Source: Dehalococcoidia bacterium
GTDB taxonomy: Bacteria; Chloroflexota; Dehalococcoidia; SZUA-161
DNA length: 64,000 nt
Assembly (NCBI GenBank): GCA_014874385.1
Contig: JACWAE010000043.1
Location: forward strand, 1-64,000
Reading direction: 5' to 3'
The first letter of the stretch is position 1. Each line of letters begins with the position of its first letter. The notes below the pieces were generated by a model. That model was not told the DNA's origin, ran no database searches, and saw only the letters and a program-made list of their open reading frames with translations. Below, in pieces: positions 1-64,000 of the stretch. The position numbers and the translations under genes were made by a program.

Positions 1-557
1 ACGATAGGGTCGGCAATAGTGCGTCCTGTTAGCAAAATGATCGCGCCGGCAGCAATCACTCCTATAGACGATAAGGTGTCGCTCAACATATGTAAGAACG
101 CACCCTTAACATTCAGGTTGCGCGTCCTTCCGAACCGCAGCACCGAAATGCCAGCCACATTGGCCACCAGACCGACTGCCGCTACAATGACCATCAAGCC
201 ACCATGTACTTCGGGTGGCGCAACAAGGCGGTGATAGGCTTCGTAAAATATATAGCCGCTGACCAGAATTAAAATGACCCCATTGGTCAAAGCGGCCAGG
301 ATTTCAGCCCTGTAGTAGCCATATGTTTTTGTTTGAGTGGCTGGCCTCTTAGCCAGGTTAAGTGCAAAAAAGCTCAAGCCCAGGGCCAGCGTATCTGTGA
401 ACATGTGACCGGCGTCGCCGACGAGGGCCAAGCTGTTACTTATCAGACCACCTGCCAGTTCAACCACGGTCATCGACGCTGTAATAAAGAGTGCGATCAA
501 TAGCCGGCGCTGATTGGAGCTTACTAGCAAATGGGCCCCATGGGCTTGCTCAGTCAT
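1..557 (-). CDS. Cation diffusion facilitator (CzcD-type) metal transporter, 3' end outside window
   Basis: The reading frame runs from an ATG at 557 to the window edge, giving the first 185 residues of a cation diffusion facilitator that exports zinc or related divalent metals in exchange for protons. The N-terminus (MTEQAHGAHLLVSSNQRRLL) leads into the first membrane helix. Two HxxxD metal-site motifs are visible: DAGHMFTDTL in helix 2 and HMLSDTLSS in helix 5, the zinc-type pattern of CzcD. The cytoplasmic C-terminal domain lies beyond the edge. The start is 13 bases after the cysE stop, so it is probably the last gene of the Rrf2-cysK-cysE transcript. Family call is firm; the exact metal is inferred. 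Confidence 0.88.
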   Translation of the reverse strand, partial: MTEQAHGAHLLVSSNQRRLLIALFITASMTVVELAGGLISNSLALVGDAGHMFTDTLALGLSFFALNLAKRPATQTKTYGYYRAEILAALTNGVILILVSGYIFYEAYHRLVAPPEVHGGLMVIVAAVGLVANVAGISVLRFGRTRNLNVKGAFLHMLSDTLSSIGVIAAGAIILLTGRTIADPI

Positions 558-569
558 TTTACTTCTATT

Positions 570-1289
570 CTATATTCCCTCACCGTTGCTGAATGTTTTC
601 TCTATCTCTGTAATCATGCTTTCCAACTCTCCCGGGGCAACCTCTATGCCTTTCGACGCCTCAAGTTTCCTGATACGCTCTTCCAGACTGTGCTGTTCTT
701 TCAATATCAACCTGATAGCCTCGCTGAAAGGGTCGGGCAATTTATTGTGCTCCAGGGGCATCGCCGCTGTCTTTTGACGGTCTTCCACCACGCGGCCCGG
801 TACCCCAACCACAACAGCCCCCGGGGGTACAGACCCCACGACAACCGAGTTGGCGCCGATGCGGGCTCCATCCCCCACCGTGATCGGGCCGAGCAATATC
901 GCCGCTGAGCCGATAACCACATTGTTGCCGATGGTAGGATGGCGCTTCTTCTTCTCTAGTGTTGTCCCCCCGAGGACAACCCCTTGATATATCAGGACAT
1001 CATCCCCGATCTCCGCTGTTTCGCCGATGACTACTCCCATGCCATGGTCGATGAAAAAGCGACGGCCTATTTTCGCTCCGGGATGAATTTCAATCCCTGT
1101 TACAAAACGAGCGCAATGGGAGAGTGAACGCGCCAGAAAATAAAGCTTGTGCTGCCAAAGCCAGTGTGCCAGGCGATGACTCCACAAGGCATGTAATCCA
1201 GGGTATACAAAAACAACTTCCAATATATTCCTGGCCGCAGGGTCCTCAGCGAAAACGGTCCTGATGTCCTCCCTCAAGGTCTCGAACAA
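570..1289 (-). CDS. cysE: Serine O-acetyltransferase
   Basis: Transfers acetyl from acetyl-CoA to L-serine, making O-acetylserine for the neighbouring CysK. The protein has the helical N-terminal SATase domain followed by left-handed beta-helix hexapeptide repeats ([20 protein letters not shown] and onward) with the catalytic His-Gly region [12 protein letters not shown] prefer a TTG start at 1289, 8 bases after a GGGGAGG ribosome site; the resulting [13 protein letters not shown]-terminus matches the family. A GTG three codons upstream at 1298 sits too close to that site. About 239 residues, normal for the short bacterial form. Lies 23 bases after cysK. Confidence 0.93.
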
Positions 1290-1312
1290 GTCAACCACCT
1301 CCCCACAGTGGC

Positions 1313-2239
1313 TTATTCTTTGAACAGCCAGGTAGACAAATAGCGTTCGCCGGTGTCAGGCAGAACAGCTACAATGAGCTTGCCCTTGCTCTCGGGCCTC
1401 TTCGCTACCTCTACAGCCGCCCATGCAGCCGCGCCTGAGGAGATTCCCACCAATATCCCCTCCTCCTTAGCCAGCCTTCTGGCCATTATACCAGCATTTT
1501 CGTTAGTAACCTTGATAATCTCATCAACCAAGTCCATTCTTAGTACATCGGGTACGAAACCAGCACCGATTCCCTGAATCTTGTGAGGGCCCGGCTTACC
1601 CCCGGAAAGAACGGGAGAATCAGCGGGTTCCACCGCTATGGCTCTAAATTCCGGCTTTCTCTTTTTGATCGCCTCTGCCACACCGGTGACCGTTCCCCCC
1701 GTCCCCACGCCAGAGACCAGAATGTCAACCTTACCATCCGTATCCCTCCATATCTCCTCCGCCGTAGTCTCTCTATGGATTCGAGGATTTGCCGGATTCG
1801 TGAACTGCTGAGGCATAAATGAATTGCGGACATCAGCCACCAATTCCTGTGCCCTTCTCACTGCCCCCGACATTCCCTCTCCTCCCGGCGTCAAGACCAG
1901 TTCAGCCCCGAAAGCGCTCAGCAGTTGCCTGCGCTCCAACGACATCGTATCAGGCATAGTCAAGATAAGCCTGTATCCCCTGGCAGCGCAGACAAAGGCC
2001 AGAGCAATTCCGGTATTGCCGCTGGTAGGCTCTATGATGACCGTATCCTTGCTGATTAGCCCCCTCTGCTCTGCATCCCGTATCATGGAGATACCTATCC
2101 TATCCTTCACGCTGCTGCAGGGATTAAAGGACTCCAGTTTTGCCACCACATCCGCCTTCGCTCCTTCGGTTATCTTATTCAGCCTGACCAGCGGCGTATT
2201 TCCGACTAACTCTGTTATAGAGTTCGCAATCTTTGCCAT
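1313..2239 (-). CDS. cysK: Cysteine synthase A (O-acetylserine sulfhydrylase)
   Basis: PLP enzyme that joins O-acetylserine and sulfide to make cysteine. The PLP lysine is K45 in NPCSSVKDR, the substrate loop PTSGNTG is at 71-77, and a glycine-rich phosphate loop GVGTGGT follows near residue 180. At 308 residues it is full length. The ATG has a GGGAGGGG ribosome site. It is followed directly by cysE, so the two-step pathway is encoded together, and an Rrf2-type regulator lies upstream on the same strand, as with CymR in Firmicutes. Confidence 0.95.
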
Positions 2240-2293
2240 TTACCCCTCCCTCTCTTAACAGCCACCAACTCTGCTATCCTTCTTGTCATAGAT

Positions 2294-2356
2294 AAATAGC
2301 CAAGCTGGCTCGCCCGCAAGGCAGAGGTTCAGCACACCAAGGAGCGAGCCCAGCTT
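2294..2356. other. Long imperfect hairpin between cysK and upstream gene
   Basis: The 160-base gap upstream of cysK holds an inverted repeat with arms AAGCTGGCTCG and CGAGCCCAGCTT separated by about 38 bases. It could be a leader structure of cysK, an attenuator, or a decayed repeat. No known riboswitch core was recognised in it. Confidence 0.4.
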
Positions 2357-2401
2357 AATCATCGGGAAATACTCCCAAATAAAGTCAAGGACGGAACAAG
2401 C

Positions 2402-2929
2402 TCACGGTGATTTTGCCTTGACCTCCGCTGCCCTCTTTTTACGTATAGCGGCCCAAACTGCCAAAAGAGCGATTCCTACGAGAATCATGAACACGCCAAT
2501 TACGATAACCGCTTGAGTGAAACCAAGAGCAAAAACCCCCATGTAGAGGTAGTTCTCCATATTCAAAGCCTGCGTGTAGGACAACATTGCTTCGCCAACA
2601 GTCATGCTAGGATTCGGTGGATACGGGTTGGGATTTGTCGGGTCGTAACGCCCGTTAGTACCATACTTCAACAGGTCTTCATAAGTCGCGGCAATTGAGT
2701 GTCTATGCTCCTTAATTGTGTCGGCAGCCGTTTGAGCTGTTGCTGCCGAATCTATATAGCCAGTCTCGTTCCCTCCAAAGATAGAAACCGGCACCTTCTC
2801 TGATGCCATTTGATCCTGGATATAATAGGTCTTACTTACCCCCATGTAAATGAACACTATGCCTATGACTATGGCCGCCACAGCCATGATCATCACTATC
2901 CTCGACAGCGGCATATATTTCTTTAACAT
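2402..2929 (-). CDS. Hypothetical two-helix membrane protein
   Basis: About 175 residues with one membrane helix near the N-terminus (IVMIMAVAAIVIGIVFIYMG), a roughly 90-residue extracytoplasmic part rich in Asn, Pro and Tyr (TNPNPYPPNPS), and a second helix near the C-terminus followed by a lysine-rich tail. The internal ATG at 2929 is chosen because AGGAAAGG precedes it; an ATG at 2947 has no clear ribosome site. I do not recognise the family. Its place between the Rrf2 regulator and cysK suggests co-transcription with cysteine synthesis genes, but nothing in the protein shows a link to sulfur. Confidence 0.75.
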   Translation of the reverse strand: MLKKYMPLSRIVMIMAVAAIVIGIVFIYMGVSKTYYIQDQMASEKVPVSIFGGNETGYIDSAATAQTAADTIKEHRHSIAATYEDLLKYGTNGRYDPTNPNPYPPNPSMTVGEAMLSYTQALNMENYLYMGVFALGFTQAVIVIGVFMILVGIALLAVWAAIRKKRAAEVKAKSP

Positions 2930-3048
2930 GCTTTGCCTTTCCTCCATTTCTTTTTACTTGTAGATACCCTTCGCTGCTTAACCTTTTGATATATCACTAC
3001 ATCCCCTCCGCCATCCTCCTTTCCCGGTTATCAACCACCTGATAATAT

Positions 3049-3486
3049 TTAGTACACAACCTGTTGGCTAACGAGTTCTTTCCCCCGAGCTACCAGCTCA
3101 GCCAGCGTGACGCTTTCCAGAGAGCTCAGCAGGCTCTGCTGCGTCTTAACCCAGGTCTCATGTATAGGGCAGATGCTCTGCCTGGGACATTCGCCCGGCA
3201 ATATCAAACAGGCATTCAGAGCTATAGGGCCGTCCATAGCTTCAATAATCTGCCTCATATTGATCTCACCCGGAGGCCTGGATAGGGCGATACCACCGGC
3301 CGGGCCCCGATGAGCGCGCAAGAGCCCTGCCTGGACAAGGCGCTGTACGATTTTAGGCAGGAATACTTTGGGGATACCCTGGTGTTCAGCAACCGCTTTG
3401 GTCGTCTCTTGAGCTTTGCCTTCAGACGCAGCTACATCCAGCATGGCCCTGATAGCATACTCAGCGCCCCTGCTTATAAATGGCAT
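3049..3486 (-). CDS. Rrf2-family transcriptional regulator
   Basis: 145-residue Rrf2/IscR/CymR-type repressor. The N-terminal winged helix (ISRGAEYAIRAMLDVA) and HxGIPKVFLPKIVQ helix are typical. Three cysteines (ACLILPGECPRQSICPIHETW region, residues about 93-107) have the spacing used by Fe-S-binding Rrf2 members, so cluster- or redox-sensing is possible; CymR members lack these. As first gene of the cysK-cysE strand run it is a likely regulator of that run. ATG is preceded by AAAGGA, and a consensus promoter lies 40-70 bases upstream. Confidence 0.9.
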   Translation of the reverse strand: MPFISRGAEYAIRAMLDVAASEGKAQETTKAVAEHQGIPKVFLPKIVQRLVQAGLLRAHRGPAGGIALSRPPGEINMRQIIEAMDGPIALNACLILPGECPRQSICPIHETWVKTQQSLLSSLESVTLAELVARGKELVSQQVVY

Positions 3487-3527
3487 AAGTCCAGTCCTTT
3501 GGAATAATTAAGGTCTACTTAGTCATA

Positions 3528-3556
3528 TTTATACAATATCTGGTCATCTTTGTCAA
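3528..3556 (-). promoter_or_regulatory. Strong sigma-70-type promoter of the Rrf2-cys run
   Basis: On the minus strand TTGACA (3556-3551) and TATAAA (3533-3528) are separated by exactly 17 bases. This is the best-matching promoter in the window and sits 42 bases upstream of the Rrf2 start, so an Rrf2 autoregulatory site may overlap it. Confidence 0.7.
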
Positions 3557-3842
3557 GCAGGCTTCAGCCTTTAGAAATAGCAGCTTAGTCCTCTTCAGCA
3601 TTTCCCTCTCCCGCACCAGGAGAAATAAGACTCTGTACGTCTCCCTCATACCCTGCTTGCAGGGTGTTATTGGCTGCTAGAGAACTGAAGTACCACGACG
3701 GAAGTGCATCATGAATAGTACATGATTGGGATTGTCATATCCCTTTAACCCCGAGCACAATATATGCAGGGAGGTGTACCATTAGTACTTCTCCCCGACC
3801 AACTGGAGAAAACCACTACTTAAGCTGAACGAAGGTGTGCTA
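3557..3842. other. Divergent intergenic region upstream of glgP
   Basis: Together with the promoter to its left this is a gap of about 350 bases between the Rrf2 gene and glgP. I see a short hairpin in ACCCTGCTTGCAGGGT near 3650 and a ribosome site at 3831. No coding region, tRNA or known riboswitch is recognisable. Confidence 0.5.
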
Positions 3843-6017
3843 ATGTTTGAGATGGGTAAGGATATGTTGAATCAAACTCTAAGGTCGCGGCTACCGAAGC
3901 GCGTAGGGAGGCTTGACGAGCTCGCCCATAACCTGTGGTGGAGCTGGCATCAGCAGGCGCGCGACTTGTTCAGGATTCTGGATTACCCTACGTGGAGAGC
4001 CAGCGGCCACAACCCGGTCAAGCAGCTTCGCGACATCAACCCAGATAAGTTGAAGGCTGCCGCCAGCGACCCCGCCTTCCTCACGCTGTACGACTTCGTT
4101 ATATCAGCCTTCGATGCCGATATGTCAGCCCGGGATACCTGGTTCAGGTCTAATTATCCAGGCCTGCTGCCGGGTCCTGTCGCTTTCTTCTCCATGGAGT
4201 TTGCCATCCATAACTCTCTTCCCATTTACGCCGGAGGGCTGGGGGTACTTGCTGGAGATATCTGCAAAGAAGCAAGCGACTCAGGGTTGCCTCTGGTCGG
4301 GGTCGGATTCATGTATCCCCAGGGGTATTTCCATCAACGCATCTCCGCCGGGGGCTGGCAGGAGGAGATATACAGGCAGCTAGATTTCACTGAAGCGCCT
4401 ATCACCTCTATCCTTCCCTCAGAAGGGCACAGAGCGCTGGCTAAAGTTGAGCTGGACAGCAAGTCGCTATCCATTGCGGTGTGGCAGGTTCAGGTGGGTC
4501 GGGTAAGTATCTACTTGCTGGATACCGACGTTGAAGAGAATTCTCCGGAGGACCGCCAGTTGTCGGCCCGTCTCTACATAGCTGACAAGGAGTCGCGCAT
4601 ACAGCAGGAGATAGTTTTAGGGATCGGTGGCGTGCGCGTTCTGAGGGCTTTGGGGATTAAACCAGCCGTCTGGCATGCCAACGAGGGCCACACAGCCTTC
4701 ATGATGTTGGAAAGAGTCAGGGAGGAGATAGAAAAAGGCGCAACTTTTGACAAGGCTCTACAGAGGGTAAGAGCGACCACTGTTTTTACCACCCATACGC
4801 CGCTCCCCGCCGGCCACGACGTTTTCCCCGTTCAGCTTGTGGAGAGGTATTTCCATAGCTACTGGGATTCGCTAAGCATAGACCGTGACATGTTTATGAA
4901 GTTGGGGCAGCAGAATGGCCTCTGCAATCAGGCTTTCAATATGACTGCACTTGCGTTAGCTACGTCCGGACAGTGTAACGCTGTGAGTCAGCTTCATGCC
5001 ACAGTTTCACGGAGAATATGGCACGTGCTCTGGCCAGATATCCGGGAGAATGAAGTACCAATCTCACACGTGACCAACGGGATTCATGTCCCCACCTGGG
5101 TCGCTCCCGAGTTGGGGCAGGTCTACGAGAAATATTTGGGCAAGGACTGGCTGGAGAAGCACGACGACCCCAAAATTTGGGAGCGTGTGATGGATATCCC
5201 TGACGAAGAGCTCTGGACAGTACGAAAGCTTCTAAAACGCAACCTCATGGTTACCATGCGGGAGCGGGCCCGAAAACGCTGGGACAATGTCGAGGTGGCA
5301 CCGCAGCAGGTGCTGGCAATGGGTGCCTTGCTTGACCCCTGGGTTTTAACCATTGGGTTCGTCAGGCGTTTCGCTGAATATAAACGGCCGGCGCTGATTT
5401 TCCATGACATCGAACGCCTGAAGAAAATCATCAACGACGAGTGGCGGCCAGTCCAGGTAGTATTTTCCGGCAAATCTCATCCTGCCGATTTCCAATCCAA
5501 GTATCTCCTCCAGCAGGTATACAACCTGGCCACAGACCGGGAGCTTCAGGGTCGTATAGCCTTTGTGGAAGACTATGGCATGCACATGGCGCACTACCTG
5601 GTACAAGGAGTAGACATATGGCTAAACAATCCACGCCGTCTTAATGAGGCATGCGGCACCAGCGGCATGAAGGCTTCATTGAACGGTGTGCCAAACCTCA
5701 GCGTCCGCGATGGGTGGTGGTACGAAGGATATAACGGAGCCAATGGCTGGGCTATAGGAAATGGCCCCCAAGCATATAGTCCCGAGCAGGAAGACAAAGC
5801 CGATGCAGAGGCGCTGTACCGCCTTCTGGAGAAAAAGATTGTGCCGCTCTATTACAACAGAGACAGAGACGGTGTGCCTCATGATTGGATTCGCGTGGTA
5901 AAGGAGGCGATTCGCTCAGTTACGCCTAGCTTCTGTGCGCGCCGGATGCTGAAGGAATATGCCAATCAAATATACGTGCCCGCCACCATGTCACCGAAGC
6001 AAGAAAAGCCTGAGTAG
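3843..6017 (+). CDS. glgP: Alpha-glucan (glycogen) phosphorylase
   Basis: Phosphorolytic release of glucose-1-phosphate from glycogen or maltodextrin. About 724 residues, the compact bacterial/archaeal GT35 form with an N-terminal DUF3417-like segment (NLWWSWHQQARDLF) before the core. The core shows EFAIHNSLPIYAGGLGVLAGD and, near residue 610, the PLP-lysine motif EACGTSGMKASLNG. ATG at 3843 follows GAAGG by seven bases; a GTG at 3837 in the same frame is the alternative. It stands alone with no glycogen-synthesis genes in the window. Confidence 0.94.
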   Translation: MFEMGKDMLNQTLRSRLPKRVGRLDELAHNLWWSWHQQARDLFRILDYPTWRASGHNPVKQLRDINPDKLKAAASDPAFLTLYDFVISAFDADMSARDTWFRSNYPGLLPGPVAFFSMEFAIHNSLPIYAGGLGVLAGDICKEASDSGLPLVGVGFMYPQGYFHQRISAGGWQEEIYRQLDFTEAPITSILPSEGHRALAKVELDSKSLSIAVWQVQVGRVSIYLLDTDVEENSPEDRQLSARLYIADKESRIQQEIVLGIGGVRVLRALGIKPAVWHANEGHTAFMMLERVREEIEKGATFDKALQRVRATTVFTTHTPLPAGHDVFPVQLVERYFHSYWDSLSIDRDMFMKLGQQNGLCNQAFNMTALALATSGQCNAVSQLHATVSRRIWHVLWPDIRENEVPISHVTNGIHVPTWVAPELGQVYEKYLGKDWLEKHDDPKIWERVMDIPDEELWTVRKLLKRNLMVTMRERARKRWDNVEVAPQQVLAMGALLDPWVLTIGFVRRFAEYKRPALIFHDIERLKKIINDEWRPVQVVFSGKSHPADFQSKYLLQQVYNLATDRELQGRIAFVEDYGMHMAHYLVQGVDIWLNNPRRLNEACGTSGMKASLNGVPNLSVRDGWWYEGYNGANGWAIGNGPQAYSPEQEDKADAEALYRLLEKKIVPLYYNRDRDGVPHDWIRVVKEAIRSVTPSFCARRMLKEYANQIYVPATMSPKQEKPE

Positions 6018-6103
6018 GCTCTGCCCTCGCTAGCAAAGTCCCCTTACAACGTTGTCTATCCTTGCTGCTCCCTTACTAAAACAAGAGCTTGTTCATCTTT
6101 CTC

Positions 6104-6134
6104 AGTATATATTGACATCATCCCAATATATACT
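6104..6134. promoter_or_regulatory. Operator palindrome of the VapBC pair
   Basis: AGTATATATTG (6104-6114) and its exact reverse complement CAATATATACT (6124-6134) are separated by nine bases, 22 bases before the vapB start. AbrB-type antitoxins bind such palindromes with their toxin, so this is the likely autoregulatory site. CTCAGTATA at the left edge and TATACTGAG at 6134-6142 form a second, overlapping inverted pair. Confidence 0.7.
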
Positions 6135-6156
6135 ATACTGAGTTCGGAGGTAACAG

Positions 6157-6393
6157 ATGAATACTGGTACTCTGTCTGGCAAGGGATGGGTGGTCATCCC
6201 CCAGGAATTGAGGGAACGCTACCACCTCAAGAAGGGTGACAAAGTTCACTTCATCGACTACGGTGCCGTGATGACCATAGTACCTGTTTCCGAGAATCCA
6301 GTCGATGAAGCTGCGGGGATGCTGAAAGGCAAGACTTCTCTGACCCGCTCCCTTCTCAAGTCTCGAAAGGAAGAGGCGAGAAAAGCTAAGTAG
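6157..6393 (+). CDS. vapB: VapB-type antitoxin, AbrB/SpoVT domain
   Basis: 78 residues. The N-terminal swapped-hairpin AbrB domain reads TLSGKGWVVIPQELRERYHLKKGDKV, and the basic C-terminal tail (RKEEARKAK) is where such antitoxins wrap the PIN toxin. The ATG follows CGGAGG. It ends one base before vapC, so the two are translated as a pair; the operator palindrome lies just upstream. Confidence 0.9.
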   Translation: MNTGTLSGKGWVVIPQELRERYHLKKGDKVHFIDYGAVMTIVPVSENPVDEAAGMLKGKTSLTRSLLKSRKEEARKAK

Positions 6394-6394
6394 A

Positions 6395-6805
6395 ATGGAG
6401 GCAGTACGCTTTGTTCTCGATAGCTACGCCCTACTCGCCTTTCTCGAAGGTGGAAAGGGGCATAAACAAGTAAGAGAACTTGTGGAAAAGGCTCTCGACG
6501 GCCGCTGCCTGTTGTTCCTGAGCATCGTCAATCTAGGAGAGGTACTGTACATCACTGAGCGGGAACGAGGCCTGCCTAAAGCTCAGGAGACACTAGCCCG
6601 CATCGATGAACTTCCCATTGAAATAGTTGAAGCCAATCGGAGTCAAACCTTGACTGCCGCCCACATTAAAGCCAAATGGCCTATAGCTTACGCCGATGCC
6701 TTCGCCGCAGCCCTAACCAAACTCAAGGCAGCCGCTATTGTCACCGGCGACCCTGAGTTCAGGCAGCTAGAAGCTGCCTATGTCATACCTGTACTCTGGC
6801 TTTAA
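6395..6805 (+). CDS. vapC: VapC-type PIN-domain ribonuclease toxin
   Basis: 136-residue PIN nuclease. The acidic metal-binding residues are in place: D9 (FVLDSYALLA), E49 (VNLGEVLY), D101 (AYADAFAAA) and D119 (TGDPEF). VapC toxins typically cleave initiator tRNA or rRNA when the antitoxin is lost. With all catalytic acids intact this copy should be active. Its partner lies one base upstream. Confidence 0.92.
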   Translation: MEAVRFVLDSYALLAFLEGGKGHKQVRELVEKALDGRCLLFLSIVNLGEVLYITERERGLPKAQETLARIDELPIEIVEANRSQTLTAAHIKAKWPIAYADAFAAALTKLKAAAIVTGDPEFRQLEAAYVIPVLWL

Positions 6806-6846
6806 ATCACCTGATTAGAATGATTTGAATATTGGGGAGGCTTTAA

Positions 6847-7182
6847 ATGAGCTGGGTTTACCTGATTCTCGCCATTATTACGGAAGTCATAGGCACCGCA
6901 GCCATGAAAGAGTCTCATGGTTTCACCAAAGTCGTGCCTTCGATCCTGATGTTAGCTTTCTATGGGCTCGCCTTCGCTTTTCTAACCCTCGCCGTAAAGA
7001 AAATCGACGTGAGCACTGGCTACGCGATATGGGCAGGAATAGTAACAGCCCTCGTAGCCACGGTCGGCATCCTTTATTTTAAGGAGCCTGCTACCGCGAT
7101 AAAGATAGTCTCGATAGCCCTTATTGTGCTCGGCGTGATCGGTCTAACCTTGGCAGAGCAGCATACCGGCGCTGCCTCATGA
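6847..7182 (+). CDS. Small multidrug resistance (SMR) transporter
   Basis: 111 residues with four predicted membrane helices. It has the EmrE/SugE-type signature: W-x-Y-L-x-x-A-x-x-x-E at the start (SWVYLILAIITEVIGTAAMK) with the key membrane glutamate E14, and GYAIWAGIVTALVATVG. SMR proteins act as dimers, exporting quaternary cations or guanidinium with proton exchange. The ATG follows GGGGAGG. It stands alone; the ligand cannot be told from sequence here. Confidence 0.92.
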   Translation: MSWVYLILAIITEVIGTAAMKESHGFTKVVPSILMLAFYGLAFAFLTLAVKKIDVSTGYAIWAGIVTALVATVGILYFKEPATAIKIVSIALIVLGVIGLTLAEQHTGAAS

Positions 7183-7193
7183 ATATATGTGGT

Positions 7194-9095
7194 TTAGATT
7201 CCCAACTTCTTACGATTCGCCTCAATATGCGCCAGGATGCCATCAACCGCTTTGACTGCATCGGTTTCCACATTCAGTAACCCCCCGGTCACCTGTCTAC
7301 AGTCCTCGGTCAGAAGTTTGACGAGATTGGGTGCTCCGGTGACCGTGGGCACAGGGTTGACGTATGTATAGAGACCCAGAGCCAGGGCGAATACGGCGTC
7401 AATAGTAGCCTTTTGCTCCATGTATTCCGGTGCCACGGCAGCAACAGGCAGATCAGGCATAGCCACGCCGCCCAGAGCGGCTGAAACCGCTGCCAACAGG
7501 TCAGCCAGACGCCCTGTATCGGTACAGGTACCATAGCTCAGCACAGGAGGGATATTCAGCTTTGCGCAAAGCCCTTTAAGGCCGGGGCCTGCGAACTCCT
7601 TAGCCTCGGGACTGCACAGCCCGGCCACCTGCATGGCTCCGTTGCCGCACCCCATAGACAGCACCAGGATATCTCGCTTAATCAGTCCCTTAGCTACGCG
7701 CACGCTGTGCACATCCTGCCCGGAATCCCTCAGCGTAGTGCAAGAGACAAGACCTGCCACCCCACGCAGAGTGCCATCCTTTATAGCTGCCAATAGCGGG
7801 GTAAGGCTGCCGCCTAAAGCTTCGAGTATGCTTTCGGTAGAGAACCCCACCACGGCCTCTCTCATCGGCAACCGGGTAACCGGCTCAATAGATGCCCTAC
7901 GTATCTTGAAGTTATCTACCGCCATCTGAAGTAACAGCGACGCTTGCTCCTCAGCCTTCTCAGGTTCGTAGTTGATCCGTTCTGTAATACCTTCAAAAGC
8001 AACTAGCTCGCTCACAGGTATGAGCTTGAACTTATATCTCTGAGCATATAGAGGGTCGATGGGCATAGAGCAATTCATATCGCAGGCGAAAAGGTCCACG
8101 CAACCGCTGGCCAGGACCGCTTCCTGCATAATCCAGTTCCCCGTGAAACCGTAGAATGTGCTGTCCATCTCCCATCTTTGAATCATCTCCTGGCCCGTCT
8201 CAATGTTGGCGATGACGCGCAGCCCTTTGGCACCCACGTCCTTTGCCTTTTTCTGCCACTCCGGCTTCCGCGCCAGTTGCACCATGGCGAAACCCAGGAA
8301 GGGCTCATGCCCGTTGGGCAGCACATTCACATAGTCGGGATCTAAGACACCAAGGTCTACACGCATCTTATGGGGTCTGGGTATCCCGTAGAGCACATCC
8401 TGGCAGTATTCGTTAACAATCTGGCTCTGGTATGCCATGGCCACGCCGAGCCGCATCGCCTTCAGAGCCAGGCTTTGATAATAGCCATCGACATTGGTGA
8501 GACAGGAGCTTGTGGCGAACATCATTTCGCCGTGGATCCCGCCGGGGAAGATACTCAGCTTTCTCCACAGCTCCTTGCGTTCCTTTGTCGCCAGTGCTTC
8601 CACTATCAGGCTGGGTTCGTCGAGCTTCCTATTGAAATCGGCTTCGGCAAAATCGCAGAGGCGAATGGCGACTTTGTCAATCGAACCCGCCGTGCTTACG
8701 CCGAGTCGTTTGGCGAAGTCTTTCAGCTTCCCAAGCTCTTTAATCTGGAACGGAGTCTTTTTCTCCGCTGTGGCTCGCAGTGTTTTAATGGTCTGCTCTG
8801 TGTGATAATGGTAAGTGGACGCGCCCATGACATTCCTGAGCAGCATCATGCGCATCGCCATGCCATCGGCCTTGATGCCGCATACACCCTTCTTATCTTT
8901 AGCTGCATCTGCACGACAGGGCCCGTTGGAGCAGAGGTCGCAGCGGACACCTGCCTGGCAGAAAGGGCATCTTTTATCTGGAGCGCCCAGGCCCTGTGCC
9001 TCATATCGGTCCCAGATATTGTCCATGCCGTCTTTCTTAATTCTCTGATACACTTTGCGCACTGACTCGTGGTAAGAGATTCTATCGCCTTCCAT
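7194..9095 (-). CDS. cooS: Anaerobic carbon monoxide dehydrogenase catalytic subunit
   Basis: 633-residue Ni-Fe-S enzyme that interconverts CO and CO2. The N-terminus carries the D- and B-cluster cysteines C43, C46, C52, C55, C60 and C72 in RCPFCQAGVRCDLCSNGPCR...GVCG. C-cluster regions are visible downstream (FACDMNCSMP, VSCTTLRDS, MGCGNGAMQ, SYGTCTDTGR). The ATG has ACGGAGG. No acetyl-CoA synthase, CooC nickel chaperone or CooF ferredoxin gene is in the window, so this is an orphan CooS that may handle CO detoxification or redox balance. A promoter-like element shared with three other genes lies upstream, and a palindromic repeat sits in the leader. Confidence 0.96.
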   Translation of the reverse strand: MEGDRISYHESVRKVYQRIKKDGMDNIWDRYEAQGLGAPDKRCPFCQAGVRCDLCSNGPCRADAAKDKKGVCGIKADGMAMRMMLLRNVMGASTYHYHTEQTIKTLRATAEKKTPFQIKELGKLKDFAKRLGVSTAGSIDKVAIRLCDFAEADFNRKLDEPSLIVEALATKERKELWRKLSIFPGGIHGEMMFATSSCLTNVDGYYQSLALKAMRLGVAMAYQSQIVNEYCQDVLYGIPRPHKMRVDLGVLDPDYVNVLPNGHEPFLGFAMVQLARKPEWQKKAKDVGAKGLRVIANIETGQEMIQRWEMDSTFYGFTGNWIMQEAVLASGCVDLFACDMNCSMPIDPLYAQRYKFKLIPVSELVAFEGITERINYEPEKAEEQASLLLQMAVDNFKIRRASIEPVTRLPMREAVVGFSTESILEALGGSLTPLLAAIKDGTLRGVAGLVSCTTLRDSGQDVHSVRVAKGLIKRDILVLSMGCGNGAMQVAGLCSPEAKEFAGPGLKGLCAKLNIPPVLSYGTCTDTGRLADLLAAVSAALGGVAMPDLPVAAVAPEYMEQKATIDAVFALALGLYTYVNPVPTVTGAPNLVKLLTEDCRQVTGGLLNVETDAVKAVDGILAHIEANRKKLGI

Positions 9096-9121
9096 TCCAA
9101 CCTCCGTTAGATAATAATCCT

Positions 9122-9166
9122 GTAGGGGCGAGATCCCCTCGCCCTAGGGCAATTCATGAATCGCCC
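9122..9166. repeat. Compound palindromic repeat in the cooS leader
   Basis: Two palindromes side by side: GTAGGGGCGAG with its inverse, then GGGCAATTCATGAATCGCCC. The family recurs at 31500, 32361, 33189, 33272 and 62952. It lies between the putative -10 box and the cooS start codon, so the cooS transcript would carry two hairpins. Confidence 0.75.
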
Positions 9167-9177
9167 AGTTGAAAATT

Positions 9178-9245
9178 ATATTAACAATTAAACTATGGAG
9201 AAATCATAAAATGGGGAGAGGAATGATTAAAAATATATCACATTT
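9178..9245 (-). promoter_or_regulatory. Promoter-like element, family 1, copy A (upstream of cooS)
   Basis: On the minus strand: ATGATT at 9207-9202, 18-base spacer, TAATAT at 9183-9178. The upstream block AAATGTGATATAT is also shared with copies at 14514, 49097 and 56634, at the same 33-34-base offset. It overlaps the last bases of the neighbouring phosphatase gene. Confidence 0.55.
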
Positions 9246-9864
9246 CAACAGGTGCATTTCTATAGTGAGAGGTATCATTAAGCGTGACCAGCCGCTTCGA
9301 GCTATCTGTAACCCGGACTACGCTCAGTGCTGCATTATCTATGTTGAATCTGCGATAAATACTATACGTTGCACCAAGAACATAGGACACCACTATCTTC
9401 ACCACAATATCGTGGGTCACTATCACCGCCGGCTGCCCCTGGCTGGCAGCTACCACAGTCTCAAAGGCTCGAACAGCCCTCTCCGCCACCTGTCCGAAAC
9501 TCTCGCCATGGGGCATAGTAAGCCTCGACGGGTCTATCCGGGACTGCTGCCATAGCTCAGGCCACCTTTGGGCGATTTCGCTCTCATGCAACCCCTGCCA
9601 GTCCCCCAGCTTAATCTCTATCAAGTCATCGAGGGGCTTCACTTGTAGGCCATAAGGCTCAGCAATAATAGATGCAGTGGTATAAGCCCTCTTAAGTGGG
9701 CTGGTGTATATTGAGGCTACAGGCAAGCCAGCCAGCCTGGAGGCCAATTTGCGCGCCTGGCTGTACCCTACCTCATCAAGGTCTTCCTCAGACCATCCCA
9801 TATAATGACCGGTGACATTCGACCTGGTCTGTCCATGGCGCACTAAAAGCACAGTCGTGGTCAT
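9238..9864 (-). CDS. Histidine phosphatase family protein (phosphoglycerate-mutase/CobC-like)
   Basis: 208 residues. The phosphohistidine motif LLVRHGQT gives H10, a second catalytic His occurs in VIVTHDIVVK, and SPLKRAYTTA is the usual substrate-binding arginine segment. Candidate activities are 2,3-bisphosphoglycerate-independent-type mutase relatives, alpha-ribazole phosphatase or a broad phosphatase; sequence alone does not decide. I start at the ATG at 9864, preceded by TTGGAG; an in-frame TTG at 9876 is the alternative. It lies upstream of cooS on the same strand with a 140-base gap holding a promoter-like element. Confidence 0.88.
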   Translation of the reverse strand: MTTTVLLVRHGQTRSNVTGHYMGWSEEDLDEVGYSQARKLASRLAGLPVASIYTSPLKRAYTTASIIAEPYGLQVKPLDDLIEIKLGDWQGLHESEIAQRWPELWQQSRIDPSRLTMPHGESFGQVAERAVRAFETVVAASQGQPAVIVTHDIVVKIVVSYVLGATYSIYRRFNIDNAALSVVRVTDSSKRLVTLNDTSHYRNAPVEM

Positions 9865-10114
9865 TTCTATCTCCAATAAAGCTCATTTGGCCTGCCAGAA
9901 AGCAGTTGCTCTGCCATAAAGTGCTGCGTCCTTATCAAATCAAACCGAGTCTTATTCTCATGGCATTTAGTAAAAAGTCTACCTTATTGGACTCCACCTT
10001 GCAAATATTTCATGAGGTAACTTTAACCTGGCGAAGCCCATCTGCTTAACGGCCTTTTGTTGATTACAGGATTGTGATACAATTCCCCTAGTTTCTAAAT
10101 ATAGTGAGTAAGTT

Positions 10115-11536
10115 ATGGCTCTGAGACAGAAGACCAAAATAGTTTGCACCATCGGCCCTGCTACAGGCTCGTCCTCTGCTATCGAGGAGCTTATTAAGGC
10201 AGGGATGAACGTAGCACGCCTCAATTTCTCCCACGGTACCCATAAGGATCATGCAGAGTATATTCGAAATATACGGAAGGCAGCATCGAAGCTGAACACC
10301 CCGGTAGCCATCCTACAGGACCTCGCCGGGCCCAAGATTCGAACCGGACAACTCACGAAGAAAGAGGTCCAACTCAAGGAAGGGGCTTCCTTCACCCTCT
10401 CCAAACTTAAAGTGCCTGGCGATGAGCACTCAGTGAGCCTGAATCTGCCCGAACTCATAGGGAACCTGAAGCGGGGTGATGTTATCTTTCTGGACGACGG
10501 AGCGATAAAGCTGGAGGTGGCTGACACCTCTCCTAAGGCTGTGAAATGCCGGGTGATTGTGGGAGGTGTTCTAGGATGGGAGAAGGGCGTAAATGTGCCG
10601 GGGGTAAGACTCAATGTACCCTCTTCCACAGAAAAGGATTTTAATGACCTCCTCTTCGGCATAAAGCATGAGGTTGATTTCGTAGCTCTTTCCTTCGTCA
10701 GAGAAGCTAACGATATCATCCGCGTGAGGAAGTTCCTTAAAAAGAGAGGTGCCGATATCCCGCTCATCGCCAAGATAGAGAAGTGGGAGGCATGTGAGCA
10801 CCTCGACAAGATTTTAGCGGCATCCGATGGCTTGATGGTAGCTCGAGGCGACCTGGGTGTGGAGATTCCCATCGAGAGAGTCCCCCTGGAGCAGAAGGAG
10901 ATAATCAGAAAATGCAACCGTGCCGGAAAGCCTGTGATCACTGCCACCCAGATGCTGCAGTCAATGATAGATTCTCCTTATCCCACCCGTGCCGAAGTCA
11001 CAGACATAGCCAACTCTATCTTCGATGGTACTGATGCTATAATGCTCTCCGGCGAGACTGCCGTCGGTCGCTACCCGGTAGAGGCAGTGCAGGTTATGAT
11101 GAAGATCGCTCTGACTACAGAGGCTGCTCTACCTTATAGTAAGATGCTCCTGGAAAAGGGGGCAGACCTCGAGCCTCAAACAGACGATGCTATAAGCTAT
11201 GCCGCCTGCCATACCGCCCACCAGCTCGGAGCAGCAGCCATCGTGGCCTTTACTAAATCGGGGAGCACTGCCAGACGGGTAGCCAAATACCGCCCGGGCA
11301 TACCCATTATCTCCGCTACCCCGAGCTCTGAGCAGAGGAGAAGGCTTCTCCTGTCCTGGGGAGTTTACCCGTTTGAGGTAACCGAGCCCTCCGACGTGAA
11401 CGATCTTCTGGCCCAGGGAGTGAAGCTGAGCCGGGACACCGGGGTGGCGCGGAAGGGCGACCTTATCGTTATCACAGCAGGCATCCCCATCAATGTAGCC
11501 GGCACTACGAACCTGCTCAAGGTAGAAAAGGTGTGA
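10115..11536 (+). CDS. pyk: Pyruvate kinase
   Basis: 473 residues, full length for the bacterial enzyme that turns phosphoenolpyruvate and ADP into pyruvate and ATP. Visible motifs are the N-terminal TKIVCTIGPAT, RLNFSHG, the metal and substrate site LIAKIEKWEA, MVARGDLGVEIP, and ATQMLQSM. The C-terminal domain is complete, ending in IPINVAGTTNLLKVEKV. The start ATG has only a weak ribosome site (GTGAGTAAG). A small membrane protein follows after 13 bases. Confidence 0.96.
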   Translation: MALRQKTKIVCTIGPATGSSSAIEELIKAGMNVARLNFSHGTHKDHAEYIRNIRKAASKLNTPVAILQDLAGPKIRTGQLTKKEVQLKEGASFTLSKLKVPGDEHSVSLNLPELIGNLKRGDVIFLDDGAIKLEVADTSPKAVKCRVIVGGVLGWEKGVNVPGVRLNVPSSTEKDFNDLLFGIKHEVDFVALSFVREANDIIRVRKFLKKRGADIPLIAKIEKWEACEHLDKILAASDGLMVARGDLGVEIPIERVPLEQKEIIRKCNRAGKPVITATQMLQSMIDSPYPTRAEVTDIANSIFDGTDAIMLSGETAVGRYPVEAVQVMMKIALTTEAALPYSKMLLEKGADLEPQTDDAISYAACHTAHQLGAAAIVAFTKSGSTARRVAKYRPGIPIISATPSSEQRRRLLLSWGVYPFEVTEPSDVNDLLAQGVKLSRDTGVARKGDLIVITAGIPINVAGTTNLLKVEKV

Positions 11537-11549
11537 AGGGAGAGACCCC

Positions 11550-11861
11550 ATGGCCTGGTATGCTTATCTGGCCTACTTCTTTGCCGGGTTCTTTCTCGCT
11601 AACGGAGTGCCTCACTTCGTGCAGGGCATATCGGGGAAAAAGTTCCCCAGCCCCTTCGCCTCGCCCCCGGGCAGGGGTGAATCCCCACCTCTGGTTAATG
11701 CCCTCTGGGGCCTGGCCAACTTTTTCATCGGGTACACCCTCATCTTTGAGGTGAGCGATTTCCATTTTGGCATGACTCGCGATGTCCTCATGGTAGCGTT
11801 AGGCGCGCTCTTCATCTCGGTGATTTTATCCGTCACCTTCGGGCGGGCACGCAATAGCTGA
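11550..11861 (+). CDS. Small hypothetical membrane protein downstream of pyk
   Basis: 103 residues with three likely membrane helices: YLAYFFAGFFLANGVPHFV, ALWGLANFFIGYTLIF and VALGALFISVILSVTF. Between helices 1 and 2 lies a loop GKKFPSPFASPPGRGESPPL. Proteins of this shape occur in several bacteria without known function. The ATG follows GGGAGAG and is 13 bases past the pyk stop, so the two are probably co-transcribed. I cannot assign a role. Confidence 0.75.
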   Translation: MAWYAYLAYFFAGFFLANGVPHFVQGISGKKFPSPFASPPGRGESPPLVNALWGLANFFIGYTLIFEVSDFHFGMTRDVLMVALGALFISVILSVTFGRARNS

Positions 11862-11926
11862 ACCTGTGTTGAGCGTGCGGCACGGCCCGCAAGGAGCCTG
11901 GGGACAAAAATCCTGAGTCTTTGTCT

Positions 11927-14365
11927 TCACAGCCCGAACCTCTTGAAAGCTAGATACTTTGGCAAATCGATAGCGAATGTGAATACTGCGGAAAGTCCCA
12001 GGACGAAAAGGACCTGGTACCAGGTGAGTGACGGCACGATGCCTCCAAATATCCCCAGCAGTGTGAATACAATCAGGGCACCTGCTGTTGAGATAACCAA
12101 TTCTCTGCCCGGACGCGAAGACCAGAAATACTTTCTCTCCCTCACGATATAGACTCTGAACTGACTGGTGAAAACAAGCAGGAGCATGATGAAGGTTTGC
12201 AGCTTGACGAACTCCAAATGGAAGTAGTGATCTCCGATAAAAAGTGCGATCCCTCCTTCGGCTATCATCAAGGCCCCAATAACGAGTGAGGCGAAGGTGA
12301 TGTTTCTCACATTCCACTTGTTCGGGTTCGCCGTGTATTTTACGTTGTCGGTTGCCAGGGACATGGTAACGAAGTCGTTAGCAAATATGAGTAATGCCAT
12401 TCCCAGCAGGGATAGGACAGTATCATGGAACAAGAAGAAACCTGCAGTCAGTAAGCCAATGACCTGGATTACCTTGGTAACCTTGTTCAAAACCCATGTC
12501 AGCATTCTCTGATATATGTGCCGGCTGGTCTTTATGGCATCGATTATCACCTTTATGCCGGGCTCCGTTATGACCATGCTGGCCGAAGCCTTAGCTACAT
12601 CGCTTGACTCACTTACCGAAATTCCCATCTCTGCCTGCTTGAGCGCCGGGGCATCGTTGACCCCATCCCCCGTCATACCGACCTGGTGACCCTGGGATTG
12701 CAGCAATTTAACAATTTTGTACTTATCTTCAGGGTAGATCTCGGCGAATCCATCACATTCTTCGACCATCTTGGCCTGCTCTTCCTCACTCAAGCCCTTC
12801 AGTTCTTCTATGCGGATGATTTTGCTGCCCACAGATACCTGGCGGGCTATTTCCCTGGCTATGGCGATATGGTCGCCGGTAAGCATTATCGGCTTTACGC
12901 CTAACGCTCTTGCCCCTTCTATCATGTCTTTTGAATCGGGCCTCGGAGGGTCGGATAGCGCCAGAAAACCCACGAACTGAATATTGTCCAGGTCATCACC
13001 TTCTGACCTGGCGACGCCCAAAGTCCGGTAGCCTTTCGAGGATAGCTCCTCCACTTTTTTAGCACCCGTCGCCCTGGCCTGTTCATTCAATCCTTTACAG
13101 AGGGCCATCACCATTTGTGGAGCCCCCTTAATTGCCCTGAACCTTTTGCCTCCGACAGAAACGATGGCTTCTGCTTTCTTAGTTGATGGCTCAAAGGGAG
13201 TAAATGAGAGCTGCTCGTAAAGGCTTAAATCCGCTTTGGCTATCTTACTGTATTCGACAACCGTAGCATCTATGGCATCCTTTCCTGACTGTTCTGATGC
13301 CAGAGCCGAGACTTTAATTACATCCTCTTCCTTATAGTTGGCAAAGGGTATAGTTTCGGTGACCGATAATTTGTTCTGTGTTATGGTCCCTGTCTTGTCC
13401 AGGCAGAGAACATCAATCGAGGCTGCGTCTTCGATTGAATCGAGCCGGGTTACCAGCACCCCTTTCCTCACCAGCTCGGTTGCACCCACTGCCTGAACGA
13501 TGGTAAGCACTGCGGGCAAAGCCACCGGGATTGCTCCCATAAGGAAGATTACGGCGAAAGTAAGTATCGATACGATGCCTGTTTTCAAAAACACAGCATC
13601 TATGGCAACTACTATCAATGCGGCTATACCCAGGTACATCATGTACCGCACTATAGCCAGCATTATCTGCTCCTGATGAGATTTCGGCTTGGCTATCTTG
13701 ACCAGTTCTGCGGTTTTGCCAAAATAGGTATTTCCGCCGGTGTTAACGACAAGGCACCTAGCTTCTCCTCTCTTTACTATGGAACTGGAATAGATGATAG
13801 CTGATTGCCGGTCATCCACTGGCAGAGACTCCCCGGTCAGAACCGATTGGTCCATGGATAGCTCACCGGTCATCATTTTGGCATCAGCCGGCACAACATC
13901 TCCCAGGCCGACGGAAATAATATCTCCCGGCACAATTCCCCCGGCATCCTGTACTGCCCATTTGCCGTCTCGCAGCACTCTGGCTTTGATAGCCAGCCGT
14001 CTCTTTAAGGCTTCCAACGCTTTTTGTGAACCCTGGGCCTGTGTATAGCCTACGACTGCGTTAATAGTGAGAAGGGCAAAGATTATTCCTGCTTCCAGGT
14101 TATGGTGGAGGACGATGGAGAGCACCATCGCCAATTCCAGGAGCCAGGGCATGGGGCCCCAGTAACGTGAAAAGAATTCGAGAAGAGGGTTCTTCTTTTT
14201 CCCGGTTATCTCGTTAGGTCCAAATATGCCAATACGATTGCTGGCCTCGGATTCCGTGAGGCCATCTATTGTGGTATCCAGCAATCTGATAGCGTCTTCA
14301 ACGGACAATTCTTTATATTCGGCAGTGCCTCTTATCTTCAGGGAGGGCTTCCCTTGTTCGCTCAT
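11927..14365 (-). CDS. Plasma-membrane proton-efflux P-type ATPase (P3A)
   Basis: About 812 residues of a single-polypeptide H+-pumping ATPase, best known in fungi and plants and also found in archaea and anaerobic bacteria. The actuator motif LTGESLPV, phosphorylation site LCLDKTGTITQN (aspartate near residue 323), and MTGDGVNDAPALKQAEMGI hinge are all intact, with about ten membrane helices. The start is the ATG at 14365; an upstream in-frame codon at 14410 overlaps a separate 38-codon ORF, so it is unlikely. No heavy-metal CPC motif is present, supporting proton transport. The promoter-like element at 14514 is shared with cooS and two other genes. Confidence 0.92.
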   Translation of the reverse strand: MSEQGKPSLKIRGTAEYKELSVEDAIRLLDTTIDGLTESEASNRIGIFGPNEITGKKKNPLLEFFSRYWGPMPWLLELAMVLSIVLHHNLEAGIIFALLTINAVVGYTQAQGSQKALEALKRRLAIKARVLRDGKWAVQDAGGIVPGDIISVGLGDVVPADAKMMTGELSMDQSVLTGESLPVDDRQSAIIYSSSIVKRGEARCLVVNTGGNTYFGKTAELVKIAKPKSHQEQIMLAIVRYMMYLGIAALIVVAIDAVFLKTGIVSILTFAVIFLMGAIPVALPAVLTIVQAVGATELVRKGVLVTRLDSIEDAASIDVLCLDKTGTITQNKLSVTETIPFANYKEEDVIKVSALASEQSGKDAIDATVVEYSKIAKADLSLYEQLSFTPFEPSTKKAEAIVSVGGKRFRAIKGAPQMVMALCKGLNEQARATGAKKVEELSSKGYRTLGVARSEGDDLDNIQFVGFLALSDPPRPDSKDMIEGARALGVKPIMLTGDHIAIAREIARQVSVGSKIIRIEELKGLSEEEQAKMVEECDGFAEIYPEDKYKIVKLLQSQGHQVGMTGDGVNDAPALKQAEMGISVSESSDVAKASASMVITEPGIKVIIDAIKTSRHIYQRMLTWVLNKVTKVIQVIGLLTAGFFLFHDTVLSLLGMALLIFANDFVTMSLATDNVKYTANPNKWNVRNITFASLVIGALMIAEGGIALFIGDHYFHLEFVKLQTFIMLLLVFTSQFRVYIVRERKYFWSSRPGRELVISTAGALIVFTLLGIFGGIVPSLTWYQVLFVLGLSAVFTFAIDLPKYLAFKRFGL

Positions 14366-14375
14366 ATTATTTTCT

Positions 14376-14492
14376 TCACTTTGTAGTATTATCGGTCGAA
14401 ATACAAGCATGGGGCAGAGAAAAATTCATAAAAGGGATACCAGATCCCGCCATCTGCGAACCATTCGACAGGACAAGCATCTTCTTGTACAT
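14376..14492 (-). CDS. 38-codon leader ORF resembling a UspA N-terminus
   Basis: ATG at 14492 is preceded by GGAGG at 14504-14500 and by a promoter-like element. The peptide starts MYKKMLVLSNGSQMA, close to the universal stress protein start MxKKILVPLDGSE, and includes SLPHA as in UspA proteins; the rest of the Usp domain is missing. It stops 10 bases before the proton ATPase start. It may be a decayed uspA whose expression signals now serve the ATPase, or a translated leader. The Usp resemblance is my inference from the first 30 residues. Confidence 0.5.
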   Translation of the reverse strand: MYKKMLVLSNGSQMAGSGIPFMNFSLPHACISTDNTTK

Positions 14493-14513
14493 CTTAATTC
14501 CTCCGATTATGAC

Positions 14514-14583
14514 ATTGTAGAACTCAGTAATCAAAAAGTCATAAAATGATAGAGTTCAAAATTAAAAAGTTATCACATTTTTG
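14514..14583 (-). promoter_or_regulatory. Promoter-like element, family 1, copy B (upstream of the proton ATPase)
   Basis: Minus strand: ATGACT at 14542-14537, 17-base spacer, TACAAT at 14519-14514, and the upstream block AAAAATGTGATAACTTTTTA. Predicted transcription would begin about 15 bases before the leader ORF start. Same arrangement as copies A, C and D. Confidence 0.6.
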
Positions 14584-14620
14584 GTGAACCAAAGAGGCTA
14601 TGGGAAAAGTGGTTACATGT

Positions 14621-14689
14621 TTTTGCGGCAGAATACTTAATGATTCCCTGCGGGAAGAATGGTCATAGTCAATGCGGATCAGAAATCCC
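14621..14689 (+). repeat. Direct repeat, left copy, flanking a nuclease-like gene
   Basis: About 69 bases starting TTTTGCGGCAGAATACTTAA and ending ATCAGAAATCCC. It matches 15429-15498 in the same orientation with roughly 80% identity. The pair brackets an AT-rich gene, suggesting insertion or recombination between the repeats. Confidence 0.7.
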
Positions 14690-14702
14690 GAAGATTTATG
14701 AC

Positions 14703-15194
14703 CTATAGGAGACGTTCATGGTCAATAGGTTCGTCATTCGGAACCTTATAGTTTTTTAAGAACGAACGAAATAGTTTTGAATATTCAATATCCTTGACAG
14801 GTATAAGAAAAACTTGATCCGGTGAATCGGGTTCTCCGCCTAGTCCAAGAGTTATGTATACAGGTAATTTTTTATCGATTTCTTTATATCTTTTTAATTG
14901 AAAAGGTTTGCACCAGTCAACCTTATCTTCATAGTATGTAGAGCGATATTTTGCTTCCACAAAAAATTCTTTACCGGTTCGAATTGCCCTGAATTTAAAA
15001 TCAGGTTCTTTGCTATTTTCAATATAATCATTTTTGTTGATTGCATAGTCGTGAGTTCTCTGCAATGTAATAAATTTATCTTTAGTAAAAAGGTGTTTGC
15101 GTACATAGTCTTCAAATGCTTCGCCTTTTTTAAAACCCTCTGGTGTGCTTATCTCATCCCATACTAATTTTGTAACTTTCGAGAATAAACCCAT
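14703..15194 (-). CDS. Hypothetical PD-(D/E)XK nuclease-like protein
   Basis: 163 residues, clearly more AT-rich than its neighbours. The sequence EPDFKFRAIRTGKEFFVEAK fits the PD-x(n)-(D/E)xK core of restriction-endonuclease-fold nucleases: PD near residue 64, then EAK about 14 residues on, with an upstream acidic helix (KKGEAFEDYVRKHLF). No methyltransferase or other partner is adjacent. The ATG has AAGGAG at good distance. Direct repeats at both sides and the base composition point to horizontal acquisition. The fold assignment is by motif only; a family name cannot be given. Confidence 0.7.
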   Translation of the reverse strand: MGLFSKVTKLVWDEISTPEGFKKGEAFEDYVRKHLFTKDKFITLQRTHDYAINKNDYIENSKEPDFKFRAIRTGKEFFVEAKYRSTYYEDKVDWCKPFQLKRYKEIDKKLPVYITLGLGGEPDSPDQVFLIPVKDIEYSKLFRSFLKNYKVPNDEPIDHERLL

Positions 15195-15614
15195 TCGCTT
15201 TACTCCTTAACATAGTTTATTGTGATATTCTATAGCCATATGTTTTCCCGCTACTTGAATTATGAGGAAGAGGCAGAGTTGAAACAATCACCTTAAGGTA
15301 CTTTCTGTTGGGTACTTTACGGCTACTGAGATAGTCACTTGCGATGTATTTACTGAGGCAAGGAATAAACTAAACTGCTGACTTGACTCGTCAAAATGAC
15401 CCATTACCCGGTGCTAAGTTATCATTGGTTTTGCGGCAGAATAGTTAATGATTCCTTGCCAGAAGCATGGTAATAGTAAAAGCAGATCAGACATTCCCGG
15501 GTTTTTGCAGGGGTGGGCTATAACGTATAGATAAACGAGTACGCTAATGTAAAAAGATAGTGCGGTCGAACGCCTGGGAAATGAGCTGAAGGTGCGTGCG
15601 GGAAATGCCCTGCT
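15195..15614. other. Non-coding gap holding the right-hand direct repeat
   Basis: 420 bases without a credible ORF. It contains the second direct repeat (15429-15498); otherwise I see no RNA gene or terminator. Confidence 0.5.
15429..15498 (+). repeat. Direct repeat, right copy
   Basis: Starts TTTTGCGGCAGAATAGTTAA and ends ATCAGACATTCCC; partner of 14621-14689, 808 bases away in the same orientation. Confidence 0.7.
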
Positions 15615-16448
15615 CTAGCGGGCGTATCTGCCCTGCGTCAATGCCCAGTGAGTTTCTACTCTGACATCTGATTTTAGCCCTCTGACATCCGGCGTATTTC
15701 GAGCTATTTCGTTAATCCTGTTCAATTCCTCCTGGAAACCCACTGTGCCCGATATTGTAACGATGCCATTATCAGCCTCTACCTCCACCTCCGCAGTCTT
15801 GATACCGGGGTCTGAAATGATCCTGGCCTTAACATCGGTGCTCAGCGCCAGGTCGTTCATGATTTTCTGAGATTCCGGTGAAGTATGGAATACTTCCAGC
15901 TTGGTGGCAGCACATACGACTTCGCAGGCGACGGAAAGGCTGAAGTTATCCAGATTGATAACAAGGTCATACAGCAGGGGGTCCTGCCAGTCTACATGAT
16001 AAAGAAACTTCGTCCACTTTGCCCTTGCATCATCCATCTTGCGAATATATTCGATGGCCTGTTGTCTGCTTAACTTCTGACGATGCATAGCGGATGCTAT
16101 GCGCAGGTCCATGTTTGCGATGACTCTGACCCGGATTAAGTGGGGGACACCAATAAGCAGCAAATGCCCCGCGTGTCCGTGATAGACCACCTTGTCATCC
16201 TTCACCGCATTACAGAGGGCTGCCTGGATAAGAGTAAGATAACGGGTCCTTTCAGATGACAAACGCTCCATGAAGCCGGGTTTCTCCATAAGCGCTTTTT
16301 GTAACCCTTCCTCGTCTGCGCCATACTGCTTTGCTGCCTCGGTAAGAACTTCCCTGGCTATGCAGCGGTAGCCGAGCTTTTCAGCGACCCATTTTGCCAG
16401 ATCTGCGCCCCCGCTAAATGTGCCTCTCGATATTGTGATAATAGCCAT
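15615..16448 (-). CDS. Cytidylate-kinase-like protein fused to a BON domain (copy 2 of tandem pair)
   Basis: 277 residues. Residues 1-190 match the cytidylate-kinase-like family (AITISRGTFSGGADLAKWVA as the degenerate P-loop, REVLTEAAKQYGA, VVYHGHAGHLLL, DLVINLDNFSL). Residues about 200-265 form a BON domain (VEVEADNGIVTISGTVGFQE), a lipid- or ligand-binding module usually found in periplasmic proteins. No signal peptide is present, so the BON part must be cytoplasmic. Closely related to the gene at 16479, 30 bases upstream, from which it arose by tandem duplication. The substrate is unknown. Confidence 0.85.
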   Translation of the reverse strand: MAIITISRGTFSGGADLAKWVAEKLGYRCIAREVLTEAAKQYGADEEGLQKALMEKPGFMERLSSERTRYLTLIQAALCNAVKDDKVVYHGHAGHLLLIGVPHLIRVRVIANMDLRIASAMHRQKLSRQQAIEYIRKMDDARAKWTKFLYHVDWQDPLLYDLVINLDNFSLSVACEVVCAATKLEVFHTSPESQKIMNDLALSTDVKARIISDPGIKTAEVEVEADNGIVTISGTVGFQEELNRINEIARNTPDVRGLKSDVRVETHWALTQGRYAR

Positions 16449-16478
16449 ACTCTGCTCCTGTCGGAAAAGATACGGATT

Positions 16479-17303
16479 TTATACACTGCCTACAAGCCAA
16501 ACAGGCAGGCGCACCCTGAGCCTAGAATCGATCTCTTCAACTCCCGGCTCCATCCGCACGATAGTCCTGATCCTGTCCGCCTCCGCTATAGATTCCACCG
16601 TTCCACTAATTGTAACGACCCCTCCATCAGCTACAACCTCTACCCCTCTATCCGAGATGCCTTTATCTGCGGCAATCAGTGCCCTCAAATGAGTTGCTAA
16701 TACCATATCAGTTATAATCTTCTTTGACAAATCGCTTCTCTGGTAACCTTCCATATTCGACAGATGACAGACAACTTCGCAGGCGCTTTCGATTGCTATC
16801 TGGTCGAGATTGACAACCAAATCGTACAAGTTGGGATCATTCCAGTCTACATCATAGATAAATCGTGTCCATCGCGCCCTGCCCTCATCAACCTCCCGGA
16901 TATATTGCAAAGCCTCTTCCCTGCTTAAATTATTGCGTTCCATGGCATTTTTAACACGGAATTCCATGTTTGCAATGACCTTTATCCTGAAAACATGAGG
17001 AACATCTTTAAGCAGCAAATGGCCTGCGAGTCCGTGATACACCACATCTTCATCCTTGACCTCTTTAAGCAGGGTGGCGCGAATATAGGCAAGATAACGG
17101 TCCCTGGCCCGGGTCAAACGCTCCAGAAGCCATGGTTTCTTGGTGAGGGCTTCCAGCAGCTTCTCTTCCGACACACCGAACTCCTGGGCTGTTGCTACCA
17201 GGACCTCCCGGCTTATGCAGCGATAGCCTAACTTAGCAGCAATACATTCGGCTAACTTCTGGCCCCCGCTGAACGTGCCTCTCGAGATTGTGATGATCGC
17301 CAT
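16479..17303 (-). CDS. Cytidylate-kinase-like protein fused to a BON domain (copy 1)
   Basis: 274 residues with the same architecture as its neighbour: ISRGTFSGGQKLAECIAAKL at the N-terminus, VVYHGLAGHLLLKDVPHVF in the middle, DLVVNLDQIAIES, then BON residues VEVVADGGVVTISGTVES. The phosphate loop lacks the classical GKS lysine-serine, as in other members of this family, so kinase activity is uncertain. GAGGAGG precedes the ATG. The two genes are about half identical by eye and share boundaries, showing that the fused form was duplicated as a unit. Confidence 0.85.
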   Translation of the reverse strand: MAIITISRGTFSGGQKLAECIAAKLGYRCISREVLVATAQEFGVSEEKLLEALTKKPWLLERLTRARDRYLAYIRATLLKEVKDEDVVYHGLAGHLLLKDVPHVFRIKVIANMEFRVKNAMERNNLSREEALQYIREVDEGRARWTRFIYDVDWNDPNLYDLVVNLDQIAIESACEVVCHLSNMEGYQRSDLSKKIITDMVLATHLRALIAADKGISDRGVEVVADGGVVTISGTVESIAEADRIRTIVRMEPGVEEIDSRLRVRLPVWLVGSV

Positions 17304-17432
17304 AATATCCTCCTCTCGCTAATGCTTGCCACATCTACAACAGACCTGGCATCAGCACTTTATTTAAGGCCTCCACCTACAAGGGGCATTTTTAGATTGT
17401 CAGATTGGCTCTGTGAACTCCGTGTTAAAGCC

Positions 17433-18539
17433 TCACAATTGGTCTTTTGACTCTTCCATTTTTAGGGGTAACAGCCTTGCTTGTGCCTCTTCCAGCGGAA
17501 CCCGGGCCAGGGCTCGCTTTCTTAACCACATATTGCCCAGAATGATGGCCGCTCCTACGGCTAAGGCAAGGCACATTATGATAAAACTGGCATTCTTGAG
17601 CAGGGACATGGTGCTCGCGCTAACGGTAATCATGCCCAGGTCATTGAGGTAGTTAGGAATTACTAAGCCGCGACTGATGCAAACTATCACCATGACCAAA
17701 GCCATAACCAGTTTAACCATATAGTCTTTTACGTAGGTCGTTCCTATGGCTCCTACCTGCACCCCGAACAAAGAACCGGCTAAAATCAAAAGAACCATCC
17801 TGATATCAACGAATCCCCCTAACCCCCATGTTACCGTGCCAGCCATGCCCATTATGAAGGCAATTACAAGCTCCGAGCCGCTTGCCAGCAGTGAAGACAT
17901 CCCCAGGATATAAATCATTCCCGGGACGCCCACGAAACCGCCTACTGCAATCGTGGCAGCCAGCAGACCGGTACCAAGACCAATCGGAATAGTAATCCAT
18001 AATGAAATAGAACCGCCATTCTTTAACTTTATCATAGGCGGGAGGTTAATACTCTGCATCTTCTTGGCCAGACCCGAGATTTTCTCGCCCGTTTCCGTCT
18101 TTCTCGCTCTACGCGAGTCGATAAGCATAAATACGCCTATTACCGATAAAATACAGACAAAGGCGAGGCTCACGTAAAGGTTGGAACCAGCTTCACCCCA
18201 CGCCTTAAGAATCAACTTTTGAACTTCAATGCCTATCTGCACTCCTGCTATGGCAGTGATCCCCATTATCACTCCCAGCTTTATGTCGACCTGGCCATAT
18301 TTGTGGCGTTTATACGCTCCCACGAGCGCCTTGGGAAATTTATGGCACATATTGCTGGCCACCGCGATAGTTGCAGGCACACCCAGGCTCATCATTCCCG
18401 GCGTCAGCACGAACGCCCCGCCGGAACCGATAAATCCACTGATCAAGCCGCCCAGGAACCCTAGAACAATCAGGAAGATTACACTGCCGGCACCGAGGCC
18501 GATAAATTCTTTCACTACATCGCCAACGCCGCCTTCCAT
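17433..18539 (-). CDS. TauE/SafE family sulfite/anion exporter
   Basis: 368 residues with about eight membrane helices. The family pattern GFLGGLISGFIGSGGAFVLTPGM near the N-terminus and its repeat GLLAATIAVGGFVGVPGMIYILG in the second half are both visible. Members export sulfite, sulfoacetate or other C1/C2 anions, or supply sulfur. A cytoplasmic loop of about 40 residues (DSRRARKTETGEKISGLAKK) is longer than in minimal members. It begins one base after the small gene at 18541, with its ribosome site inside that gene, implying translational coupling. Confidence 0.88.
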   Translation of the reverse strand: MEGGVGDVVKEFIGLGAGSVIFLIVLGFLGGLISGFIGSGGAFVLTPGMMSLGVPATIAVASNMCHKFPKALVGAYKRHKYGQVDIKLGVIMGITAIAGVQIGIEVQKLILKAWGEAGSNLYVSLAFVCILSVIGVFMLIDSRRARKTETGEKISGLAKKMQSINLPPMIKLKNGGSISLWITIPIGLGTGLLAATIAVGGFVGVPGMIYILGMSSLLASGSELVIAFIMGMAGTVTWGLGGFVDIRMVLLILAGSLFGVQVGAIGTTYVKDYMVKLVMALVMVIVCISRGLVIPNYLNDLGMITVSASTMSLLKNASFIIMCLALAVGAAIILGNMWLRKRALARVPLEEAQARLLPLKMEESKDQL

Positions 18540-18540
18540 T

Positions 18541-18822
18541 CTAGTGCTCTCCTCCCTTCTGCTTGCCGTCCTGCCAGGGCTTAATACCGCTGAGGTCTAT
18601 CGTATAGTTGGCAAAACTCCCGTGAATAAGAGAGACAGCCAAAGCAGTGACTATGATGACAAGAGCGAATACTCCCCCTTTGGTGAAATAGCGGGTTACA
18701 GTATCTTGATTTAGAAACACCGCAAGGTAAATCGACAGTGAAATAATGCCCCAGAAGAAGGCTAGTTTCAGGGCCCTAACTCGCCTCTTATGGTTTGCCC
18801 GGGAGTTCTTTGCTTCGGTCAT
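18541..18822 (-). CDS. Small two-helix membrane protein coupled to TauE/SafE
   Basis: 93 residues with a basic N-terminus (NHKRRVRALK), helices AFFWGIISLSIYLAVFL and GGVFALVIIVTALAVSLI, and a soluble tail ending DGKQKGGEH. The tail's coding sequence also holds the ribosome site of the exporter. ATG follows AAGGAG. Genes of this size beside TauE/SafE exporters are likely accessory subunits, but that role is inferred from position only. Confidence 0.8.
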   Translation of the reverse strand: MTEAKNSRANHKRRVRALKLAFFWGIISLSIYLAVFLNQDTVTRYFTKGGVFALVIIVTALAVSLIHGSFANYTIDLSGIKPWQDGKQKGGEH

Positions 18823-19316
18823 GTCATCTCCTTCCTTAACTTAAGGCAGCTATAAGAGAGCATCCCTGCTCTGCCCTATAGCTTTTATATTCAACTGGCT
18901 TCTCCCTTTTTCGGCGAATAGAACGCAGCAGTATCTGCCTGAGTAAGTTGCGCTTTATGCTAACACAAATACGGGTTTAATGCAATATGACTGCCTAAAT
19001 TGGCAATATATACTAGGTAATAACGCTTAGTGTACTACGGCCAAAAGTACTAATAGGCATGAATTTGCCATGTTTATTGAAATCAGCACGATGAAAATAC
19101 TGTCCCCTCTTTCAGGGTAGCCTGGAGCACCCGCTCCAGGCCTAGTCGGAGCAGGTGCTCCGACCTACCCAAATTAAGTACGAGCGGCAAGAAATCTATT
19201 TTCGTGATAATCAAACGTAGAAAGCAGGCATAATGGGTGAAGATGTTGGTAACGGGCTTACCTGGCGGCGGTAATACGAAGATGAAATGGACTGAGGCGA
19301 TCAAAACAAGCGTGGT
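18823..19316. other. Long intergenic region with two adjacent hairpins
   Basis: 494 bases between the histidine kinase 3' end and the exporter operon. The left part should hold the exporter promoter (AT-rich, with GCCTAAATTGGC near 18991). The hairpin repeat at 19115-19170 lies on the kinase side. No coding potential seen. Confidence 0.5.
19115..19170. repeat. Double hairpin of the GGGTAGG repeat family
   Basis: Two successive hairpins, CCTGGAGCACCCGCTCCAGG and GTCGGAGCAGGTGCTCCGAC, bounded by GGGTAG and CTACCC. Single-hairpin relatives occur at 33328, 62919 and 63818. Confidence 0.7.
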
Positions 19317-21293
19317 CTAAAAAGGCAGCTTGGCGGTTATGGTCGTGCCCTTACCCGGCTCCGAGCTAATCGCCAAAGTGCCACCCAGTAACTGGACGCG
19401 CTCCTGAATCCCGGCCAAACCGAGCTTACCGTACCTTGGCAAGTTGCTCAACACTTTCGGCGGTTCAAACCCTTTGCCATTGTCTCTGAAGGTTGCTCCA
19501 ATACTACCGTCGGCGAACTCCAGGGTAATGTTAGCTGCGGTTGCTTCAGCATGCTTCCAAACATTTCTTAGGACTTCCTGGACAATGCGAAAAAGCATCA
19601 GCTCTACCTCATCGGGCAATCTGCGTTTTTCGCCGACCACATTCACTTCTGTTGCTATCCCCGAATATCTCGTTATTTGTGATGCCAGCCCCTCCAGCGC
19701 AGGCACCAGGCCGAGGCTATCCAATGCCGCAGGTCGTAAATCCTGGCTCAAGCGCCTGGCTTCCATCATTATATTATTGGCCTGCTGATATAACTCCTCC
19801 AGTTGCAGTCGCACCTCCTGCGGAACCTTGGCGCTGGATGCCAGGTCGTCTATACGCAGGCAGAGAGCCACCAGAGTCTGGATCGTCTCGTCATGAAGCT
19901 CGCGCGCAATGCGTTTCCTTTCTTCCTCCTGAACTCTGGTGATCTGCTGCAGCAGGAAACGCAGATTCTCCTGCATATTCCGCGCCTCCGTTATGTCTCT
20001 GGCAAGATGTTGAAAAACGGCCGGCTTATTGTTGCTGTACACCAGACTGCTGGCTATCTGAACCAGGGCCTCGGTCCCATCCTTCTTAACCAGCTTGACT
20101 TCACCGAAGCAGCCGACATCGTCGCCTTTAAGAAGTCCGGTTTGCATATCTCTCGCAGTATCCAGGCTGTCCTCAGAGAGCAGCCTGGTTGCCTTCAGCT
20201 TACACAGTTCTTCCAGGCTGTATCCGATAAGCCTGACACATGCTCTGTTGGCAGCGACGATATTGCCTTCCAAATCATGAAGCCAGATAGCGTCATGGGC
20301 ATTCTCAAATAATTCCCGATACCTTTGTTCTGACACCCTGAGCTGCTCAGCGACTTTCCGTTCCTGTTGATATAAGCGCGCGTTCTCCACAGCTACACCG
20401 ATCTGATTCCCCACAGCGGTGAGCAAATCAACATCCTCGGGAAGAAAGATGCGTTCCCTGTGCATAGCCACAGAGAGAGTGCCGACCACCTTTCCTTTGG
20501 ATATAAGGGGCACAATAAGCTGAGAGCGTATACCTTCCTTTTCTGCCACCAATCTAAGCGGCCTGTCTTCTTCAGAGGCATTTTTTATAAACAAAGGCTC
20601 TCCGGTTTCAGCAACCCTGCCATTTAAACCTTCACCGATTTTCATCCCCGAAGCCCCTCTGGCAAACTCCTCCGATATGCCGCGATAGGCGACAAGGGAA
20701 AGTTCCCGGGTTGTGTTGTCTATGACATATATACGGACGGCGTCAACCCCCGTTACATCCCTGACACAATCCACCGCACTATCAAAAACCCTGTCCAGCT
20801 CAAGGGTCTGGGAAATGATGCTGGCAGTCCGGTTCAGTGCAGCAAGCCGTTTCTCATTCTCCTCGATGACATGAAGCTGTACCTGCAGTTCCCTTTGGGC
20901 TGTTTCCAACTGTGCGCGGCGCTCCCTCTCCTTTTTCAGCGATTCCAGGGAATAGCTCACCAGAATGCCGATAATGAAGATTATGCTTGTTTCAACGAGG
21001 TCGTCGACACGGTGCGGTGCGTTAAGGATATCACGCGGCAGCATACAGCCAACTGCAATCAGCGTGACGGTTACACCACCCCTCCACCCGAACAAGAGAC
21101 TGGCCAGGATTATAGGCAGTAGATAGAGGACTCGCTCAACGGTATACCGGGTCAAGCCGAGGTTGGCTGTTAAATCGGCAAGAAAGGTGGGGTGCTTCAG
21201 GAGATAAGCATACTGGAGAAGAGTTATGCCCAATAGCAGTAATAACAGGAGCCATGTCCCGGGCCTGCGAACAGCCTTAGCCAGGAAGCTCAT
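19317..21293 (-). CDS. Sensor histidine kinase with membrane, GAF and PAS domains
   Basis: About 658 residues. Domain order: four or so membrane helices in residues 10-115 (LLLLLLLGITLLQYAYLL, YLLPIILASLLFGWRGGV); coiled-coil linker; GAF domain about 150-310; PAS domain about 320-440 (RELFENAHDAIWLHDLEGNI); HisKA_3 dimerisation with phospho-acceptor H467 in RIARELHDETIQ; and HATPase with DNGKGF and GLAGIQER. This is a NarX/DegS-type kinase. The ATG at 21293 follows GGGGAGA. It lies 32 bases after its response regulator. The signal is unknown; GAF and PAS suggest an internal redox or small-molecule cue. Confidence 0.93.
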   Translation of the reverse strand: MSFLAKAVRRPGTWLLLLLLLGITLLQYAYLLKHPTFLADLTANLGLTRYTVERVLYLLPIILASLLFGWRGGVTVTLIAVGCMLPRDILNAPHRVDDLVETSIIFIIGILVSYSLESLKKERERRAQLETAQRELQVQLHVIEENEKRLAALNRTASIISQTLELDRVFDSAVDCVRDVTGVDAVRIYVIDNTTRELSLVAYRGISEEFARGASGMKIGEGLNGRVAETGEPLFIKNASEEDRPLRLVAEKEGIRSQLIVPLISKGKVVGTLSVAMHRERIFLPEDVDLLTAVGNQIGVAVENARLYQQERKVAEQLRVSEQRYRELFENAHDAIWLHDLEGNIVAANRACVRLIGYSLEELCKLKATRLLSEDSLDTARDMQTGLLKGDDVGCFGEVKLVKKDGTEALVQIASSLVYSNNKPAVFQHLARDITEARNMQENLRFLLQQITRVQEEERKRIARELHDETIQTLVALCLRIDDLASSAKVPQEVRLQLEELYQQANNIMMEARRLSQDLRPAALDSLGLVPALEGLASQITRYSGIATEVNVVGEKRRLPDEVELMLFRIVQEVLRNVWKHAEATAANITLEFADGSIGATFRDNGKGFEPPKVLSNLPRYGKLGLAGIQERVQLLGGTLAISSEPGKGTTITAKLPF

Positions 21294-21325
21294 TACTGCT
21301 CTCCCCACTTCTTAGTATGCTGAGT

Positions 21326-22021
21326 CTAATCATCCTTAGACTTGGAGTTTGCATCAGCCAGACTGAGCCAGCCTTCTTTTAAACCGCGCAGGAGGGCTTC
21401 ACTCCGTGAGCTTACCTGCAATTTATTGAACGCGCTGGTGAAGTGCGCCTGGACAGTGCGTACGCTGATGCTAAGCTCATTGGCAATATCTTTATTGCTT
21501 AATCCTCTAGTCGCCAGATTCAATACCTCTTTTTCCCTCTCGCTAAGCCTTGCCGCAGACTCCTGTTGTGCCGGTTTGCTGGAGGTAGGCGCAAAACGCG
21601 CCATAAATTTACGGGTAATTGATGGATGAAGTACTGATTCACCCTCACATACTGCTCTAATCGAGGCAACTACTTCGCGACCACGACTGCTCTTCAGCAG
21701 ATATGCGGCAGCTCCTGCTTCCAGCGAACTGAAGATAAATTGGTCATCATCGTAAGCAGATAGTATAATGACGGTTATATTCGGATATTTCTCCTTGATC
21801 CGCCTGGCAGCCTCGATGCCGTTAAGCTTAGGCATAAGGATGTCAAGCAGGACAATATCCGGTTTCAGCTCCGCAGTCAGCTTCAATGCCTCCTCCCCGT
21901 CGGCAGCTTCTGCCACAACTTCGAAATCCGGTTCCTGTTCTAACACCTTACAATATCCCTCGCGCACGATGGCATGATCGTCCGCTACCAGTATCCTCGT
22001 CTTCTTCAAAGCTTCCCCCAT
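21326..22021 (-). CDS. NarL/LuxR-family response regulator
   Basis: 231 residues. The receiver domain has the acidic pocket D14/D15, the phospho-acceptor D60 (PDIVLLDILMP) and the conserved lysine in YLLKSSRG. A LuxR-type helix-turn-helix follows in residues about 155-215 (LSEREKEVLNLATRGLSNKD). The ATG has GGAGG. It precedes its kinase in the same run. Targets are not shown by sequence, but the divergent small membrane gene at 22315 and the exporter at 17433 are candidates by position. Confidence 0.94.
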   Translation of the reverse strand: MGEALKKTRILVADDHAIVREGYCKVLEQEPDFEVVAEAADGEEALKLTAELKPDIVLLDILMPKLNGIEAARRIKEKYPNITVIILSAYDDDQFIFSSLEAGAAAYLLKSSRGREVVASIRAVCEGESVLHPSITRKFMARFAPTSSKPAQQESAARLSEREKEVLNLATRGLSNKDIANELSISVRTVQAHFTSAFNKLQVSSRSEALLRGLKEGWLSLADANSKSKDD

Positions 22022-22267
22022 GTGTACCTCCTGCTGGTGTTATGCCTAACTACTTAGATTTTACCATATACATGCTAGTGCGAATCAGCATTTTGCGCAA
22101 TATTTAACAGTATAAATGCTTAGCACATATACCTATATCTCCCCAGAAGCATTGCGTTATATCGAGATAAAAATAGCTGTCTCGGACAATGCGAAAACCG
22201 ATTAGGTCGATTAACCTAATACTAGGGCTGGTAATAAATCATTGTTTTGAAAATAGACTTTTACCGT

Positions 22268-22298
22268 TCACCCTTCGACAGGCTCAGGGTGAACGGGC
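22268..22298. repeat. CCCTTCGACAGGCTCAGGG-type dispersed repeat
   Basis: ACCCTTCGACAGGCTCAGGG followed by TGAACGGGC. The same core occurs at 62872-62902, there paired with an inverted arm. This repeat type is common in intergenic DNA of many bacteria. Confidence 0.65.
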
Positions 22299-22314
22299 AG
22301 GCAGGAGGAGATAT

Positions 22315-22470
22315 ATGGGAGGTTTCGAAGGAACGTGGTCTGTCCCGCTGGTCAGCGACCAGTTACTGGGTATATGCATCATCTTGATGATAGCCATTCC
22401 TGCTTCAGTCATTCTGGGCTTCCAGCTACTGGAGAAACTGCATTTAATACGGCTGAGTGGGGATAAATAG
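22315..22470 (+). CDS. 51-residue single-helix membrane protein
   Basis: The ATG at 22315 follows AGGAGGAG by four bases, much better than any upstream in-frame start. The peptide has a short polar N-terminus (MGGFEGTWSVPLVSDQ), one membrane helix (LLGICIILMIAIPASVILGF) and a charged tail (KLHLIRLSGDK). It is divergent from the response regulator and followed by a strong terminator, so it is a self-contained transcription unit. No family recognised. Confidence 0.65.
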   Translation: MGGFEGTWSVPLVSDQLLGICIILMIAIPASVILGFQLLEKLHLIRLSGDK

Positions 22471-22534
22471 TATAGCCGGCGAATCTGACAGCGTGAACCA
22501 GCAGATTCGATAGCGCATTAACTTGAACTAGCTG

Positions 22535-22565
22535 ATAAAAGCGCCGCCTTTTAGGCGGCGCTTTT
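22535..22565. terminator. Rho-independent terminator
   Basis: TAAAAGCGCCGCC, loop TTTTA, then GGCGGCGCTTTTA: a 13-base stem with T runs on both strands, so it can end transcription from both the small membrane gene and the ASCH gene. Confidence 0.9.
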
Positions 22566-22586
22566 ATATTGTCTCTAATATTCAGC

Positions 22587-22614
22587 TGTAGGGCAGGTTT
22601 CCCAACCTGCCCTA
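22587..22614. repeat. Palindromic repeat GTAGGGCAGG / CCTGCCCTAC
   Basis: Ten-base arms around GTTTCCCAA. Related in form to the GTAGGGGC palindromes elsewhere in the window. Confidence 0.65.
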
Positions 22615-22722
22615 CTCGTGTCCTTCAAGAGGTTCAATAATGCAGACGGAGCATCGTCCTTACAGGCGAAGGGCAACCGATATGATGGGAAGTAAATGTG
22701 TTGAGCTTCAACAGACCATGGC

Positions 22723-23070
22723 TTATCTGGGTAGGGTAGGTTCAAAGAACCGCAGTTGACCTTTGCAGGGGATAGGTTCGGGGTGGAGGACTGGATTACG
22801 TAGGACGAAACCATACGGGCCAAAGAACCACTTACTTCGGCTTGAGGTGACACAATCAATGATATCTACCTCTCCGATGATAGCGCCACGTGCGAGGGAA
22901 GTTGGGAGCATAATGTTGAGCTTGGAGGGGCTGAAAGAGGAATCGTAGCCTTTAGAGGCATGGATATAGATTCGACCTCTGAACTTGGTGCTCCATGTTC
23001 GATTCTCGATGTCCTTATACCCCGCAGCTATGAGCCAAGCCCAGGGTTGTCTTATACTGAGTGCTTTCAT
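22723..23070 (-). CDS. ASCH-domain protein
   Basis: 115 residues. The N-terminus MKALSIRQPWAWLIAAGYKD and following ENRTW and GRIYIHASK are hallmarks of the ASCH fold, a PUA-like beta-barrel linked to RNA binding or, in some members, to N4-acetylcytidine amidohydrolase activity. ATG at 23070 is preceded by AGGTGA; an upstream GTG at 23079 is less likely. It may be involved in modified-nucleoside handling, but no catalytic residues can be named with confidence. Confidence 0.85.
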   Translation of the reverse strand: MKALSIRQPWAWLIAAGYKDIENRTWSTKFRGRIYIHASKGYDSSFSPSKLNIMLPTSLARGAIIGEVDIIDCVTSSRSKWFFGPYGFVLRNPVLHPEPIPCKGQLRFFEPTLPR

Positions 23071-23160
23071 GATTCTCACCTACGCTCCACTTCTAATCGT
23101 GTTTCACCCTCACCTTGCCTCTCCCGTCAAGGGAGAGGTAATTCAGACTGAATCTCCCCC

Positions 23161-23946
23161 TCACGCCGATGTTCCGGAATAATGGCGTAATCCCGCCCGC
23201 CAGAATAACCGCGATACCACAAAAAATACTACGGCCAGTGCTACTGCTATCAATAACGTTTCCCAGTTAAGCCGACCGGTCAGGGCTTCGGCAGGCACGG
23301 TCACTGCGAAAGCAACCGGTATCACAAACGTAAGGCCGTAGCGCAGCCATCCCGGATACAAACTAATCGGCCAGCGTCCCGCCTCAAACATGCTCTGAAA
23401 CACCACCAGAATATTCTCCACTCGTACGAACCAGAATGAAAGCGTGGCCAGAATCAGCCAGAAGCTGTAGATGATGACCCCGCCCGCAAGCAGCATCAGA
23501 ATGAAAATAGCCGCCTCCCCTCCCCCCACCCTCTCGCCCATTCGAACTAGCGCAGTCACGAGCACGCCGAGGCCCATCATAATATCGATGAGGCTCCAGA
23601 TTTCAACACGCCGGATGCTTATGATGAGCTGTGCATCCTCCGGCTTGGTCAGCGCAAAATCCAGCGTGCCGTGGCGCACCGAATCAATGAGCTCCTCCAT
23701 GGCGGGCTGAATTATCAGGCTGATTATTCCGCCCACCAGAAGATACACACCCACAAGCGCCAGCACCTCGTCAGGACGCCAGCCGCCCAGAGTGTCGGTA
23801 TAGGAAAAAATCACCGCTAGTCCGATTAATGAGATGCCCAGGCTGAGAATCGACTGGAACAGTTGCACAAAGAAGTTGACCCGGTAGGCCAGCTCGCCCA
23901 TCAAACTGACCCTGAAGAACACTGCAAACAAACGCAGGTAGTTCAT
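23161..23946 (-). CDS. ABC-2 type exporter permease (second of pair)
   Basis: 261 residues with six predicted membrane helices and the ABC2_membrane_6 (DUF990) pattern, including EELIDSVRHGTLDFALTKPED and FWFVRVENILVVFQSMFEAG. The ATG at 23946 overlaps the stop of the first permease (ATGA), showing coupling; upstream in-frame starts lack support. With the other permease and the ATPase it should form a heterodimeric exporter. Homologous trios confer resistance to toxic cations such as viologens in cyanobacteria, but the substrate here is not known. Confidence 0.9.
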   Translation of the reverse strand: MNYLRLFAVFFRVSLMGELAYRVNFFVQLFQSILSLGISLIGLAVIFSYTDTLGGWRPDEVLALVGVYLLVGGIISLIIQPAMEELIDSVRHGTLDFALTKPEDAQLIISIRRVEIWSLIDIMMGLGVLVTALVRMGERVGGGEAAIFILMLLAGGVIIYSFWLILATLSFWFVRVENILVVFQSMFEAGRWPISLYPGWLRYGLTFVIPVAFAVTVPAEALTGRLNWETLLIAVALAVVFFVVSRLFWRAGLRHYSGTSA

Positions 23947-24746
23947 GCGCCCACCGCCGAGTAAGCCCGCACACCCGCACGCCATACGACCCGGACCAGT
24001 ATAATGCTTACGATTAACCATCCTACCTGGGCCCCCAGGCCCATCAACGCTTCAGCGGGCGTATGCTGGCCCAGCAAGATTTCCACCGGAAAGCTGATCA
24101 CCCAGCGGAAAGGCAGAATCGAAGCCACAATCTGGACCGGATGTGGCAGAAGGGTCAGCGGCGCCATCTGCCCGGAGAGAAATAGCATCATCATAAAGTA
24201 GGTCTGATTGAGGGCACTGACCCGTGTGGTCCAGAAAGCCGCCTGGGCGAGAGTCCATTCTATGAGGAACCTGACTAAAAAGGCGAGCAACAATGACGGG
24301 ATGAACACTCCGATGGCCCACAGCGGGGGAGAAATGGAGGCATGGAAGGCCACAGCCAGTGCCACTGCGATGACTATCATGATAGGCAGCGTTATCAGTT
24401 TTGAGGACAGATTGTCGGCAATGTCCGAATGTATCGGGTGCACAGGCTTCAACAGCGCAAACGAGAGGGTTCCCTCCCGGACGCGGTACTCGAAGTCGTA
24501 CATTATCCAGGTGTAAGTGACCTGATTGACCAGCATCAGCACGATGAAGTAAGCGGCGAACTCATTCGTGGTGTAGCTGCCCACGCTTCCGCCGCTGCTG
24601 TTCGACACTATCGTCCATACTATAAGGTAGACCAGAGGTTCCAGCACCTGGCCTATCATCCAGATAAACAGCGAGGCGCGGTACTGGAACATCATCGCCA
24701 TGGTGGTTTTGAATTGCTGAGCGTATAGCTCCACCAGAGCTTTCAT
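23943..24746 (-). CDS. ABC-2 type exporter permease (first of pair)
   Basis: 267 residues, six membrane helices. DFEYRVREGTLSFALLKPVHPIHSDI is the conserved cytoplasmic segment, parallel to that of the second permease. The start overlaps the end of the ATPase gene by four bases and the stop overlaps the start of the second permease, so the three genes form one tightly coupled operon. Confidence 0.9.
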   Translation of the reverse strand: MKALVELYAQQFKTTMAMMFQYRASLFIWMIGQVLEPLVYLIVWTIVSNSSGGSVGSYTTNEFAAYFIVLMLVNQVTYTWIMYDFEYRVREGTLSFALLKPVHPIHSDIADNLSSKLITLPIMIVIAVALAVAFHASISPPLWAIGVFIPSLLLAFLVRFLIEWTLAQAAFWTTRVSALNQTYFMMMLFLSGQMAPLTLLPHPVQIVASILPFRWVISFPVEILLGQHTPAEALMGLGAQVGWLIVSIILVRVVWRAGVRAYSAVGA

Positions 24747-25723
24747 GGACTCTCCTGCGCAAAGACCATCTCAATCACTTCTTCGATCGGAGGGTCTTCC
24801 ACCAGTAAGTCTATCACTGGCAGGTCAGCCAGCAGCCGCTCCGTGACGCGGGCTGTTTCTGCTTTGGGGACCCGGAGCGTAAAGTGGCCGTCTGCGCACG
24901 ATATGACTTCGCCATACTGGCTCAAGTCGGCCTGACAGTCTCCTATCTGCACTTCGATGGTCTTGTGTGCTGTGAATTTCCGCACCAAGACCGAAAGGTC
25001 GCCGTCAAAAAGGAGCTTGCCGTGGTGGATAACCACGATGCGCTTACACAGTGCCTCCACGTCAGCCATATAGTGGCTGGTCAGCAGCACGGTTGCCCCG
25101 AAGCGGTGGTTGTACTCTGTGATAAAGGCGCGTATGCGCCGCTGCATCGTCACATCCAGGCCGATAGTCGGCTCATCCAGAAACACCACACTGGGACGGT
25201 GCAGCAGGGCTGCTGCGATCTCACACTTCATTCGTTCGCCGAGGGAGAGGTTACGCACCGGCTTGTGCAGAAGTGGCTCCAGCCCCAGAAGCTCGGTCAA
25301 CTCGCCAAGCATGCGGCGGTAATCATCGGGCGGAATGCGGTAGATGGCACGGTTTAGCTCGAATGAATGCAGGGCGGGGATATCCCAGACCAGTTGATTG
25401 CGCTGCCCCATCACCAGAGTAATCTGCCGCAGGAACGGTTTGTCACGCTTCCACGGAATGTAGCCAAGCACGGTCGCCTCCCCGGTCGTGGGATGCAGCA
25501 CACCGGAAAGCATCTTAAGCGTGGTCGTCTTGCCGGCGCCGTTGGGGCCCAGAAAGCCCACTATCTCTCCGGGAGCCAGGTCGAACGAGATGCCGTCCAC
25601 AGCAGGGACTTCTACCCTGCGGCGGCGTACCAGGCTTCCCAGCGCTGCCACCGTGCCGGCTTCCTGCTGGCTGACTGTGTAGACCTTACGCAGGTTCTGA
25701 ACGTGAATTGCGGGCGATTTCAT
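24743..25723 (-). CDS. ABC transporter ATP-binding protein
   Basis: 326 residues. Walker A GPNGAGKTTTLKML, signature NLSLGERMKCE, Walker B VVFLDEPTIGLD and the switch histidine in LLTSHYMADVE are intact. The C-terminal 80 residues are the extra domain of drug/lipid-exporting NatA/DrrA-like ATPases. It drives the two downstream permeases. The ribosome site is weak (GAGTCAAGC). Confidence 0.94.
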   Translation of the reverse strand: MKSPAIHVQNLRKVYTVSQQEAGTVAALGSLVRRRRVEVPAVDGISFDLAPGEIVGFLGPNGAGKTTTLKMLSGVLHPTTGEATVLGYIPWKRDKPFLRQITLVMGQRNQLVWDIPALHSFELNRAIYRIPPDDYRRMLGELTELLGLEPLLHKPVRNLSLGERMKCEIAAALLHRPSVVFLDEPTIGLDVTMQRRIRAFITEYNHRFGATVLLTSHYMADVEALCKRIVVIHHGKLLFDGDLSVLVRKFTAHKTIEVQIGDCQADLSQYGEVISCADGHFTLRVPKAETARVTERLLADLPVIDLLVEDPPIEEVIEMVFAQESP

Positions 25724-25850
25724 GCTTGACTCGGTAAGGAACGAAAGAAAGGGCTGATTCCTCCTTCGCTCCCGGTTTACTAAATATGTACGCTATTTCG
25801 ATGGCGATTATAGCATAATAATCGCAGAAAAAATCCGTACCCCAAACCAA

Positions 25851-25895
25851 AAGTCCCCCAAGACTGGGGGATTTAGGGGGTTGAAAAGTGTTGCC
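25851..25895. repeat. GGGGGTTGAAAAGTGTTGC dispersed repeat, copy 1
   Basis: AAGTCCCCCAAGACTGGGGG forms a hairpin followed by ATTTAGGGGG and TTGAAAAGTGTTGCC. A near-identical copy lies at 47234-47277 and a partial one at 49861. Confidence 0.75.
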
Positions 25896-25964
25896 CAACA
25901 ACCTCAACATAGGGATTGACAAAGACGGTTAGAATAGCTAAGTAGGTGCTGTGGGAGGTGCAAA

Positions 25965-26753
25965 ATGGATCTGAGGCACACAATAGCTATCGTCACGGGT
26001 GCTGCCAGCGGCATAGGCAGGGAGACCGTTATGGAATTGACAGGGCGTGGTTGTACGCCTGTATTAGTCGATATTCAACAGGACAAGCTGGCCGAGGTGA
26101 TGCAGGAAGTCCATAAGCACGCCCCGGCCGCCACTGCGGAGGTCTGTGATATCAGTGACTTCAATCAGATAAAACGAATAGTTCAGACGGTCAATGAACA
26201 ATACGGGGAAATAGACATACTTATCAACAACGCCGGCATGATGATTGTGAAATTCTTCGAGGAGACCTCCCAGGAAGAGTTCGACAGACAGATGGCTGTC
26301 AACTTCTACGGAGGAGTGAACTTTATTCGAGCCGTCCTCCCCATTATGGAGAAACAGGGCAGAGGCGTGATCATAAATGTCGCGTCAGTAGGGGGCAGGC
26401 TGATTGTGCCCGGCACCGCCGTCTATGCCGCCAGCAAAGCAGCTTTCCAGGGGTTCTCGGAGTCATTGTATTTCGAACTGAAGGACAAAGGAATCCACGT
26501 GGGCATAATCCTGCCCGGAGGCACGCGGACAGGTATTTTCGATGCCTCAACAACGAAACTGGGGAAGTACTATCAAAGCCAGTCCAAAACACAGCCTAAA
26601 ATAGCCGCTAAAGCAATCAGGCAGGCTATAGAGAAGGAGCGCTTTGTGACAATTACACCATCCAGCTACAAGCTTCTCATCGAGGCGCACGACTTCTTCC
26701 CCGGTCTCTTCAGCAAGCAGCTTCTAAATAGATTGCGCCCTTACTTTAAATAA
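25965..26753 (+). CDS. Short-chain dehydrogenase/reductase (SDR)
   Basis: 262 residues of a classical SDR. The cofactor motif is VTGAASGIGRE, NNAG appears as LINNAGMM, and the catalytic YxxxK is VYAASKAAFQ with the serine of NVASVGG. D37 in VLVDIQQ at the end of strand 2 suggests NAD preference. GGGAGG precedes the ATG. It converges with the LysR gene, the two overlapping at their 3' ends by eight bases. The substrate is unknown. Confidence 0.9.
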   Translation: MDLRHTIAIVTGAASGIGRETVMELTGRGCTPVLVDIQQDKLAEVMQEVHKHAPAATAEVCDISDFNQIKRIVQTVNEQYGEIDILINNAGMMIVKFFEETSQEEFDRQMAVNFYGGVNFIRAVLPIMEKQGRGVIINVASVGGRLIVPGTAVYAASKAAFQGFSESLYFELKDKGIHVGIILPGGTRTGIFDASTTKLGKYYQSQSKTQPKIAAKAIRQAIEKERFVTITPSSYKLLIEAHDFFPGLFSKQLLNRLRPYFK

Positions 26754-27648
26754 CGTGCTCTGCCCTGGCCTGAACGAAGGCGATGAACTCGCCAAGCAGG
26801 CGTGAGACTACCCTTTCTTTTCGATAAATGCAGTAGAAGTCCCGTTTCAGCTCCAGCCCCTCCACAGCCACCTGTTTGACCAGTCCCAGCGCCACGCTCT
26901 TCTTAATAGCCAGGTTCGAGACGAAGGCGATGCCTACACCTGCCTCCACCGCCGAGACCACAGCCTGACTTGTACCCAGGACCAGGCTGGCTGTCAGCTT
27001 CTCTATATCAACACCTGCTTTGGAGAGAAGCGTTTTCAGGCTGCGCTGCGTGCCCGAGGTCTCTTCACGGAAGATTAGCGGCTCACCTTCCAACTCCATG
27101 AGGGATATTCTCTTTCGCTTAGCGAAGGGGTGCTCCGGGAACACGATAAGCACTATCTCGTCCTTCGCTACCTTGAAATAGTCCAGCTCTTTGCCCTCAG
27201 GCGCAGTGCCGCAGAACCCCAGGTCATAAGCACCGCTTTGTACCCCTGAAATGACGGTTAGAGAATCTGAGATATCAACACGTGCTCCCACAGAAGGATG
27301 CAGCGCTTTGAACTCACCCAGAATAGGCGGAAGCAGGATTTCACCGGGGATAGTGCTGGCAGCGATAATGATGTTGCCCGTAACCTCCTCGCGCAGTTGG
27401 TCTAGGTCTCGCATTAGACGTGTCCGCTCCTTTTCCACAACCTCGGCGAAACGGAACAAACGTTTCCCGGCATCGGTCAACTTAACTGTCTTCTGCCCCC
27501 GGTCTATGAGACGCACACCGAGGTCTCGCTCCAGCTTCTGAATCTGAAAGGATACAGCAGGCTGGCTGATGGACAGCTTCTTGGCCACCTCAGAAAAGCT
27601 CCCCAGCCTCACCACCTCCAGGTAAGTCTTCAAGTATTCGAGGTTCAT
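26746..27648 (-). CDS. LysR-family regulator of the selenium-linked cluster
   Basis: About 300 residues. The N-terminal helix-turn-helix MNLEYLKTYLEVVRLGSFSE and SISQPAVSFQIQKLERDLG are textbook LysR; the rest is the two-lobed effector domain. I start at the ATG at 27648, best spaced from AGGAGG. Divergent placement next to a double-cubane reductase, activator, DsrE-like and selD genes fits the LysR subgroup described as selenium-metabolism associated; I make that link from context. Two palindromes in the divergent gap are its probable binding sites. Confidence 0.9.
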   Translation of the reverse strand: MNLEYLKTYLEVVRLGSFSEVAKKLSISQPAVSFQIQKLERDLGVRLIDRGQKTVKLTDAGKRLFRFAEVVEKERTRLMRDLDQLREEVTGNIIIAASTIPGEILLPPILGEFKALHPSVGARVDISDSLTVISGVQSGAYDLGFCGTAPEGKELDYFKVAKDEIVLIVFPEHPFAKRKRISLMELEGEPLIFREETSGTQRSLKTLLSKAGVDIEKLTASLVLGTSQAVVSAVEAGVGIAFVSNLAIKKSVALGLVKQVAVEGLELKRDFYCIYRKERVVSRLLGEFIAFVQARAEHVI

Positions 27649-27669
27649 CATCACCTCCTGCTAACATAA

Positions 27670-27712
27670 GCAATTTTTATATTGCACCAAAATAATTCTT
27701 ATGATAGAATTA
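27670..27712. promoter_or_regulatory. Paired palindromes, candidate LysR binding sites
   Basis: GCAAT-N6-ATTGC (27670-27685) and TAATTCT-N6-AGAATTA (27693-27712) have centres 25 bases apart. Two such sites in a LysR divergent region fit the recognition and activation sites of a tetramer. Confidence 0.55.
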
Positions 27713-27798
27713 ACTGTGGCCATTTTAGAGCATGGGCAGAAAACAGGCAAGCCCCAGCCTCAATTGGCAAAAGAATAAGCTGAAGGAGTACCAGATAA

Positions 27799-29076
27799 AT
27801 GACGACGGATCACAGACAAATGTGGGCCGAGTTAGGGATAGACCTCAAGAAGCACGATATGCTTATGAATGCCTTGCCACCTATTTACAAAGAAATCTAC
27901 CTCTCCCAGAAGAATCGCCCCAAGGGAATGGGCTTCTTCGACTTCGTTGTGGGCGATATTCACGGTATCAGAGTACAGGAGTTGAGGCAGCATGCTAAGA
28001 ACGGCACTATAGTGGTCGCTACCTACTGCGTGTTCGTGCCCGATGAGATTATCCTGGCGGCCGATTCTATCCCTGTGGGGCTCTGTGCAGGGACACAATT
28101 CTCCGTGCCCATAGCCGAGGAAGTCCTCCCCCGCAACACCTGCGCCCTCATCAAATCATCTTTTGGCTTCAAGTTGGGGCGCATCTGCCCTTATGTCCAG
28201 ACAAGCCATCTCATCGTTGGTGAGACCACCTGCGATGGGAAAAAGAAGATGTTCGAGATCCTGGCTGAATACCACCCCGTCTACATTATGGAGGTACCCA
28301 ATAAGAAAACTCAGCGCAGCCGAGACCTGTGGCGAGGAGAGGTGTTAGCCTTCAAGGAAGTGATCGAGAAACAGACTGGCAACAAGATAACTGCAGACAA
28401 GCTATTAAAGTCCACCAAGCTGGTCAATGACAGGCGCCGCGCCCTGCAGCGCCTGTATAACACTCGTAAGGCCAACCCTGTGCCTATAAGTGGCAAAGAC
28501 GCTTTGTTGGTGACCCAGGTGTCCTTCTATGATGATGTCTCGCGCTGCATCAAGCAGGTCAACGCTCTATGTGATGAACTGGAGAAACGCATCGCAAACG
28601 GAGAAGGTGTCTCCCCGTCTAACGCTCCGCGAATCCTAATCTCGGGCAGCCCTATGGCTATCCCGAACTGGAAGCTGCACCATATTCTGGAGACAGCGGG
28701 GGCTGCTGTAGTCTGCGAGGAGTCATGTATCGGCACACGGGCCTTCAGCGATCTGGTCGCCGAGAAAGGAGGCACAGTAGAGGAGCAGATCAAAGCCATC
28801 GCTGATCGCTACATGCAGATTCACTGTGCCTGTTTTACCCCTAACGACGAACGCCTTGATGACATTATAAAGCTTGCCAGAGAATACAAGGTCGACGGTG
28901 TGGTGCACTATAACCTGCAGTTCTGCCACACCTACGCCAATGAAGCTGTCAAAGTCGAGAGGGCCTTAGAAAAGGAGGGTATCCCCTTGCTGCGTGTAGA
29001 AACCGATTACAGCGACGAGGATGCGGGGCAACTGAGGACCAGGGTCGATGCCTTTCTGGAAATGATACGCCGATGA
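27799..29076 (+). CDS. Double-cubane-cluster reductase, HgdB/BcrC-like
   Basis: 425 residues of the 2-hydroxyacyl-CoA dehydratase/benzoyl-CoA reductase subunit superfamily, close to the YjiM or double-cubane cluster protein type, which acts as a single catalytic subunit. Conserved cysteines include CPYVQTSH, VCEESCIGTR, HCACF and FCHTYA. The activator follows with an ATGA overlap, the arrangement of ATP-driven low-potential reductases. Known members reduce small substrates such as acetylene or hydrazine in vitro, but the physiological substrate is unknown. AAGGAG lies 10 bases before the ATG. Confidence 0.9.
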   Translation: MTTDHRQMWAELGIDLKKHDMLMNALPPIYKEIYLSQKNRPKGMGFFDFVVGDIHGIRVQELRQHAKNGTIVVATYCVFVPDEIILAADSIPVGLCAGTQFSVPIAEEVLPRNTCALIKSSFGFKLGRICPYVQTSHLIVGETTCDGKKKMFEILAEYHPVYIMEVPNKKTQRSRDLWRGEVLAFKEVIEKQTGNKITADKLLKSTKLVNDRRRALQRLYNTRKANPVPISGKDALLVTQVSFYDDVSRCIKQVNALCDELEKRIANGEGVSPSNAPRILISGSPMAIPNWKLHHILETAGAAVVCEESCIGTRAFSDLVAEKGGTVEEQIKAIADRYMQIHCACFTPNDERLDDIIKLAREYKVDGVVHYNLQFCHTYANEAVKVERALEKEGIPLLRVETDYSDEDAGQLRTRVDAFLEMIRR

Positions 29077-29864
29077 TTTGCGCTGGACTGGATGTCGGTT
29101 CGCGGACCATTGTACTCGTAACAATGGACGGGGGTATTGCGGACTCAGCCATCCTCGAGACCGGAGTTAACCCACTTCGCCGATGCCAGAAGCTACTGTC
29201 CGCTAGAAATTACAATCGGCTGGTAGTGACCGGCTATGGCCGCCACCTGGTCTCTTCTGCGCTGGGTGGAGAGGTGATGTCCGAAATTAGAGCTTATGCT
29301 GTGGGGGCAAGACACCTCTATCCCGATTGCCGTACTGTGATCGATGTTGGCGGACAGGATAGCAAGGTAACATTGCTGTCCGAGGAAGGAGAAGTGCTGA
29401 AATTCGAGATGAATGACCGCTGTGCTGCAGGAAGTGGCAAATTCCTTGAGGTGATGGCGAAGACGTTAGAGGTTGACATCGGCGATCTCAGCGCCCTCGC
29501 CCTGGGCGCCTCCAAGGTTGTACAGGTCAACAGCCTGTGCACTGTCTTTGCAGAATCGGAGGTGGTCTCCCTTATCTCCAGAGGAGTGGAAAGCAGTGCT
29601 ATCGCTTTGGCATTGCACGAAGCTATCGCCGCTCGTATCGCCAGCATGGTGCGAAGGATAGAACCCAGGGAAAGGGTCGTCTTCGCCGGTGGAGCAGCCT
29701 TGAATAAATGCCTGCACCGTCTGCTCATCGAGAAATTAGGCATAGAAGTCACGGTACCACCCGAGCCGCAAATGGTTGGCGCAATTGGTGCTGCACTTAT
29801 GGCAAAATCCGGTGCGTATCAGCAGCAGATTAGCAAACTCGATAGCATGCCGAAAGTAGTGTAA
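29073..29864 (+). CDS. ATP-dependent activator of the double-cubane reductase (BadF/HgdC-like)
   Basis: 263-residue ASKHA ATPase. Motifs are CAGLDVGSRTIVLV (phosphate 1), VIDVGGQDSK (phosphate 2), NDRCAAGSGKFLE with the Fe-S ligand cysteine, and FAGGAALN. The second cluster cysteine is in VNSLCTVF. The homodimer with one bridging 4Fe-4S cluster injects electrons into the partner with ATP hydrolysis. Its start overlaps the stop of the reductase gene. Confidence 0.93.
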   Translation: MICAGLDVGSRTIVLVTMDGGIADSAILETGVNPLRRCQKLLSARNYNRLVVTGYGRHLVSSALGGEVMSEIRAYAVGARHLYPDCRTVIDVGGQDSKVTLLSEEGEVLKFEMNDRCAAGSGKFLEVMAKTLEVDIGDLSALALGASKVVQVNSLCTVFAESEVVSLISRGVESSAIALALHEAIAARIASMVRRIEPRERVVFAGGAALNKCLHRLLIEKLGIEVTVPPEPQMVGAIGAALMAKSGAYQQQISKLDSMPKVV

Positions 29865-29993
29865 AATCGGAGCGTTATATCCTGTGCGCGGCAATATCCG
29901 AAGTTATATTGCTCAGCTAAGCTGGTAAGGTGCTATATTTCGGCTATAATAGACCGAAAAACAAGAGGAAGGGTATTCGAATAGGAGGTATGC

Positions 29994-30368
29994 GTGGCAA
30001 GCATCACGGTCATAGTAGGTGATCCTCCATATGGGAAGCAGAGGGTTTATACTGCTCTGAGATTCGTTTTGACTGCATTGTTTGAAAAGCATTCGGTTAA
30101 CCTCTTCCTTCTTGAGGACGCGGTCTTCATCGCCAAGAAAGGGCAGGAGCCGAAAGAGATGCCCAGCTTGTTGGAGCACGAAGCCATGCCCAACTGTGAA
30201 GAACTGCTCAAGGCTTGCATCAAGCAAGGCGTTACAGTAGGAATATGCGGGGTTTGCTGCTCCGAGCGGGCTTTGAAACAGGAGGAGTTAGTGGAGGGTT
30301 GCCAAATCTCTTCCATGAAAAACCTGGTAAAATGGGTCGTGGAATCCGACAAGGTGGTTACTTTCTAG
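29994..30368 (+). CDS. DsrE-family protein
   Basis: 124 residues of the DsrE/TusD fold (SITVIVGDPPYGKQRVYTAL). It has three clustered cysteines in VGICGVCCSERA. DsrE proteins shuttle sulfane sulfur between cysteines; the place directly before selD suggests sulfur or selenium delivery to SelD, which is inference. GTG start after AGGAGG. The TAG stop is the first part of a palindromic repeat (30366-30390), so the native C-terminus may have been replaced. Confidence 0.85.
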   Translation: MASITVIVGDPPYGKQRVYTALRFVLTALFEKHSVNLFLLEDAVFIAKKGQEPKEMPSLLEHEAMPNCEELLKACIKQGVTVGICGVCCSERALKQEELVEGCQISSMKNLVKWVVESDKVVTF

Positions 30369-30390
30369 GGCGGTTCACGAACCGCCCCTG
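30366..30390. repeat. Palindromic repeat supplying the DsrE gene stop
   Basis: TAGGGCGGTTC-ACG-AACCGCCCCTG, a variant of the GTAGGGGC palindromes. Its first three bases are the stop codon of the upstream gene. Confidence 0.7.
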
Positions 30391-30427
30391 CAATAACGCT
30401 GACTGATTTTGAAAGGATGTGATTTAG

Positions 30428-31477
30428 ATGGCCGATGCGAAGAAGCCGCGCCTCACCGAGACCGTCCACGGCGCGGGCTGAGCCTGTAAGATAGGTCCGG
30501 GTGACCTGGCGAAGGCTCTGGAGGGGTTGCCTCTCATCTCTGACCCCAACCTAATCATGGGCATGGAGAGGTCTGAGGACGCCGGCGTGTATAAGCTGCG
30601 CGATGACCTGGCCATAATTCAGACTATGGACTTCTTCACCCCCATTGTGGACGACCCCTATACCTTCGGTCAGATAGCTGCGGTCAACGCGCTCAGCGAC
30701 GTATATGCCAAGGGCGGCAGGCCGCTCACCGCGATGAACATCGTCTGCTTCCCTATAAAGGCCATGGACATATCCATATTGAGAGAGACACTGAAAGGTG
30801 GACTGTCCAAGATGCGCGAAGCTGGCGTGGTGCTGGTGGGCGGGCACAGTGTTGAAGATAACGAGCTGAAGTACGGCCTCTCCGTCACCGGCGTCATTCA
30901 CCCCGACAGGGTGATCATGAATAATGGGGCCAGAGTCGGCGACAAGCTCATCCTGACCAAGCCGCTGGGTACGGGCATAATCAGCACCGCTCTCAAAGGC
31001 GGCGAGGCGAGCGAGCAGGCTGTGGCCAAGTCAGTAAGCAGCATGAGCACCCTAAATAGGAAGGCTTCCGAGCTGATGCTCACCGTGGATGTCCATGCCT
31101 GCACCGATGTCACCGGGTTCGGGCTGCTGGGCCATGCCTGCGAGATGATTCAGGACTGCGATGTGAGCATGATAATTCACCTGGAAGCGGTGCCCTACTT
31201 CCCCGAGGCCAAGGAATACGCCGAGACAGGCATGGTGCCTGGCGGCACGACCCGCAACAGGGATTTCCGCATCAAGATGGTTGATACAGACAAAAATATT
31301 TCAAAGATTATGTTGGCCATCCTCTTCGACCCCCAGACCTCCGGCGGCCTGCTCATGTCCGTTCCCGCTTCGCAAGCCGAACCCCTTGTCAAAAGGATGC
31401 GCCGCGCCGGCATCAAGGCCGCCGCCATCATCGGCGAGGTAGTGGCAAAGCCCAAGGGCAGGATAGTTGTCAGGTAA
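30428..31477 (+). CDS. selD: Selenophosphate synthase, itself a selenoprotein
   Basis: Makes selenophosphate from selenide and ATP. An ORF search breaks it at a UGA (30479-30481), but the frame continues perfectly: from ATG 30428 the protein reads GAG-U-ACK with selenocysteine at position 18 and the catalytic lysine at 21, the known SelD active-site motif, and then 331 residues of SelD (FGQIAAVNALSDVYAKGGRP, VGGHSVED, DVTGFGLLGHA). Total 349 residues, the normal length. A stem-loop lies 11 bases after the UGA. It ends the cluster with the double-cubane reductase. No selA, selB or selC is in the window. Confidence 0.95.
30493..30507 (+). promoter_or_regulatory. Candidate bacterial SECIS hairpin in selD
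   Basis: AGGTC, loop CGGGT, GACCT, starting 11 bases after the UGA. The loop offers a GU, as needed for SelB recognition. Short stem, so confidence rests on position. Confidence 0.6.
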
Positions 31478-31499
31478 ATCCACGCATTCGACGAACCTT

Positions 31500-31523
31500 G
31501 TAGGGGCGAGGTGCCCTCGCCCT
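31500..31523. repeat. Palindromic repeat of GTAGGGGC family
   Basis: GTAGGGGCGAG and CTCGCCCT arms 20 bases after selD. It may act as a transcript end hairpin. Confidence 0.65.
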
Positions 31524-31705
31524 CTTCAAAAAAGAATAATCAACTGACTCGTTAGCCATATGTATCCCACAGTTCTGCACAAACTATACTCACTACTTCA
31601 AACACTCCCGCTTTCTCAGAACCTAAACTTCTAACAAGTTAAGTACTTGCCTAGCCTCAGCATGCTGAAGCACATAGAATATTTTACATAGACTTAGAAA
31701 GGGTA

Positions 31706-31734
31706 TTGACTATTATTTATAGTTGTGCTATTAA
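31706..31734 (+). promoter_or_regulatory. Promoter of the zinc-ribbon gene
   Basis: TTGACT (31706-31711), 17-base spacer, TATTAA (31729-31734), 22 bases before the start codon of the next gene. Confidence 0.6.
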
Positions 31735-31755
31735 TAATAGTGGAGGGAAAAATTT

Positions 31756-32106
31756 ATGCTGAAAACTAAGAGATTCTGGTGTACCAACTGTTGGAGCGAC
31801 AATCTGACCAAAGATGGCAAAGTCATTATTGGCAAAGGCAAAAAAGCAACCCGATACCGCTGTCGTGACTGTAATCACCGTAGCTTCAGAAGATTAGACA
31901 GCTACACAGATCAACGTGTCCTTGGCAACATACTTGGTTTCTATAAGGAGGGGTTACCACTTGGTGAACCATATCTTTCATTAGCTAAAGCTTTAGATGC
32001 CGAATGTAAAATTAAAGGTGGTATTGCTAGTAAAAAAGATTGGTTTGAAATAGTCGATAAGGTATTAATGGATCAGGGGTTAGTGAATAAAAGGGGAGGG
32101 GGGTGA
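31756..32106 (+). CDS. Zinc-ribbon hypothetical protein
   Basis: 116 residues. Two CxxC pairs, CTNCWSD and CRDCNHRSFRR, form a zinc ribbon like the DNA-binding head of transposases such as IS1 InsA (RYRCRDCNHRSF). The rest (residues 55-116) has no transposase catalytic core and is not recognised. Base composition is more AT-rich than flanking genes. It has its own promoter and overlaps the next ORF by four bases (GTGA). It may be a small regulator derived from a mobile element. Confidence 0.65.
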   Translation: MLKTKRFWCTNCWSDNLTKDGKVIIGKGKKATRYRCRDCNHRSFRRLDSYTDQRVLGNILGFYKEGLPLGEPYLSLAKALDAECKIKGGIASKKDWFEIVDKVLMDQGLVNKRGGG

Positions 32107-32231
32107 AGACTTTGAAAAAGATCGGGGCAATTCTTATGGCGGCCGGCTTAGCATCGGCAGTTTTAGGATTACCGATCTCTATAGCTGCTGCTGCCTTAGT
32201 AGCCGGAGTAGTTCTAGTTGCCCTAGGATAG
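32103..32231 (+). CDS. 42-residue hydrophobic peptide overlapping the zinc-ribbon gene
   Basis: GTG start overlaps the upstream stop as GTGA. The peptide begins with KTLKKIG and is then nearly all Ala, Leu, Ile, Val and Gly, enough for one long or two short membrane helices. GGGGAGGGG lies just before the start. The coupling suggests a functional pair. It could be a membrane anchor, a type I-like toxin or a leaderless peptide; nothing decides. Confidence 0.5.
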   Translation: MKTLKKIGAILMAAGLASAVLGLPISIAAAALVAGVVLVALG

Positions 32232-32360
32232 CAGTGTGAACAGGGCCTATAGAGCGGATATAGCGTTACGAAATCCACCTTATACATGCTCTCAGCATTG
32301 ATGACTTATTTCTGCTCGCTGGGGATGTTATCATCCCCAGCCCGTGCCCACGCCTGCCTC

Positions 32361-32388
32361 GTAGGGGCAATTCATGAATTGCCCCTAC
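32361..32388. repeat. Perfect 28-base palindrome, GTAGGGGC family
   Basis: GTAGGGGCAATTCA followed by its exact reverse complement; identical to 62952-62979. Confidence 0.85.
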
Positions 32389-32529
32389 TAATCCTCCAAA
32401 TGATTACCGAAAGCTGAAACGCAGGTGTATAATTATGCCCTGTGAAAGGCGGACGAAACCTACCTTCAACATTCCTCCTGAAAGAGCTAAAACTGGGATG
32501 GGTTTGGCAACCGTTAGGGGTGGAGGGAA

Positions 32530-33153
32530 ATGGATAAGATAGAGGAACACAACGTCAAGAGATTTAATAAGTGGGCTGGCAGCTATGACGGGGGTATTAT
32601 AAGTATCTTTTTCAAAATGTGTTATAGGAAAATCCGTCCGCTACTAAATCTTCAGGATGGCATGAAACTGCTGGATGCGGGTTGTGGAACAGGGAGCTTG
32701 CTCAAGGAGCTATCCGGATCCGGCCAAGAATTGAATCTATACGGAATAGATTTATCCCCAGAAATGATCAATGCCGCGAGAGTAAAATTGAAAGATGCGA
32801 AACACATTGAACTTTTTGAGGGTTCTGCAGCAGATTTGCCTTTCCAGTCAAATTACTTCGATTACGTTGTGTGCATGAATTCATTGCATCATCATGCCAA
32901 CCCCAATCAATCACTTACCGAGATGACACGGGTTCTTAAGCCCGGTGGTGTGATGATACTTATGGACGGCTTCGTAGACTCGACTTTGCGAAAAGTGCTT
33001 TCACGGACTGCTAATATCTTACGAAACGAAGGCAAGATTCAACGATTCAAAAGAGACGAATTGCAACGCATTTTCCGCAGTCTGGGATATGAATCTATAA
33101 CGCAGCAAACATTTTTATTCTTTATGCTTATTACGTCTGGGGCTAAGGCGTAG
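32530..33153 (+). CDS. Class I SAM-dependent methyltransferase
   Basis: 207 residues. Motif I is LLDAGCGTGSLLKEL, the acidic residue after strand 2 is in YGIDLSPEMI, and motif IV region is FDYVVCMNSLHHHANP, followed by LKPGGVMILMDGF. This is the UbiE/COQ5-like group, but no quinone genes are nearby, so the substrate is open. GGTGGAGGG precedes the ATG. Codon use is somewhat AT-rich. Confidence 0.9.
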   Translation: MDKIEEHNVKRFNKWAGSYDGGIISIFFKMCYRKIRPLLNLQDGMKLLDAGCGTGSLLKELSGSGQELNLYGIDLSPEMINAARVKLKDAKHIELFEGSAADLPFQSNYFDYVVCMNSLHHHANPNQSLTEMTRVLKPGGVMILMDGFVDSTLRKVLSRTANILRNEGKIQRFKRDELQRIFRSLGYESITQQTFLFFMLITSGAKA

Positions 33154-33188
33154 GTACAGAAGAATCTGAACTTTTGAAGCTCTAATCA

Positions 33189-33213
33189 AGGGGCGACCCG
33201 ACGGGTCGCCCCT
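33189..33213. repeat. Palindromic repeat AGGGGCGACCCG / CGGGTCGCCCCT
   Basis: Twelve-base perfect arms around a single A, 35 bases after the methyltransferase stop. Confidence 0.75.
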
Positions 33214-33271
33214 AAAGCATCAATAAAGGCACTTTGGCTAATTTAGAACAGGCGAGGCAAATTATAATGAT

Positions 33272-33299
33272 GTAGGGGCATAGCGCGCTATGCCCCTAC
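33272..33299. repeat. Perfect 28-base palindrome GTAGGGGCATAGCG / inverse
   Basis: Same ends and length as 32361 and 62952 but a different centre, showing that the ends are conserved while the middle varies. Confidence 0.8.
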
Positions 33300-33327
33300 G
33301 ATTTTACAAAATAGACGCTGTTTTATC

Positions 33328-33358
33328 GGGTAGATTGGAGCATCTGCTCAACCATGCC
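33328..33358. repeat. GGGTAGG-family hairpin
   Basis: GGGTAGATTGGAGCATCTGC followed by TCAACCATGCC. Relatives at 19115, 62919 and 63818. Confidence 0.55.
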
Positions 33359-33362
33359 TTGT

Positions 33363-33391
33363 AGCGTCGCCACTCCGTGGCGACGCTTTTT
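33363..33391 (+). terminator. Rho-independent terminator
   Basis: AGCGTCGCCA, loop CTCCG, TGGCGACGCT, then a run of five T. It separates the methyltransferase unit from the next promoter. Confidence 0.85.
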
Positions 33392-33407
33392 ACGTCTGGA
33401 TTACCGC

Positions 33408-33436
33408 TTGCGCCAGTATATTCGTAGCAGTAGAAT
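33408..33436 (+). promoter_or_regulatory. Promoter-like element, family 2, copy 1 (SDR)
   Basis: TTGCGC (33408-33413), 17-base spacer containing GTATA and GCAG, TAGAAT (33431-33436). Same layout as 38986 and 42685. It is 40 bases before the SDR start. Confidence 0.65.
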
Positions 33437-33475
33437 GTGGCAACTGGGAGAGCTATCTTTTAAGGAGGTGGGACT

Positions 33476-34264
33476 ATGATAGGCAGCAAAGAGAAATATG
33501 CCATCGTAACAGGCGCTTCGTGCGGAATTGGCTACGAGCTGGCAAAGATATTGGCTAAGGATGGCAAGGACATTGCGGTAGTAGCGAGGAGTCGAGACAG
33601 ACTTGAGGACTTGAAGAAAGAGATTGAGAACAAACACGGAACGAAAGTGAAGGTTTTGGCCAAAGACCTGTCCGACCCGAAAGCGCCACCGGAGATATTC
33701 TCCGAACTGGAAAAGGAAAACATTGGCGTAGACGTACTGGTCAATAACGCTGGCTTCGGTGTCTACGGCATGTTCCTGGAAACAGACCTGCAGGAAGAGC
33801 TGGACATGATTCAGGTGAATGCTGCTTCCCTGATCCATTTGACCAAGCTGTTCCTCAAGGGGATGGTGGAGGACAAATCGGGCTACATATTGAATGCTGC
33901 ATCTTTGTGCGCATTTCTATCCACGCCGTTGGAGTCGGTCTACTGCGCCACCAAATCCTTTGTCCTGCATTTCTCGGAAGCTCTGGCTAACGAACTGCAG
34001 GGGACCGGGGTCAAAGTTACCATTCTTTGCGTTGGGCTGGCGAGTACCGAGTTTCATAAGAGGGCACGTATGGAGAACTGCAGGGCCACAAAGCGGAAAA
34101 TGATGGATGCTGCCACCGTTGCTGAAGCTGGCTATAAGGCTCTGAAAAGGGGTAAGCTCATCGAGATCCCCGGCCTGGAATACAAATTTGCGCCGTGGTT
34201 TGCCAGATTTGCCCCCAGAAATGTGGTTACCAGAGTCGTCCGCTCGCAGCACGAGCCTGTGTGA
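33476..34264 (+). CDS. Short-chain dehydrogenase/reductase (DltE/YqjQ-like)
   Basis: 262 residues. Cofactor motif VTGASCGIGYE, then VLVNNAGFGVYG and catalytic VYCATKSFVLHF. The R39-R41 pair in VARSRDRLEDL after strand 2 suggests NADP. The closest general type is the acyl-reducing SDR group that acts on lipids or ketones. AAGGAGG precedes the ATG. Confidence 0.9.
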   Translation: MIGSKEKYAIVTGASCGIGYELAKILAKDGKDIAVVARSRDRLEDLKKEIENKHGTKVKVLAKDLSDPKAPPEIFSELEKENIGVDVLVNNAGFGVYGMFLETDLQEELDMIQVNAASLIHLTKLFLKGMVEDKSGYILNAASLCAFLSTPLESVYCATKSFVLHFSEALANELQGTGVKVTILCVGLASTEFHKRARMENCRATKRKMMDAATVAEAGYKALKRGKLIEIPGLEYKFAPWFARFAPRNVVTRVVRSQHEPV

Positions 34265-34316
34265 AGCAGGCTAATATTTCAATCAAAGCCAGCCCGGCGA
34301 TTACAGGCCGTACCCG

Positions 34317-34937
34317 CTAGTCAGCAATACGATCAACCACGGTTACCCACTTGGTTTTCTCTACATCCTTGTATAGCACAACCTCCCGGGTTTTCTGTAC
34401 ATCTCTGTACATCGTGACTTCCCTTGTTTTTTGCACATTATTGTACTGTATGACCTGCTTTGTTGGTGGCGTAACCGAATATGTGAAACTACGTATATAG
34501 TCTCCGGTATATCTCAGCCAAACGCCTTGCTGCGTACCGCCGGCGATGAACTGAGAGGCGTATCTGGTAGTTGTTGCGCCACCCATGGTAACCAGAAAGT
34601 AAGCTACTGTGAATGTGCCGCTGTTAGAATCGCTATTGTTGATTATCACTACGCAATCAGAGGCAATCTGCCCTGAAACGCCCTGTATACTTGTACCTGC
34701 CACTGTGTAGCTTAAAGGAGCTGTAGTGACATAAGGTTGCGCTTCATAGTAGGTCTCGTTTGCAATATAAGGCTCCTGTTCAACATAGGTCTCGTTTGCT
34801 GCATAAGGTTCCTTTTCAATATACTTAGCGGGAACGACAGGGGCGAGGAAGATAAACAAGAGAGCAACCACCACTAATGCGCTGAACCCGAGCAACAAAT
34901 TCCTGCCGAGATGACCTTTTTTCTTCTCCTGTGCCAT
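34317..34937 (-). CDS. Hypothetical membrane-anchored protein with tandem repeats
   Basis: 206 residues. A lysine-rich start and one helix (LLLGFSALVVVALLFIFLAP) anchor it, with the bulk outside. Residues about 38-65 hold two or three imperfect repeats of Y-x-E-x-x-PY-x-A-NETY. The C-terminal 50 residues hold repeats of VQKTREVxxY-x-D (NNVQKTREVTMYRDVQKTRE). A central beta-rich part (SGQIASDCVVIINNSDSNSG) lies between. GAGGAGG precedes the ATG. The repeat types occur in surface proteins of archaea and Chloroflexota without known role. Confidence 0.75.
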   Translation of the reverse strand: MAQEKKKGHLGRNLLLGFSALVVVALLFIFLAPVVPAKYIEKEPYAANETYVEQEPYIANETYYEAQPYVTTAPLSYTVAGTSIQGVSGQIASDCVVIINNSDSNSGTFTVAYFLVTMGGATTTRYASQFIAGGTQQGVWLRYTGDYIRSFTYSVTPPTKQVIQYNNVQKTREVTMYRDVQKTREVVLYKDVEKTKWVTVVDRIAD

Positions 34938-35045
34938 ACCACCTCCTCACAATTTAGTAGCCGGATTATGAGGTAATTATTAGATAAATATTGGCTAAAG
35001 TCAAACCCATAGTCAAAGATGTCGTTTAGCACCTGAAGGAGTTTT

Positions 35046-35075
35046 TTGAGACTAAAGTCACATACAATTTAAAAT
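35046..35075 (+). promoter_or_regulatory. Promoter of the hsp20 gene
   Basis: TTGAGA (35046-35051), 18-base spacer, TAAAAT (35070-35075). No CIRCE inverted repeat or ROSE-type sequence was found in the leader. Confidence 0.5.
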
Positions 35076-35130
35076 ACCATGAGTACTATAGGATAAAAGC
35101 TAAGGGGGGAAACCCTAAAGGAGGTGTGAA

Positions 35131-35616
35131 ATGGCTGAGAGATACGCGCTGATCAGAAGAGAACCGTTTATCGAGGTCGCTCCCTTTGAGACTGGGATAG
35201 ACAGATTCTTCGATAATGCCCTGAGTCTTTTTGACCTGCCGTTGTACGGGTATCGGCCTCTGTTTACGGAGCTTGAAGTTCTGGCTCCATTGGAGGTCTT
35301 CGATAGTGACGGGCATGCGGTAGTCAGACTAGAGGCCCCAGGCATGAAGATGGAGGATTTTGATATCTCAGTTTCAGATGGCCTGCTCACTATAAAAGGT
35401 GAGAAGAAACATGAGGAAGAGGTCAAAAAGGAAGATTACTATTGCTCCGAAAGGACCTATGGTAGCTTCCGCAGGACGCTCTCTGTTCCCAAGGGCTTGG
35501 ATGAGAACAAGATCCATGCCACCTACGAGGATGGTGTCCTGGAACTTGTGCTGCCCAAGACCGAGGAGAAGAAGGGACGCAAGGTAAAGGTTCAAACCAG
35601 AAAAGCCAAAGGGTAG
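35131..35616 (+). CDS. Small heat shock protein, Hsp20/alpha-crystallin family
   Basis: 161 residues. The alpha-crystallin domain spans about 48-145: VRLEAPGMKMEDFDISVSDG, LLTIKGEKK, and YEDGVLELVLPK. The C-terminal extension is lysine-rich and the usual I/V-x-I/V motif is present in KVKVQ. It acts as an ATP-independent holdase. AAAGGAGG precedes the ATG. A strong hairpin follows. Confidence 0.94.
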   Translation: MAERYALIRREPFIEVAPFETGIDRFFDNALSLFDLPLYGYRPLFTELEVLAPLEVFDSDGHAVVRLEAPGMKMEDFDISVSDGLLTIKGEKKHEEEVKKEDYYCSERTYGSFRRTLSVPKGLDENKIHATYEDGVLELVLPKTEEKKGRKVKVQTRKAKG

Positions 35617-35635
35617 AATAATCCTGAAGCTGGTT

Positions 35636-35671
35636 AAGTGGCCGTCCAGGGTGTACCCTGGACGGCCACTT
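35636..35671. terminator. Perfect 16-base-stem hairpin after hsp20
   Basis: AAGTGGCCGTCCAGGG, loop TGTA, exact inverse. The T run after it is interrupted, so it may be a terminator or an mRNA-stabilising hairpin. Confidence 0.7.
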
Positions 35672-35823
35672 GCTATTCTTTTCAAAATCTGGAGGCCCAC
35701 TTGGGAACTCTCAAGAGTCCTTCTTGCAAGATGAGTCAGGGCTAGACTGCTGGATTTTATGTAACGTCGGCATTATACTACGAGGGTCGGCGAGGCACCT
35801 GAGACATCCCAAGCTTCTTGAAG

Positions 35824-36477
35824 ATGAATCAGAATAGAATTCCCAGTTGGCTAGTCAAGAGCACCTGGCTGGCAGTATTGCTCCTGCTCTATCTGGCTTA
35901 TTTCCTACTGAACAGCCCGCGAGGGCATGTTCACTCTCTGGAAATGACAGTAGACGACCGGATTCTCGTGCTGCCTGCGTTTGTCTTCCCCTACCTCTCA
36001 ATCTACGCGTTGTTGGCCATCTCAATATGGCGTTTTCTAAGAGCCGAGACAAGGATATTCACCATAGCTGCATTGGCTATAGGCCTCGACCTGGTGTTAA
36101 GCTACCTGGTGTTCCTCTTTTACCAGACCCGGGTTGAGCGTCCCGTCATACTCGGCTCCGACATCTCATCCAGCATCCTGAGATGGGTCTATTCGGTGGA
36201 CAAACCGTTCAATGCCTTTCCCAGTCTACATACCTCCACATCCACGCTACTTGTGCTGCTGTGGGGAAGAGTAGGTTCGCGTATTCAGCCGATCATAGCA
36301 TTGTGGGCAGCGCTCATCATCGCCTCCACCCTGCTCACCAAGCAGCATTATATTGCGGACGTTTTGGGAGGAGTCACCGTCGCTCTGGTGAGCTACTACG
36401 GTGCAGTTAAATTGGGCAATCTTGAAGCAAGCAGCGTATTGAAAAGATTTATGTTCTGGAGAAAACGCTCGCGGTAG
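35824..36477 (+). CDS. PAP2-family membrane phosphatase-like protein
   Basis: 217 residues with six likely membrane helices. The PAP2 motif 2 is FPSLHTSTS and motif 3 is KQHYIADVLGG, giving the two catalytic histidines; motif 1 is weak (RVERPVI). Likely acts on lipid phosphates or pyrophosphates, or is a related inositol-phosphoceramide-synthase-type transferase. ATG at 35824 chosen over TTG at 35818. Confidence 0.8.
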   Translation: MNQNRIPSWLVKSTWLAVLLLLYLAYFLLNSPRGHVHSLEMTVDDRILVLPAFVFPYLSIYALLAISIWRFLRAETRIFTIAALAIGLDLVLSYLVFLFYQTRVERPVILGSDISSSILRWVYSVDKPFNAFPSLHTSTSTLLVLLWGRVGSRIQPIIALWAALIIASTLLTKQHYIADVLGGVTVALVSYYGAVKLGNLEASSVLKRFMFWRKRSR

Positions 36478-36676
36478 CTTCCTCGAGTATCTTTCCGGCA
36501 AATTCTGTTTCCTTTCCCTCTGATATGCCAACTCCCACATAGCGCCAATCGAGTACCTTTTTCTCATCTATATCCCCCAACATATCTATTGCGGACGAGA
36601 TGAAATAGCGCTAATATTCTAGCAGGCTATTCTAGTACGAATATATTCCAAAATTTTTTACTGAGAGGTAAATACC

Positions 36677-37192
36677 ATGAAGAAAGCGCAAGATATTATG
36701 GCAAACGAGGTTGTGACGGCAAATCCTGAGATGTCTGTAGCTGCCGCTGCCAAACTGATGCTTGCAAAAGATGTCGGGTGCCTTGTGGTGTTGCAGGAAA
36801 GCAAAATAAAAGGGATAGTCACCGACCGAGACCTTATGGCTTGTGCTATAAAGCAGCATAACATCCAAGAATGCAGTATTTCGAACCACATGAGCAGCCC
36901 GGTCATGACCGCGACGCCCGATGTGCTGCTTATCAACCTGGCTCACTTGATGGCCGCAGAGCAAATCAAGCGAGTGCCTATCACCGAAGAGGGAGAGCTT
37001 GTTGGAATCGTTTCCTTCTCCGATATTGCCGAAGATATGGATGAACAGGTTGCGGGCATGTGGTCGGAATGGCTCGAGCTGATATCTGTCACAAAGACTT
37101 CTGCTCAGCATCGTAGGGGGAAGCGATTCAAAAAAAAGACTTCTACTCAGCCTCATCCTGAAAAGCGATCCGAAAGTCTCATTCGAAGCTAA
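36677..37192 (+). CDS. Protein with two CBS domains
   Basis: 171 residues. CBS 1 is about 6-60 (AQDIMANEVVTANPEMSVAA, GIVTDRDLM) and CBS 2 about 68-122 (SPVMTATPDVLL, LVGIVSFSDIAEDM). Residues 125-171 are a basic tail. Such stand-alone CBS pairs bind adenosyl nucleotides and sense energy state. GAGAGG is upstream of the ATG. Confidence 0.9.
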   Translation: MKKAQDIMANEVVTANPEMSVAAAAKLMLAKDVGCLVVLQESKIKGIVTDRDLMACAIKQHNIQECSISNHMSSPVMTATPDVLLINLAHLMAAEQIKRVPITEEGELVGIVSFSDIAEDMDEQVAGMWSEWLELISVTKTSAQHRRGKRFKKKTSTQPHPEKRSESLIRS

Positions 37193-37333
37193 GTCAAAGG
37201 ACTGCCAAACCCTCAGGCAAAGCCGGATAAGGGACTAATCTCCTCTCCCTACTAGTACCATTCGTCTATTTACCGCCTGGGCACAGGAATGTATCCTCAA
37301 CTGCATAGCAATACTTTCTTCATAGGAGGCAGT

Positions 37334-37519
37334 GTGCAGATTTCGAGATTAGAACAATGTCCCAAGTGCAAAGGCTATGTCATGCTGCAAAGAGACAGCT
37401 ACGGTTGGTACGTGGAATGCCTTCAGTGCGGTTACACTCATGACTTACTAACCTTTGCCGAGGCTGAGCAAAGGCGGGCTGAAGAAGAAGAGCTTGAGGA
37501 ACTGCGCAGTCTGCAATAG
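37334..37519 (+). CDS. Small zinc-ribbon protein
   Basis: 61 residues from a GTG at 37334, directly after AGGAGG; an ATG at 37289 would add 15 residues without a ribosome site. CPKCKGYVMLQRDSYGWYVE then CLQCGY forms a zinc ribbon, followed by an acidic helix (EAEQRRAEEEELEELR). Function unknown. Confidence 0.65.
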   Translation: MQISRLEQCPKCKGYVMLQRDSYGWYVECLQCGYTHDLLTFAEAEQRRAEEEELEELRSLQ

Positions 37520-37625
37520 TAAATAATCGAAACTGTGCGATTGGAACACGCCTCGTTCGGCTTGACGTCTTTCTGCCTGGACTTCGATGGGAAAACTTAA
37601 CTCTGAGCTGATTTGGGTTCTCTGC

Positions 37626-38513
37626 CTAACCCGGGCTGGCGTCAGACAGCCCGGTCAAGTTTTCACTCAATTGCCACAAACCTTTTTGCAATTGTATATT
37701 CCTGCACTTTGGTGAAACAAAGCTGGGGTTCAACTTGTAGAAATACTTCCCCGTCACTCCTCTGACATCATCTGAGCTGGCTAGATAGATGCTGGTCTGG
37801 GCTCCGTCCTGCGGAGAAATCATCACCAGGCTTAACATTTTTCTGAAGACCGCTTGATACCAACTGCCCTTAGGTCCAATTCTATAAATATCGGTGGCGA
37901 CAATGCCGGGATGTAAAGCATTAGCTGTGATATCAGTCTGCTTCAGCCGTTCCGACAGCTCCTGGGTGAAGAAAATAAGGGCAAGCTTGGAGGACGCGTA
38001 AGCCCCTCCGAAGCGGAATCTCTTTTTTAAATTAAGGTCGTTTAAATCGATTCGACCCCACAGATGAGCGACGGACGATACATTGATAATGCGGGCTTCC
38101 GGTGTTTGTTTGAGCAGCGGCAATAGCAGATTCGTAAGTAAAAAAGGCCCCAAATAGTTCGTCGCCATAACTATATTGAACCCGTCTTCGGTTTCCCCTC
38201 CTCCCCCACACATAATGCCTGCATTATTTATCAGCACATTCAATCGCTGATACTTCCGGCGGAATTGACTGACAAATTCCCGAATAGAGCGCAGCAATGT
38301 CAAGTCCAGTTGCATCACCTCAATTTGGGCATTGCCGCTTTCCCGCTTTATAGCCTCGCAAACAGAAACGGCCCTGGTTAGATTACGACACGCCATTACA
38401 ACGGCGGCGCCCATCTTAGCTAATCCCCTGGCTGTCTCCTTCCCTATGCCGCTGTTAGCCCCGGTGACCAGCACTATTTTCCCCTGCATAGCCTGCGTGT
38501 CCGGGTTACTCAT
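37626..38513 (-). CDS. SDR oxidoreductase, retinol-dehydrogenase-like
   Basis: 295 residues. VTGANSGIGKETARGLAKMG, ACRNLTRA after strand 2 (NADP-type Arg), LINNAGIMCG and catalytic YASSKLALIFF. The sequence is of the RDH/WWOX subgroup that often acts on ketones or lipids. It overlaps nothing; the thioesterase gene 19 bases upstream on the same strand suggests co-transcription. Confidence 0.9.
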   Translation of the reverse strand: MSNPDTQAMQGKIVLVTGANSGIGKETARGLAKMGAAVVMACRNLTRAVSVCEAIKRESGNAQIEVMQLDLTLLRSIREFVSQFRRKYQRLNVLINNAGIMCGGGGETEDGFNIVMATNYLGPFLLTNLLLPLLKQTPEARIINVSSVAHLWGRIDLNDLNLKKRFRFGGAYASSKLALIFFTQELSERLKQTDITANALHPGIVATDIYRIGPKGSWYQAVFRKMLSLVMISPQDGAQTSIYLASSDDVRGVTGKYFYKLNPSFVSPKCRNIQLQKGLWQLSENLTGLSDASPG

Positions 38514-38532
38514 TTTCCATCACAGAACACAA

Positions 38533-38937
38533 TCAGTCTCTCTTTTTGTATATGACCCAGGTTCCCAGGGCTTTGGCAACAAGCTGCCCCCCGCTCTTTA
38601 TTTCCGACTCCAGGACAGCGCTCTTGCTGCTCTTTTTAATAACAGTCGTATCGCAGATGAGCGTGCCGGATGTTATCGCCTTTAAATACACTATGCTGAC
38701 CTCGATGCTGGCACACTGCTCCCCCTCCTCTAGAATCGGAACGAGTGCAAAACCCATGCCCGAGTCCGCCATGGTGAAAAGGGCCCCTCCATGCACAGTC
38801 CCGTAGGGGTTTAGCAGTGAATCATTTACATCCAGCGAGCACTGGCTGTAACCCTTTTCCCACTTAATATAGGTCAAACCAGCAAGCTTACCGAACCGGT
38901 CAAGTTTCGCCAATTCCGGTGAAATTTTTTTCGGCAT
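38533..38937 (-). CDS. PaaI-type hotdog thioesterase
   Basis: 134 residues from ATG 38937, preceded by GAGG. The motif NPYGTVHGGALFTMADSGMG is the PaaI/YigI hotdog active-site region with the HGG turn. Probably hydrolyses acyl- or aryl-CoA thioesters. Co-oriented with the downstream SDR. Confidence 0.9.
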   Translation of the reverse strand: MPKKISPELAKLDRFGKLAGLTYIKWEKGYSQCSLDVNDSLLNPYGTVHGGALFTMADSGMGFALVPILEEGEQCASIEVSIVYLKAITSGTLICDTTVIKKSSKSAVLESEIKSGGQLVAKALGTWVIYKKRD

Positions 38938-38985
38938 TCTGTCGTCCTCTTTTCTATACTGCATTAGATACAGCTCTCATACTTC

Positions 38986-39014
38986 TTGCGGTAGTATAAA
39001 TATCGCAGTAGAAT
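38986..39014 (+). promoter_or_regulatory. Promoter-like element, family 2, copy 2 (MBL-esterase)
   Basis: TTGCGG (38986-38991), 17-base spacer with GTATA and GCAG, TAGAAT (39009-39014). Here the element is a perfect inverted repeat at its ends: CTTGCGGTA ... TACCGCAAG. 38 bases before the MBL start. Confidence 0.65.
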
Positions 39015-39052
39015 ACCGCAAGTGGTGATGCTAGCTGCAATGAGGCTTATCC

Positions 39053-39784
39053 ATGTTTGTGACCCAAAATGTCTATCAATTGAGCGGCAGGAGAGGCGCT
39101 CGACCCTCAGGTGCCAATATATTTCTGCTGCTCGACAATAGCGTTACCGTGGTTGACACAGGTCTCAGCAGCAGGACTGCGAGCATATTGAATGAGGTCA
39201 GGCAACTCGGCTACAAACCTCCCGATGTCGCCCATATTATTCTCACGCACCACCACGCCGACCACATGGGCAGCTTGGCCGAGTTGAAGAAAGCAACCGG
39301 AGCCGAGGTGATGGCGCATACTGCAGATGCGCCGTACATAAACGGGAGTCTGCCGCAGCCAGGGCCTGCCAGGCCAAAATGGCTGGCGAAAGTGCTATCT
39401 CCCTTCGGCAGGATATGGGCCAGCACACCCGTAGAAGTGGACAAGCTGCTCAACGATGGTGATGAGCTTCCCATACTCGGCGGCATCAAGATATTGCACA
39501 CCCCGGGTCACACGCCGGGCAGTATCTGCCTGTTCATACCACAGCAGAAGCTGGTCATCGTCGGTGATTTGCTTACCAACAGATTCAGGCCGGGCTTGCC
39601 CTCACGGGTGTTCACTGTTGACATGGTTCAAGAGGTGAACTCGGTTAAAAAGCTGGCCAGCGTTGACTTCGATATCATAGCCTTCGGTCACGGCAGACCT
39701 ATTTTGCATGAAGCCCGTCCTACAGTCACCCGTCTTGCCGAGAAACTTGAAAACAAGTATAAAGTCCAGGGGGCAATGAAATGA
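39053..39784 (+). CDS. Metallo-beta-lactamase-fold hydrolase
   Basis: 243 residues. Metal ligands lie in ILTHHHADHMG, with further His in HTPGHTPGS and Asp in IVGDLLTN, then AFGHGRPI. This is a glyoxalase II-like MBL with unknown ester or thioester substrate. The stop overlaps the start of the esterase gene (ATGA), so the two hydrolases are made together. Confidence 0.9.
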   Translation: MFVTQNVYQLSGRRGARPSGANIFLLLDNSVTVVDTGLSSRTASILNEVRQLGYKPPDVAHIILTHHHADHMGSLAELKKATGAEVMAHTADAPYINGSLPQPGPARPKWLAKVLSPFGRIWASTPVEVDKLLNDGDELPILGGIKILHTPGHTPGSICLFIPQQKLVIVGDLLTNRFRPGLPSRVFTVDMVQEVNSVKKLASVDFDIIAFGHGRPILHEARPTVTRLAEKLENKYKVQGAMK

Positions 39785-41511
39785 GAAGGTTTGGGGTTGC
39801 ACTGGCTCCATTACTCATTCTGGCGCTGGTCATGGGCACCATCGCCTGCGCTGGCGGAGGTACGCAGCCCGCAACCTTACATACCCCGTCGCTCTGGACA
39901 GGCGACGCTCTGGTACAAACCGTGTACGGCCCTGTCCAGGGCTTCGCAGACCAGAGTGATACCTGGGTGTGGAAGGCTATCCCGTATGCCAAGCCGCCTG
40001 TGGGCGAGCTGCGCTGGAAAGCTCCGCAGGACCCCGACCCCTGGAACGCGACACGGGCAGAAACACAATTTTGCAGCGAATGCACACAGTACACCCTCAC
40101 AGGTTCAGTCGCAGGCAGTGAAGACTGCCTCTACCTTAACATCTGGCGTCCCCAGTCTGAAGAAACGAATCTGCCCGTATATTTCTGGATACACGGCGGA
40201 GGCAACAGTGAGGGCACCGCCTCGTACGAAGGATATAACGGGGCGAACATTGCGAACAAATCCGATATGGTAGTGGTCACTGTAAACTACAGGCTCGGGC
40301 CACTGGGCTGGTTCACCTATCCCGCACTGAGGAGCGGGCAACCCGGCCACGAGCTTGACGATTCAGGCAACTACGGCACACTGGACTTGATAAAGGCGCT
40401 GCAATGGGTGCAGGCCAATATACAGGCCTTCGGCGGTAATGCCTCCAACGTCACCATTGCCGGGGAGTCGGCAGGCGCTATCAACGTTTTCTCTCTGCTT
40501 ATCTCACCGCTGGCCCATAATCTTTTCCAGAAGGCCATAGCGCAGAGCGGACTTCCTATTGCGCGCACCGCGGCAGATGGCGAAGCGAGCGCCCACGATG
40601 TAATTTTGAAGCTGCTGGTGAATGACGGGAATGCCACCGACGCAGATTCCGCCCAGAAGTATCTGGATAATCTGTCCGACTCTCAAATTGCAGCCTATTT
40701 AAGGTCTAAAAGCGCTGCCGAATTGTTGAAAGCCTATGACACAGGGTATTTCGGCATGATTGCGTTCCCTTACATTTTTGAAGACGGCACAGTCATCCCC
40801 GAGACCGGTTACGACATGTTTATGAACGGGACTTATCCGAATAAAGTGCCGCTTATTATAGGGACGAACAAGGAGGAGACCAAGGTATTTCTGTTCCTGG
40901 ACCCGACATTTATCGGCAAAGACGAATTGTATCAGACCGTAGCATCCTTCAGCAGTGACCTCTGGAAGGCCGTGGGAGCAGACGGTGTGGCTCGTGAATT
41001 GAGCTCACACCCAGACCAGCCCAACGTCTACGTTTATCAATTCCTCTGGGGTTCGGGTGGAGACACCGGCAACAGCGTAATTCCGCCCCCGTGGGGTTTC
41101 AAGCTCGGCGCATGTCACTCCCTGGACATCCCCTTCTTCTTCGGCAACGATATCTGGAACAGCCCCCTGGACCAATTGGTGTTTACCAAAGATAACCGCG
41201 CAGGCAGGGAGGCGCTCTCCAGCGCCATGATGGCATATGTCGCGCAGTTCGCCCGCACCGGCGACCCCAACAAGCCTGGAACGACCCTCACTGAGTGGTC
41301 GCCCTGGTCCAACGCTGCTAACGGACCAAAGTGCATTCTATTCAACGTACAGGGAGACGTGCCAGACCTAACCATGTCTGATGTAGAGCTTACCGAATCA
41401 GGCGTGGAGGTGAGGCTGGCATCCGAAGTCCCCGAGCCGCAGTACTCCGAGATAATTCAATACCTCCGCAAAATGAGCCTGATGTTCGAGCTGGAGCTGA
41501 CACTGCCTTAG
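39781..41511 (+). CDS. Type B carboxylesterase, predicted lipoprotein
   Basis: 576 residues. A signal peptide ends in the lipobox GTIAC, so it is probably anchored outside the membrane. The alpha/beta-hydrolase core has the oxyanion segment FWIHGGGNSEG, the nucleophile elbow IAGESAGAINV, the acid around GTNKEETKV and the histidine in GACHSLDIPFFFG. This is the para-nitrobenzyl-esterase/cholinesterase-like family. Coupled to the MBL gene upstream. Confidence 0.93.
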   Translation: MRRFGVALAPLLILALVMGTIACAGGGTQPATLHTPSLWTGDALVQTVYGPVQGFADQSDTWVWKAIPYAKPPVGELRWKAPQDPDPWNATRAETQFCSECTQYTLTGSVAGSEDCLYLNIWRPQSEETNLPVYFWIHGGGNSEGTASYEGYNGANIANKSDMVVVTVNYRLGPLGWFTYPALRSGQPGHELDDSGNYGTLDLIKALQWVQANIQAFGGNASNVTIAGESAGAINVFSLLISPLAHNLFQKAIAQSGLPIARTAADGEASAHDVILKLLVNDGNATDADSAQKYLDNLSDSQIAAYLRSKSAAELLKAYDTGYFGMIAFPYIFEDGTVIPETGYDMFMNGTYPNKVPLIIGTNKEETKVFLFLDPTFIGKDELYQTVASFSSDLWKAVGADGVARELSSHPDQPNVYVYQFLWGSGGDTGNSVIPPPWGFKLGACHSLDIPFFFGNDIWNSPLDQLVFTKDNRAGREALSSAMMAYVAQFARTGDPNKPGTTLTEWSPWSNAANGPKCILFNVQGDVPDLTMSDVELTESGVEVRLASEVPEPQYSEIIQYLRKMSLMFELELTLP

Positions 41512-41606
41512 CCTAGCATCGCCTCGCCAACGTCATTTCCGGTTCTAATTTTATGATTGGATTCTGCACGCATATCCGTGCAGTAAGTTCACGTAGTGGT
41601 GCCTCT

Positions 41607-41933
41607 TTAGCAGTCTTTCTTCAGAAGCTCGTCAAAGCATGCGATAGCTTTGTTTTTATCGCGGTACCTTCCAAAGAGGACTCGGTGCTCTAAATCCGTC
41701 TTCGGTATGCAAACCTTCCATTGCACAGCCTTAGGTGACTCCCATAAATCTAGGTAAGCGCAGAAGTTGTATGGCGCTCTCCGAAGAAGAAGCCATCCGC
41801 CTTTGTCCCTCTGACCAGGTACCATTTTGAGTTGTTTATGGGCTGTCTTGAACTCGTTCAGCATATTGTTAATCATCGCCACACGCTGCGCGATATCATC
41901 TAGCGCATTTTTAATCTCTTCACACCCTTCCAT
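41607..41933 (-). CDS. Hypothetical protein
   Basis: 108 residues from ATG 41933, which follows GGAGG. Helical N-terminus (EEIKNALDDIAQRVAMINNM) then a mixed part with three tryptophans (GGWLLLRR, LWESPKAVQWKVCIP). Not recognised; composition normal for the region. Confidence 0.6.
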   Translation of the reverse strand: MEGCEEIKNALDDIAQRVAMINNMLNEFKTAHKQLKMVPGQRDKGGWLLLRRAPYNFCAYLDLWESPKAVQWKVCIPKTDLEHRVLFGRYRDKNKAIACFDELLKKDC

Positions 41934-42063
41934 AGTCTTTCCTCCCTCTCCAGGCATCCGCTCAAGCTCCCATTTGGTGCTGGTACGTTCTTATGGAGTG
42001 TCCACCCGTATATTGCGAAACCAGCAGCCACACCCAATAGAAACAAGAGTATGCTATCATTAT

Positions 42064-42456
42064 TTAAAATTCTATTCGGCGTGTAAGAAGAAAGTCTTCT
42101 AGTTTAGCTTTGTATTCCTTTTCAGTATTGCTTTGGATAGCACCTATTATCCATTTTGAGTATTCAGATTTTAACTCCTTATAGAAATCGCTTTCTTTAT
42201 CTTTTTCTATGGCTATTATCGATTCTGGGCAAAAAATTTTAACAAGCATTTGTTTTCCTTTAAATTCATCATTACTTGTATCGTTTCCTTGGTAGCTATC
42301 AACAAAAGTCAGATAAATGTTCTTGAAAAACTGGTCTAGGCCGGAATTTTTAGTAATAATATATCCAAGACCTTTTTGATGATAGTCGCTTAAAGAAGGA
42401 TTTACGATGAATTTAAATGTGATTCCAGAAGGAATAATCATGTTATGCTTTGCCAT
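42064..42456 (-). CDS. AT-rich hypothetical protein
   Basis: About 130 residues from ATG 42456. Lys-, Tyr- and Phe-rich with no motif I can name. Its base composition is much more AT-rich than its neighbours, similar to the nuclease-like gene at 14703, which suggests recent transfer. Confidence 0.55.
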   Translation of the reverse strand: MAKHNMIIPSGITFKFIVNPSLSDYHQKGLGYIITKNSGLDQFFKNIYLTFVDSYQGNDTSNDEFKGKQMLVKIFCPESIIAIEKDKESDFYKELKSEYSKWIIGAIQSNTEKEYKAKLEDFLLTRRIEF

Positions 42457-42807
42457 CCCATAACCCCTTTCACGACCTTTCACCATTCGGTGAGGTTCTC
42501 ACCCAAGCCCCCGAGTCAACTTGCTCGCGGCTCGCGCTCCATTATCCTCTCCTTTGTATACGATAAAAGTGCAAGAATGTCAAGCGCTGGGAAGGAGCGG
42601 TGTTGTTCCAAAGCGAAGGATGACGGGGAAGGATGCAGAAACATCGGCGTGAGTAACCAAGTCAAAAATCTGTTCATAGACTTCTTGTGCCAGTATACTT
42701 ATGGCAGTAGAATATCGTAAGTAGCTCACTCACAAAACCAGGAAGCGAAAAACAGGTGTCAATAGCAGTGCTACTTACTCCACGATAGAGAATAGGGGAG
42801 GCTAATC
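42457..42807. other. Intergenic region upstream of the CoA-disulfide reductase
   Basis: About 350 bases with the family-2 promoter element at 42685-42713 as the only recognisable signal. Confidence 0.5.
42685..42713 (+). promoter_or_regulatory. Promoter-like element, family 2, copy 3 (CoA-disulfide reductase)
   Basis: TTGTGC (42685-42690), 17-base spacer with GTATA and GCAG, TAGAAT (42708-42713). The flanks CTTGTGCCA and TATCGTAAG keep a partial inverted repeat. 94 bases before the gene start. Confidence 0.65.
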
Positions 42808-44514
42808 ATGAAGCGGGATATGGAGAACAAAGAAGGGGACGGGAAACAAAGACTATTGATAGTGGGCGGGGTCGCTGGCGGCGCATCCTGCGCGGCGCGG
42901 GCGAGGAGGATGTCCGAAAAAATAGAAATCATTATGTTCGAGCGCGGGCGTTACGTCTCATTCGCCAACTGCGGGCTTCCTTACTACGTGGGTAATGTAA
43001 TTACTGACGAGAGAGACCTGCTGGTGGCCACACCTAATTTATTCAGGAGGAGATTCAACATCGACGTCCGACTTCAGAGTGATGTCAGGGCAATCGATCG
43101 GCAGAAGCAGGAAATCGAGGTGCAGAATCTGCAAACAGGGGAGATATATCACGAAAAATACAATGCCCTCGTATTAGCCCCCGGAGCATCACCCATCCGC
43201 CCTCCGCTCCCCGGCATCGACCTGCCTGCCATATACAGCATCAGAACGATACCGGACAGCCGCCAGATAAGGGACTGGATTATCGAGAGAGACGTCAAGC
43301 AGGCTGTTATTGTAGGCGGCGGCTTCATTGGTCTGGAAATGGCGGAGAATCTGACCAGAAGAGGCATTTCAGTAACCATCATTGAGATGATGCCGCAGCT
43401 TATGCCTTTACTCGACCCGGAGATGGCCGTACCGCTTCAAGAGCATGTGATAGCAAATGGCGTCAATCTATGTCTTGGTGACGCTGTTTCCGGATTCTCT
43501 CGAAATAATGATGGTAATTCGATTACGGTATCTACAAAGTCCGGTAAAAGTTACTCCGCTGATATGGTTTTGCTTGCTATTGGCGTGCGCCCCGAGATAT
43601 CGCTGGCCAGAGAAGCAGGGCTCGAGATAGGAAAATTGGGAGGAATACGTGTTAACCATCAGATGCGCACCAGTGACGAGCACATTTGGGCAGTCGGTGA
43701 CGCTGTGGAAGCATGTGATTTCGTCACCGGCGAGTGGACTCTCATACCGCTGGCTGGTCCTGCTAACAGACAGGGGAGAATAGCTGCGGACACTATTCTC
43801 GGGCGCAATTCCTCATTTCGCGGTGTTCAAGCGACCGCAGTGTGCAAAGTCTTCAATATGACAGTTGCCGCAACCGGTGTCAGTGAAAGAACTCTAAGGC
43901 GTACAGGCAGCACCGGTAAGATAGGGGAATACGAGAAAATCTATTTGCACCCCGGACATCACGTAAACTATTACCCCGGAGCAAAACCTATCACGATTAA
44001 GCTGCTCTTCTCCCCGGCGAACGGCAGGGTCCTCGGAGCTCAGGCGGTTGGCGAGGAAGGTGTGGACAAACGCATCGACGTAATCTCGATGGCCATACAG
44101 AAAGGTGCCACGGTCTTCGATCTGGAAGAAGCAGAGCTATGCTATGCGCCTCAGTTCGGGGCGGCCAAGGACCCTGTCAACATTGCCGGTATGATCGCCT
44201 CCAATATTTTGCGTGGCGACGCTGCAGTGGCTCACTGGGAGGATATTGACCGGACGCAGTCTACTATCCTGGATGTGCGTGAACCGGGCGAGTTCCTCAT
44301 GGGCCATTACGATGGAGCCATAAACATACCGCTGGGTACGCTGCGGGACCGCATGGGTGATTTACCACGCGATAAAGAGATACTGGCATATTGCTCGGTA
44401 GGTCAGAGATCGTATTACGCCTCTCGTGCCCTGCGGCTCAATGGATTCAAAGCTAAGAATGTATCCGGCGGCATGACGACCTACCTGGCACGAAAGAGTT
44501 TGAAAAGCTCATAA
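42808..44514 (+). CDS. CoA-disulfide reductase with fused rhodanese domain
   Basis: 568 residues. Residues 14-450 are an FAD/NAD(P)-dependent reductase with LLIVGGVAGGASCAARARR, redox cysteine C55 in SFANCGLPYY and VVGGGF-like NAD site AVIVGGGFIGLEMAE. Residues about 470-565 are a rhodanese with loop cysteine near C530 in AYCSVGQRS. Such fusions reduce CoA disulfide or CoA per- or polysulfide and serve sulfur and redox homeostasis in anaerobes. GGGGAGG precedes the ATG. Confidence 0.93.
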   Translation: MKRDMENKEGDGKQRLLIVGGVAGGASCAARARRMSEKIEIIMFERGRYVSFANCGLPYYVGNVITDERDLLVATPNLFRRRFNIDVRLQSDVRAIDRQKQEIEVQNLQTGEIYHEKYNALVLAPGASPIRPPLPGIDLPAIYSIRTIPDSRQIRDWIIERDVKQAVIVGGGFIGLEMAENLTRRGISVTIIEMMPQLMPLLDPEMAVPLQEHVIANGVNLCLGDAVSGFSRNNDGNSITVSTKSGKSYSADMVLLAIGVRPEISLAREAGLEIGKLGGIRVNHQMRTSDEHIWAVGDAVEACDFVTGEWTLIPLAGPANRQGRIAADTILGRNSSFRGVQATAVCKVFNMTVAATGVSERTLRRTGSTGKIGEYEKIYLHPGHHVNYYPGAKPITIKLLFSPANGRVLGAQAVGEEGVDKRIDVISMAIQKGATVFDLEEAELCYAPQFGAAKDPVNIAGMIASNILRGDAAVAHWEDIDRTQSTILDVREPGEFLMGHYDGAINIPLGTLRDRMGDLPRDKEILAYCSVGQRSYYASRALRLNGFKAKNVSGGMTTYLARKSLKSS

Positions 44515-44630
44515 CCTGAAAGATTGCCCGGTCAGCTTCTTCATTACCATAGCGCCCTCTCATTCGACCGATTTTCAGGTGCGGGTCAATACTTAGAGAG
44601 GGCTGAAAAGCACTGAGGGCCAGCCGACTT

Positions 44631-45458
44631 TCAGTCGAGCTTAAATATTCGCTGCGCATTGCTGTAAAGAAAGAGCTCTTTGACCTCTTCGTCCAGTTTT
44701 AGCTCATCGAACGCTTCTAAACATCGGGCAGCAGTGAGCATGGGATAGTTAGTACCAAAAAGGACTTTGTTACGACCGTGGCTATTGAGATAATTTACGA
44801 GTTCGGGGGGATAGCGTTTGGCAGTGTACGCTGAAGTGTCAATGAATACATTCGGGTGCTTCGTAGCGACAGCTATCATTTCCGTTGTCCAGGGATACCC
44901 TATGTGACCACACACTATTCTAAGCTCGGGAAATTCAAGGGCTACCTCATCGATGTACGGGATCGGGCGGCCCGGTTCAGACGGGCAAAGAGGACCGGTA
45001 TGCCCGACTTGAAGACATACGGGAACATCAAGTTCGATACACTCCGCATAAAGTGGATAATATCGCCTATCAGTAGGGGGTAGATTCCAAAACCACTGGA
45101 CGATTCTGAGCCCCTTGAACCCCAACTCATTGACACAACGTCTGAGTTCGCGTATAGCCTCCATTGGTTTAAACAAATTTACTGAGGCAATTCCTACCAG
45201 CCGGTCTGGGAATCGTTCAACCAGTGAAGCCACCTTATCATTATGAATGAGAGGGCCCTGGGGACCCCACCACGCACATATCAAACCCTTTTGAACATGC
45301 GCCTGGTCCATCGAGGCTATCGTGAATTCAGGGGGAATCTCATCGGTAACCTTGTCCATCCTCGTCCAGCGGCGTAATGATTCGAACATGGGGTGGTTAA
45401 CGAAATCCAGAAATGGATGCTGCATCCAGACGTCGATGATTTTTCTTTCTGTTACCAT
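44631..45458 (-). CDS. Amidohydrolase-2 family protein
   Basis: 275 residues, TIM-barrel amidohydrolase of the ACMSD/resorcylate-decarboxylase group: VCLQVGHTGPLC, VCGHIGYPW, FGTNYPML. The usual N-terminal HxH metal motif reads WMQHP (IDVWMQHPFLDF), so the first histidine is replaced by Trp, as in some family branches. It may decarboxylate or hydrate an organic acid. AAGGAG precedes the ATG. It is divergent from the selenoprotein gene. Confidence 0.85.
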   Translation of the reverse strand: MVTERKIIDVWMQHPFLDFVNHPMFESLRRWTRMDKVTDEIPPEFTIASMDQAHVQKGLICAWWGPQGPLIHNDKVASLVERFPDRLVGIASVNLFKPMEAIRELRRCVNELGFKGLRIVQWFWNLPPTDRRYYPLYAECIELDVPVCLQVGHTGPLCPSEPGRPIPYIDEVALEFPELRIVCGHIGYPWTTEMIAVATKHPNVFIDTSAYTAKRYPPELVNYLNSHGRNKVLFGTNYPMLTAARCLEAFDELKLDEEVKELFLYSNAQRIFKLD

Positions 45459-45626
45459 TGATAACTCCTTATTTCTTTTAGATTAGACTGGATAATCACT
45501 ACAGCGTAGACGGGCAACAAGGAATTATCTTGCATGAACATATTGTAATTCGCTGGCGACCACCCTGATAATTATACCACTTGTACAAGGTGGGTTTTCC
45601 AAAGTGTGAACCGGCTCCAAAAACGC

Positions 45627-45654
45627 TTGGTTTTTAGACGATATATACTATAAT
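45627..45654 (+). promoter_or_regulatory. Promoter of the GrdB-like selenoprotein gene
   Basis: TTGGTT (45627-45632), 16-base spacer, TATAAT (45649-45654). 96 bases before the start codon. Confidence 0.6.
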
Positions 45655-45750
45655 GATGATTAAAAAGTCTATGCCGGGCGGGACGTATCCTGACAAGGAA
45701 CCGCCCTGCTGGCTCAAATCTCGAAACTGGCCTATAAAGGAGAATCAAAG

Positions 45751-46536
45751 ATGTCCCCAGTAAAGTATATCGAACTCACCAGGAATGCTTTCTCGTCCCA
45801 GGGATTCCCACCTTACGAGTGGGTAGAAAATAAGACCGCTCCTTTTACTCCCTTTAGAAAGGAGCTCAGGGAATGCCGCGTATCGCTGCTCAGCACCGGC
45901 GGGTTCTTTATCAGGGGGAAGCAAGAACCCTTCAATCCCACTAAAAACGACCTGACCGTCAGGGAAATCCCCAAAGACATTGACGTCAGAGACTTGGCCG
46001 TAAGTCATGACAACTACGACCATACCGACGCCGAGAGTGATGTCAACTGTGTTTTCCCCATTGAGCGCTTCAGGGAGCTGGAAAAGGAGGGTTATATTGG
46101 CGAGCTTTCTCCGGTAAACTACACAATCATGGGGCGCATTTTTCGCCTCACCGCTCTCAGGAATGAGCTCGCGCCGCAGATACTCAACAAGCTGAAAGAG
46201 CAGCACGTGGATGTCTTTTTCCTGGTCCCTGCCTGACCGCTGTGCCATCAGTCCGTGGGACTGATTGCCAGGGCAGTGGAGGAGGGAGGGATACCGACCA
46301 TCTCGCTGAGCTCGGCGCGGGATATTACAGAATCGGTTAAGCCGCCCAGGTCGGTTTTTGTAAACTTCCCGCTGGGACATACAGCCGGGAAACCGTTTGA
46401 CCGAGAGCTCCAGATGAAGATTATTAAAGATGCGTTCGACGCCCTCAAATCTATCAAGGAGCCAGGCACTATTATCGATCTCCCCTACCACTGGCAGGAT
46501 GATAACGATAGCTGGGAGCAAAAAGCGGGTGTGTAG
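45751..46536 (+). CDS. GrdB-like selenoprotein (glycine/sarcosine/betaine/proline reductase family)
   Basis: An ORF search shows 161 codons to a UGA at 46234, but the same frame continues for 99 more codons to a UAG. The joined protein of 261 residues matches the GrdB/PrdB family: SHDNYDHTDAESDVNCVFP, LREL-like RFRELEKEGYIG, then FLVPA-U-PLCHQSVGLIARA. Family members with cysteine have CPLCHQ at this place, so UGA encodes selenocysteine 162 in a U-x-x-C redox motif. A perfect hairpin follows the UGA. AAAGGAG precedes the ATG. No GrdA, GrdE or thioredoxin partner lies nearby; substrate unknown. Confidence 0.92.
46247..46265 (+). promoter_or_regulatory. SECIS hairpin in the GrdB-like gene
   Basis: ATCAGTCC, loop GTG, GGACTGAT: eight-base perfect stem starting 11 bases after the UGA, with GU in the loop, matching the place and form of bacterial SECIS elements. 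Confidence 0.8.
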
Positions 46537-46569
46537 AAGACGTAAACCTAGAAAGTCGGAGGATATCTC

Positions 46570-47136
46570 ATGGCAGATTTAAAACAGGCTAATCCGGCAG
46601 CATTGGGGCTGGGCGGCTTTGCACTGACAACCTTCCTGCTTAACGTTGTCAATTCAGGGCTGATTTCGGGAGATAACCTGGGTATGATTCTACCGATAGG
46701 TATCTTCTATGGAGGTCTGGCTCAGTTCTGTGCGGGCATGTGGGAGTTCAAGCGTGGCGATACCTTTGGTGCCACCTGCTTTTCGTCATTCGGTGCCTTC
46801 TGGCTGGGTATTGCACTCCTGATTATCCTGGAAAACACAGGAGTGATAACCCCGGTGCCGCGTGAGGGCATGGCGGTGCTGTTCATCGCCTGGGGTATCT
46901 TCACCGTTTACGCCACAATAGCTTCGCTGAAAGTGAACAGGGCCGTAACAGCCATTTTCGTAACGCTCATAATTCTTTTCTTCCTGCTGGCCGCAGGCGA
47001 ATGGAACGCCACAGTTCACAAAATAGCGGGCTATGAAGGTATCCTCTGCGCATTAATAGCCTGGTACACTTCGGCAGGGGTGCTTATCAACACACTTTTC
47101 GGGAGAGACGTGCTGCCGCTGGGCGTAGCAAAATAG
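46570..47136 (+). CDS. Acetate uptake transporter (SatP/GPR1-FUN34-YaaH family)
   Basis: 188 residues with six membrane helices. The family signature NPAALGLGGFALTTFLLNVVN is at the N-terminus, and GGLAQFCAGMWEFKRG and FGATCFSSFGAFW are further markers. It carries acetate or succinate with protons. CGGAGG precedes the ATG. It lies 33 bases after the selenoprotein gene, so the two are probably co-transcribed; since Grd-type reactions end in acetyl phosphate and acetate, acetate transport fits. Confidence 0.93.
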   Translation: MADLKQANPAALGLGGFALTTFLLNVVNSGLISGDNLGMILPIGIFYGGLAQFCAGMWEFKRGDTFGATCFSSFGAFWLGIALLIILENTGVITPVPREGMAVLFIAWGIFTVYATIASLKVNRAVTAIFVTLIILFFLLAAGEWNATVHKIAGYEGILCALIAWYTSAGVLINTLFGRDVLPLGVAK

Positions 47137-47233
47137 ATGAATATTCTGACGCATAGAAGAGATTATTCACTAAGGGGGAGTGCAGAGGGGTGAATCCCCT
47201 CTGCCAGGGGTTTGGGGGTGTCCCCCAGACATA

Positions 47234-47277
47234 AAATCCCCCAGGATTGGGGGATAAAGGGGGTTGAAAAGTGTTGC
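47234..47277. repeat. GGGGGTTGAAAAGTGTTGC dispersed repeat, copy 2
   Basis: AAATCCCCCAGGATTGGGGG then ATAAAGGGGG and TTGAAAAGTGTTGC. It matches 25851-25895. A further hairpin (CAGAGGGG...CCCCTCTG) at 47183-47203 lies just before. Confidence 0.75.
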
Positions 47278-47358
47278 TAAACGGGCTCATATAGAACACG
47301 TGAAAGTGTTGCAATAGTTGGGATAATTAATTAGACTCAAAGGCAGGATGCTGTAGAG

Positions 47359-48300
47359 ATGTCAAAGGAAAAAAGTAGAGCCGTGCGCGTGGCGGCTGTA
47401 CAGATGGAGTCGCAGAACGGCCTTGTCCAGGCCAACCTGGAGCACGCAACACCATTGGTGGAACGGGCTGCGCGAGAGGGTGCTGCGCTTATCCTGCTTC
47501 CCGAGTTCATGCCTTGCGGATATATATTCACGACTGCGATTTGGGAGGGCGCAGAGCCGAAAAAGGGGCCGACAGTGCAGTGGCTCTGTGAAAACTCCAA
47601 AAGGCTCGGCGTCTGGCTGGGCACCAGCTTCCTCGAAGCCGACGGAGAGGATTTTTTCAACACCTTTGTCCTGGCCGCTCCCGACGGGCAGGAAGCGGGC
47701 CGGGTGAGGAAGCAAACACCGGCTGCTTTCGAGGCCTTTTTCACCAAGGGTGGCCCCGGTCCCCATGTGATAGGCACCGAGCTGGGTAAAATAGGCGTGG
47801 GCATCTGCTATGAGAATCAACTGTCCTATCTACCGCAGATGGTATGCAGCCAATCGGTAGACCTGTTGCTGATGCCCCACTCATATCCCAGAATAGCGCA
47901 GATGGTCTTCTCACTGGGAGAATTAGCTTCCCGTTATGCACGTCTGCTTGGTGTACCCTCCATCGTGTGCAATAAAAGCGGCCCATTCCAGACTGGCTAT
48001 CCCGGGGTACCGTTTTACCGGCCAAACTCAAGCTTCCCCGGTCTGTCAACGATAGCCGATTCCGATGGTTCCCTCAAGGCACAACTGGGAGATGAAGAGG
48101 GGGTCATAGTCGAGGATGTCACGTTTGACCCGGACCGCAAAATCCAGAAGCCGCCGCAGTGCTATGGACGGTGGGCTTTAAAAGGGCCCTGGTTCAGGGG
48201 TTCGGTTGTGGTGTTGGAAGCAGTAGGAAGGCTGTGGTACACGTTAAGCTTAGAGCGAAAGAGAAAAGCGCGACTAATCTCATCGCCCGGAAAACAGTGA
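47359..48300 (+). CDS. Carbon-nitrogen hydrolase (nitrilase superfamily)
   Basis: 313 residues with the Glu-Lys-Cys triad: E49 (LLPEFMP), K118 (RVRKQTP) and C150 (VGICYENQ). The fold is complete and the C-terminal 30 residues are basic (RKRKARLISSPGKQ). The exact class, amidase, nitrilase or carbamoylase, is not given by motif. Ribosome site is weak (CAGGATG). Confidence 0.9.
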   Translation: MSKEKSRAVRVAAVQMESQNGLVQANLEHATPLVERAAREGAALILLPEFMPCGYIFTTAIWEGAEPKKGPTVQWLCENSKRLGVWLGTSFLEADGEDFFNTFVLAAPDGQEAGRVRKQTPAAFEAFFTKGGPGPHVIGTELGKIGVGICYENQLSYLPQMVCSQSVDLLLMPHSYPRIAQMVFSLGELASRYARLLGVPSIVCNKSGPFQTGYPGVPFYRPNSSFPGLSTIADSDGSLKAQLGDEEGVIVEDVTFDPDRKIQKPPQCYGRWALKGPWFRGSVVVLEAVGRLWYTLSLERKRKARLISSPGKQ

Positions 48301-48443
48301 AAGCGACATCCCGCAAGGCTTCATATCGCCCTCTTCTCTATGTCCACTGAACTTACTGCTCAATACTGTTTTGGCTACAAACCTGCAAGCGCAATTGAAT
48401 TACGAACGCACACGCGCCGAAAAGAGGCTTGGGAGCCAGACTA

Positions 48444-49028
48444 TCACTTTTTCTTGCCGTGAAATAGCTCGCTGCCCGCGCCCGGGTAGACTATCCGTTC
48501 TGACCTGGGAGTCGGCCTTTCGACCTTGGGCCACATCTCCGGTCTCGGCTCCGCCCCTTCCAGAGTTACCCTGGAGGGCTGCCTGTCTCTCATCTGAGGC
48601 GTCCTGCGGACATCGACTCCCTCCACATTGTGGGAGAACTCAATAGGTATGCCGTTGGGGTCATAGGCATAGATCGAATGGATGAAGCCGTGGTCGATCA
48701 TGTCGGATACGTCAAATCCGGCCGCCTCCAGCCTGTCCTTGAGTTCCCATAAGTCGTCCTCTTTATCAACACCGAAGGACACATGGTCGAAAATGAAAGG
48801 GCCCAGAACCGGCCTGCCATGTTCTTTAGGCGCTACAGGTTCCACGCCCGGCCATTCGAAGAATGCCAGCAAATCGTATTCGGAAATCTGGAAGAAGTAA
48901 TGCCTGTACCCCTTCTGGCCCAGCCCGGCCACCAGCCGCATCCCCAGTAAATCCCTCCAGAAGCGGATGGTCCTGTCCATATCTCCGGTAGCCATAGCGA
49001 GGTGATTTACACCGATGAACGTAGCCAT
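48444..49028 (-). CDS. VOC-family (glyoxalase/dioxygenase-like) protein
   Basis: 194 residues from ATG 49028, which follows AGGAGGATGAGAGG. One VOC module spans about 5-135: IGVNHLAMATGDMDRTIRFW with the first metal His, FDHVSFGVDKEDD, and YAYDPNGIPIEFSHNV with the last metal Glu. The tail (residues 140-194) is proline-rich and not recognised. Its promoter region carries a family-1 element. Confidence 0.88.
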   Translation of the reverse strand: MATFIGVNHLAMATGDMDRTIRFWRDLLGMRLVAGLGQKGYRHYFFQISEYDLLAFFEWPGVEPVAPKEHGRPVLGPFIFDHVSFGVDKEDDLWELKDRLEAAGFDVSDMIDHGFIHSIYAYDPNGIPIEFSHNVEGVDVRRTPQMRDRQPSRVTLEGAEPRPEMWPKVERPTPRSERIVYPGAGSELFHGKKK

Positions 49029-49096
49029 CCTCTCATCCTCCTGCCTGCTTACGAATGTTATGCAGACACCCAAAATCCCTGCATCAGACTATGGAT

Positions 49097-49166
49097 ATTA
49101 TGGCCATTCAGCCATCAAAAAGTCATAAAATCCATTACTTAAAGCTTAAGAAATTATCACATTTTT
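49097..49166 (-). promoter_or_regulatory. Promoter-like element, family 1, copy C (VOC gene)
   Basis: Minus strand: ATGACT at 49126-49121, 18-base spacer, CATAAT at 49102-49097, and upstream block AAAAATGTGATAATTTCTTA. About 60 bases from the predicted start of transcription to the ATG. Confidence 0.6.
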
Positions 49167-49285
49167 CGACGACCGATTAACTCAATTGTCATAGCAAGGC
49201 ATCCGCCTCTGGCGGACTCGCATGACACATCTTGTGCGACTCGTTGCACAATGTTATAGTACCACTCACAGGAAGGAGGGACATC

Positions 49286-49531
49286 ATGATATTCGTCACG
49301 CTTTTGAGTCCAAAAGGCAAGGGAAGAGAGGCTATCAGCTATCTGAAGAAGCTCAAGGCCCCCAAAGGTATCAAGATCCTCGATATCTATTTCACTATGG
49401 GCCGCTATGATGGGGTAATTATCTTCGAAGCATCAGATGCCAAAACGGCGATCAGGTTTGCTGCGGACGTGGCCTTCACTACCGACTACCTGGCGGAGAC
49501 CTTGACCGCTATCCCGGCGAAAGAGTTCTAG
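49286..49531 (+). CDS. GYD-domain protein
   Basis: 81 residues from ATG 49286 after AGGAAGGAGGG. The sequence [20 protein letters not shown] contains the GYD-type core (GRYD) of a small dimeric alpha/beta-barrel family without known function. It is 55 bases before rubredoxin and may be co-transcribed. Confidence 0.8.
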
Positions 49532-49586
49532 GTTACAGTTGCGCTCCCGGGCAGCACCAAGCTACGGTGAAGAAGCAGGTAGCGAC

Positions 49587-49745
49587 ATGCCAAAATACAA
49601 GTGCGCAATCTGCGGCTACATTTATGACTCGGAGAAAGGCGATCCCAAGGGCAACATACCGCCGGGAACTCCCTTCGAGGAGCTGCCGGACAACTGGGTA
49701 TGCCCCGTCTGCGGATGGTTCAAGAACAAGTTCAGACAAGTCTGA
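49587..49745 (+). CDS. Rubredoxin
   Basis: 52 residues, the typical size. The iron ligands are in [11 protein letters not shown] and [13 protein letters not shown]. One-electron carrier in the cytoplasm; partners could be oxygen or peroxide detoxification enzymes or oxidoreductases such as AOR. Start at ATG 49587. Confidence 0.96.
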
Positions 49746-49860
49746 GCAGATACGAGAGCTCGCCGCTCACAGGTGGCGCAAACCCCTGAAAGGGTCGTTC
49801 AGCAATAAGGAGGTGGAGAAGGACGAAGCCTCTCTTCTAAGGGCTGGAGGTGTCTCTCAA

Positions 49861-49898
49861 AACTCCCCCTTTTCTAAAGGGGGATTCAGGGGGATTAC
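49861..49898. repeat. Partial CCCCC/GGGGG dispersed repeat
   Basis: AACTCCCCCTTTTCTAAAGG followed by GGGATTCAGGGGGATTA. Hairpin portion of the family at 25851 and 47234, without the TTGAAAAGTGTTGC end. Confidence 0.6.
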
Positions 49899-49904
49899 GC
49901 AGAC

Positions 49905-50861
49905 TCATACAAAGTCCAGGGACAGATAGCCGCCCGCCTTTTTGGCTTTGTCGTGAATCAGTTTGGCCACAGCTATATCCTCGATAGCCAGTCCCGTAGA
50001 ATCAAAAATAGTGATAGCCTGTTTATCCTTCCTGCCCAGCTTTTTGCCGACGATGACCTCGCCCAGGGTGCCGTAGACCTCTTCAACTGCGAAGAGCCTA
50101 TTCCTCACAGGGACGTTAATCTCCCCCGCCGCTGCTGCCTGCCTCAGGTCATCGACTACAACCACCGCTTTCTTCAGCAAAGAAGGCTCTAATTCCTCCT
50201 TCCCCTCCGCGTCGGCACCTATAGCATTTATATGTGTCCCCGGGCGTATCCACTCGCTCCTCAGAAACGGCTCCCTGGCCGGGGTGACTGTACATACGAT
50301 GTCCGAGTCCACCGTTTCTTCCAGGGAACACGCCCGTACCGAATATGCAGGGAACGACTTGATAAATGTCTCCACGGTGGCAGCGCGTCGGTCGAACACC
50401 TTGATTTGTCGGAGGTCGAAGAGCTCGCCATGCGCCATCAACTGTGTGTAGGACTGGCGGCCAGCGCCGACAATGCCCAGCGTATGCGAGTCCTTTCGCG
50501 CCAAGTATTTCGAGGCGATAGCGGCCGCTGCACCTGTCCTATAGGCTGTGATATCGGTAGCGTCCATCACTGCCAGCGGATAACCTGTCGCTGGATCGTT
50601 GTAAACAATGATAGCCATAACAGTAGGCAGCCCCAACGGCTGATTTTGAGGATGAACACTGACCCACTTCATTCCCGCAGCCCCCGGGATAGCTCCGGGC
50701 ATAGCCCGAAAATCGCCCTGCTCCAGGACCAGGTATGCCTTGGATGGCATCTTTGCCCTTCCCAGCGCCCAGTCTTTAAAAGCCTGCTCTACCGCTTTTA
50801 TGACATCCGCTATATTCAGGAGGCTTCGCACATCCTTCTTACTCAGGAAAAGAGTGGACAT
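49905..50861 (-). CDS. Ornithine cyclodeaminase/mu-crystallin family protein
   Basis: About 318 residues from ATG 50861 (MSTLFLSKKDVRSLLNIADV). Conserved parts are the substrate segment DFRAMPGAIPGAAGMKWVS, AYRTGAAAAIASKYLARKDS, the NAD-binding GIVGAGRQSYTQL and the GADAEGKEEL region. Members include ornithine cyclodeaminase, alanine dehydrogenase and ketimine reductase. In-frame starts up to 50990 exist but give an atypical N-terminus. Confidence 0.87.
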   Translation of the reverse strand: MSTLFLSKKDVRSLLNIADVIKAVEQAFKDWALGRAKMPSKAYLVLEQGDFRAMPGAIPGAAGMKWVSVHPQNQPLGLPTVMAIIVYNDPATGYPLAVMDATDITAYRTGAAAAIASKYLARKDSHTLGIVGAGRQSYTQLMAHGELFDLRQIKVFDRRAATVETFIKSFPAYSVRACSLEETVDSDIVCTVTPAREPFLRSEWIRPGTHINAIGADAEGKEELEPSLLKKAVVVVDDLRQAAAAGEINVPVRNRLFAVEEVYGTLGEVIVGKKLGRKDKQAITIFDSTGLAIEDIAVAKLIHDKAKKAGGYLSLDFV

Positions 50862-51079
50862 ATCTCCTTTACTCCTTGTCAGGTTGACTCCGTCGCCTTT
50901 GCCCATATTTCGCCGGTATTGGTAATATATGATACTGTCAACGCACCGATGAAGCAATGGCAATACATTTCCCATGAGAATCTTAGTCATGCTTTTGGAG
51001 AACGCAAAACGTTACAAAGTGTGATATATTGGTGAGGTGAGCACTCTGTAACATCTCATAGCTGACAAAGGATGCTGAA

Positions 51080-53005
51080 GTGACAGAGCAGTACGGGTAT
51101 GCCGGTAAAATCCTGAGGGTCGACTTATCTTCGGGAAGCAAAAATATTATGTCAACTATGGACTATGCCGGGAGGTTCCTGGGAGGCAGGGGCATCGCTG
51201 CTAAAATCTACTGGGATGAGGTGCCGCCGGAGGTTAAAGCCTTCGACCCGGAAAACCGGCTGATATTCGCCACCGGACCTCTGGCAGGACTCAAGGGTGT
51301 ATGCGGCTCCAGATGGCAAATCTGCGGCAAATCCGCCCTCACCACGCCCGAATACTTCAATTACTGCAACCTGGGGGGAAGCTGGGGCGCTCAACTCAAG
51401 CTTGCAGGTTATGATGCGCTGGTGGTTCAGGGAAAATCACAGCGACCAATCTATGTTCTCATAGAAGACGAAAAAGTTGAGATCAGGGACGCCTCTACCT
51501 TGTGGGGGAAAAGCACGATAGAAACTCGGGAGAACCTGAAGGAGGAGCTGGGAGACTCGGTAAGCGTTGCAGCCATCGGCCCCGCCGGGGAGAATCTGGT
51601 CACCTTCGCCTCCGTCCTCGCTGATAACGATGCCAGCGGCTCCAGCGGCCTGGGCGCAGTAATGGGTTCCAAGAAACTGAAGGCCATTGCAGTGAGGGGC
51701 AGCGGCAAGGTGGAGGCTGCCCATCCTCAGAGGTACCGGGAGCTGGCCGAATATGCCCGCAAACTGAGGCAGGGGATTGGCATGGGCATCACGCCCGGCA
51801 CCGACCAGGTAATGAAGCTGAAGAAAGACTACTGCTGGGGCTGCACCGGCGGGTTCTGCTTCAGAGGGACATACAAAGCATCCAATGGCAAAGCGGGCAA
51901 ATTCATGTGCGGCTCGGCGACCTTCTATATACTACGGGCACGTAACTACTATGGAGAATGGAACGAGGTACCGTTTCTGGCAAACAGGATTTGCAATGAG
52001 TACGGCGTGGACACCCACCAGATAGACACCATGATGCAGTGGCTCTCCAAGTGCCACCAGGCAGGCATCTTCACCGACGAGAACACGGGGATCCCTCTCT
52101 CCAGGCAGGGCAGCCTTGAGTTCATCGAAACCCTGGTGAGAAAGATTGCTCTCCGAGAAGGCATCGGTGACATACTTGCCCGGGGAACTATAAGGGCAGC
52201 CGATGCAGTGGGACAGGGGGCCAAAGAATTGCTCACCGACTACATCACTGACAGCGGGCACTTCGCTTTGATCGAGAACCCCAGGATGTATATCACCACC
52301 GGGCTGCTCTACGCCATGGAGCCGAGGCAGCCCATGGGACAGTTGAATGAGATGGGCTCTCTCAATCTATGGCTTATGTGGGTATACAAGCAGGACGGCG
52401 CATTCGTCTCCAACGATGTCTTCCGTGCCATCGGTAAAAGACTATTCGGCAGTGAGTCATCGGTAGATTTTATGACCTATGAGGGGAAGGCGCTGGCTGC
52501 GAAGATGATCCAGGACCGCGAAAACGCCAAGGACAGCCTCATCCTGTGCAGCTACCTGTTCCCTATCATGTTCTCCAGACAAACCGAAGACCATGTGGGC
52601 GACCCCGGCCTGGAAAGCAAAATCCTGTCCGCCGTTACAGGGAATGAGATAGATGAGGCTGGACTTTACAAAATAGGTGAGCGTATATTCAACTTGCAGA
52701 GGGCGATACTTGCCCGGGAAGGCCACAGGGGGAGAGAATGCGACAGGATTTCCGAGTATAACTTCACCAAGCCTCTTAAGTTCGACCTGCACAATCCTCA
52801 ACTGCTGTCCCCCGGGAAGGGCGACCGGGTGGTAAACAAAAAAGGAGCTGTGCTCGACAGGGATAAGTTCGAAAGGTTGAAAGACGAGTATTACAGCCTC
52901 AGAGGCTGGGACATTAACACTGGCTTGCAGACGCGAGCTAAGCTCCAGGAACTCGGCCTAAACGATATGGTTCCGGATTTGGAGCGGAGAAGGCTCGTAA
53001 TATAA
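51080..53005 (+). CDS. Aldehyde:ferredoxin oxidoreductase, tungsten type
   Basis: 641 residues. The N-terminal domain (YAGKILRVDLSSG, GGRGIAAKIYWDEVPP) and the pterin-binding segment DNDASGSSGLGAVMGSKKLKAI are typical of AOR. Fe-S ligands are C252, C255 and C260 (YCWGCTGGFC) and C490 (LILCSYL). The spacing CxxCx4C is one residue longer than the classic CxxCxxxC, so it may belong to a divergent branch. It should oxidise an aldehyde or reduce an acid with ferredoxin. GTG start after AAGG. Two genes follow in the same direction. Confidence 0.92.
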   Translation: MTEQYGYAGKILRVDLSSGSKNIMSTMDYAGRFLGGRGIAAKIYWDEVPPEVKAFDPENRLIFATGPLAGLKGVCGSRWQICGKSALTTPEYFNYCNLGGSWGAQLKLAGYDALVVQGKSQRPIYVLIEDEKVEIRDASTLWGKSTIETRENLKEELGDSVSVAAIGPAGENLVTFASVLADNDASGSSGLGAVMGSKKLKAIAVRGSGKVEAAHPQRYRELAEYARKLRQGIGMGITPGTDQVMKLKKDYCWGCTGGFCFRGTYKASNGKAGKFMCGSATFYILRARNYYGEWNEVPFLANRICNEYGVDTHQIDTMMQWLSKCHQAGIFTDENTGIPLSRQGSLEFIETLVRKIALREGIGDILARGTIRAADAVGQGAKELLTDYITDSGHFALIENPRMYITTGLLYAMEPRQPMGQLNEMGSLNLWLMWVYKQDGAFVSNDVFRAIGKRLFGSESSVDFMTYEGKALAAKMIQDRENAKDSLILCSYLFPIMFSRQTEDHVGDPGLESKILSAVTGNEIDEAGLYKIGERIFNLQRAILAREGHRGRECDRISEYNFTKPLKFDLHNPQLLSPGKGDRVVNKKGAVLDRDKFERLKDEYYSLRGWDINTGLQTRAKLQELGLNDMVPDLERRRLVI

Positions 53006-53050
53006 CGATGCTTGAGAAATAGAGACGCTGAAAATTTAAGGAGGTATGAA

Positions 53051-53401
53051 ATGGAGAGATGGCTGCTTACTGTGGAGGCCAACTGCTGCGACCCATCGAG
53101 GGAGGAAGAGTTCAATAAATGGTACGACACAGTCCATCTGCCCGACATTCTGGAGACGCCAGGGTTCGTGCGCGCTGTACGTTATGAAAACACCAATCCG
53201 GCAGAGGGACAGGGGAAGTTCATTGCCATGTACGAGATTGAAACTGACGACCTGGCGCGAACACTGGCTGAATTCGACGAGATTGTCAATGCCAGAGCAA
53301 AGCAAGGGCGAATGAGCGACCTTGTAATGGCTGTGGGGGGAGGGCTTTACAAGCAGGTGTGCGCTCCCGTAAAGGGGAAGGGGAAGAAAAAGAAAAAATA
53401 A
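53051..53401 (+). CDS. Dimeric alpha/beta-barrel protein (DUF/EthD-like)
   Basis: 116 residues from ATG 53051 after AAGGAGG. EEEFNKWYDTVHLPDILETPG is the pattern of the EthD/ferredoxin-like dimeric barrel group, which often acts as small cyclases, monooxygenases or isomerases. The tail is a run of lysine (GKGKKKKK). Sandwiched between AOR and the AttH-like gene. Confidence 0.75.
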   Translation: MERWLLTVEANCCDPSREEEFNKWYDTVHLPDILETPGFVRAVRYENTNPAEGQGKFIAMYEIETDDLARTLAEFDEIVNARAKQGRMSDLVMAVGGGLYKQVCAPVKGKGKKKKK

Positions 53402-53426
53402 AGATTCCAGCCCACGGAGGAGCGGA

Positions 53427-54494
53427 ATGCAAAATACCGTATGGGGCAGAGCGATGAGAGTAATTTATCCTGCGCAAACACACAGGGAAATCCCCGAATC
53501 AATGATAATCGGCCAGGCCGATGATGCCTGGCATCCCCTGAAAGACAGAAACTATATCGAATGGTGGTACTTAGATGTGATGAACGGGGATGGCAGCATT
53601 GTCAGAGGCCAATTTTACATTTCCGGCGATGTCTCCCGGCCCGGCAGGGTATTAACAGGCGTCAGAGCCACCTATGTTAAGCCCGATGGAACAGAGATCA
53701 CCATAGAGGAGAAGTTCCCCTACTCCTCATTCAAATCTTCCACCGAATCCTGCGATGTAGAGATAGGCAAAAACTTCCTCAAGGGAGACCTTTCACATTA
53801 CACGCTTCATGTTGACGGCAGCGAAACATCCCTCGACCTGGAGCTCGACTCCAGGATGGCAGGCTTCACCAGCCACGCCTGCTTCGGCGATGAGACAAAG
53901 TGCATGTACTGGGTCGTCCCCCAGCCACGCAGCCATGCCCGGGGAAAGTTCCAAACTGGGGGAAAGGCCTTCGCCATAGACGGTTTGGGCTATCGCGACC
54001 ACAACTGGCTGAACTTCCCTCCCCTGAATGTTATAAAACATTGGGATTGGGGCAGAGTCTATGATAAAGAGTTCACCATTATCTTTGCCGACATCGTCAC
54101 AACCAAAAAATTTAAAAATGCCCGGATAAAACCGCTGATTATTTATGATTCGTCCAGGTTTATCTATCTTACTACAGAATCCGGTAAATGGAGCCTTGAT
54201 AAGGCAGATATCAAGCGCGATCCCGTTTCTAAGCTGGCAATTCCAGATAGACACATGGTAAAGGCCCGGGACCAGGATTTATCGCTCGAGTTGAATCTGC
54301 ACCTGGAGAAGGTCTTTCAGAGGATAGATTTGCTGGCAGACTACAATCCCATAGTAAGATGGCTGATCCGGACCTTCATAGCAAAACCTGCAGCAACTTC
54401 CTACTACTCCACCGGCTCAGGAAAATTGAACCTTCGTGGACAACAGAGCGCTTTGACCTGCACTGCGGTGCATGAGCTTGTCCGAAACACCTGA
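53427..54494 (+). CDS. AttH/CrtC-like lipocalin-type hydratase or isomerase
   Basis: 355 residues. EWWYLDVMNGDG near residue 45 and GLGYRDHNWLNFP near 190 are the two hallmarks of the AttH/carotenoid 1,2-hydratase (double lipocalin) family. Such proteins bind hydrophobic substrates. No carotenoid genes are in the window, so a role on another lipid or terpenoid is more likely. CGGAGGAG precedes the ATG. Third gene of the AOR run. Confidence 0.82.
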   Translation: MQNTVWGRAMRVIYPAQTHREIPESMIIGQADDAWHPLKDRNYIEWWYLDVMNGDGSIVRGQFYISGDVSRPGRVLTGVRATYVKPDGTEITIEEKFPYSSFKSSTESCDVEIGKNFLKGDLSHYTLHVDGSETSLDLELDSRMAGFTSHACFGDETKCMYWVVPQPRSHARGKFQTGGKAFAIDGLGYRDHNWLNFPPLNVIKHWDWGRVYDKEFTIIFADIVTTKKFKNARIKPLIIYDSSRFIYLTTESGKWSLDKADIKRDPVSKLAIPDRHMVKARDQDLSLELNLHLEKVFQRIDLLADYNPIVRWLIRTFIAKPAATSYYSTGSGKLNLRGQQSALTCTAVHELVRNT

Positions 54495-54557
54495 GCACTC
54501 AACCTCACTGTTGTCGTTTCGCATTAGGCTGCGGTCCAATGAAGTTTCCCTGCTTCT

Positions 54558-55532
54558 ATGAAGCAGGAGTTTGACTACCTGGCAGCAGATTATGTAGAAT
54601 TACCTATCGAAGCAATAGGGCACGCAATTATTATGTCTATGATGAACGGCCAGTCAAATGATGTTCCAGGGCAAGACCCCGAATTGATCACGAACGGGCT
54701 GGATGATCCGGACATCCTCTCCTTCATCAACAGTCTGATCGACCAGAATAGCTATCTCACAAGCAAGCTCGAACAAATCGCTACCCTCATGAAGCTGGCA
54801 GAAGAACAGGCAGAAACAGCTAGAGCAGAGGCCGAGAGAATAATTGCTGAAGCTAAGCAAATAGCAGAACAAAGCGCACAAGAAAAGCTCTCCATAGCTC
54901 AGCAACAGGCACAGGAGATTCTAAGAGCGGCAGAAGAGCAAGCCAACAGAATTATCTCAGAAGCAAAACAGAAGGCTGAAGCTGCCGAATGGCAAGCCCG
55001 AGAAATTTTGAATGCAGCAAAGGAGAAAGCCGAAAAAGAGGCGCTCCTTATCAGGCAAGAAGCCCAACAATTGCGACTGAAAAGCAAACCGCTGTCAGAA
55101 AGTCAACTAAAAGCAACCCCTCAGGCTGACCTCAAGAAATCACATTCGGACTCAGAAGGCATGGAAGTAAAGCAAGCTATACCGCCATCCGGCCAGGAAG
55201 GGGGAAACAAAGAGGAAACCCCAGGGCTTTACGACGGCACAATAGAGCTGGTGCTCCCTCCACCTATAGCACTAACGCGATTGCTCAAATTCGGCAGGCA
55301 ATTAAGGCATACGCGCCAGATAAAAGTCATGGGTCTGAAAGGCTCATTGACACAAGGCATTAGGATCAGACTTTTCTTACGCAACCGCATTCCGCTTCTT
55401 AAAGTACTTGAAGCAATACCGGAGGTAGAGAAAGTCTCAGGTGAACTCAAGAAGGCCAACGGGGCACACAATCCTCCCCAAACGAGGGACGAACTGAGTG
55501 TAAAGAGCGTCTTGGTTCGTATCAAAAAGTGA
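54558..55532 (+). CDS. Coiled-coil protein, Ala/Glu/Gln-rich
   Basis: 324 residues. Residues about 65-185 are a long coiled coil with repeats such as AEEQAETARAEAERIIAEAK and ANRIISEAKQKAEAAEWQAR, like DivIVA or ATPase stalk proteins. The C-terminal 80 residues (ELVLPPPIALTRLLKFGRQL, RNRIPLLKVLEAIPEVEKVS) are globular and not recognised. An N-terminal short globular part precedes. No membrane helix. A scaffold role is possible. Confidence 0.7.
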   Translation: MKQEFDYLAADYVELPIEAIGHAIIMSMMNGQSNDVPGQDPELITNGLDDPDILSFINSLIDQNSYLTSKLEQIATLMKLAEEQAETARAEAERIIAEAKQIAEQSAQEKLSIAQQQAQEILRAAEEQANRIISEAKQKAEAAEWQAREILNAAKEKAEKEALLIRQEAQQLRLKSKPLSESQLKATPQADLKKSHSDSEGMEVKQAIPPSGQEGGNKEETPGLYDGTIELVLPPPIALTRLLKFGRQLRHTRQIKVMGLKGSLTQGIRIRLFLRNRIPLLKVLEAIPEVEKVSGELKKANGAHNPPQTRDELSVKSVLVRIKK

Positions 55533-55606
55533 CCTGCTGGCCCTGAACATAAACTATCATGCGCTCTATTCCATCACGGGCACCAGTGCATCGACTGGCA
55601 TCCAGC

Positions 55607-55822
55607 CTAGTCTGGCATTTTCTTAGCCCCTGACCACTTTTTGAAAGCGTCTATCTCTTTTTGCAGGCTACTGGCCAACTGACGCCCATGTGATACTGCT
55701 AATGCCCGGTACATATCTATGGCAGCATCGGCCAGCTTGTCCTGAGCCCTCAGGATGAACACCGGCTCATCGGCGCCGATTTTGGGGATATTGAGCTTAC
55801 CGTATTTACCTGATACAGCCAT
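55607..55822 (-). CDS. Small hypothetical protein
   Basis: 71 residues from ATG 55822 after AGGAGG. KYGKLNIPKIGADEPVFILRAQD is followed by a helical second half (LADAAIDMYRALAVSHG). Not recognised. Immediately downstream of the HAD gene, so likely one transcript. Confidence 0.7.
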   Translation of the reverse strand: MAVSGKYGKLNIPKIGADEPVFILRAQDKLADAAIDMYRALAVSHGRQLASSLQKEIDAFKKWSGAKKMPD

Positions 55823-55836
55823 GACAACCTCCTTTC

Positions 55837-56544
55837 TCATCTATTATCTAAGTCATTTCCCAGACTCGTGATCGCTTGTAAGACCTTCCTGTAACTTTTC
55901 AGGTTCTTGAAAAGATAATCCGGTTTACTGGCTCGCAGCTTTTCTTCCGAGTGAAAGCCGGTCGCTACAGCAATTGTCATGGCACCAAGTTGTTTGCCGC
56001 TATTAACGTCCCGCAGAGAATCACCAATTATGACTACATCCTTATCGCTGAATTTCTTATCGGTTATGCTCTCAGCCCTTCCCACAGCGAGCCTCACCAT
56101 GCCTACCCGTGTCGGTGCTTCCGTTCCGTAAACGGCGAACCTGAAATACTTGCCCAAACCGGTAGCCTTCAGGACCCGATCAACTATGCCTGCCGAATCA
56201 CCCGTATATAACACAACAAAATTATCAGTTTTCGCTAGCTCCTCCAGGAGCTTTCTCACCCCGGGAAGGACATGGTCGGAAGCTTCTTTAGTAAGCTTTT
56301 CACCGAAAATCTTCTCATAGCTTTCCACCAGCGCCCGGCTATTCTTATTGACCTTAGCCTCAGGTATGCCTTTCAACCTCGCCAATTCAAGGAAATTATC
56401 AACCAGGCTTCTTCCCGCAAAGTCGATCTCCGTCAGCCTGGCATCTACACCGAAAAACCTGTTGAATAGTTCCCGAGTAGCCTCGTCATGAACGGATATA
56501 AAGTCTACAAGGGTTTGGTCCAAATCGAAAATAACTAGCTTCAC
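55837..56544 (-). CDS. HAD-superfamily hydrolase
   Basis: 235 residues. Motif I is IFDLDQTLVDF (D7, D9), motif II VVLYTGDSAG, and motif IV KDVVIIGDSLRDVNSGK. The cap type fits phosphoglycolate-phosphatase-like members. GTG start. A family-1 promoter element lies about 90 bases upstream. Confidence 0.9.
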   Translation of the reverse strand: MKLVIFDLDQTLVDFISVHDEATRELFNRFFGVDARLTEIDFAGRSLVDNFLELARLKGIPEAKVNKNSRALVESYEKIFGEKLTKEASDHVLPGVRKLLEELAKTDNFVVLYTGDSAGIVDRVLKATGLGKYFRFAVYGTEAPTRVGMVRLAVGRAESITDKKFSDKDVVIIGDSLRDVNSGKQLGAMTIAVATGFHSEEKLRASKPDYLFKNLKSYRKVLQAITSLGNDLDNR

Positions 56545-56633
56545 TTTCAGCCCAACCGTCAGGAATACGATCGCCCCTCTTCGTCACTGTCCTGTGGTGA
56601 CAGCGGCCTCCTTCCCCCATGCAGATTAAGGAC

Positions 56634-56703
56634 ATAATAAACGGGCAGGCATTAAGAAGTCATAAAATGTAGAGAGGGAAAAGTTAAGAAGTTGTTACAT
56701 TTA
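56634..56703 (-). promoter_or_regulatory. Promoter-like element, family 1, copy D (HAD gene)
   Basis: Minus strand: ATGACT at 56663-56658, 18-base spacer, TATTAT at 56639-56634, upstream block AAATGTAACAACTTCTTAAC. Confidence 0.6.
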
Positions 56704-56871
56704 GGCTATGCCATGCCGGGTGAGTATCCAGAAGTATGAGCAGGATGAATAGAGAAGCCTGGTAGAAGATGTTGACAGTTCGGCCATAATTCCGTAGATT
56801 ATGGCCGAAGGATATTCCCCAGAAACGTATCGCGCGAGATTTTGTATCTCGCGAATCGAAGGAGGCAGCAA

Positions 56872-57633
56872 ATGACCATCCCCAACTTTTCCTTAAAGGG
56901 CAAGGTGGCTATCGTCACCGGAGGGAGCAGGGGCATCGGCAAGGCAATTGCTTTGGGATTCGCTGAGGCCGGTGCCGACGTGGTAGTCGCCAGCCGCACC
57001 ATGCCCGACCTGGAAAAGGCAGCTCAGGAGATTGAGGCGCTGGGACGGCGTGCCCTGGCAGTACAGACAAATATCGCTGTGAAAAGCGAGGTGGACAACA
57101 TGGTGGCGAAAACACTGGACAAGTTTGGCACCATAGATATTCTGGTCAATAATGCCGCCATTAATATTATGCGCCCTCTGGTCGACCTTCGAGAGGATGG
57201 CTGGGACAAGGTGATGAACGTCGACCTCAAGGGTTACTTCCTGTGCAGCCAGGCAGCAGCGAAGGTGATGATGGGGAAACAGAGAGGCAACATAATCAAT
57301 ATCGTATCCACGGGCGCCGCGAAAGCAGCGCCGGGGCTGGGCGCCTACAGCATAGCCAAGGCCGGAGTGGTCATGCTCACTAAACTCCTGGCGGTCGAGC
57401 TGGCCGCCTATAAGATTCGCGTCAATGCCATCGGCCCGTACCTGGTCAAAACCGCTTTCAGCCTACCCTTGTGGTCGGACCCCGAGACGTGCAAGACCGT
57501 GGAAGCCTCTATTCCACTCGGTCGTCTGGCCGAGGCCGAGGATGTTATGCGCACAGCCCTGTTCCTTGCCTCCGAGGCTTCAAGCTACATTACAGGCCAG
57601 ACCATATTCCTGGACGGCGGCACTCTGGCCTGA
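56872..57633 (+). CDS. SDR oxidoreductase, FabG-like
   Basis: 253 residues from ATG 56872 after AGGAGG. VTGGSRGIGKAIALGFAEAG, ASRTMPDLE, LVNNAAINI, catalytic AYSIAKAGVVML, and the C-terminal YITGQTIFLDGG of 3-oxoacyl-reductase-like SDRs. It is followed after 25 bases by an MBL gene. Confidence 0.92.
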   Translation: MTIPNFSLKGKVAIVTGGSRGIGKAIALGFAEAGADVVVASRTMPDLEKAAQEIEALGRRALAVQTNIAVKSEVDNMVAKTLDKFGTIDILVNNAAINIMRPLVDLREDGWDKVMNVDLKGYFLCSQAAAKVMMGKQRGNIINIVSTGAAKAAPGLGAYSIAKAGVVMLTKLLAVELAAYKIRVNAIGPYLVKTAFSLPLWSDPETCKTVEASIPLGRLAEAEDVMRTALFLASEASSYITGQTIFLDGGTLA

Positions 57634-57658
57634 AGCTCAACGGCTGGGGAGGAATCTT

Positions 57659-58330
57659 TTGAGCAAGCCCTTCAAAGTATGCAAGGATGTATATCAGGTT
57701 GGCGGAGCTGATATATCACACCACTACGATTGCAGCGTCTACCTCCTCGACGCCGGAGACCTTCTGCTCATTGACTCAGGCGCGGGCATGAGCTTCGACA
57801 AGCTCATATCCAACATGGAGAAGCTCGGCTTCGACCCTAAGAAACTCAAGAGCATCCTGGTAACCCACTCCCACATCGACCACATCGGCTCTCTGCACCG
57901 TTTCCAGAAGGAGTTCGGCGCTAAGATAATAGCCCACGAACTCGATGCCGACGAAATAGAGGGAGACGGCGGTATAGCTGCCAAGGCCTACGGCGTATCT
58001 TACACTCCTTGCCATGTCGACCTGAGAATCAAAGGCGCTGAGGAGACCTTGCAAGTCGGAAAGTATGAGCTCAAGGTGATTCATATCCCCGGTCATACTC
58101 CGGGCAGCATAGCGGCATACGTGGACATCGATAAACAGAGGGTGCTCTTCGGGCAGGATATCCACGGCCCCTATTATCCCGCATGGGGAGCGGACCCGGC
58201 GCTGGCGAAGCTCTCCCTGCAGAAGCTCATAGACTTGAAGGCAGACATACTGTGCGAGGGCCACTTCGGAATCTACCAGCCTGCCTCAGAGGTGAAGAGG
58301 TATATCCAGCAATACGCGGACAGCTTATAG
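57659..58330 (+). CDS. Metallo-beta-lactamase-fold hydrolase
   Basis: 223 residues from a TTG at 57659 after GGGGAGG. Metal ligands are in LVTHSHIDHIGSLH, HIPGHTPGS and FGQDIHGP, and CEGHFG near the end. Glyoxalase II-like; substrate unknown. No ATG start gives a sensible N-terminus. Co-transcribed with the SDR. Confidence 0.87.
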   Translation: MSKPFKVCKDVYQVGGADISHHYDCSVYLLDAGDLLLIDSGAGMSFDKLISNMEKLGFDPKKLKSILVTHSHIDHIGSLHRFQKEFGAKIIAHELDADEIEGDGGIAAKAYGVSYTPCHVDLRIKGAEETLQVGKYELKVIHIPGHTPGSIAAYVDIDKQRVLFGQDIHGPYYPAWGADPALAKLSLQKLIDLKADILCEGHFGIYQPASEVKRYIQQYADSL

Positions 58331-58354
58331 TAAATCCGCTTCAAATCCGCATGC

Positions 58355-59719
58355 ATGAGTCAATCTAATCTAGATACGGCTTGGTTTTCCATGACAGATA
58401 GGCGGGTCATCGTCATAGGCGCTGGGGCCAGCGGCATGATGGCTGCAGGGCGAGCGGCGGAATCGGGCGCCAAAGTGCTGCTTCTGGAGAAGATGAAACG
58501 CCCCGGCAAGAAGCTCCTCATCAGCGGCCAGACGCGTTGCAACCTGACCAACGGCAGGGAATTAAATGACTTCATCTCCATGTATGGCCCCAATGGGCGC
58601 TTTCTCCGTAACGTTTTCCACCGTTACTTTCGCAATGGCCTGCTGGCTTTTATGAGGCACTGCGGTGTCGAGACCAAAACCGAGCCGGATGGCAGGATAT
58701 TCCCTGCCTCAGACGATGCCCGCGATGTGGTAAAAGCCTTTCAGAGATACATGGCTGACCATGGCGTACAGATGCGCACCGGGGTCAGGGCAACTGCGAT
58801 ACAGGTTGATGGAAAGCGCGTGACAGGTGTGCAAACAGAGCAAGGCATTTACCCGGCAGCAGCGGTTATCCTGGCGACTGGAGGCTCTTCATATCCCGGC
58901 ACCGGCTCCACCGGCGACGGCTACCGCATGGCTGAGGCCATTGGCCACACCATAGTAAAACTGCGTCCTGCGCTGGTTCCTCTCGTTGCCCAAGAAATCC
59001 AACTTGCGAAAAGCGTGCAGGGTATCGGCCTTGGCAGCGTTCGCCTGACCGCCTACCAGTGCAGCGCGGACGATATTGACCCGTCTCTGACACCAGGTGG
59101 CGATATAGGTCGCGGCACAGGACATGGAAAAGCTCGCTGGCCCGTCATCGAAAGCCGCAGCGGCACGATGATATTCACCCATTTCGGCATCGGCGGGCCC
59201 ATCACGTTGCAGATGAGCCTGGCCATAGTCGATGCGCTGGAGAAAGGGCCCGTGAGCGTGTCCATAGACCTTCAACCCGACCTCAGCGAGAAGCAATTGC
59301 ATCAGCGTCTGCAACAGGATTTCGAGCTCCATGGCAAGCGAAGCTTTAAGCGTATCATCTCAGGGCTACTGCCGCGCAAAATGATCGAGCCCTTCATCGA
59401 GATAACCGGTATCCCCTCTGATAAGCCCGTTAACCAGATTAACGCCGAAGAGAGAAAAAGGTTGGTAAGCCTGCTTAAATCCCTGCGTTTCAACATCAAA
59501 GGCCCTTTACCTCTAGCCTCGGCTATGGTCACTGCCGGGGGCGTCTCACTCAAAGAGATAGACCCGCGCACTATGGCTTCACGTTTGGTCAGCGGGCTTT
59601 ACCTCTGCGGTGAAGTGCTGGACCTGGATGCCGATACCGGCGGCTACAATCTGCAAGCTGCCTTTTCTACCGGCTATGTCGCCGGTGAGGAAGCGGCCGC
59701 TTTTGTTGCCGCAATATAA
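58355..59719 (+). CDS. BaiN/HI0933-family flavoprotein
   Basis: 454 residues. FAD motif VIVIGAGASGMMAAGRAAE, KMKRPGKKLLISGQTRCNLTN and the C-terminal GGYNLQAAFSTGYVAG are diagnostic for the YhiN/BaiN/RdsA family, which in gut bacteria reduces bile acid enones. The role here is unknown. The conserved part starts at ATG 58391; the ATG at 58355 adds 12 residues. Confidence 0.92.
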   Translation: MSQSNLDTAWFSMTDRRVIVIGAGASGMMAAGRAAESGAKVLLLEKMKRPGKKLLISGQTRCNLTNGRELNDFISMYGPNGRFLRNVFHRYFRNGLLAFMRHCGVETKTEPDGRIFPASDDARDVVKAFQRYMADHGVQMRTGVRATAIQVDGKRVTGVQTEQGIYPAAAVILATGGSSYPGTGSTGDGYRMAEAIGHTIVKLRPALVPLVAQEIQLAKSVQGIGLGSVRLTAYQCSADDIDPSLTPGGDIGRGTGHGKARWPVIESRSGTMIFTHFGIGGPITLQMSLAIVDALEKGPVSVSIDLQPDLSEKQLHQRLQQDFELHGKRSFKRIISGLLPRKMIEPFIEITGIPSDKPVNQINAEERKRLVSLLKSLRFNIKGPLPLASAMVTAGGVSLKEIDPRTMASRLVSGLYLCGEVLDLDADTGGYNLQAAFSTGYVAGEEAAAFVAAI

Positions 59720-59768
59720 GCGAGCCAAATGGATAAAGAATAAGTAGTCCCTGATACGGCTTTACTTT

Positions 59769-60023
59769 CTACTCAATCCGTTGGAAAGTTATTTTTTTGC
59801 TCTGCAAGTCGGCAGTCACGACCTTCCATCCCGCATCAAGCCAAGCTTTAGCTTGTGGATGTCTCTCATTTTCATTTCCCCACCATGGACGATGATGATG
59901 TGCCGCAGCACACAAAGGAAAACCTAGTATTTCCTCCAATTCTCCAAAACTCAGCGTAACTTTCACCTGCCCGCTTTTCGCAAGATTTCGCAAATAGTCT
60001 CTCAAAGGGTCATATTTACTCAT
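59769..60023 (-). CDS. Small DUF7662-like protein
   Basis: 84 residues. YDPLRDYLRNL, LSFGELEEILGFPL and HHRPWWGNENERHPQAKAWL match a small domain family of unknown function often found near mobile or defence genes. GGGGAGAG precedes the ATG. The next gene upstream on the same strand is of equal size, so they may be a pair. Confidence 0.75.
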   Translation of the reverse strand: MSKYDPLRDYLRNLAKSGQVKVTLSFGELEEILGFPLCAAAHHHRPWWGNENERHPQAKAWLDAGWKVVTADLQSKKITFQRIE

Positions 60024-60069
60024 TTCTCTCTCCCCATATTATTTCTTTCATTTTCTTCAATCTCACCAG

Positions 60070-60324
60070 TCATGCCTCAATGATCTCGAACCCTAAAGCC
60101 CTCAATACCCGAATCGCTTCGTGAGTGGTAACATCTGGCATCGTGCTTTTTTGTTGTTTGATCAAGTCCACTAGCAGTTGTCTGACCGGATAGAGCTTGC
60201 CATTAACCTCTGCATAAAATCTCGTTCTATCTCTCTTGCCCGAATCCATTTTTGTTACCGCTTTTTTCACATTTTCATCTGAGAATGTAAACGGCTTCCC
60301 CTTGATCGTAAAGGTCTTTTTCAT
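60070..60324 (-). CDS. Small hypothetical protein
   Basis: 84 residues; AAAGGAG precedes the ATG. Residues FTFSDENVKKAVTKMDSGKR, FYAEVNGKLYPVRQLLVDLI and HEAIRVLRALGFEIIEA suggest a compact alpha/beta fold. 46 bases before the DUF7662-like gene in the same direction. Not recognised. Confidence 0.65.
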   Translation of the reverse strand: MKKTFTIKGKPFTFSDENVKKAVTKMDSGKRDRTRFYAEVNGKLYPVRQLLVDLIKQQKSTMPDVTTHEAIRVLRALGFEIIEA

Positions 60325-60548
60325 TCCAAAATCTCCTTTCCCAACTACTACTACTACTACTTATATCAATTTTTATTATGAATGTCAATTATGTTCTGTG
60401 CTGTTCTCAACCAGACGAAACCTATTATTCGCAGTGGGTAGCTTTTAGACCTAGTCGCAGAGAGAAAAAGTAAGACTAGGTATATCTTGCCAGTAAGCAT
60501 TTAGGGGGCTCGTGTGAAATAACCATCGGCCTAGCAATATAGCTGGAG

Positions 60549-61130
60549 CTAAGACCGCAGTACGTGGATTCCGAACTCTTTCAGTGCTTCCACCAGGGCG
60601 CTCAGGGGAAGCCCCATCACGTTAAAATAGTCCCCTTCGATTCTTGCCACAATCACTGACCCCAGCCCCTGAATTGCGTATGCCCCCGCCTTGCCCAGCG
60701 GTTCCTTCGATTTAACATAGGCGTTGATCTCTTCCGGGGTTAGATTCTTAATGTGGACAACCGTCTCCACCGATTCAGTTAATACTTTGTCTTTGTCCAC
60801 ATCCAGAATGGTAAAACCCGTGATCACTGAATGAGGCTTTCCCCTCAGCCTCATAAGCATTTTTCTAGCTTCAGCTTCAGTGCCAGGCTTGCCCATGATT
60901 TTGCCCCTGAAGACAATAAAGGTGTCCGCAGCAATGATTATGGCGTTTTTGTGCCTGACGGCGACTGCTCTGGCCTTCCCCAGCGAAATCGTTCTGGCAA
61001 GCTCATCAGGGCTTAATCCAGAGCGCATATCCTCCGCATAATTACTTGGCTCGACCTCAAATTTCAGGCCAATTTTCTCCAGAAGTTCCCTTCTACGCGG
61101 AGATGCTGACGCCAACATGATTCTCTTCAT
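60549..61130 (-). CDS. maf: Maf-family nucleotide pyrophosphatase
   Basis: 193 residues from ATG 61130. LASASPRRRELLEKIGL at the N-terminus, IIAADTFIVFRGKIMGKP (catalytic Asp region), and KAGAYAIQGLGSVIVARIEGDYFNVMGLPLS are diagnostic. Hydrolyses dTTP/UTP or modified nucleotides. Lies downstream of the acyl-CoA synthetase across a terminator. Confidence 0.95.
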   Translation of the reverse strand: MKRIMLASASPRRRELLEKIGLKFEVEPSNYAEDMRSGLSPDELARTISLGKARAVAVRHKNAIIIAADTFIVFRGKIMGKPGTEAEARKMLMRLRGKPHSVITGFTILDVDKDKVLTESVETVVHIKNLTPEEINAYVKSKEPLGKAGAYAIQGLGSVIVARIEGDYFNVMGLPLSALVEALKEFGIHVLRS

Positions 61131-61156
61131 AGCCAATGTTCCACCTTAGCGATAAG

Positions 61157-61197
61157 AAAACAGGGTGTCGAGCAACTAACATACGACACCCTGTTTT
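61157..61197. terminator. Rho-independent terminator after the acyl-CoA synthetase
   Basis: AAAACAGGGTGTCG, 13-base loop, CGACACCCTGTTTT: 14-base stem with T runs on both strands. It ends the minus-strand synthetase transcript just before maf. Confidence 0.88.
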
Positions 61198-61218
61198 TAC
61201 ACTCAAGAACCTTCTCGC

Positions 61219-62787
61219 TTAAACGTTGTCTGTCTTCCCGTGCTGCTCCCTCAACACCCTCTTCAGTACCTTCCCGGTAGAGGTACGCGGAAGCTCGTCG
61301 ATAAAGCAAACATAGCGAGGCCGTTTGAAACTGGAAAGCTTCTGGCGGCAGAACTCAATCAACTCCTCCGGAGTAGCCTTCTTACCTTTCTTGAGGACTA
61401 CCACAGCCTTCGGTTCCTGCCCCCATTCCACACTGGGCACTGCGATCACCGCAGCCTCTTCGACGCAGGGATGAGCATATAGCACATTCTCCACCTCTTC
61501 GGGAGAGATGTTCTCGCCTCCTCTTATGATCATGTCGTCGCCGCGTCCTGCCAGATATATATAGCCCTCTTCGTCCATATAACCCTTATCGCCGGTGTGA
61601 AGCCAGCCGTCACTGGTCAAAGCCTTTGCTGTTTTCTCGGGGTCTTTCCAGTACCCGCTCATCACCCTGGGCCCTTTGGCAATAATCTCGCCCACTTCGC
61701 CCAACGGCACCTCTTTACCATGCTCGTCCGCTATCTTGATCTGCACATCATCCATAGGCCTGCCAATGGAGCATTGCAGCCTTTTCAGCTTCTTCTGCTT
61801 CTGCTCCTCGGTTCCGGTGATAACATGGTCTTCAGGCCCCAGAGCGGTTATAGTAGAAGCAGTCTCCGTCTGCCCGAAGGCATTGATGAACATCACCTTG
61901 GGGAATACTTCTATCGCCTTCTTTATCACCTCAAAGGGCATCGAAGCCGCACCGTAGGTTATCACCTTGAGGCAAGAAAGGTCGTGTTTGCTGAACTCCG
62001 GGTCATCGATGACCCGTTTAAGCATGGTAGGCACAAGCATAGCCCGATTGGCCCTGGTCTGCTCCACCGTCTTCATCCACTCTTTCACTTCAAACTGCCT
62101 CATCATCGCCAGAGTCCTGCCGCCATAGGTAGCAGCCAGCACAGCCTGTGCTCCGGCGACATGGTACAGAGGCACAGTAAGCAGGTTGGTCTCCTCTATC
62201 TCAAGGTCTACAGGGGTTACATTGCTCAGCATATATGTTACAAAGCTGTTGTGCGTTAAAGGCACCCCCTTCGGCCTCCCGGTAGTACCCGCAGTATACA
62301 TCAGCATAGTGACATCGTTATCATCGACTTCAGTGAACACATCCTCCGGGGAAGCCTTAGCCAGCAGGTCATCATAAAAGAGCATGCCGTCTACTTTCTT
62401 ATCTATGCTGATATAGTGCTCCACCTTGGGTAGATTGGGGCGCATGGTTCCCACCATCTCAAGGTAGCGCTCGCCGACAAATAAAATCCTGGCCTCGCAG
62501 TTGTTGAGCATATAGGTAAGCTCGTCGGCCTTGGCTCTGAAATTCAGCGGTGCGAAGATGGCGCCGAGCTTCGCCACCGCGTAGTAAGCTTCCAGATAGT
62601 GATTGCAGTTGACCTGCAATATGGCCACGATGTCGCCCTTCTTCACCCCGAGCTCAGTAAGAGCATTAGCCAGCCTGTTTGAGCGCTCGTTAAGCTGGCC
62701 GAAACTGAACTTTTTACCTTCGAAGATTATCGCCGGTCGGTCCGGTACGATAGAACTGGCAATCGTGAGGAAGTCCGTAGTATTCAT
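61219..62787 (-). CDS. Acyl-CoA synthetase (AMP-forming)
   Basis: 522 residues. P-loop-like MLMYTAGTTGRPKGVPLTH, motif FINAFGQTETAST, GWLHTGDKGYMDEEGYIYL and the catalytic lysine near the C-terminus in RTSTGKVLKR. Activates a carboxylic acid to its CoA ester via the acyl-adenylate. AAAAAGGAGG precedes the ATG. Sits near a Sir2 deacylase, a known regulator of such synthetases through that lysine, and near an enoyl-CoA hydratase. Confidence 0.94.
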   Translation of the reverse strand: MNTTDFLTIASSIVPDRPAIIFEGKKFSFGQLNERSNRLANALTELGVKKGDIVAILQVNCNHYLEAYYAVAKLGAIFAPLNFRAKADELTYMLNNCEARILFVGERYLEMVGTMRPNLPKVEHYISIDKKVDGMLFYDDLLAKASPEDVFTEVDDNDVTMLMYTAGTTGRPKGVPLTHNSFVTYMLSNVTPVDLEIEETNLLTVPLYHVAGAQAVLAATYGGRTLAMMRQFEVKEWMKTVEQTRANRAMLVPTMLKRVIDDPEFSKHDLSCLKVITYGAASMPFEVIKKAIEVFPKVMFINAFGQTETASTITALGPEDHVITGTEEQKQKKLKRLQCSIGRPMDDVQIKIADEHGKEVPLGEVGEIIAKGPRVMSGYWKDPEKTAKALTSDGWLHTGDKGYMDEEGYIYLAGRGDDMIIRGGENISPEEVENVLYAHPCVEEAAVIAVPSVEWGQEPKAVVVLKKGKKATPEELIEFCRQKLSSFKRPRYVCFIDELPRTSTGKVLKRVLREQHGKTDNV

Positions 62788-62841
62788 CTCACCTCCTTTT
62801 TAATATTGCCTGATTATGATGAGAACTGCCATACCTCACAC

Positions 62842-62902
62842 CGTTCGTGGTGAGCTTGTCGAACCATGAACGGCCCTTCGACAGGCTCAGGGCGAACGGG
62901 CT
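62842..62902. repeat. CCCTTCGACAGGCTCAGGG repeat as an inverted pair
   Basis: GTTCGTGGTGAGCTTGTCGA then CCCTTCGACAGGCTCAGGGC. Partner of the single copy at 22268. Confidence 0.7.
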
Positions 62903-62918
62903 AAACTCTATTTACCTT

Positions 62919-62948
62919 GGGTAGGTTAGAGTATCCGCTCCAACCATT
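62919..62948. repeat. GGGTAGG-family hairpin
   Basis: GGGTAGGTTAGAGTATCCGC followed by TCCAACCATT; relative of 19115, 33328 and 63818. Confidence 0.55.
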
Positions 62949-62951
62949 CAT

Positions 62952-62979
62952 GTAGGGGCAATTCATGAATTGCCCCTAC
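62952..62979. repeat. Perfect 28-base palindrome containing the Sir2 stop codon
   Basis: GTAGGGGCAATTCA and exact inverse, identical to 32361-32388. The TCA at 62963-62965 is the reverse of the TGA that ends the Sir2 gene. Confidence 0.85.
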
Positions 62980-63802
62980 TCCCCAATTTTTTCTTGACCT
63001 TCTTTACCACCTGCGACATAACTTTGCCCGCCCTGTCATTGATGCGGATATCGGCGGCATGATCCAGGCTGGTTTCGCCTTCGTTAATTATAACCAACTT
63101 TGCCCCGGATTGCACCGCATATTGAGGCATCATCGCCGCCGGATAGACCACGAGCGAGGAGCCTATCACAATACAGAGGTCGCAGCTTGAGGAGCGCCGC
63201 TCCGCCTCCATAGTTTCTTTTACAGGCATAGCCTCACCGAAAAACACACCTTCGGGCTTGATGATTCCGCCGCACTTGACGCATTCCGGGTCCTCAGCCC
63301 CGGCCTCTACCCACCTCATCACCTCCTCATTACGCCAGCGCTCGCCGCAGGTGAGGCACTTCGCCCACTGCATATTGCCATGGAGCTGGAGCACCCTATC
63401 CTCTGAGCAGCCAGCTTTCTGATGAAGCCCATCCACGTTCTGGGTGATAACGCAGTCCAGCCTGCCCAGCTTTTCTAGCTCAGCGACAGCGTAGTGGGCA
63501 TCGTTTGGCTTCATATCCTGCCAGCTTAACCCCACGGTTTTACTCATCCCCCACAGCCTTTTCCTCGCCTCGCGGTCGCTGACAAACCTCTGGTATGTGA
63601 AATCCTCGGGGTCGAACTTAGTCCACAGCCCATCGGGACCCCTGAAGTCAGGTATCCCCGACTCGGTGCTGATGCCAGCGCCGGTAAACACCACGACACG
63701 CTTTGCGCTTACGATGAGGTCGGCGACCTCCTCGATTAGCTCTGCCAGCGTTTTGCCGCCACTTCCCTGCATCATTTGCTCACCACCACCTACATTTTGC
63801 AT
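62963..63802 (-). CDS. cobB: Sir2-family NAD-dependent protein deacylase
   Basis: 279 residues. NAD motif VVFTGAGISTESGIPDFRGP, ITQNVDGLHQKAG, catalytic His in LQLHGNM, zinc cysteines CLTC and CVKC, and IGSSLVVYPA. Removes acetyl groups from lysines, with AMP-forming acyl-CoA synthetases as the classic target. The C-terminus (GSRGNS) and stop lie in a palindromic repeat. Start uncertain: ATG 63802, or 63775 after GGTGAG. Confidence 0.94.
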   Translation of the reverse strand: MQNVGGGEQMMQGSGGKTLAELIEEVADLIVSAKRVVVFTGAGISTESGIPDFRGPDGLWTKFDPEDFTYQRFVSDREARKRLWGMSKTVGLSWQDMKPNDAHYAVAELEKLGRLDCVITQNVDGLHQKAGCSEDRVLQLHGNMQWAKCLTCGERWRNEEVMRWVEAGAEDPECVKCGGIIKPEGVFFGEAMPVKETMEAERRSSSCDLCIVIGSSLVVYPAAMMPQYAVQSGAKLVIINEGETSLDHAADIRINDRAGKVMSQVVKKVKKKLGSRGNS

Positions 63803-63804
63803 TT

Positions 63805-64000
63805 TTATTTATTTGTGGGGTAGGTTGGAGCACCCGTCCCAACCGTGCCAAGCACCAGGGCAAAAAGCTCGCTCTCCATCTCCAAGCCCTGCTCCAAAGA
63901 CAGGTCCAGTCCACGGTTTATCGCCTGCTTAGCATATCGCACAGCAATCTGATTGCGAGACATTATCAGCCTCGCCGTTCCCTCAGCAGCGGACATAAGG
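63805..64000 (-). CDS. Enoyl-CoA hydratase/isomerase, 3' end only
   Basis: 65 residues to the window edge. MSRNQIAVRYAKQAINRGLD and LEQGLEMESELFALVLGT match the C-terminal helices of crotonase-family hydratases (KEALNRGLD...LEAELFA). The normal tail after the LGT position is missing; the last residues GTGAPTYPTNK are encoded by a GGGTAGG repeat, which also leads to the stop. Start is outside the window. It is directly upstream of the Sir2 gene. Confidence 0.82.
   Translation of the reverse strand, partial: LMSAAEGTARLIMSRNQIAVRYAKQAINRGLDLSLEQGLEMESELFALVLGTVGTGAPTYPTNK
63818..63849. repeat. GGGTAGG-family hairpin within the hydratase 3' end
   Basis: GGGTAGGTTGGAGCACCCGT then CCCAACCGTGCC. 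It is translated as the terminal residues of the hydratase. Confidence 0.7.

Follow-up and report, generated by a model that had tools for sequence, protein, structure and literature searches.

The DNA analysed here (the window) is a stretch of 64,000 nucleotides from a Dehalococcoidia genome, part of contig C112 of a 2.8-Mb assembly in 118 contigs (G000). It carries three near-identical palindromic sequences, each upstream of a gene, and the question raised by this locus is what these sequences are, what reads them and in which direction. A preliminary description took them for three one-way promoters, preceding an SDR gene, an MBL-lipoprotein esterase operon and a CoA-disulfide reductase gene, and proposed that a repressor bound over the palindrome controls all three units, perhaps in an ester/aldehyde or redox stress response.

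A 34-base consensus has exactly three matches in the window (copies 1 to 3, each of 38 bp; Table 1) and none in 100 dinucleotide shuffles. The layout originally described is confirmed: a -35 hexamer (TTGCGC, TTGCGG and TTGTGC, respectively), a 17-base spacer in which GTATA and GCAG have fixed positions, and then TAGAAT. From the end of the -10 hexamer to the ATG there are 39 bases for the SDR gene, 38 for the MBL gene and 94 for the CoA-disulfide-reductase-like gene, in agreement with the 38 to 94 given before. Of the three, copy 2 has the best outer palindrome, with ends that read CTTGCGGTA and TACCGCAAG. Two minus-strand genes, for a 4HBT thioesterase and then an SDR, run divergently from this copy at a distance of 20 bp, and by its predicted promoters it is a two-way site, serving the thioesterase and SDR genes leftward and the MBL and esterase genes rightward. 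Copies 1 and 3 are probably forward-only; in copy 1 the reverse -35 arm has decayed to TTGCCA and the left-hand gene is co-oriented. The three copies do precede the genes named for them, but the divergent pair at copy 2 had been missed, and copy 3 is absent at the same place in the congeneric genome G001; there the CoA-disulfide reductase gene comes 87 bp after the MBL gene and has no element of its own. A weak fourth site consists of the forward half; its G001 orthologue matches better and carries TCGCTGTAGAATGTCACAA. The small gene behind this site matches Pfam only below threshold (McrBC-like, E=0.0014). Just before copy 1, a hairpin followed by T residues (33360-33393, GTCGCCACTCCGTGGCGACGCTTTTT) ends a methyltransferase unit, and G001 has a hairpin of different sequence at this place.

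Table 1. Element copies, predicted promoters and neighbouring genes in the window
Feature	Position	Strand	Remarks
Element copy 1	33407..33444	+	Upstream of SDR gene; 34-base consensus and profile matches; 35/38 identical to G001 orthologue
Element copy 2	38985..39022	+	Best palindrome, divergent genes on either side; 38/38 identical to G001 orthologue
Copy 2, forward promoter	38986-38991 / 39009-39014	+	Predicted from sequence
Copy 2, reverse promoter	39021-39016 / 38998-38993	-	Predicted from sequence
Element copy 3	42684..42721	+	Upstream of CoA-disulfide-reductase-like gene; 34-base consensus and profile matches
Weak fourth copy, forward half	15218..15243	-	TAGAATATCACAA; E=0.11; 24 bp before small gene 14703-15194 (-)
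SDR family oxidoreductase, forward target of copy 1	33476..34264	+	PF00106, E=4.6e-46
SDR, second gene of copy 2 reverse unit	37626..38513	-	PF00106, E=4.1e-42
Hotdog-fold (4HBT) thioesterase, reverse target of copy 2	38533..38964	-	PF03061, E=7.4e-12; TIGR00369 above cut-off
MBL-fold hydrolase, forward target of copy 2	39053..39784	+	PF00753, E=5.1e-35
Carboxylesterase, second gene of copy 2 forward unit	39781..41511	+	PF00135, E=3.1e-97; predicted lipoprotein-like N terminus, lipobox-like start
CoA-disulfide-reductase-like, C-terminal rhodanese domain, forward target of copy 3	42808..44514	+	TIGR03385 best match (E=8.4e-145), yet 483 bits against a curated cut-off of 579; Rhodanese PF00581

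The consensus of the element, CTTGCGnYAkTATACATATCGCrGTAGAATrTCGCAAG, can be read as a promoter on either strand: TTGCGn, 17 bp and TAGAAT on the forward strand, and TTGCGA, 17 bp and TATACT or TATAAT on the reverse strand. These two promoters are fully overlapped and stand face to face, with each -35 (a TTGCG arm) at the start region of the opposite promoter and each -10 within the opposite spacer. The symmetry is broken by a central TCGC just before the forward -10, which is part of the forward half. TTGCGA fits TTGACA at only four of six positions, and the element's promoter was not called by a consensus promoter scanner. Some copies retain only the forward half (L046, L050, L051 and L054), others only the reverse half (L098, L101, L104, L105 and L106). 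A further locus, L102 (G003 C307:5328-5350; CTTGCGGTAGTATACATATCGCAAG), resembles the element minus the 13 bp between its two ATATCGC repeats.

The presence of each half was compared with that of its own gene at 78 non-identical sites from eight genomes, scoring the reverse -10 as intact when it read TAnnnT and counting a divergent gene within 150 bp; orthologous sites among the 78 are non-independent, and the model that collected them contained both halves. Genes are suitably placed on both sides at 16 sites, on the forward side only at 30, on the reverse side only at 14 and on neither at 18. By Fisher tests, whose p-values are optimistic because some of the sites share ancestry and the gene calls were made in this analysis, an intact reverse -10 tracks a divergent left-hand gene (28/55 sites versus 2/23 without it, p=3.5e-4) and shows no link to forward genes (p=0.80), while TAGAAT tracks the right-hand, forward gene (44/64 versus 2/14 without it, p=2.4e-4) and shows none to reverse genes (p=0.14). 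On these statistics the element is two-way, carrying a predicted promoter on each strand. The idea of three promoters sharing a palindrome is borne out as regards the shared element, but the reverse-strand promoter had gone unnoticed.

The copies in the window belong to a family dispersed over the genome. A 22-base pattern with up to three mismatches has 25 matches in G000 as against 7 for its reversed control; G000 contains TAGAATNTCGCAA 13 times and TTG-N14-TCGYNGTAGAAT 14 times, G001 contains them 8 and 10 times, respectively, and the reversed controls have no match. At E<=0.1, a sequence-only profile built from 18 sites yields 27 sites in G000, 18 in G001 and 8, 12, 6, 4, 3 and 5 in G003 to G008, which are of the same family, but none in G002, also of this family, or in any of the 31 remaining genomes sampled; besides G000, seven of eight family genomes contain sites (3-18 each). 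When 294 genomes of the class were searched at E<=1e-4 with stricter filters, matches came from family members and from G138, a genome of another family with one site, so that no site was found in 284 of the 285 class genomes outside the family. The G138 site (L252, C31:9598-9637), the only one found in another family, lies between divergent FAD oxidoreductase-like and acyl-CoA dehydrogenase genes. Among 84,980 species represented by one genome each, an exact 27-base pattern matches the Dehalococcoidia- or Chloroflexi-labelled MAGs DBS2-1.bin62, bin1158 and E44_bin56, and also one 3.1-kb contig binned as Desulfobacterales (L220, JABXJW010000337.1, 3151 bp). Of all copies of the element, the one on this contig scores best; it stands next to a MarR gene of a group enriched in the family, and for carrying that gene the contig is perhaps misbinned, or perhaps transferred. 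The strict pattern has no match in viral contigs, and the literature on Dehalococcoidia regulons contained nothing matching the element.

Almost all copies are intergenic, mostly 20-150 bp before gene starts, and five orthologous pairs show 92-100% identity in the motif as against 61-98% in the flanks, the motif being better conserved than most of these. Because copies are many, almost all intergenic and conserved in relatives, the element withstands the objections that the preliminary description had itself raised, namely a lack of further copies and of conservation in related genomes, or a location in coding regions. We conclude that this is a real, dispersed, conserved and nearly family-specific sequence element. 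Its targets include genes for SDRs, thioesterase, MBL and alpha/beta hydrolases, acyl-CoA dehydrogenases, nitroreductases, NMO, amidohydrolase, FGGY kinase, PFL-like protein, acetoacetate decarboxylase and zinc ADH; they also include genes for GmrSD/HNH and NucS-like nucleases, a TIR protein, ComEA-like, DegV, TPR and GYD proteins and several orphans. Oxidoreductases and hydrolases are common among them, with no single pathway in evidence.

Several observations suggest that the element is read by a protein besides RNA polymerase. Among 24 sites collected without regard to the right arm, TCGCAA (up to one mismatch) is found in 18, the chance expectation being 0.5% per site, and several sites of this sample that lack the reverse -10 still keep an arm close to TCGCAA. 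The arm is thus kept where the reverse promoter is dead, which makes an additional reader probable. Similarly, of 31 sites collected without the core, 28 have the central C of TCGC and 28 the central G. Both TCGCAA and TCGC fall outside the positions normally read by sigma-70, and the inverted repeat, which overlaps the promoters, is conserved beyond promoter needs. The complementarity of the arms equals the independence expectation at 15 of 15 position pairs; in the absence of covariation, the arms are not kept as a hairpin, and this fits reading by a protein. An RNA structure was ruled out by the same result together with the lack of any Rfam match in the window.

We consider it rather probable that each copy is a bidirectional promoter-operator of 38-46 bp, specific to the family and with a shared operator. 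Two sigma-70-type promoters would overlap on opposite strands within each copy, and the outer arms (TTGCG/CGCAA) together with the asymmetric TCGC core would be read by a family-specific DNA-binding protein. Placed over both promoters, this protein would in the simplest outcome repress transcription both ways and release it jointly upon a signal; where a neighbouring gene is missing, the matching half would decay, leaving a one-way site. Sequence statistics show the dispersed family, the two promoters, the tie of each half to its own gene and the near confinement to one family; transcription in vivo, the protein, the signal and repression rather than activation are all what we infer, repression because the site of the putative protein overlaps both promoters. 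Such a shared-operator mechanism is likely, and the mixture of targets, unusual for one specific repressor, counts as a point against it, as do the imperfect match of TTGCGA to TTGACA, the negative result of the promoter scanner and the failure to find a regulator.

Flank comparison revealed gene-plus-element units with new partners across the element. A gene for an 80-aa orphan protein without Pfam match (L034, L076, L082 and L100; G000 C2:5203-5442, G001 C98 and C59, G004 C10) is divergent from the element in all four copies, one of them with a stop, and has a different gene on the opposite side every time; homology between these copies begins at the outer arm of the element, and the DNA beyond is unrelated. 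L032 and L040 have only the right flank in common, L031 and L033 only the left. At G001 C59, a single element links a small gene, accompanied in G000 by an element of its own, with a DHDPS gene for which G008 likewise has a separate element. Because a gene that keeps its promoter also gives one-sided conservation, recombination at the elements is only a possibility, and we regard as unlikely an interchangeable, family-specific two-way module in which dozens of near-identical 38-bp elements, each capable of driving the genes on both sides, answer to one global regulator and recombination between copies swaps the flanking genes. The 80-aa protein itself cannot be a family-wide small regulator, being present in only three genomes and having no Pfam domain above cut-off.

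We likewise doubt that RNA polymerase alone, with the main sigma factor or an alternative one of the family, reads the whole consensus without a separate operator protein. It would then prefer TTGC at -35, TCGCnG before the -10 and TCGCAA after it, and the element would be an unregulated or sigma-controlled class of bidirectional promoters. The mixed target genes would suit this explanation, as would the occurrence, in some of the family's MarR promoters, of TTGC as the -35 preceding TATAAT, and the failure to find a regulator, but the symmetric outer arms and the conservation of TCGCAA and TCGC speak against it. So does the sigma-factor repertoire, which shows no correspondence with the sites: G005 and G007, which do bear sites, each have only two sigma-70-region-2 genes, whereas G002 has seven and no site.

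The search for a regulator covered TetR, MarR and sigma factors and identified no repressor of the kind proposed for the palindrome. TetR is excluded as the family-wide regulator, TetR_N being absent from three site-bearing genomes. The MarR subfamily typified by a gene in C46 has several copies per genome (in G000, C46:2373-2891, C86, C81, C102 and C105; likewise in other family genomes) and is nearly absent in sampled relatives. Its members, at about 44-69% identity to the C46 protein, occur in nine of nine family genomes, and at >44% identity in one of 12 other genomes searched. That this group should be the regulator, autoregulated through the element, is a special case of the promoter-operator explanation; it draws on gene starts 51 bp from a site in C46 and, on L220, 38 bp from the site that scores best of all, yet it fits poorly. 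Most members, about 24 besides these, lack the element upstream; the group is present in G002, where there are no sites, and missing from G138, which does have one. We judge it quite improbable.

Very little credence can be given to the stress repressor over three one-way promoters. Nitroreductases, SDRs, thioesterases, NMO and the CoA-disulfide-reductase-like gene do lie near sites, but many targets (ComEA-like, DegV, nucleases, TIR, TPR and others) are unrelated to stress chemistry and make the set too mixed for such a regulon, the reverse promoters are clear, and conservation in G001 does not extend to the third target. A REPIN- or MITE-like sequence, a small mobile or repeat element containing promoter sequences incidentally, would agree with a copy number ranging from 0 to 27, the single copy in G138, the partner changes and the one-sided flank sharing noted above, but is very improbable given arms without covariation, copies mostly 20-150 bp before gene starts with halves matched to genes, conserved orthologous positions and the unrelated flanks of most copies.

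The two-way promoter-operator would give a Dehalococcoidia family known here only as MAGs a genome-wide regulatory signal, and a bait for its regulator. Like divergent operators of the TetR/MarR type, it offers palindromic sites over promoters between divergent genes; those operators usually lie beside their own regulator gene, whereas only one of the 78 sites, plus L220, adjoins a MarR gene. The nearest single-locus analogue is the biotin operator bioO of E. coli, which has inverted-repeat arms and overlapping face-to-face promoters. This 40-bp operator is bound by BirA, which represses the divergent bioA and bioBFCD (PMC4382993). While bioO is a single locus whose regulator and signal are known, copies of the element are scattered over mixed genes, with a different arm sequence and a putative regulator. 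Published bacterial bidirectional promoters, which are favoured between divergent genes in chromosomes, have a near-symmetric shared -10 and starts 7-25 bp apart, mostly 18 (Middlemiss et al. 2023, PMC10268837). In both cases transcription begins on either strand of a single piece of DNA, here as a prediction, but the element contains two complete overlapping promoters with separate -10s and their own -35s, and its predicted starts lie about 35 bp apart, which places it, judged by sequence, outside the published definition (7-25 bp, shared -10). In addition, a single sequence recurs about 27 times here; no such repetition is described for the published promoters. Bacterial bidirectional promoters have mostly been seen as arising incidentally from -10 symmetry. 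In this family the two-way layout seems to be maintained by selection, to recur genome-wide as a standard part, and to lose one half where only one neighbour needs it.
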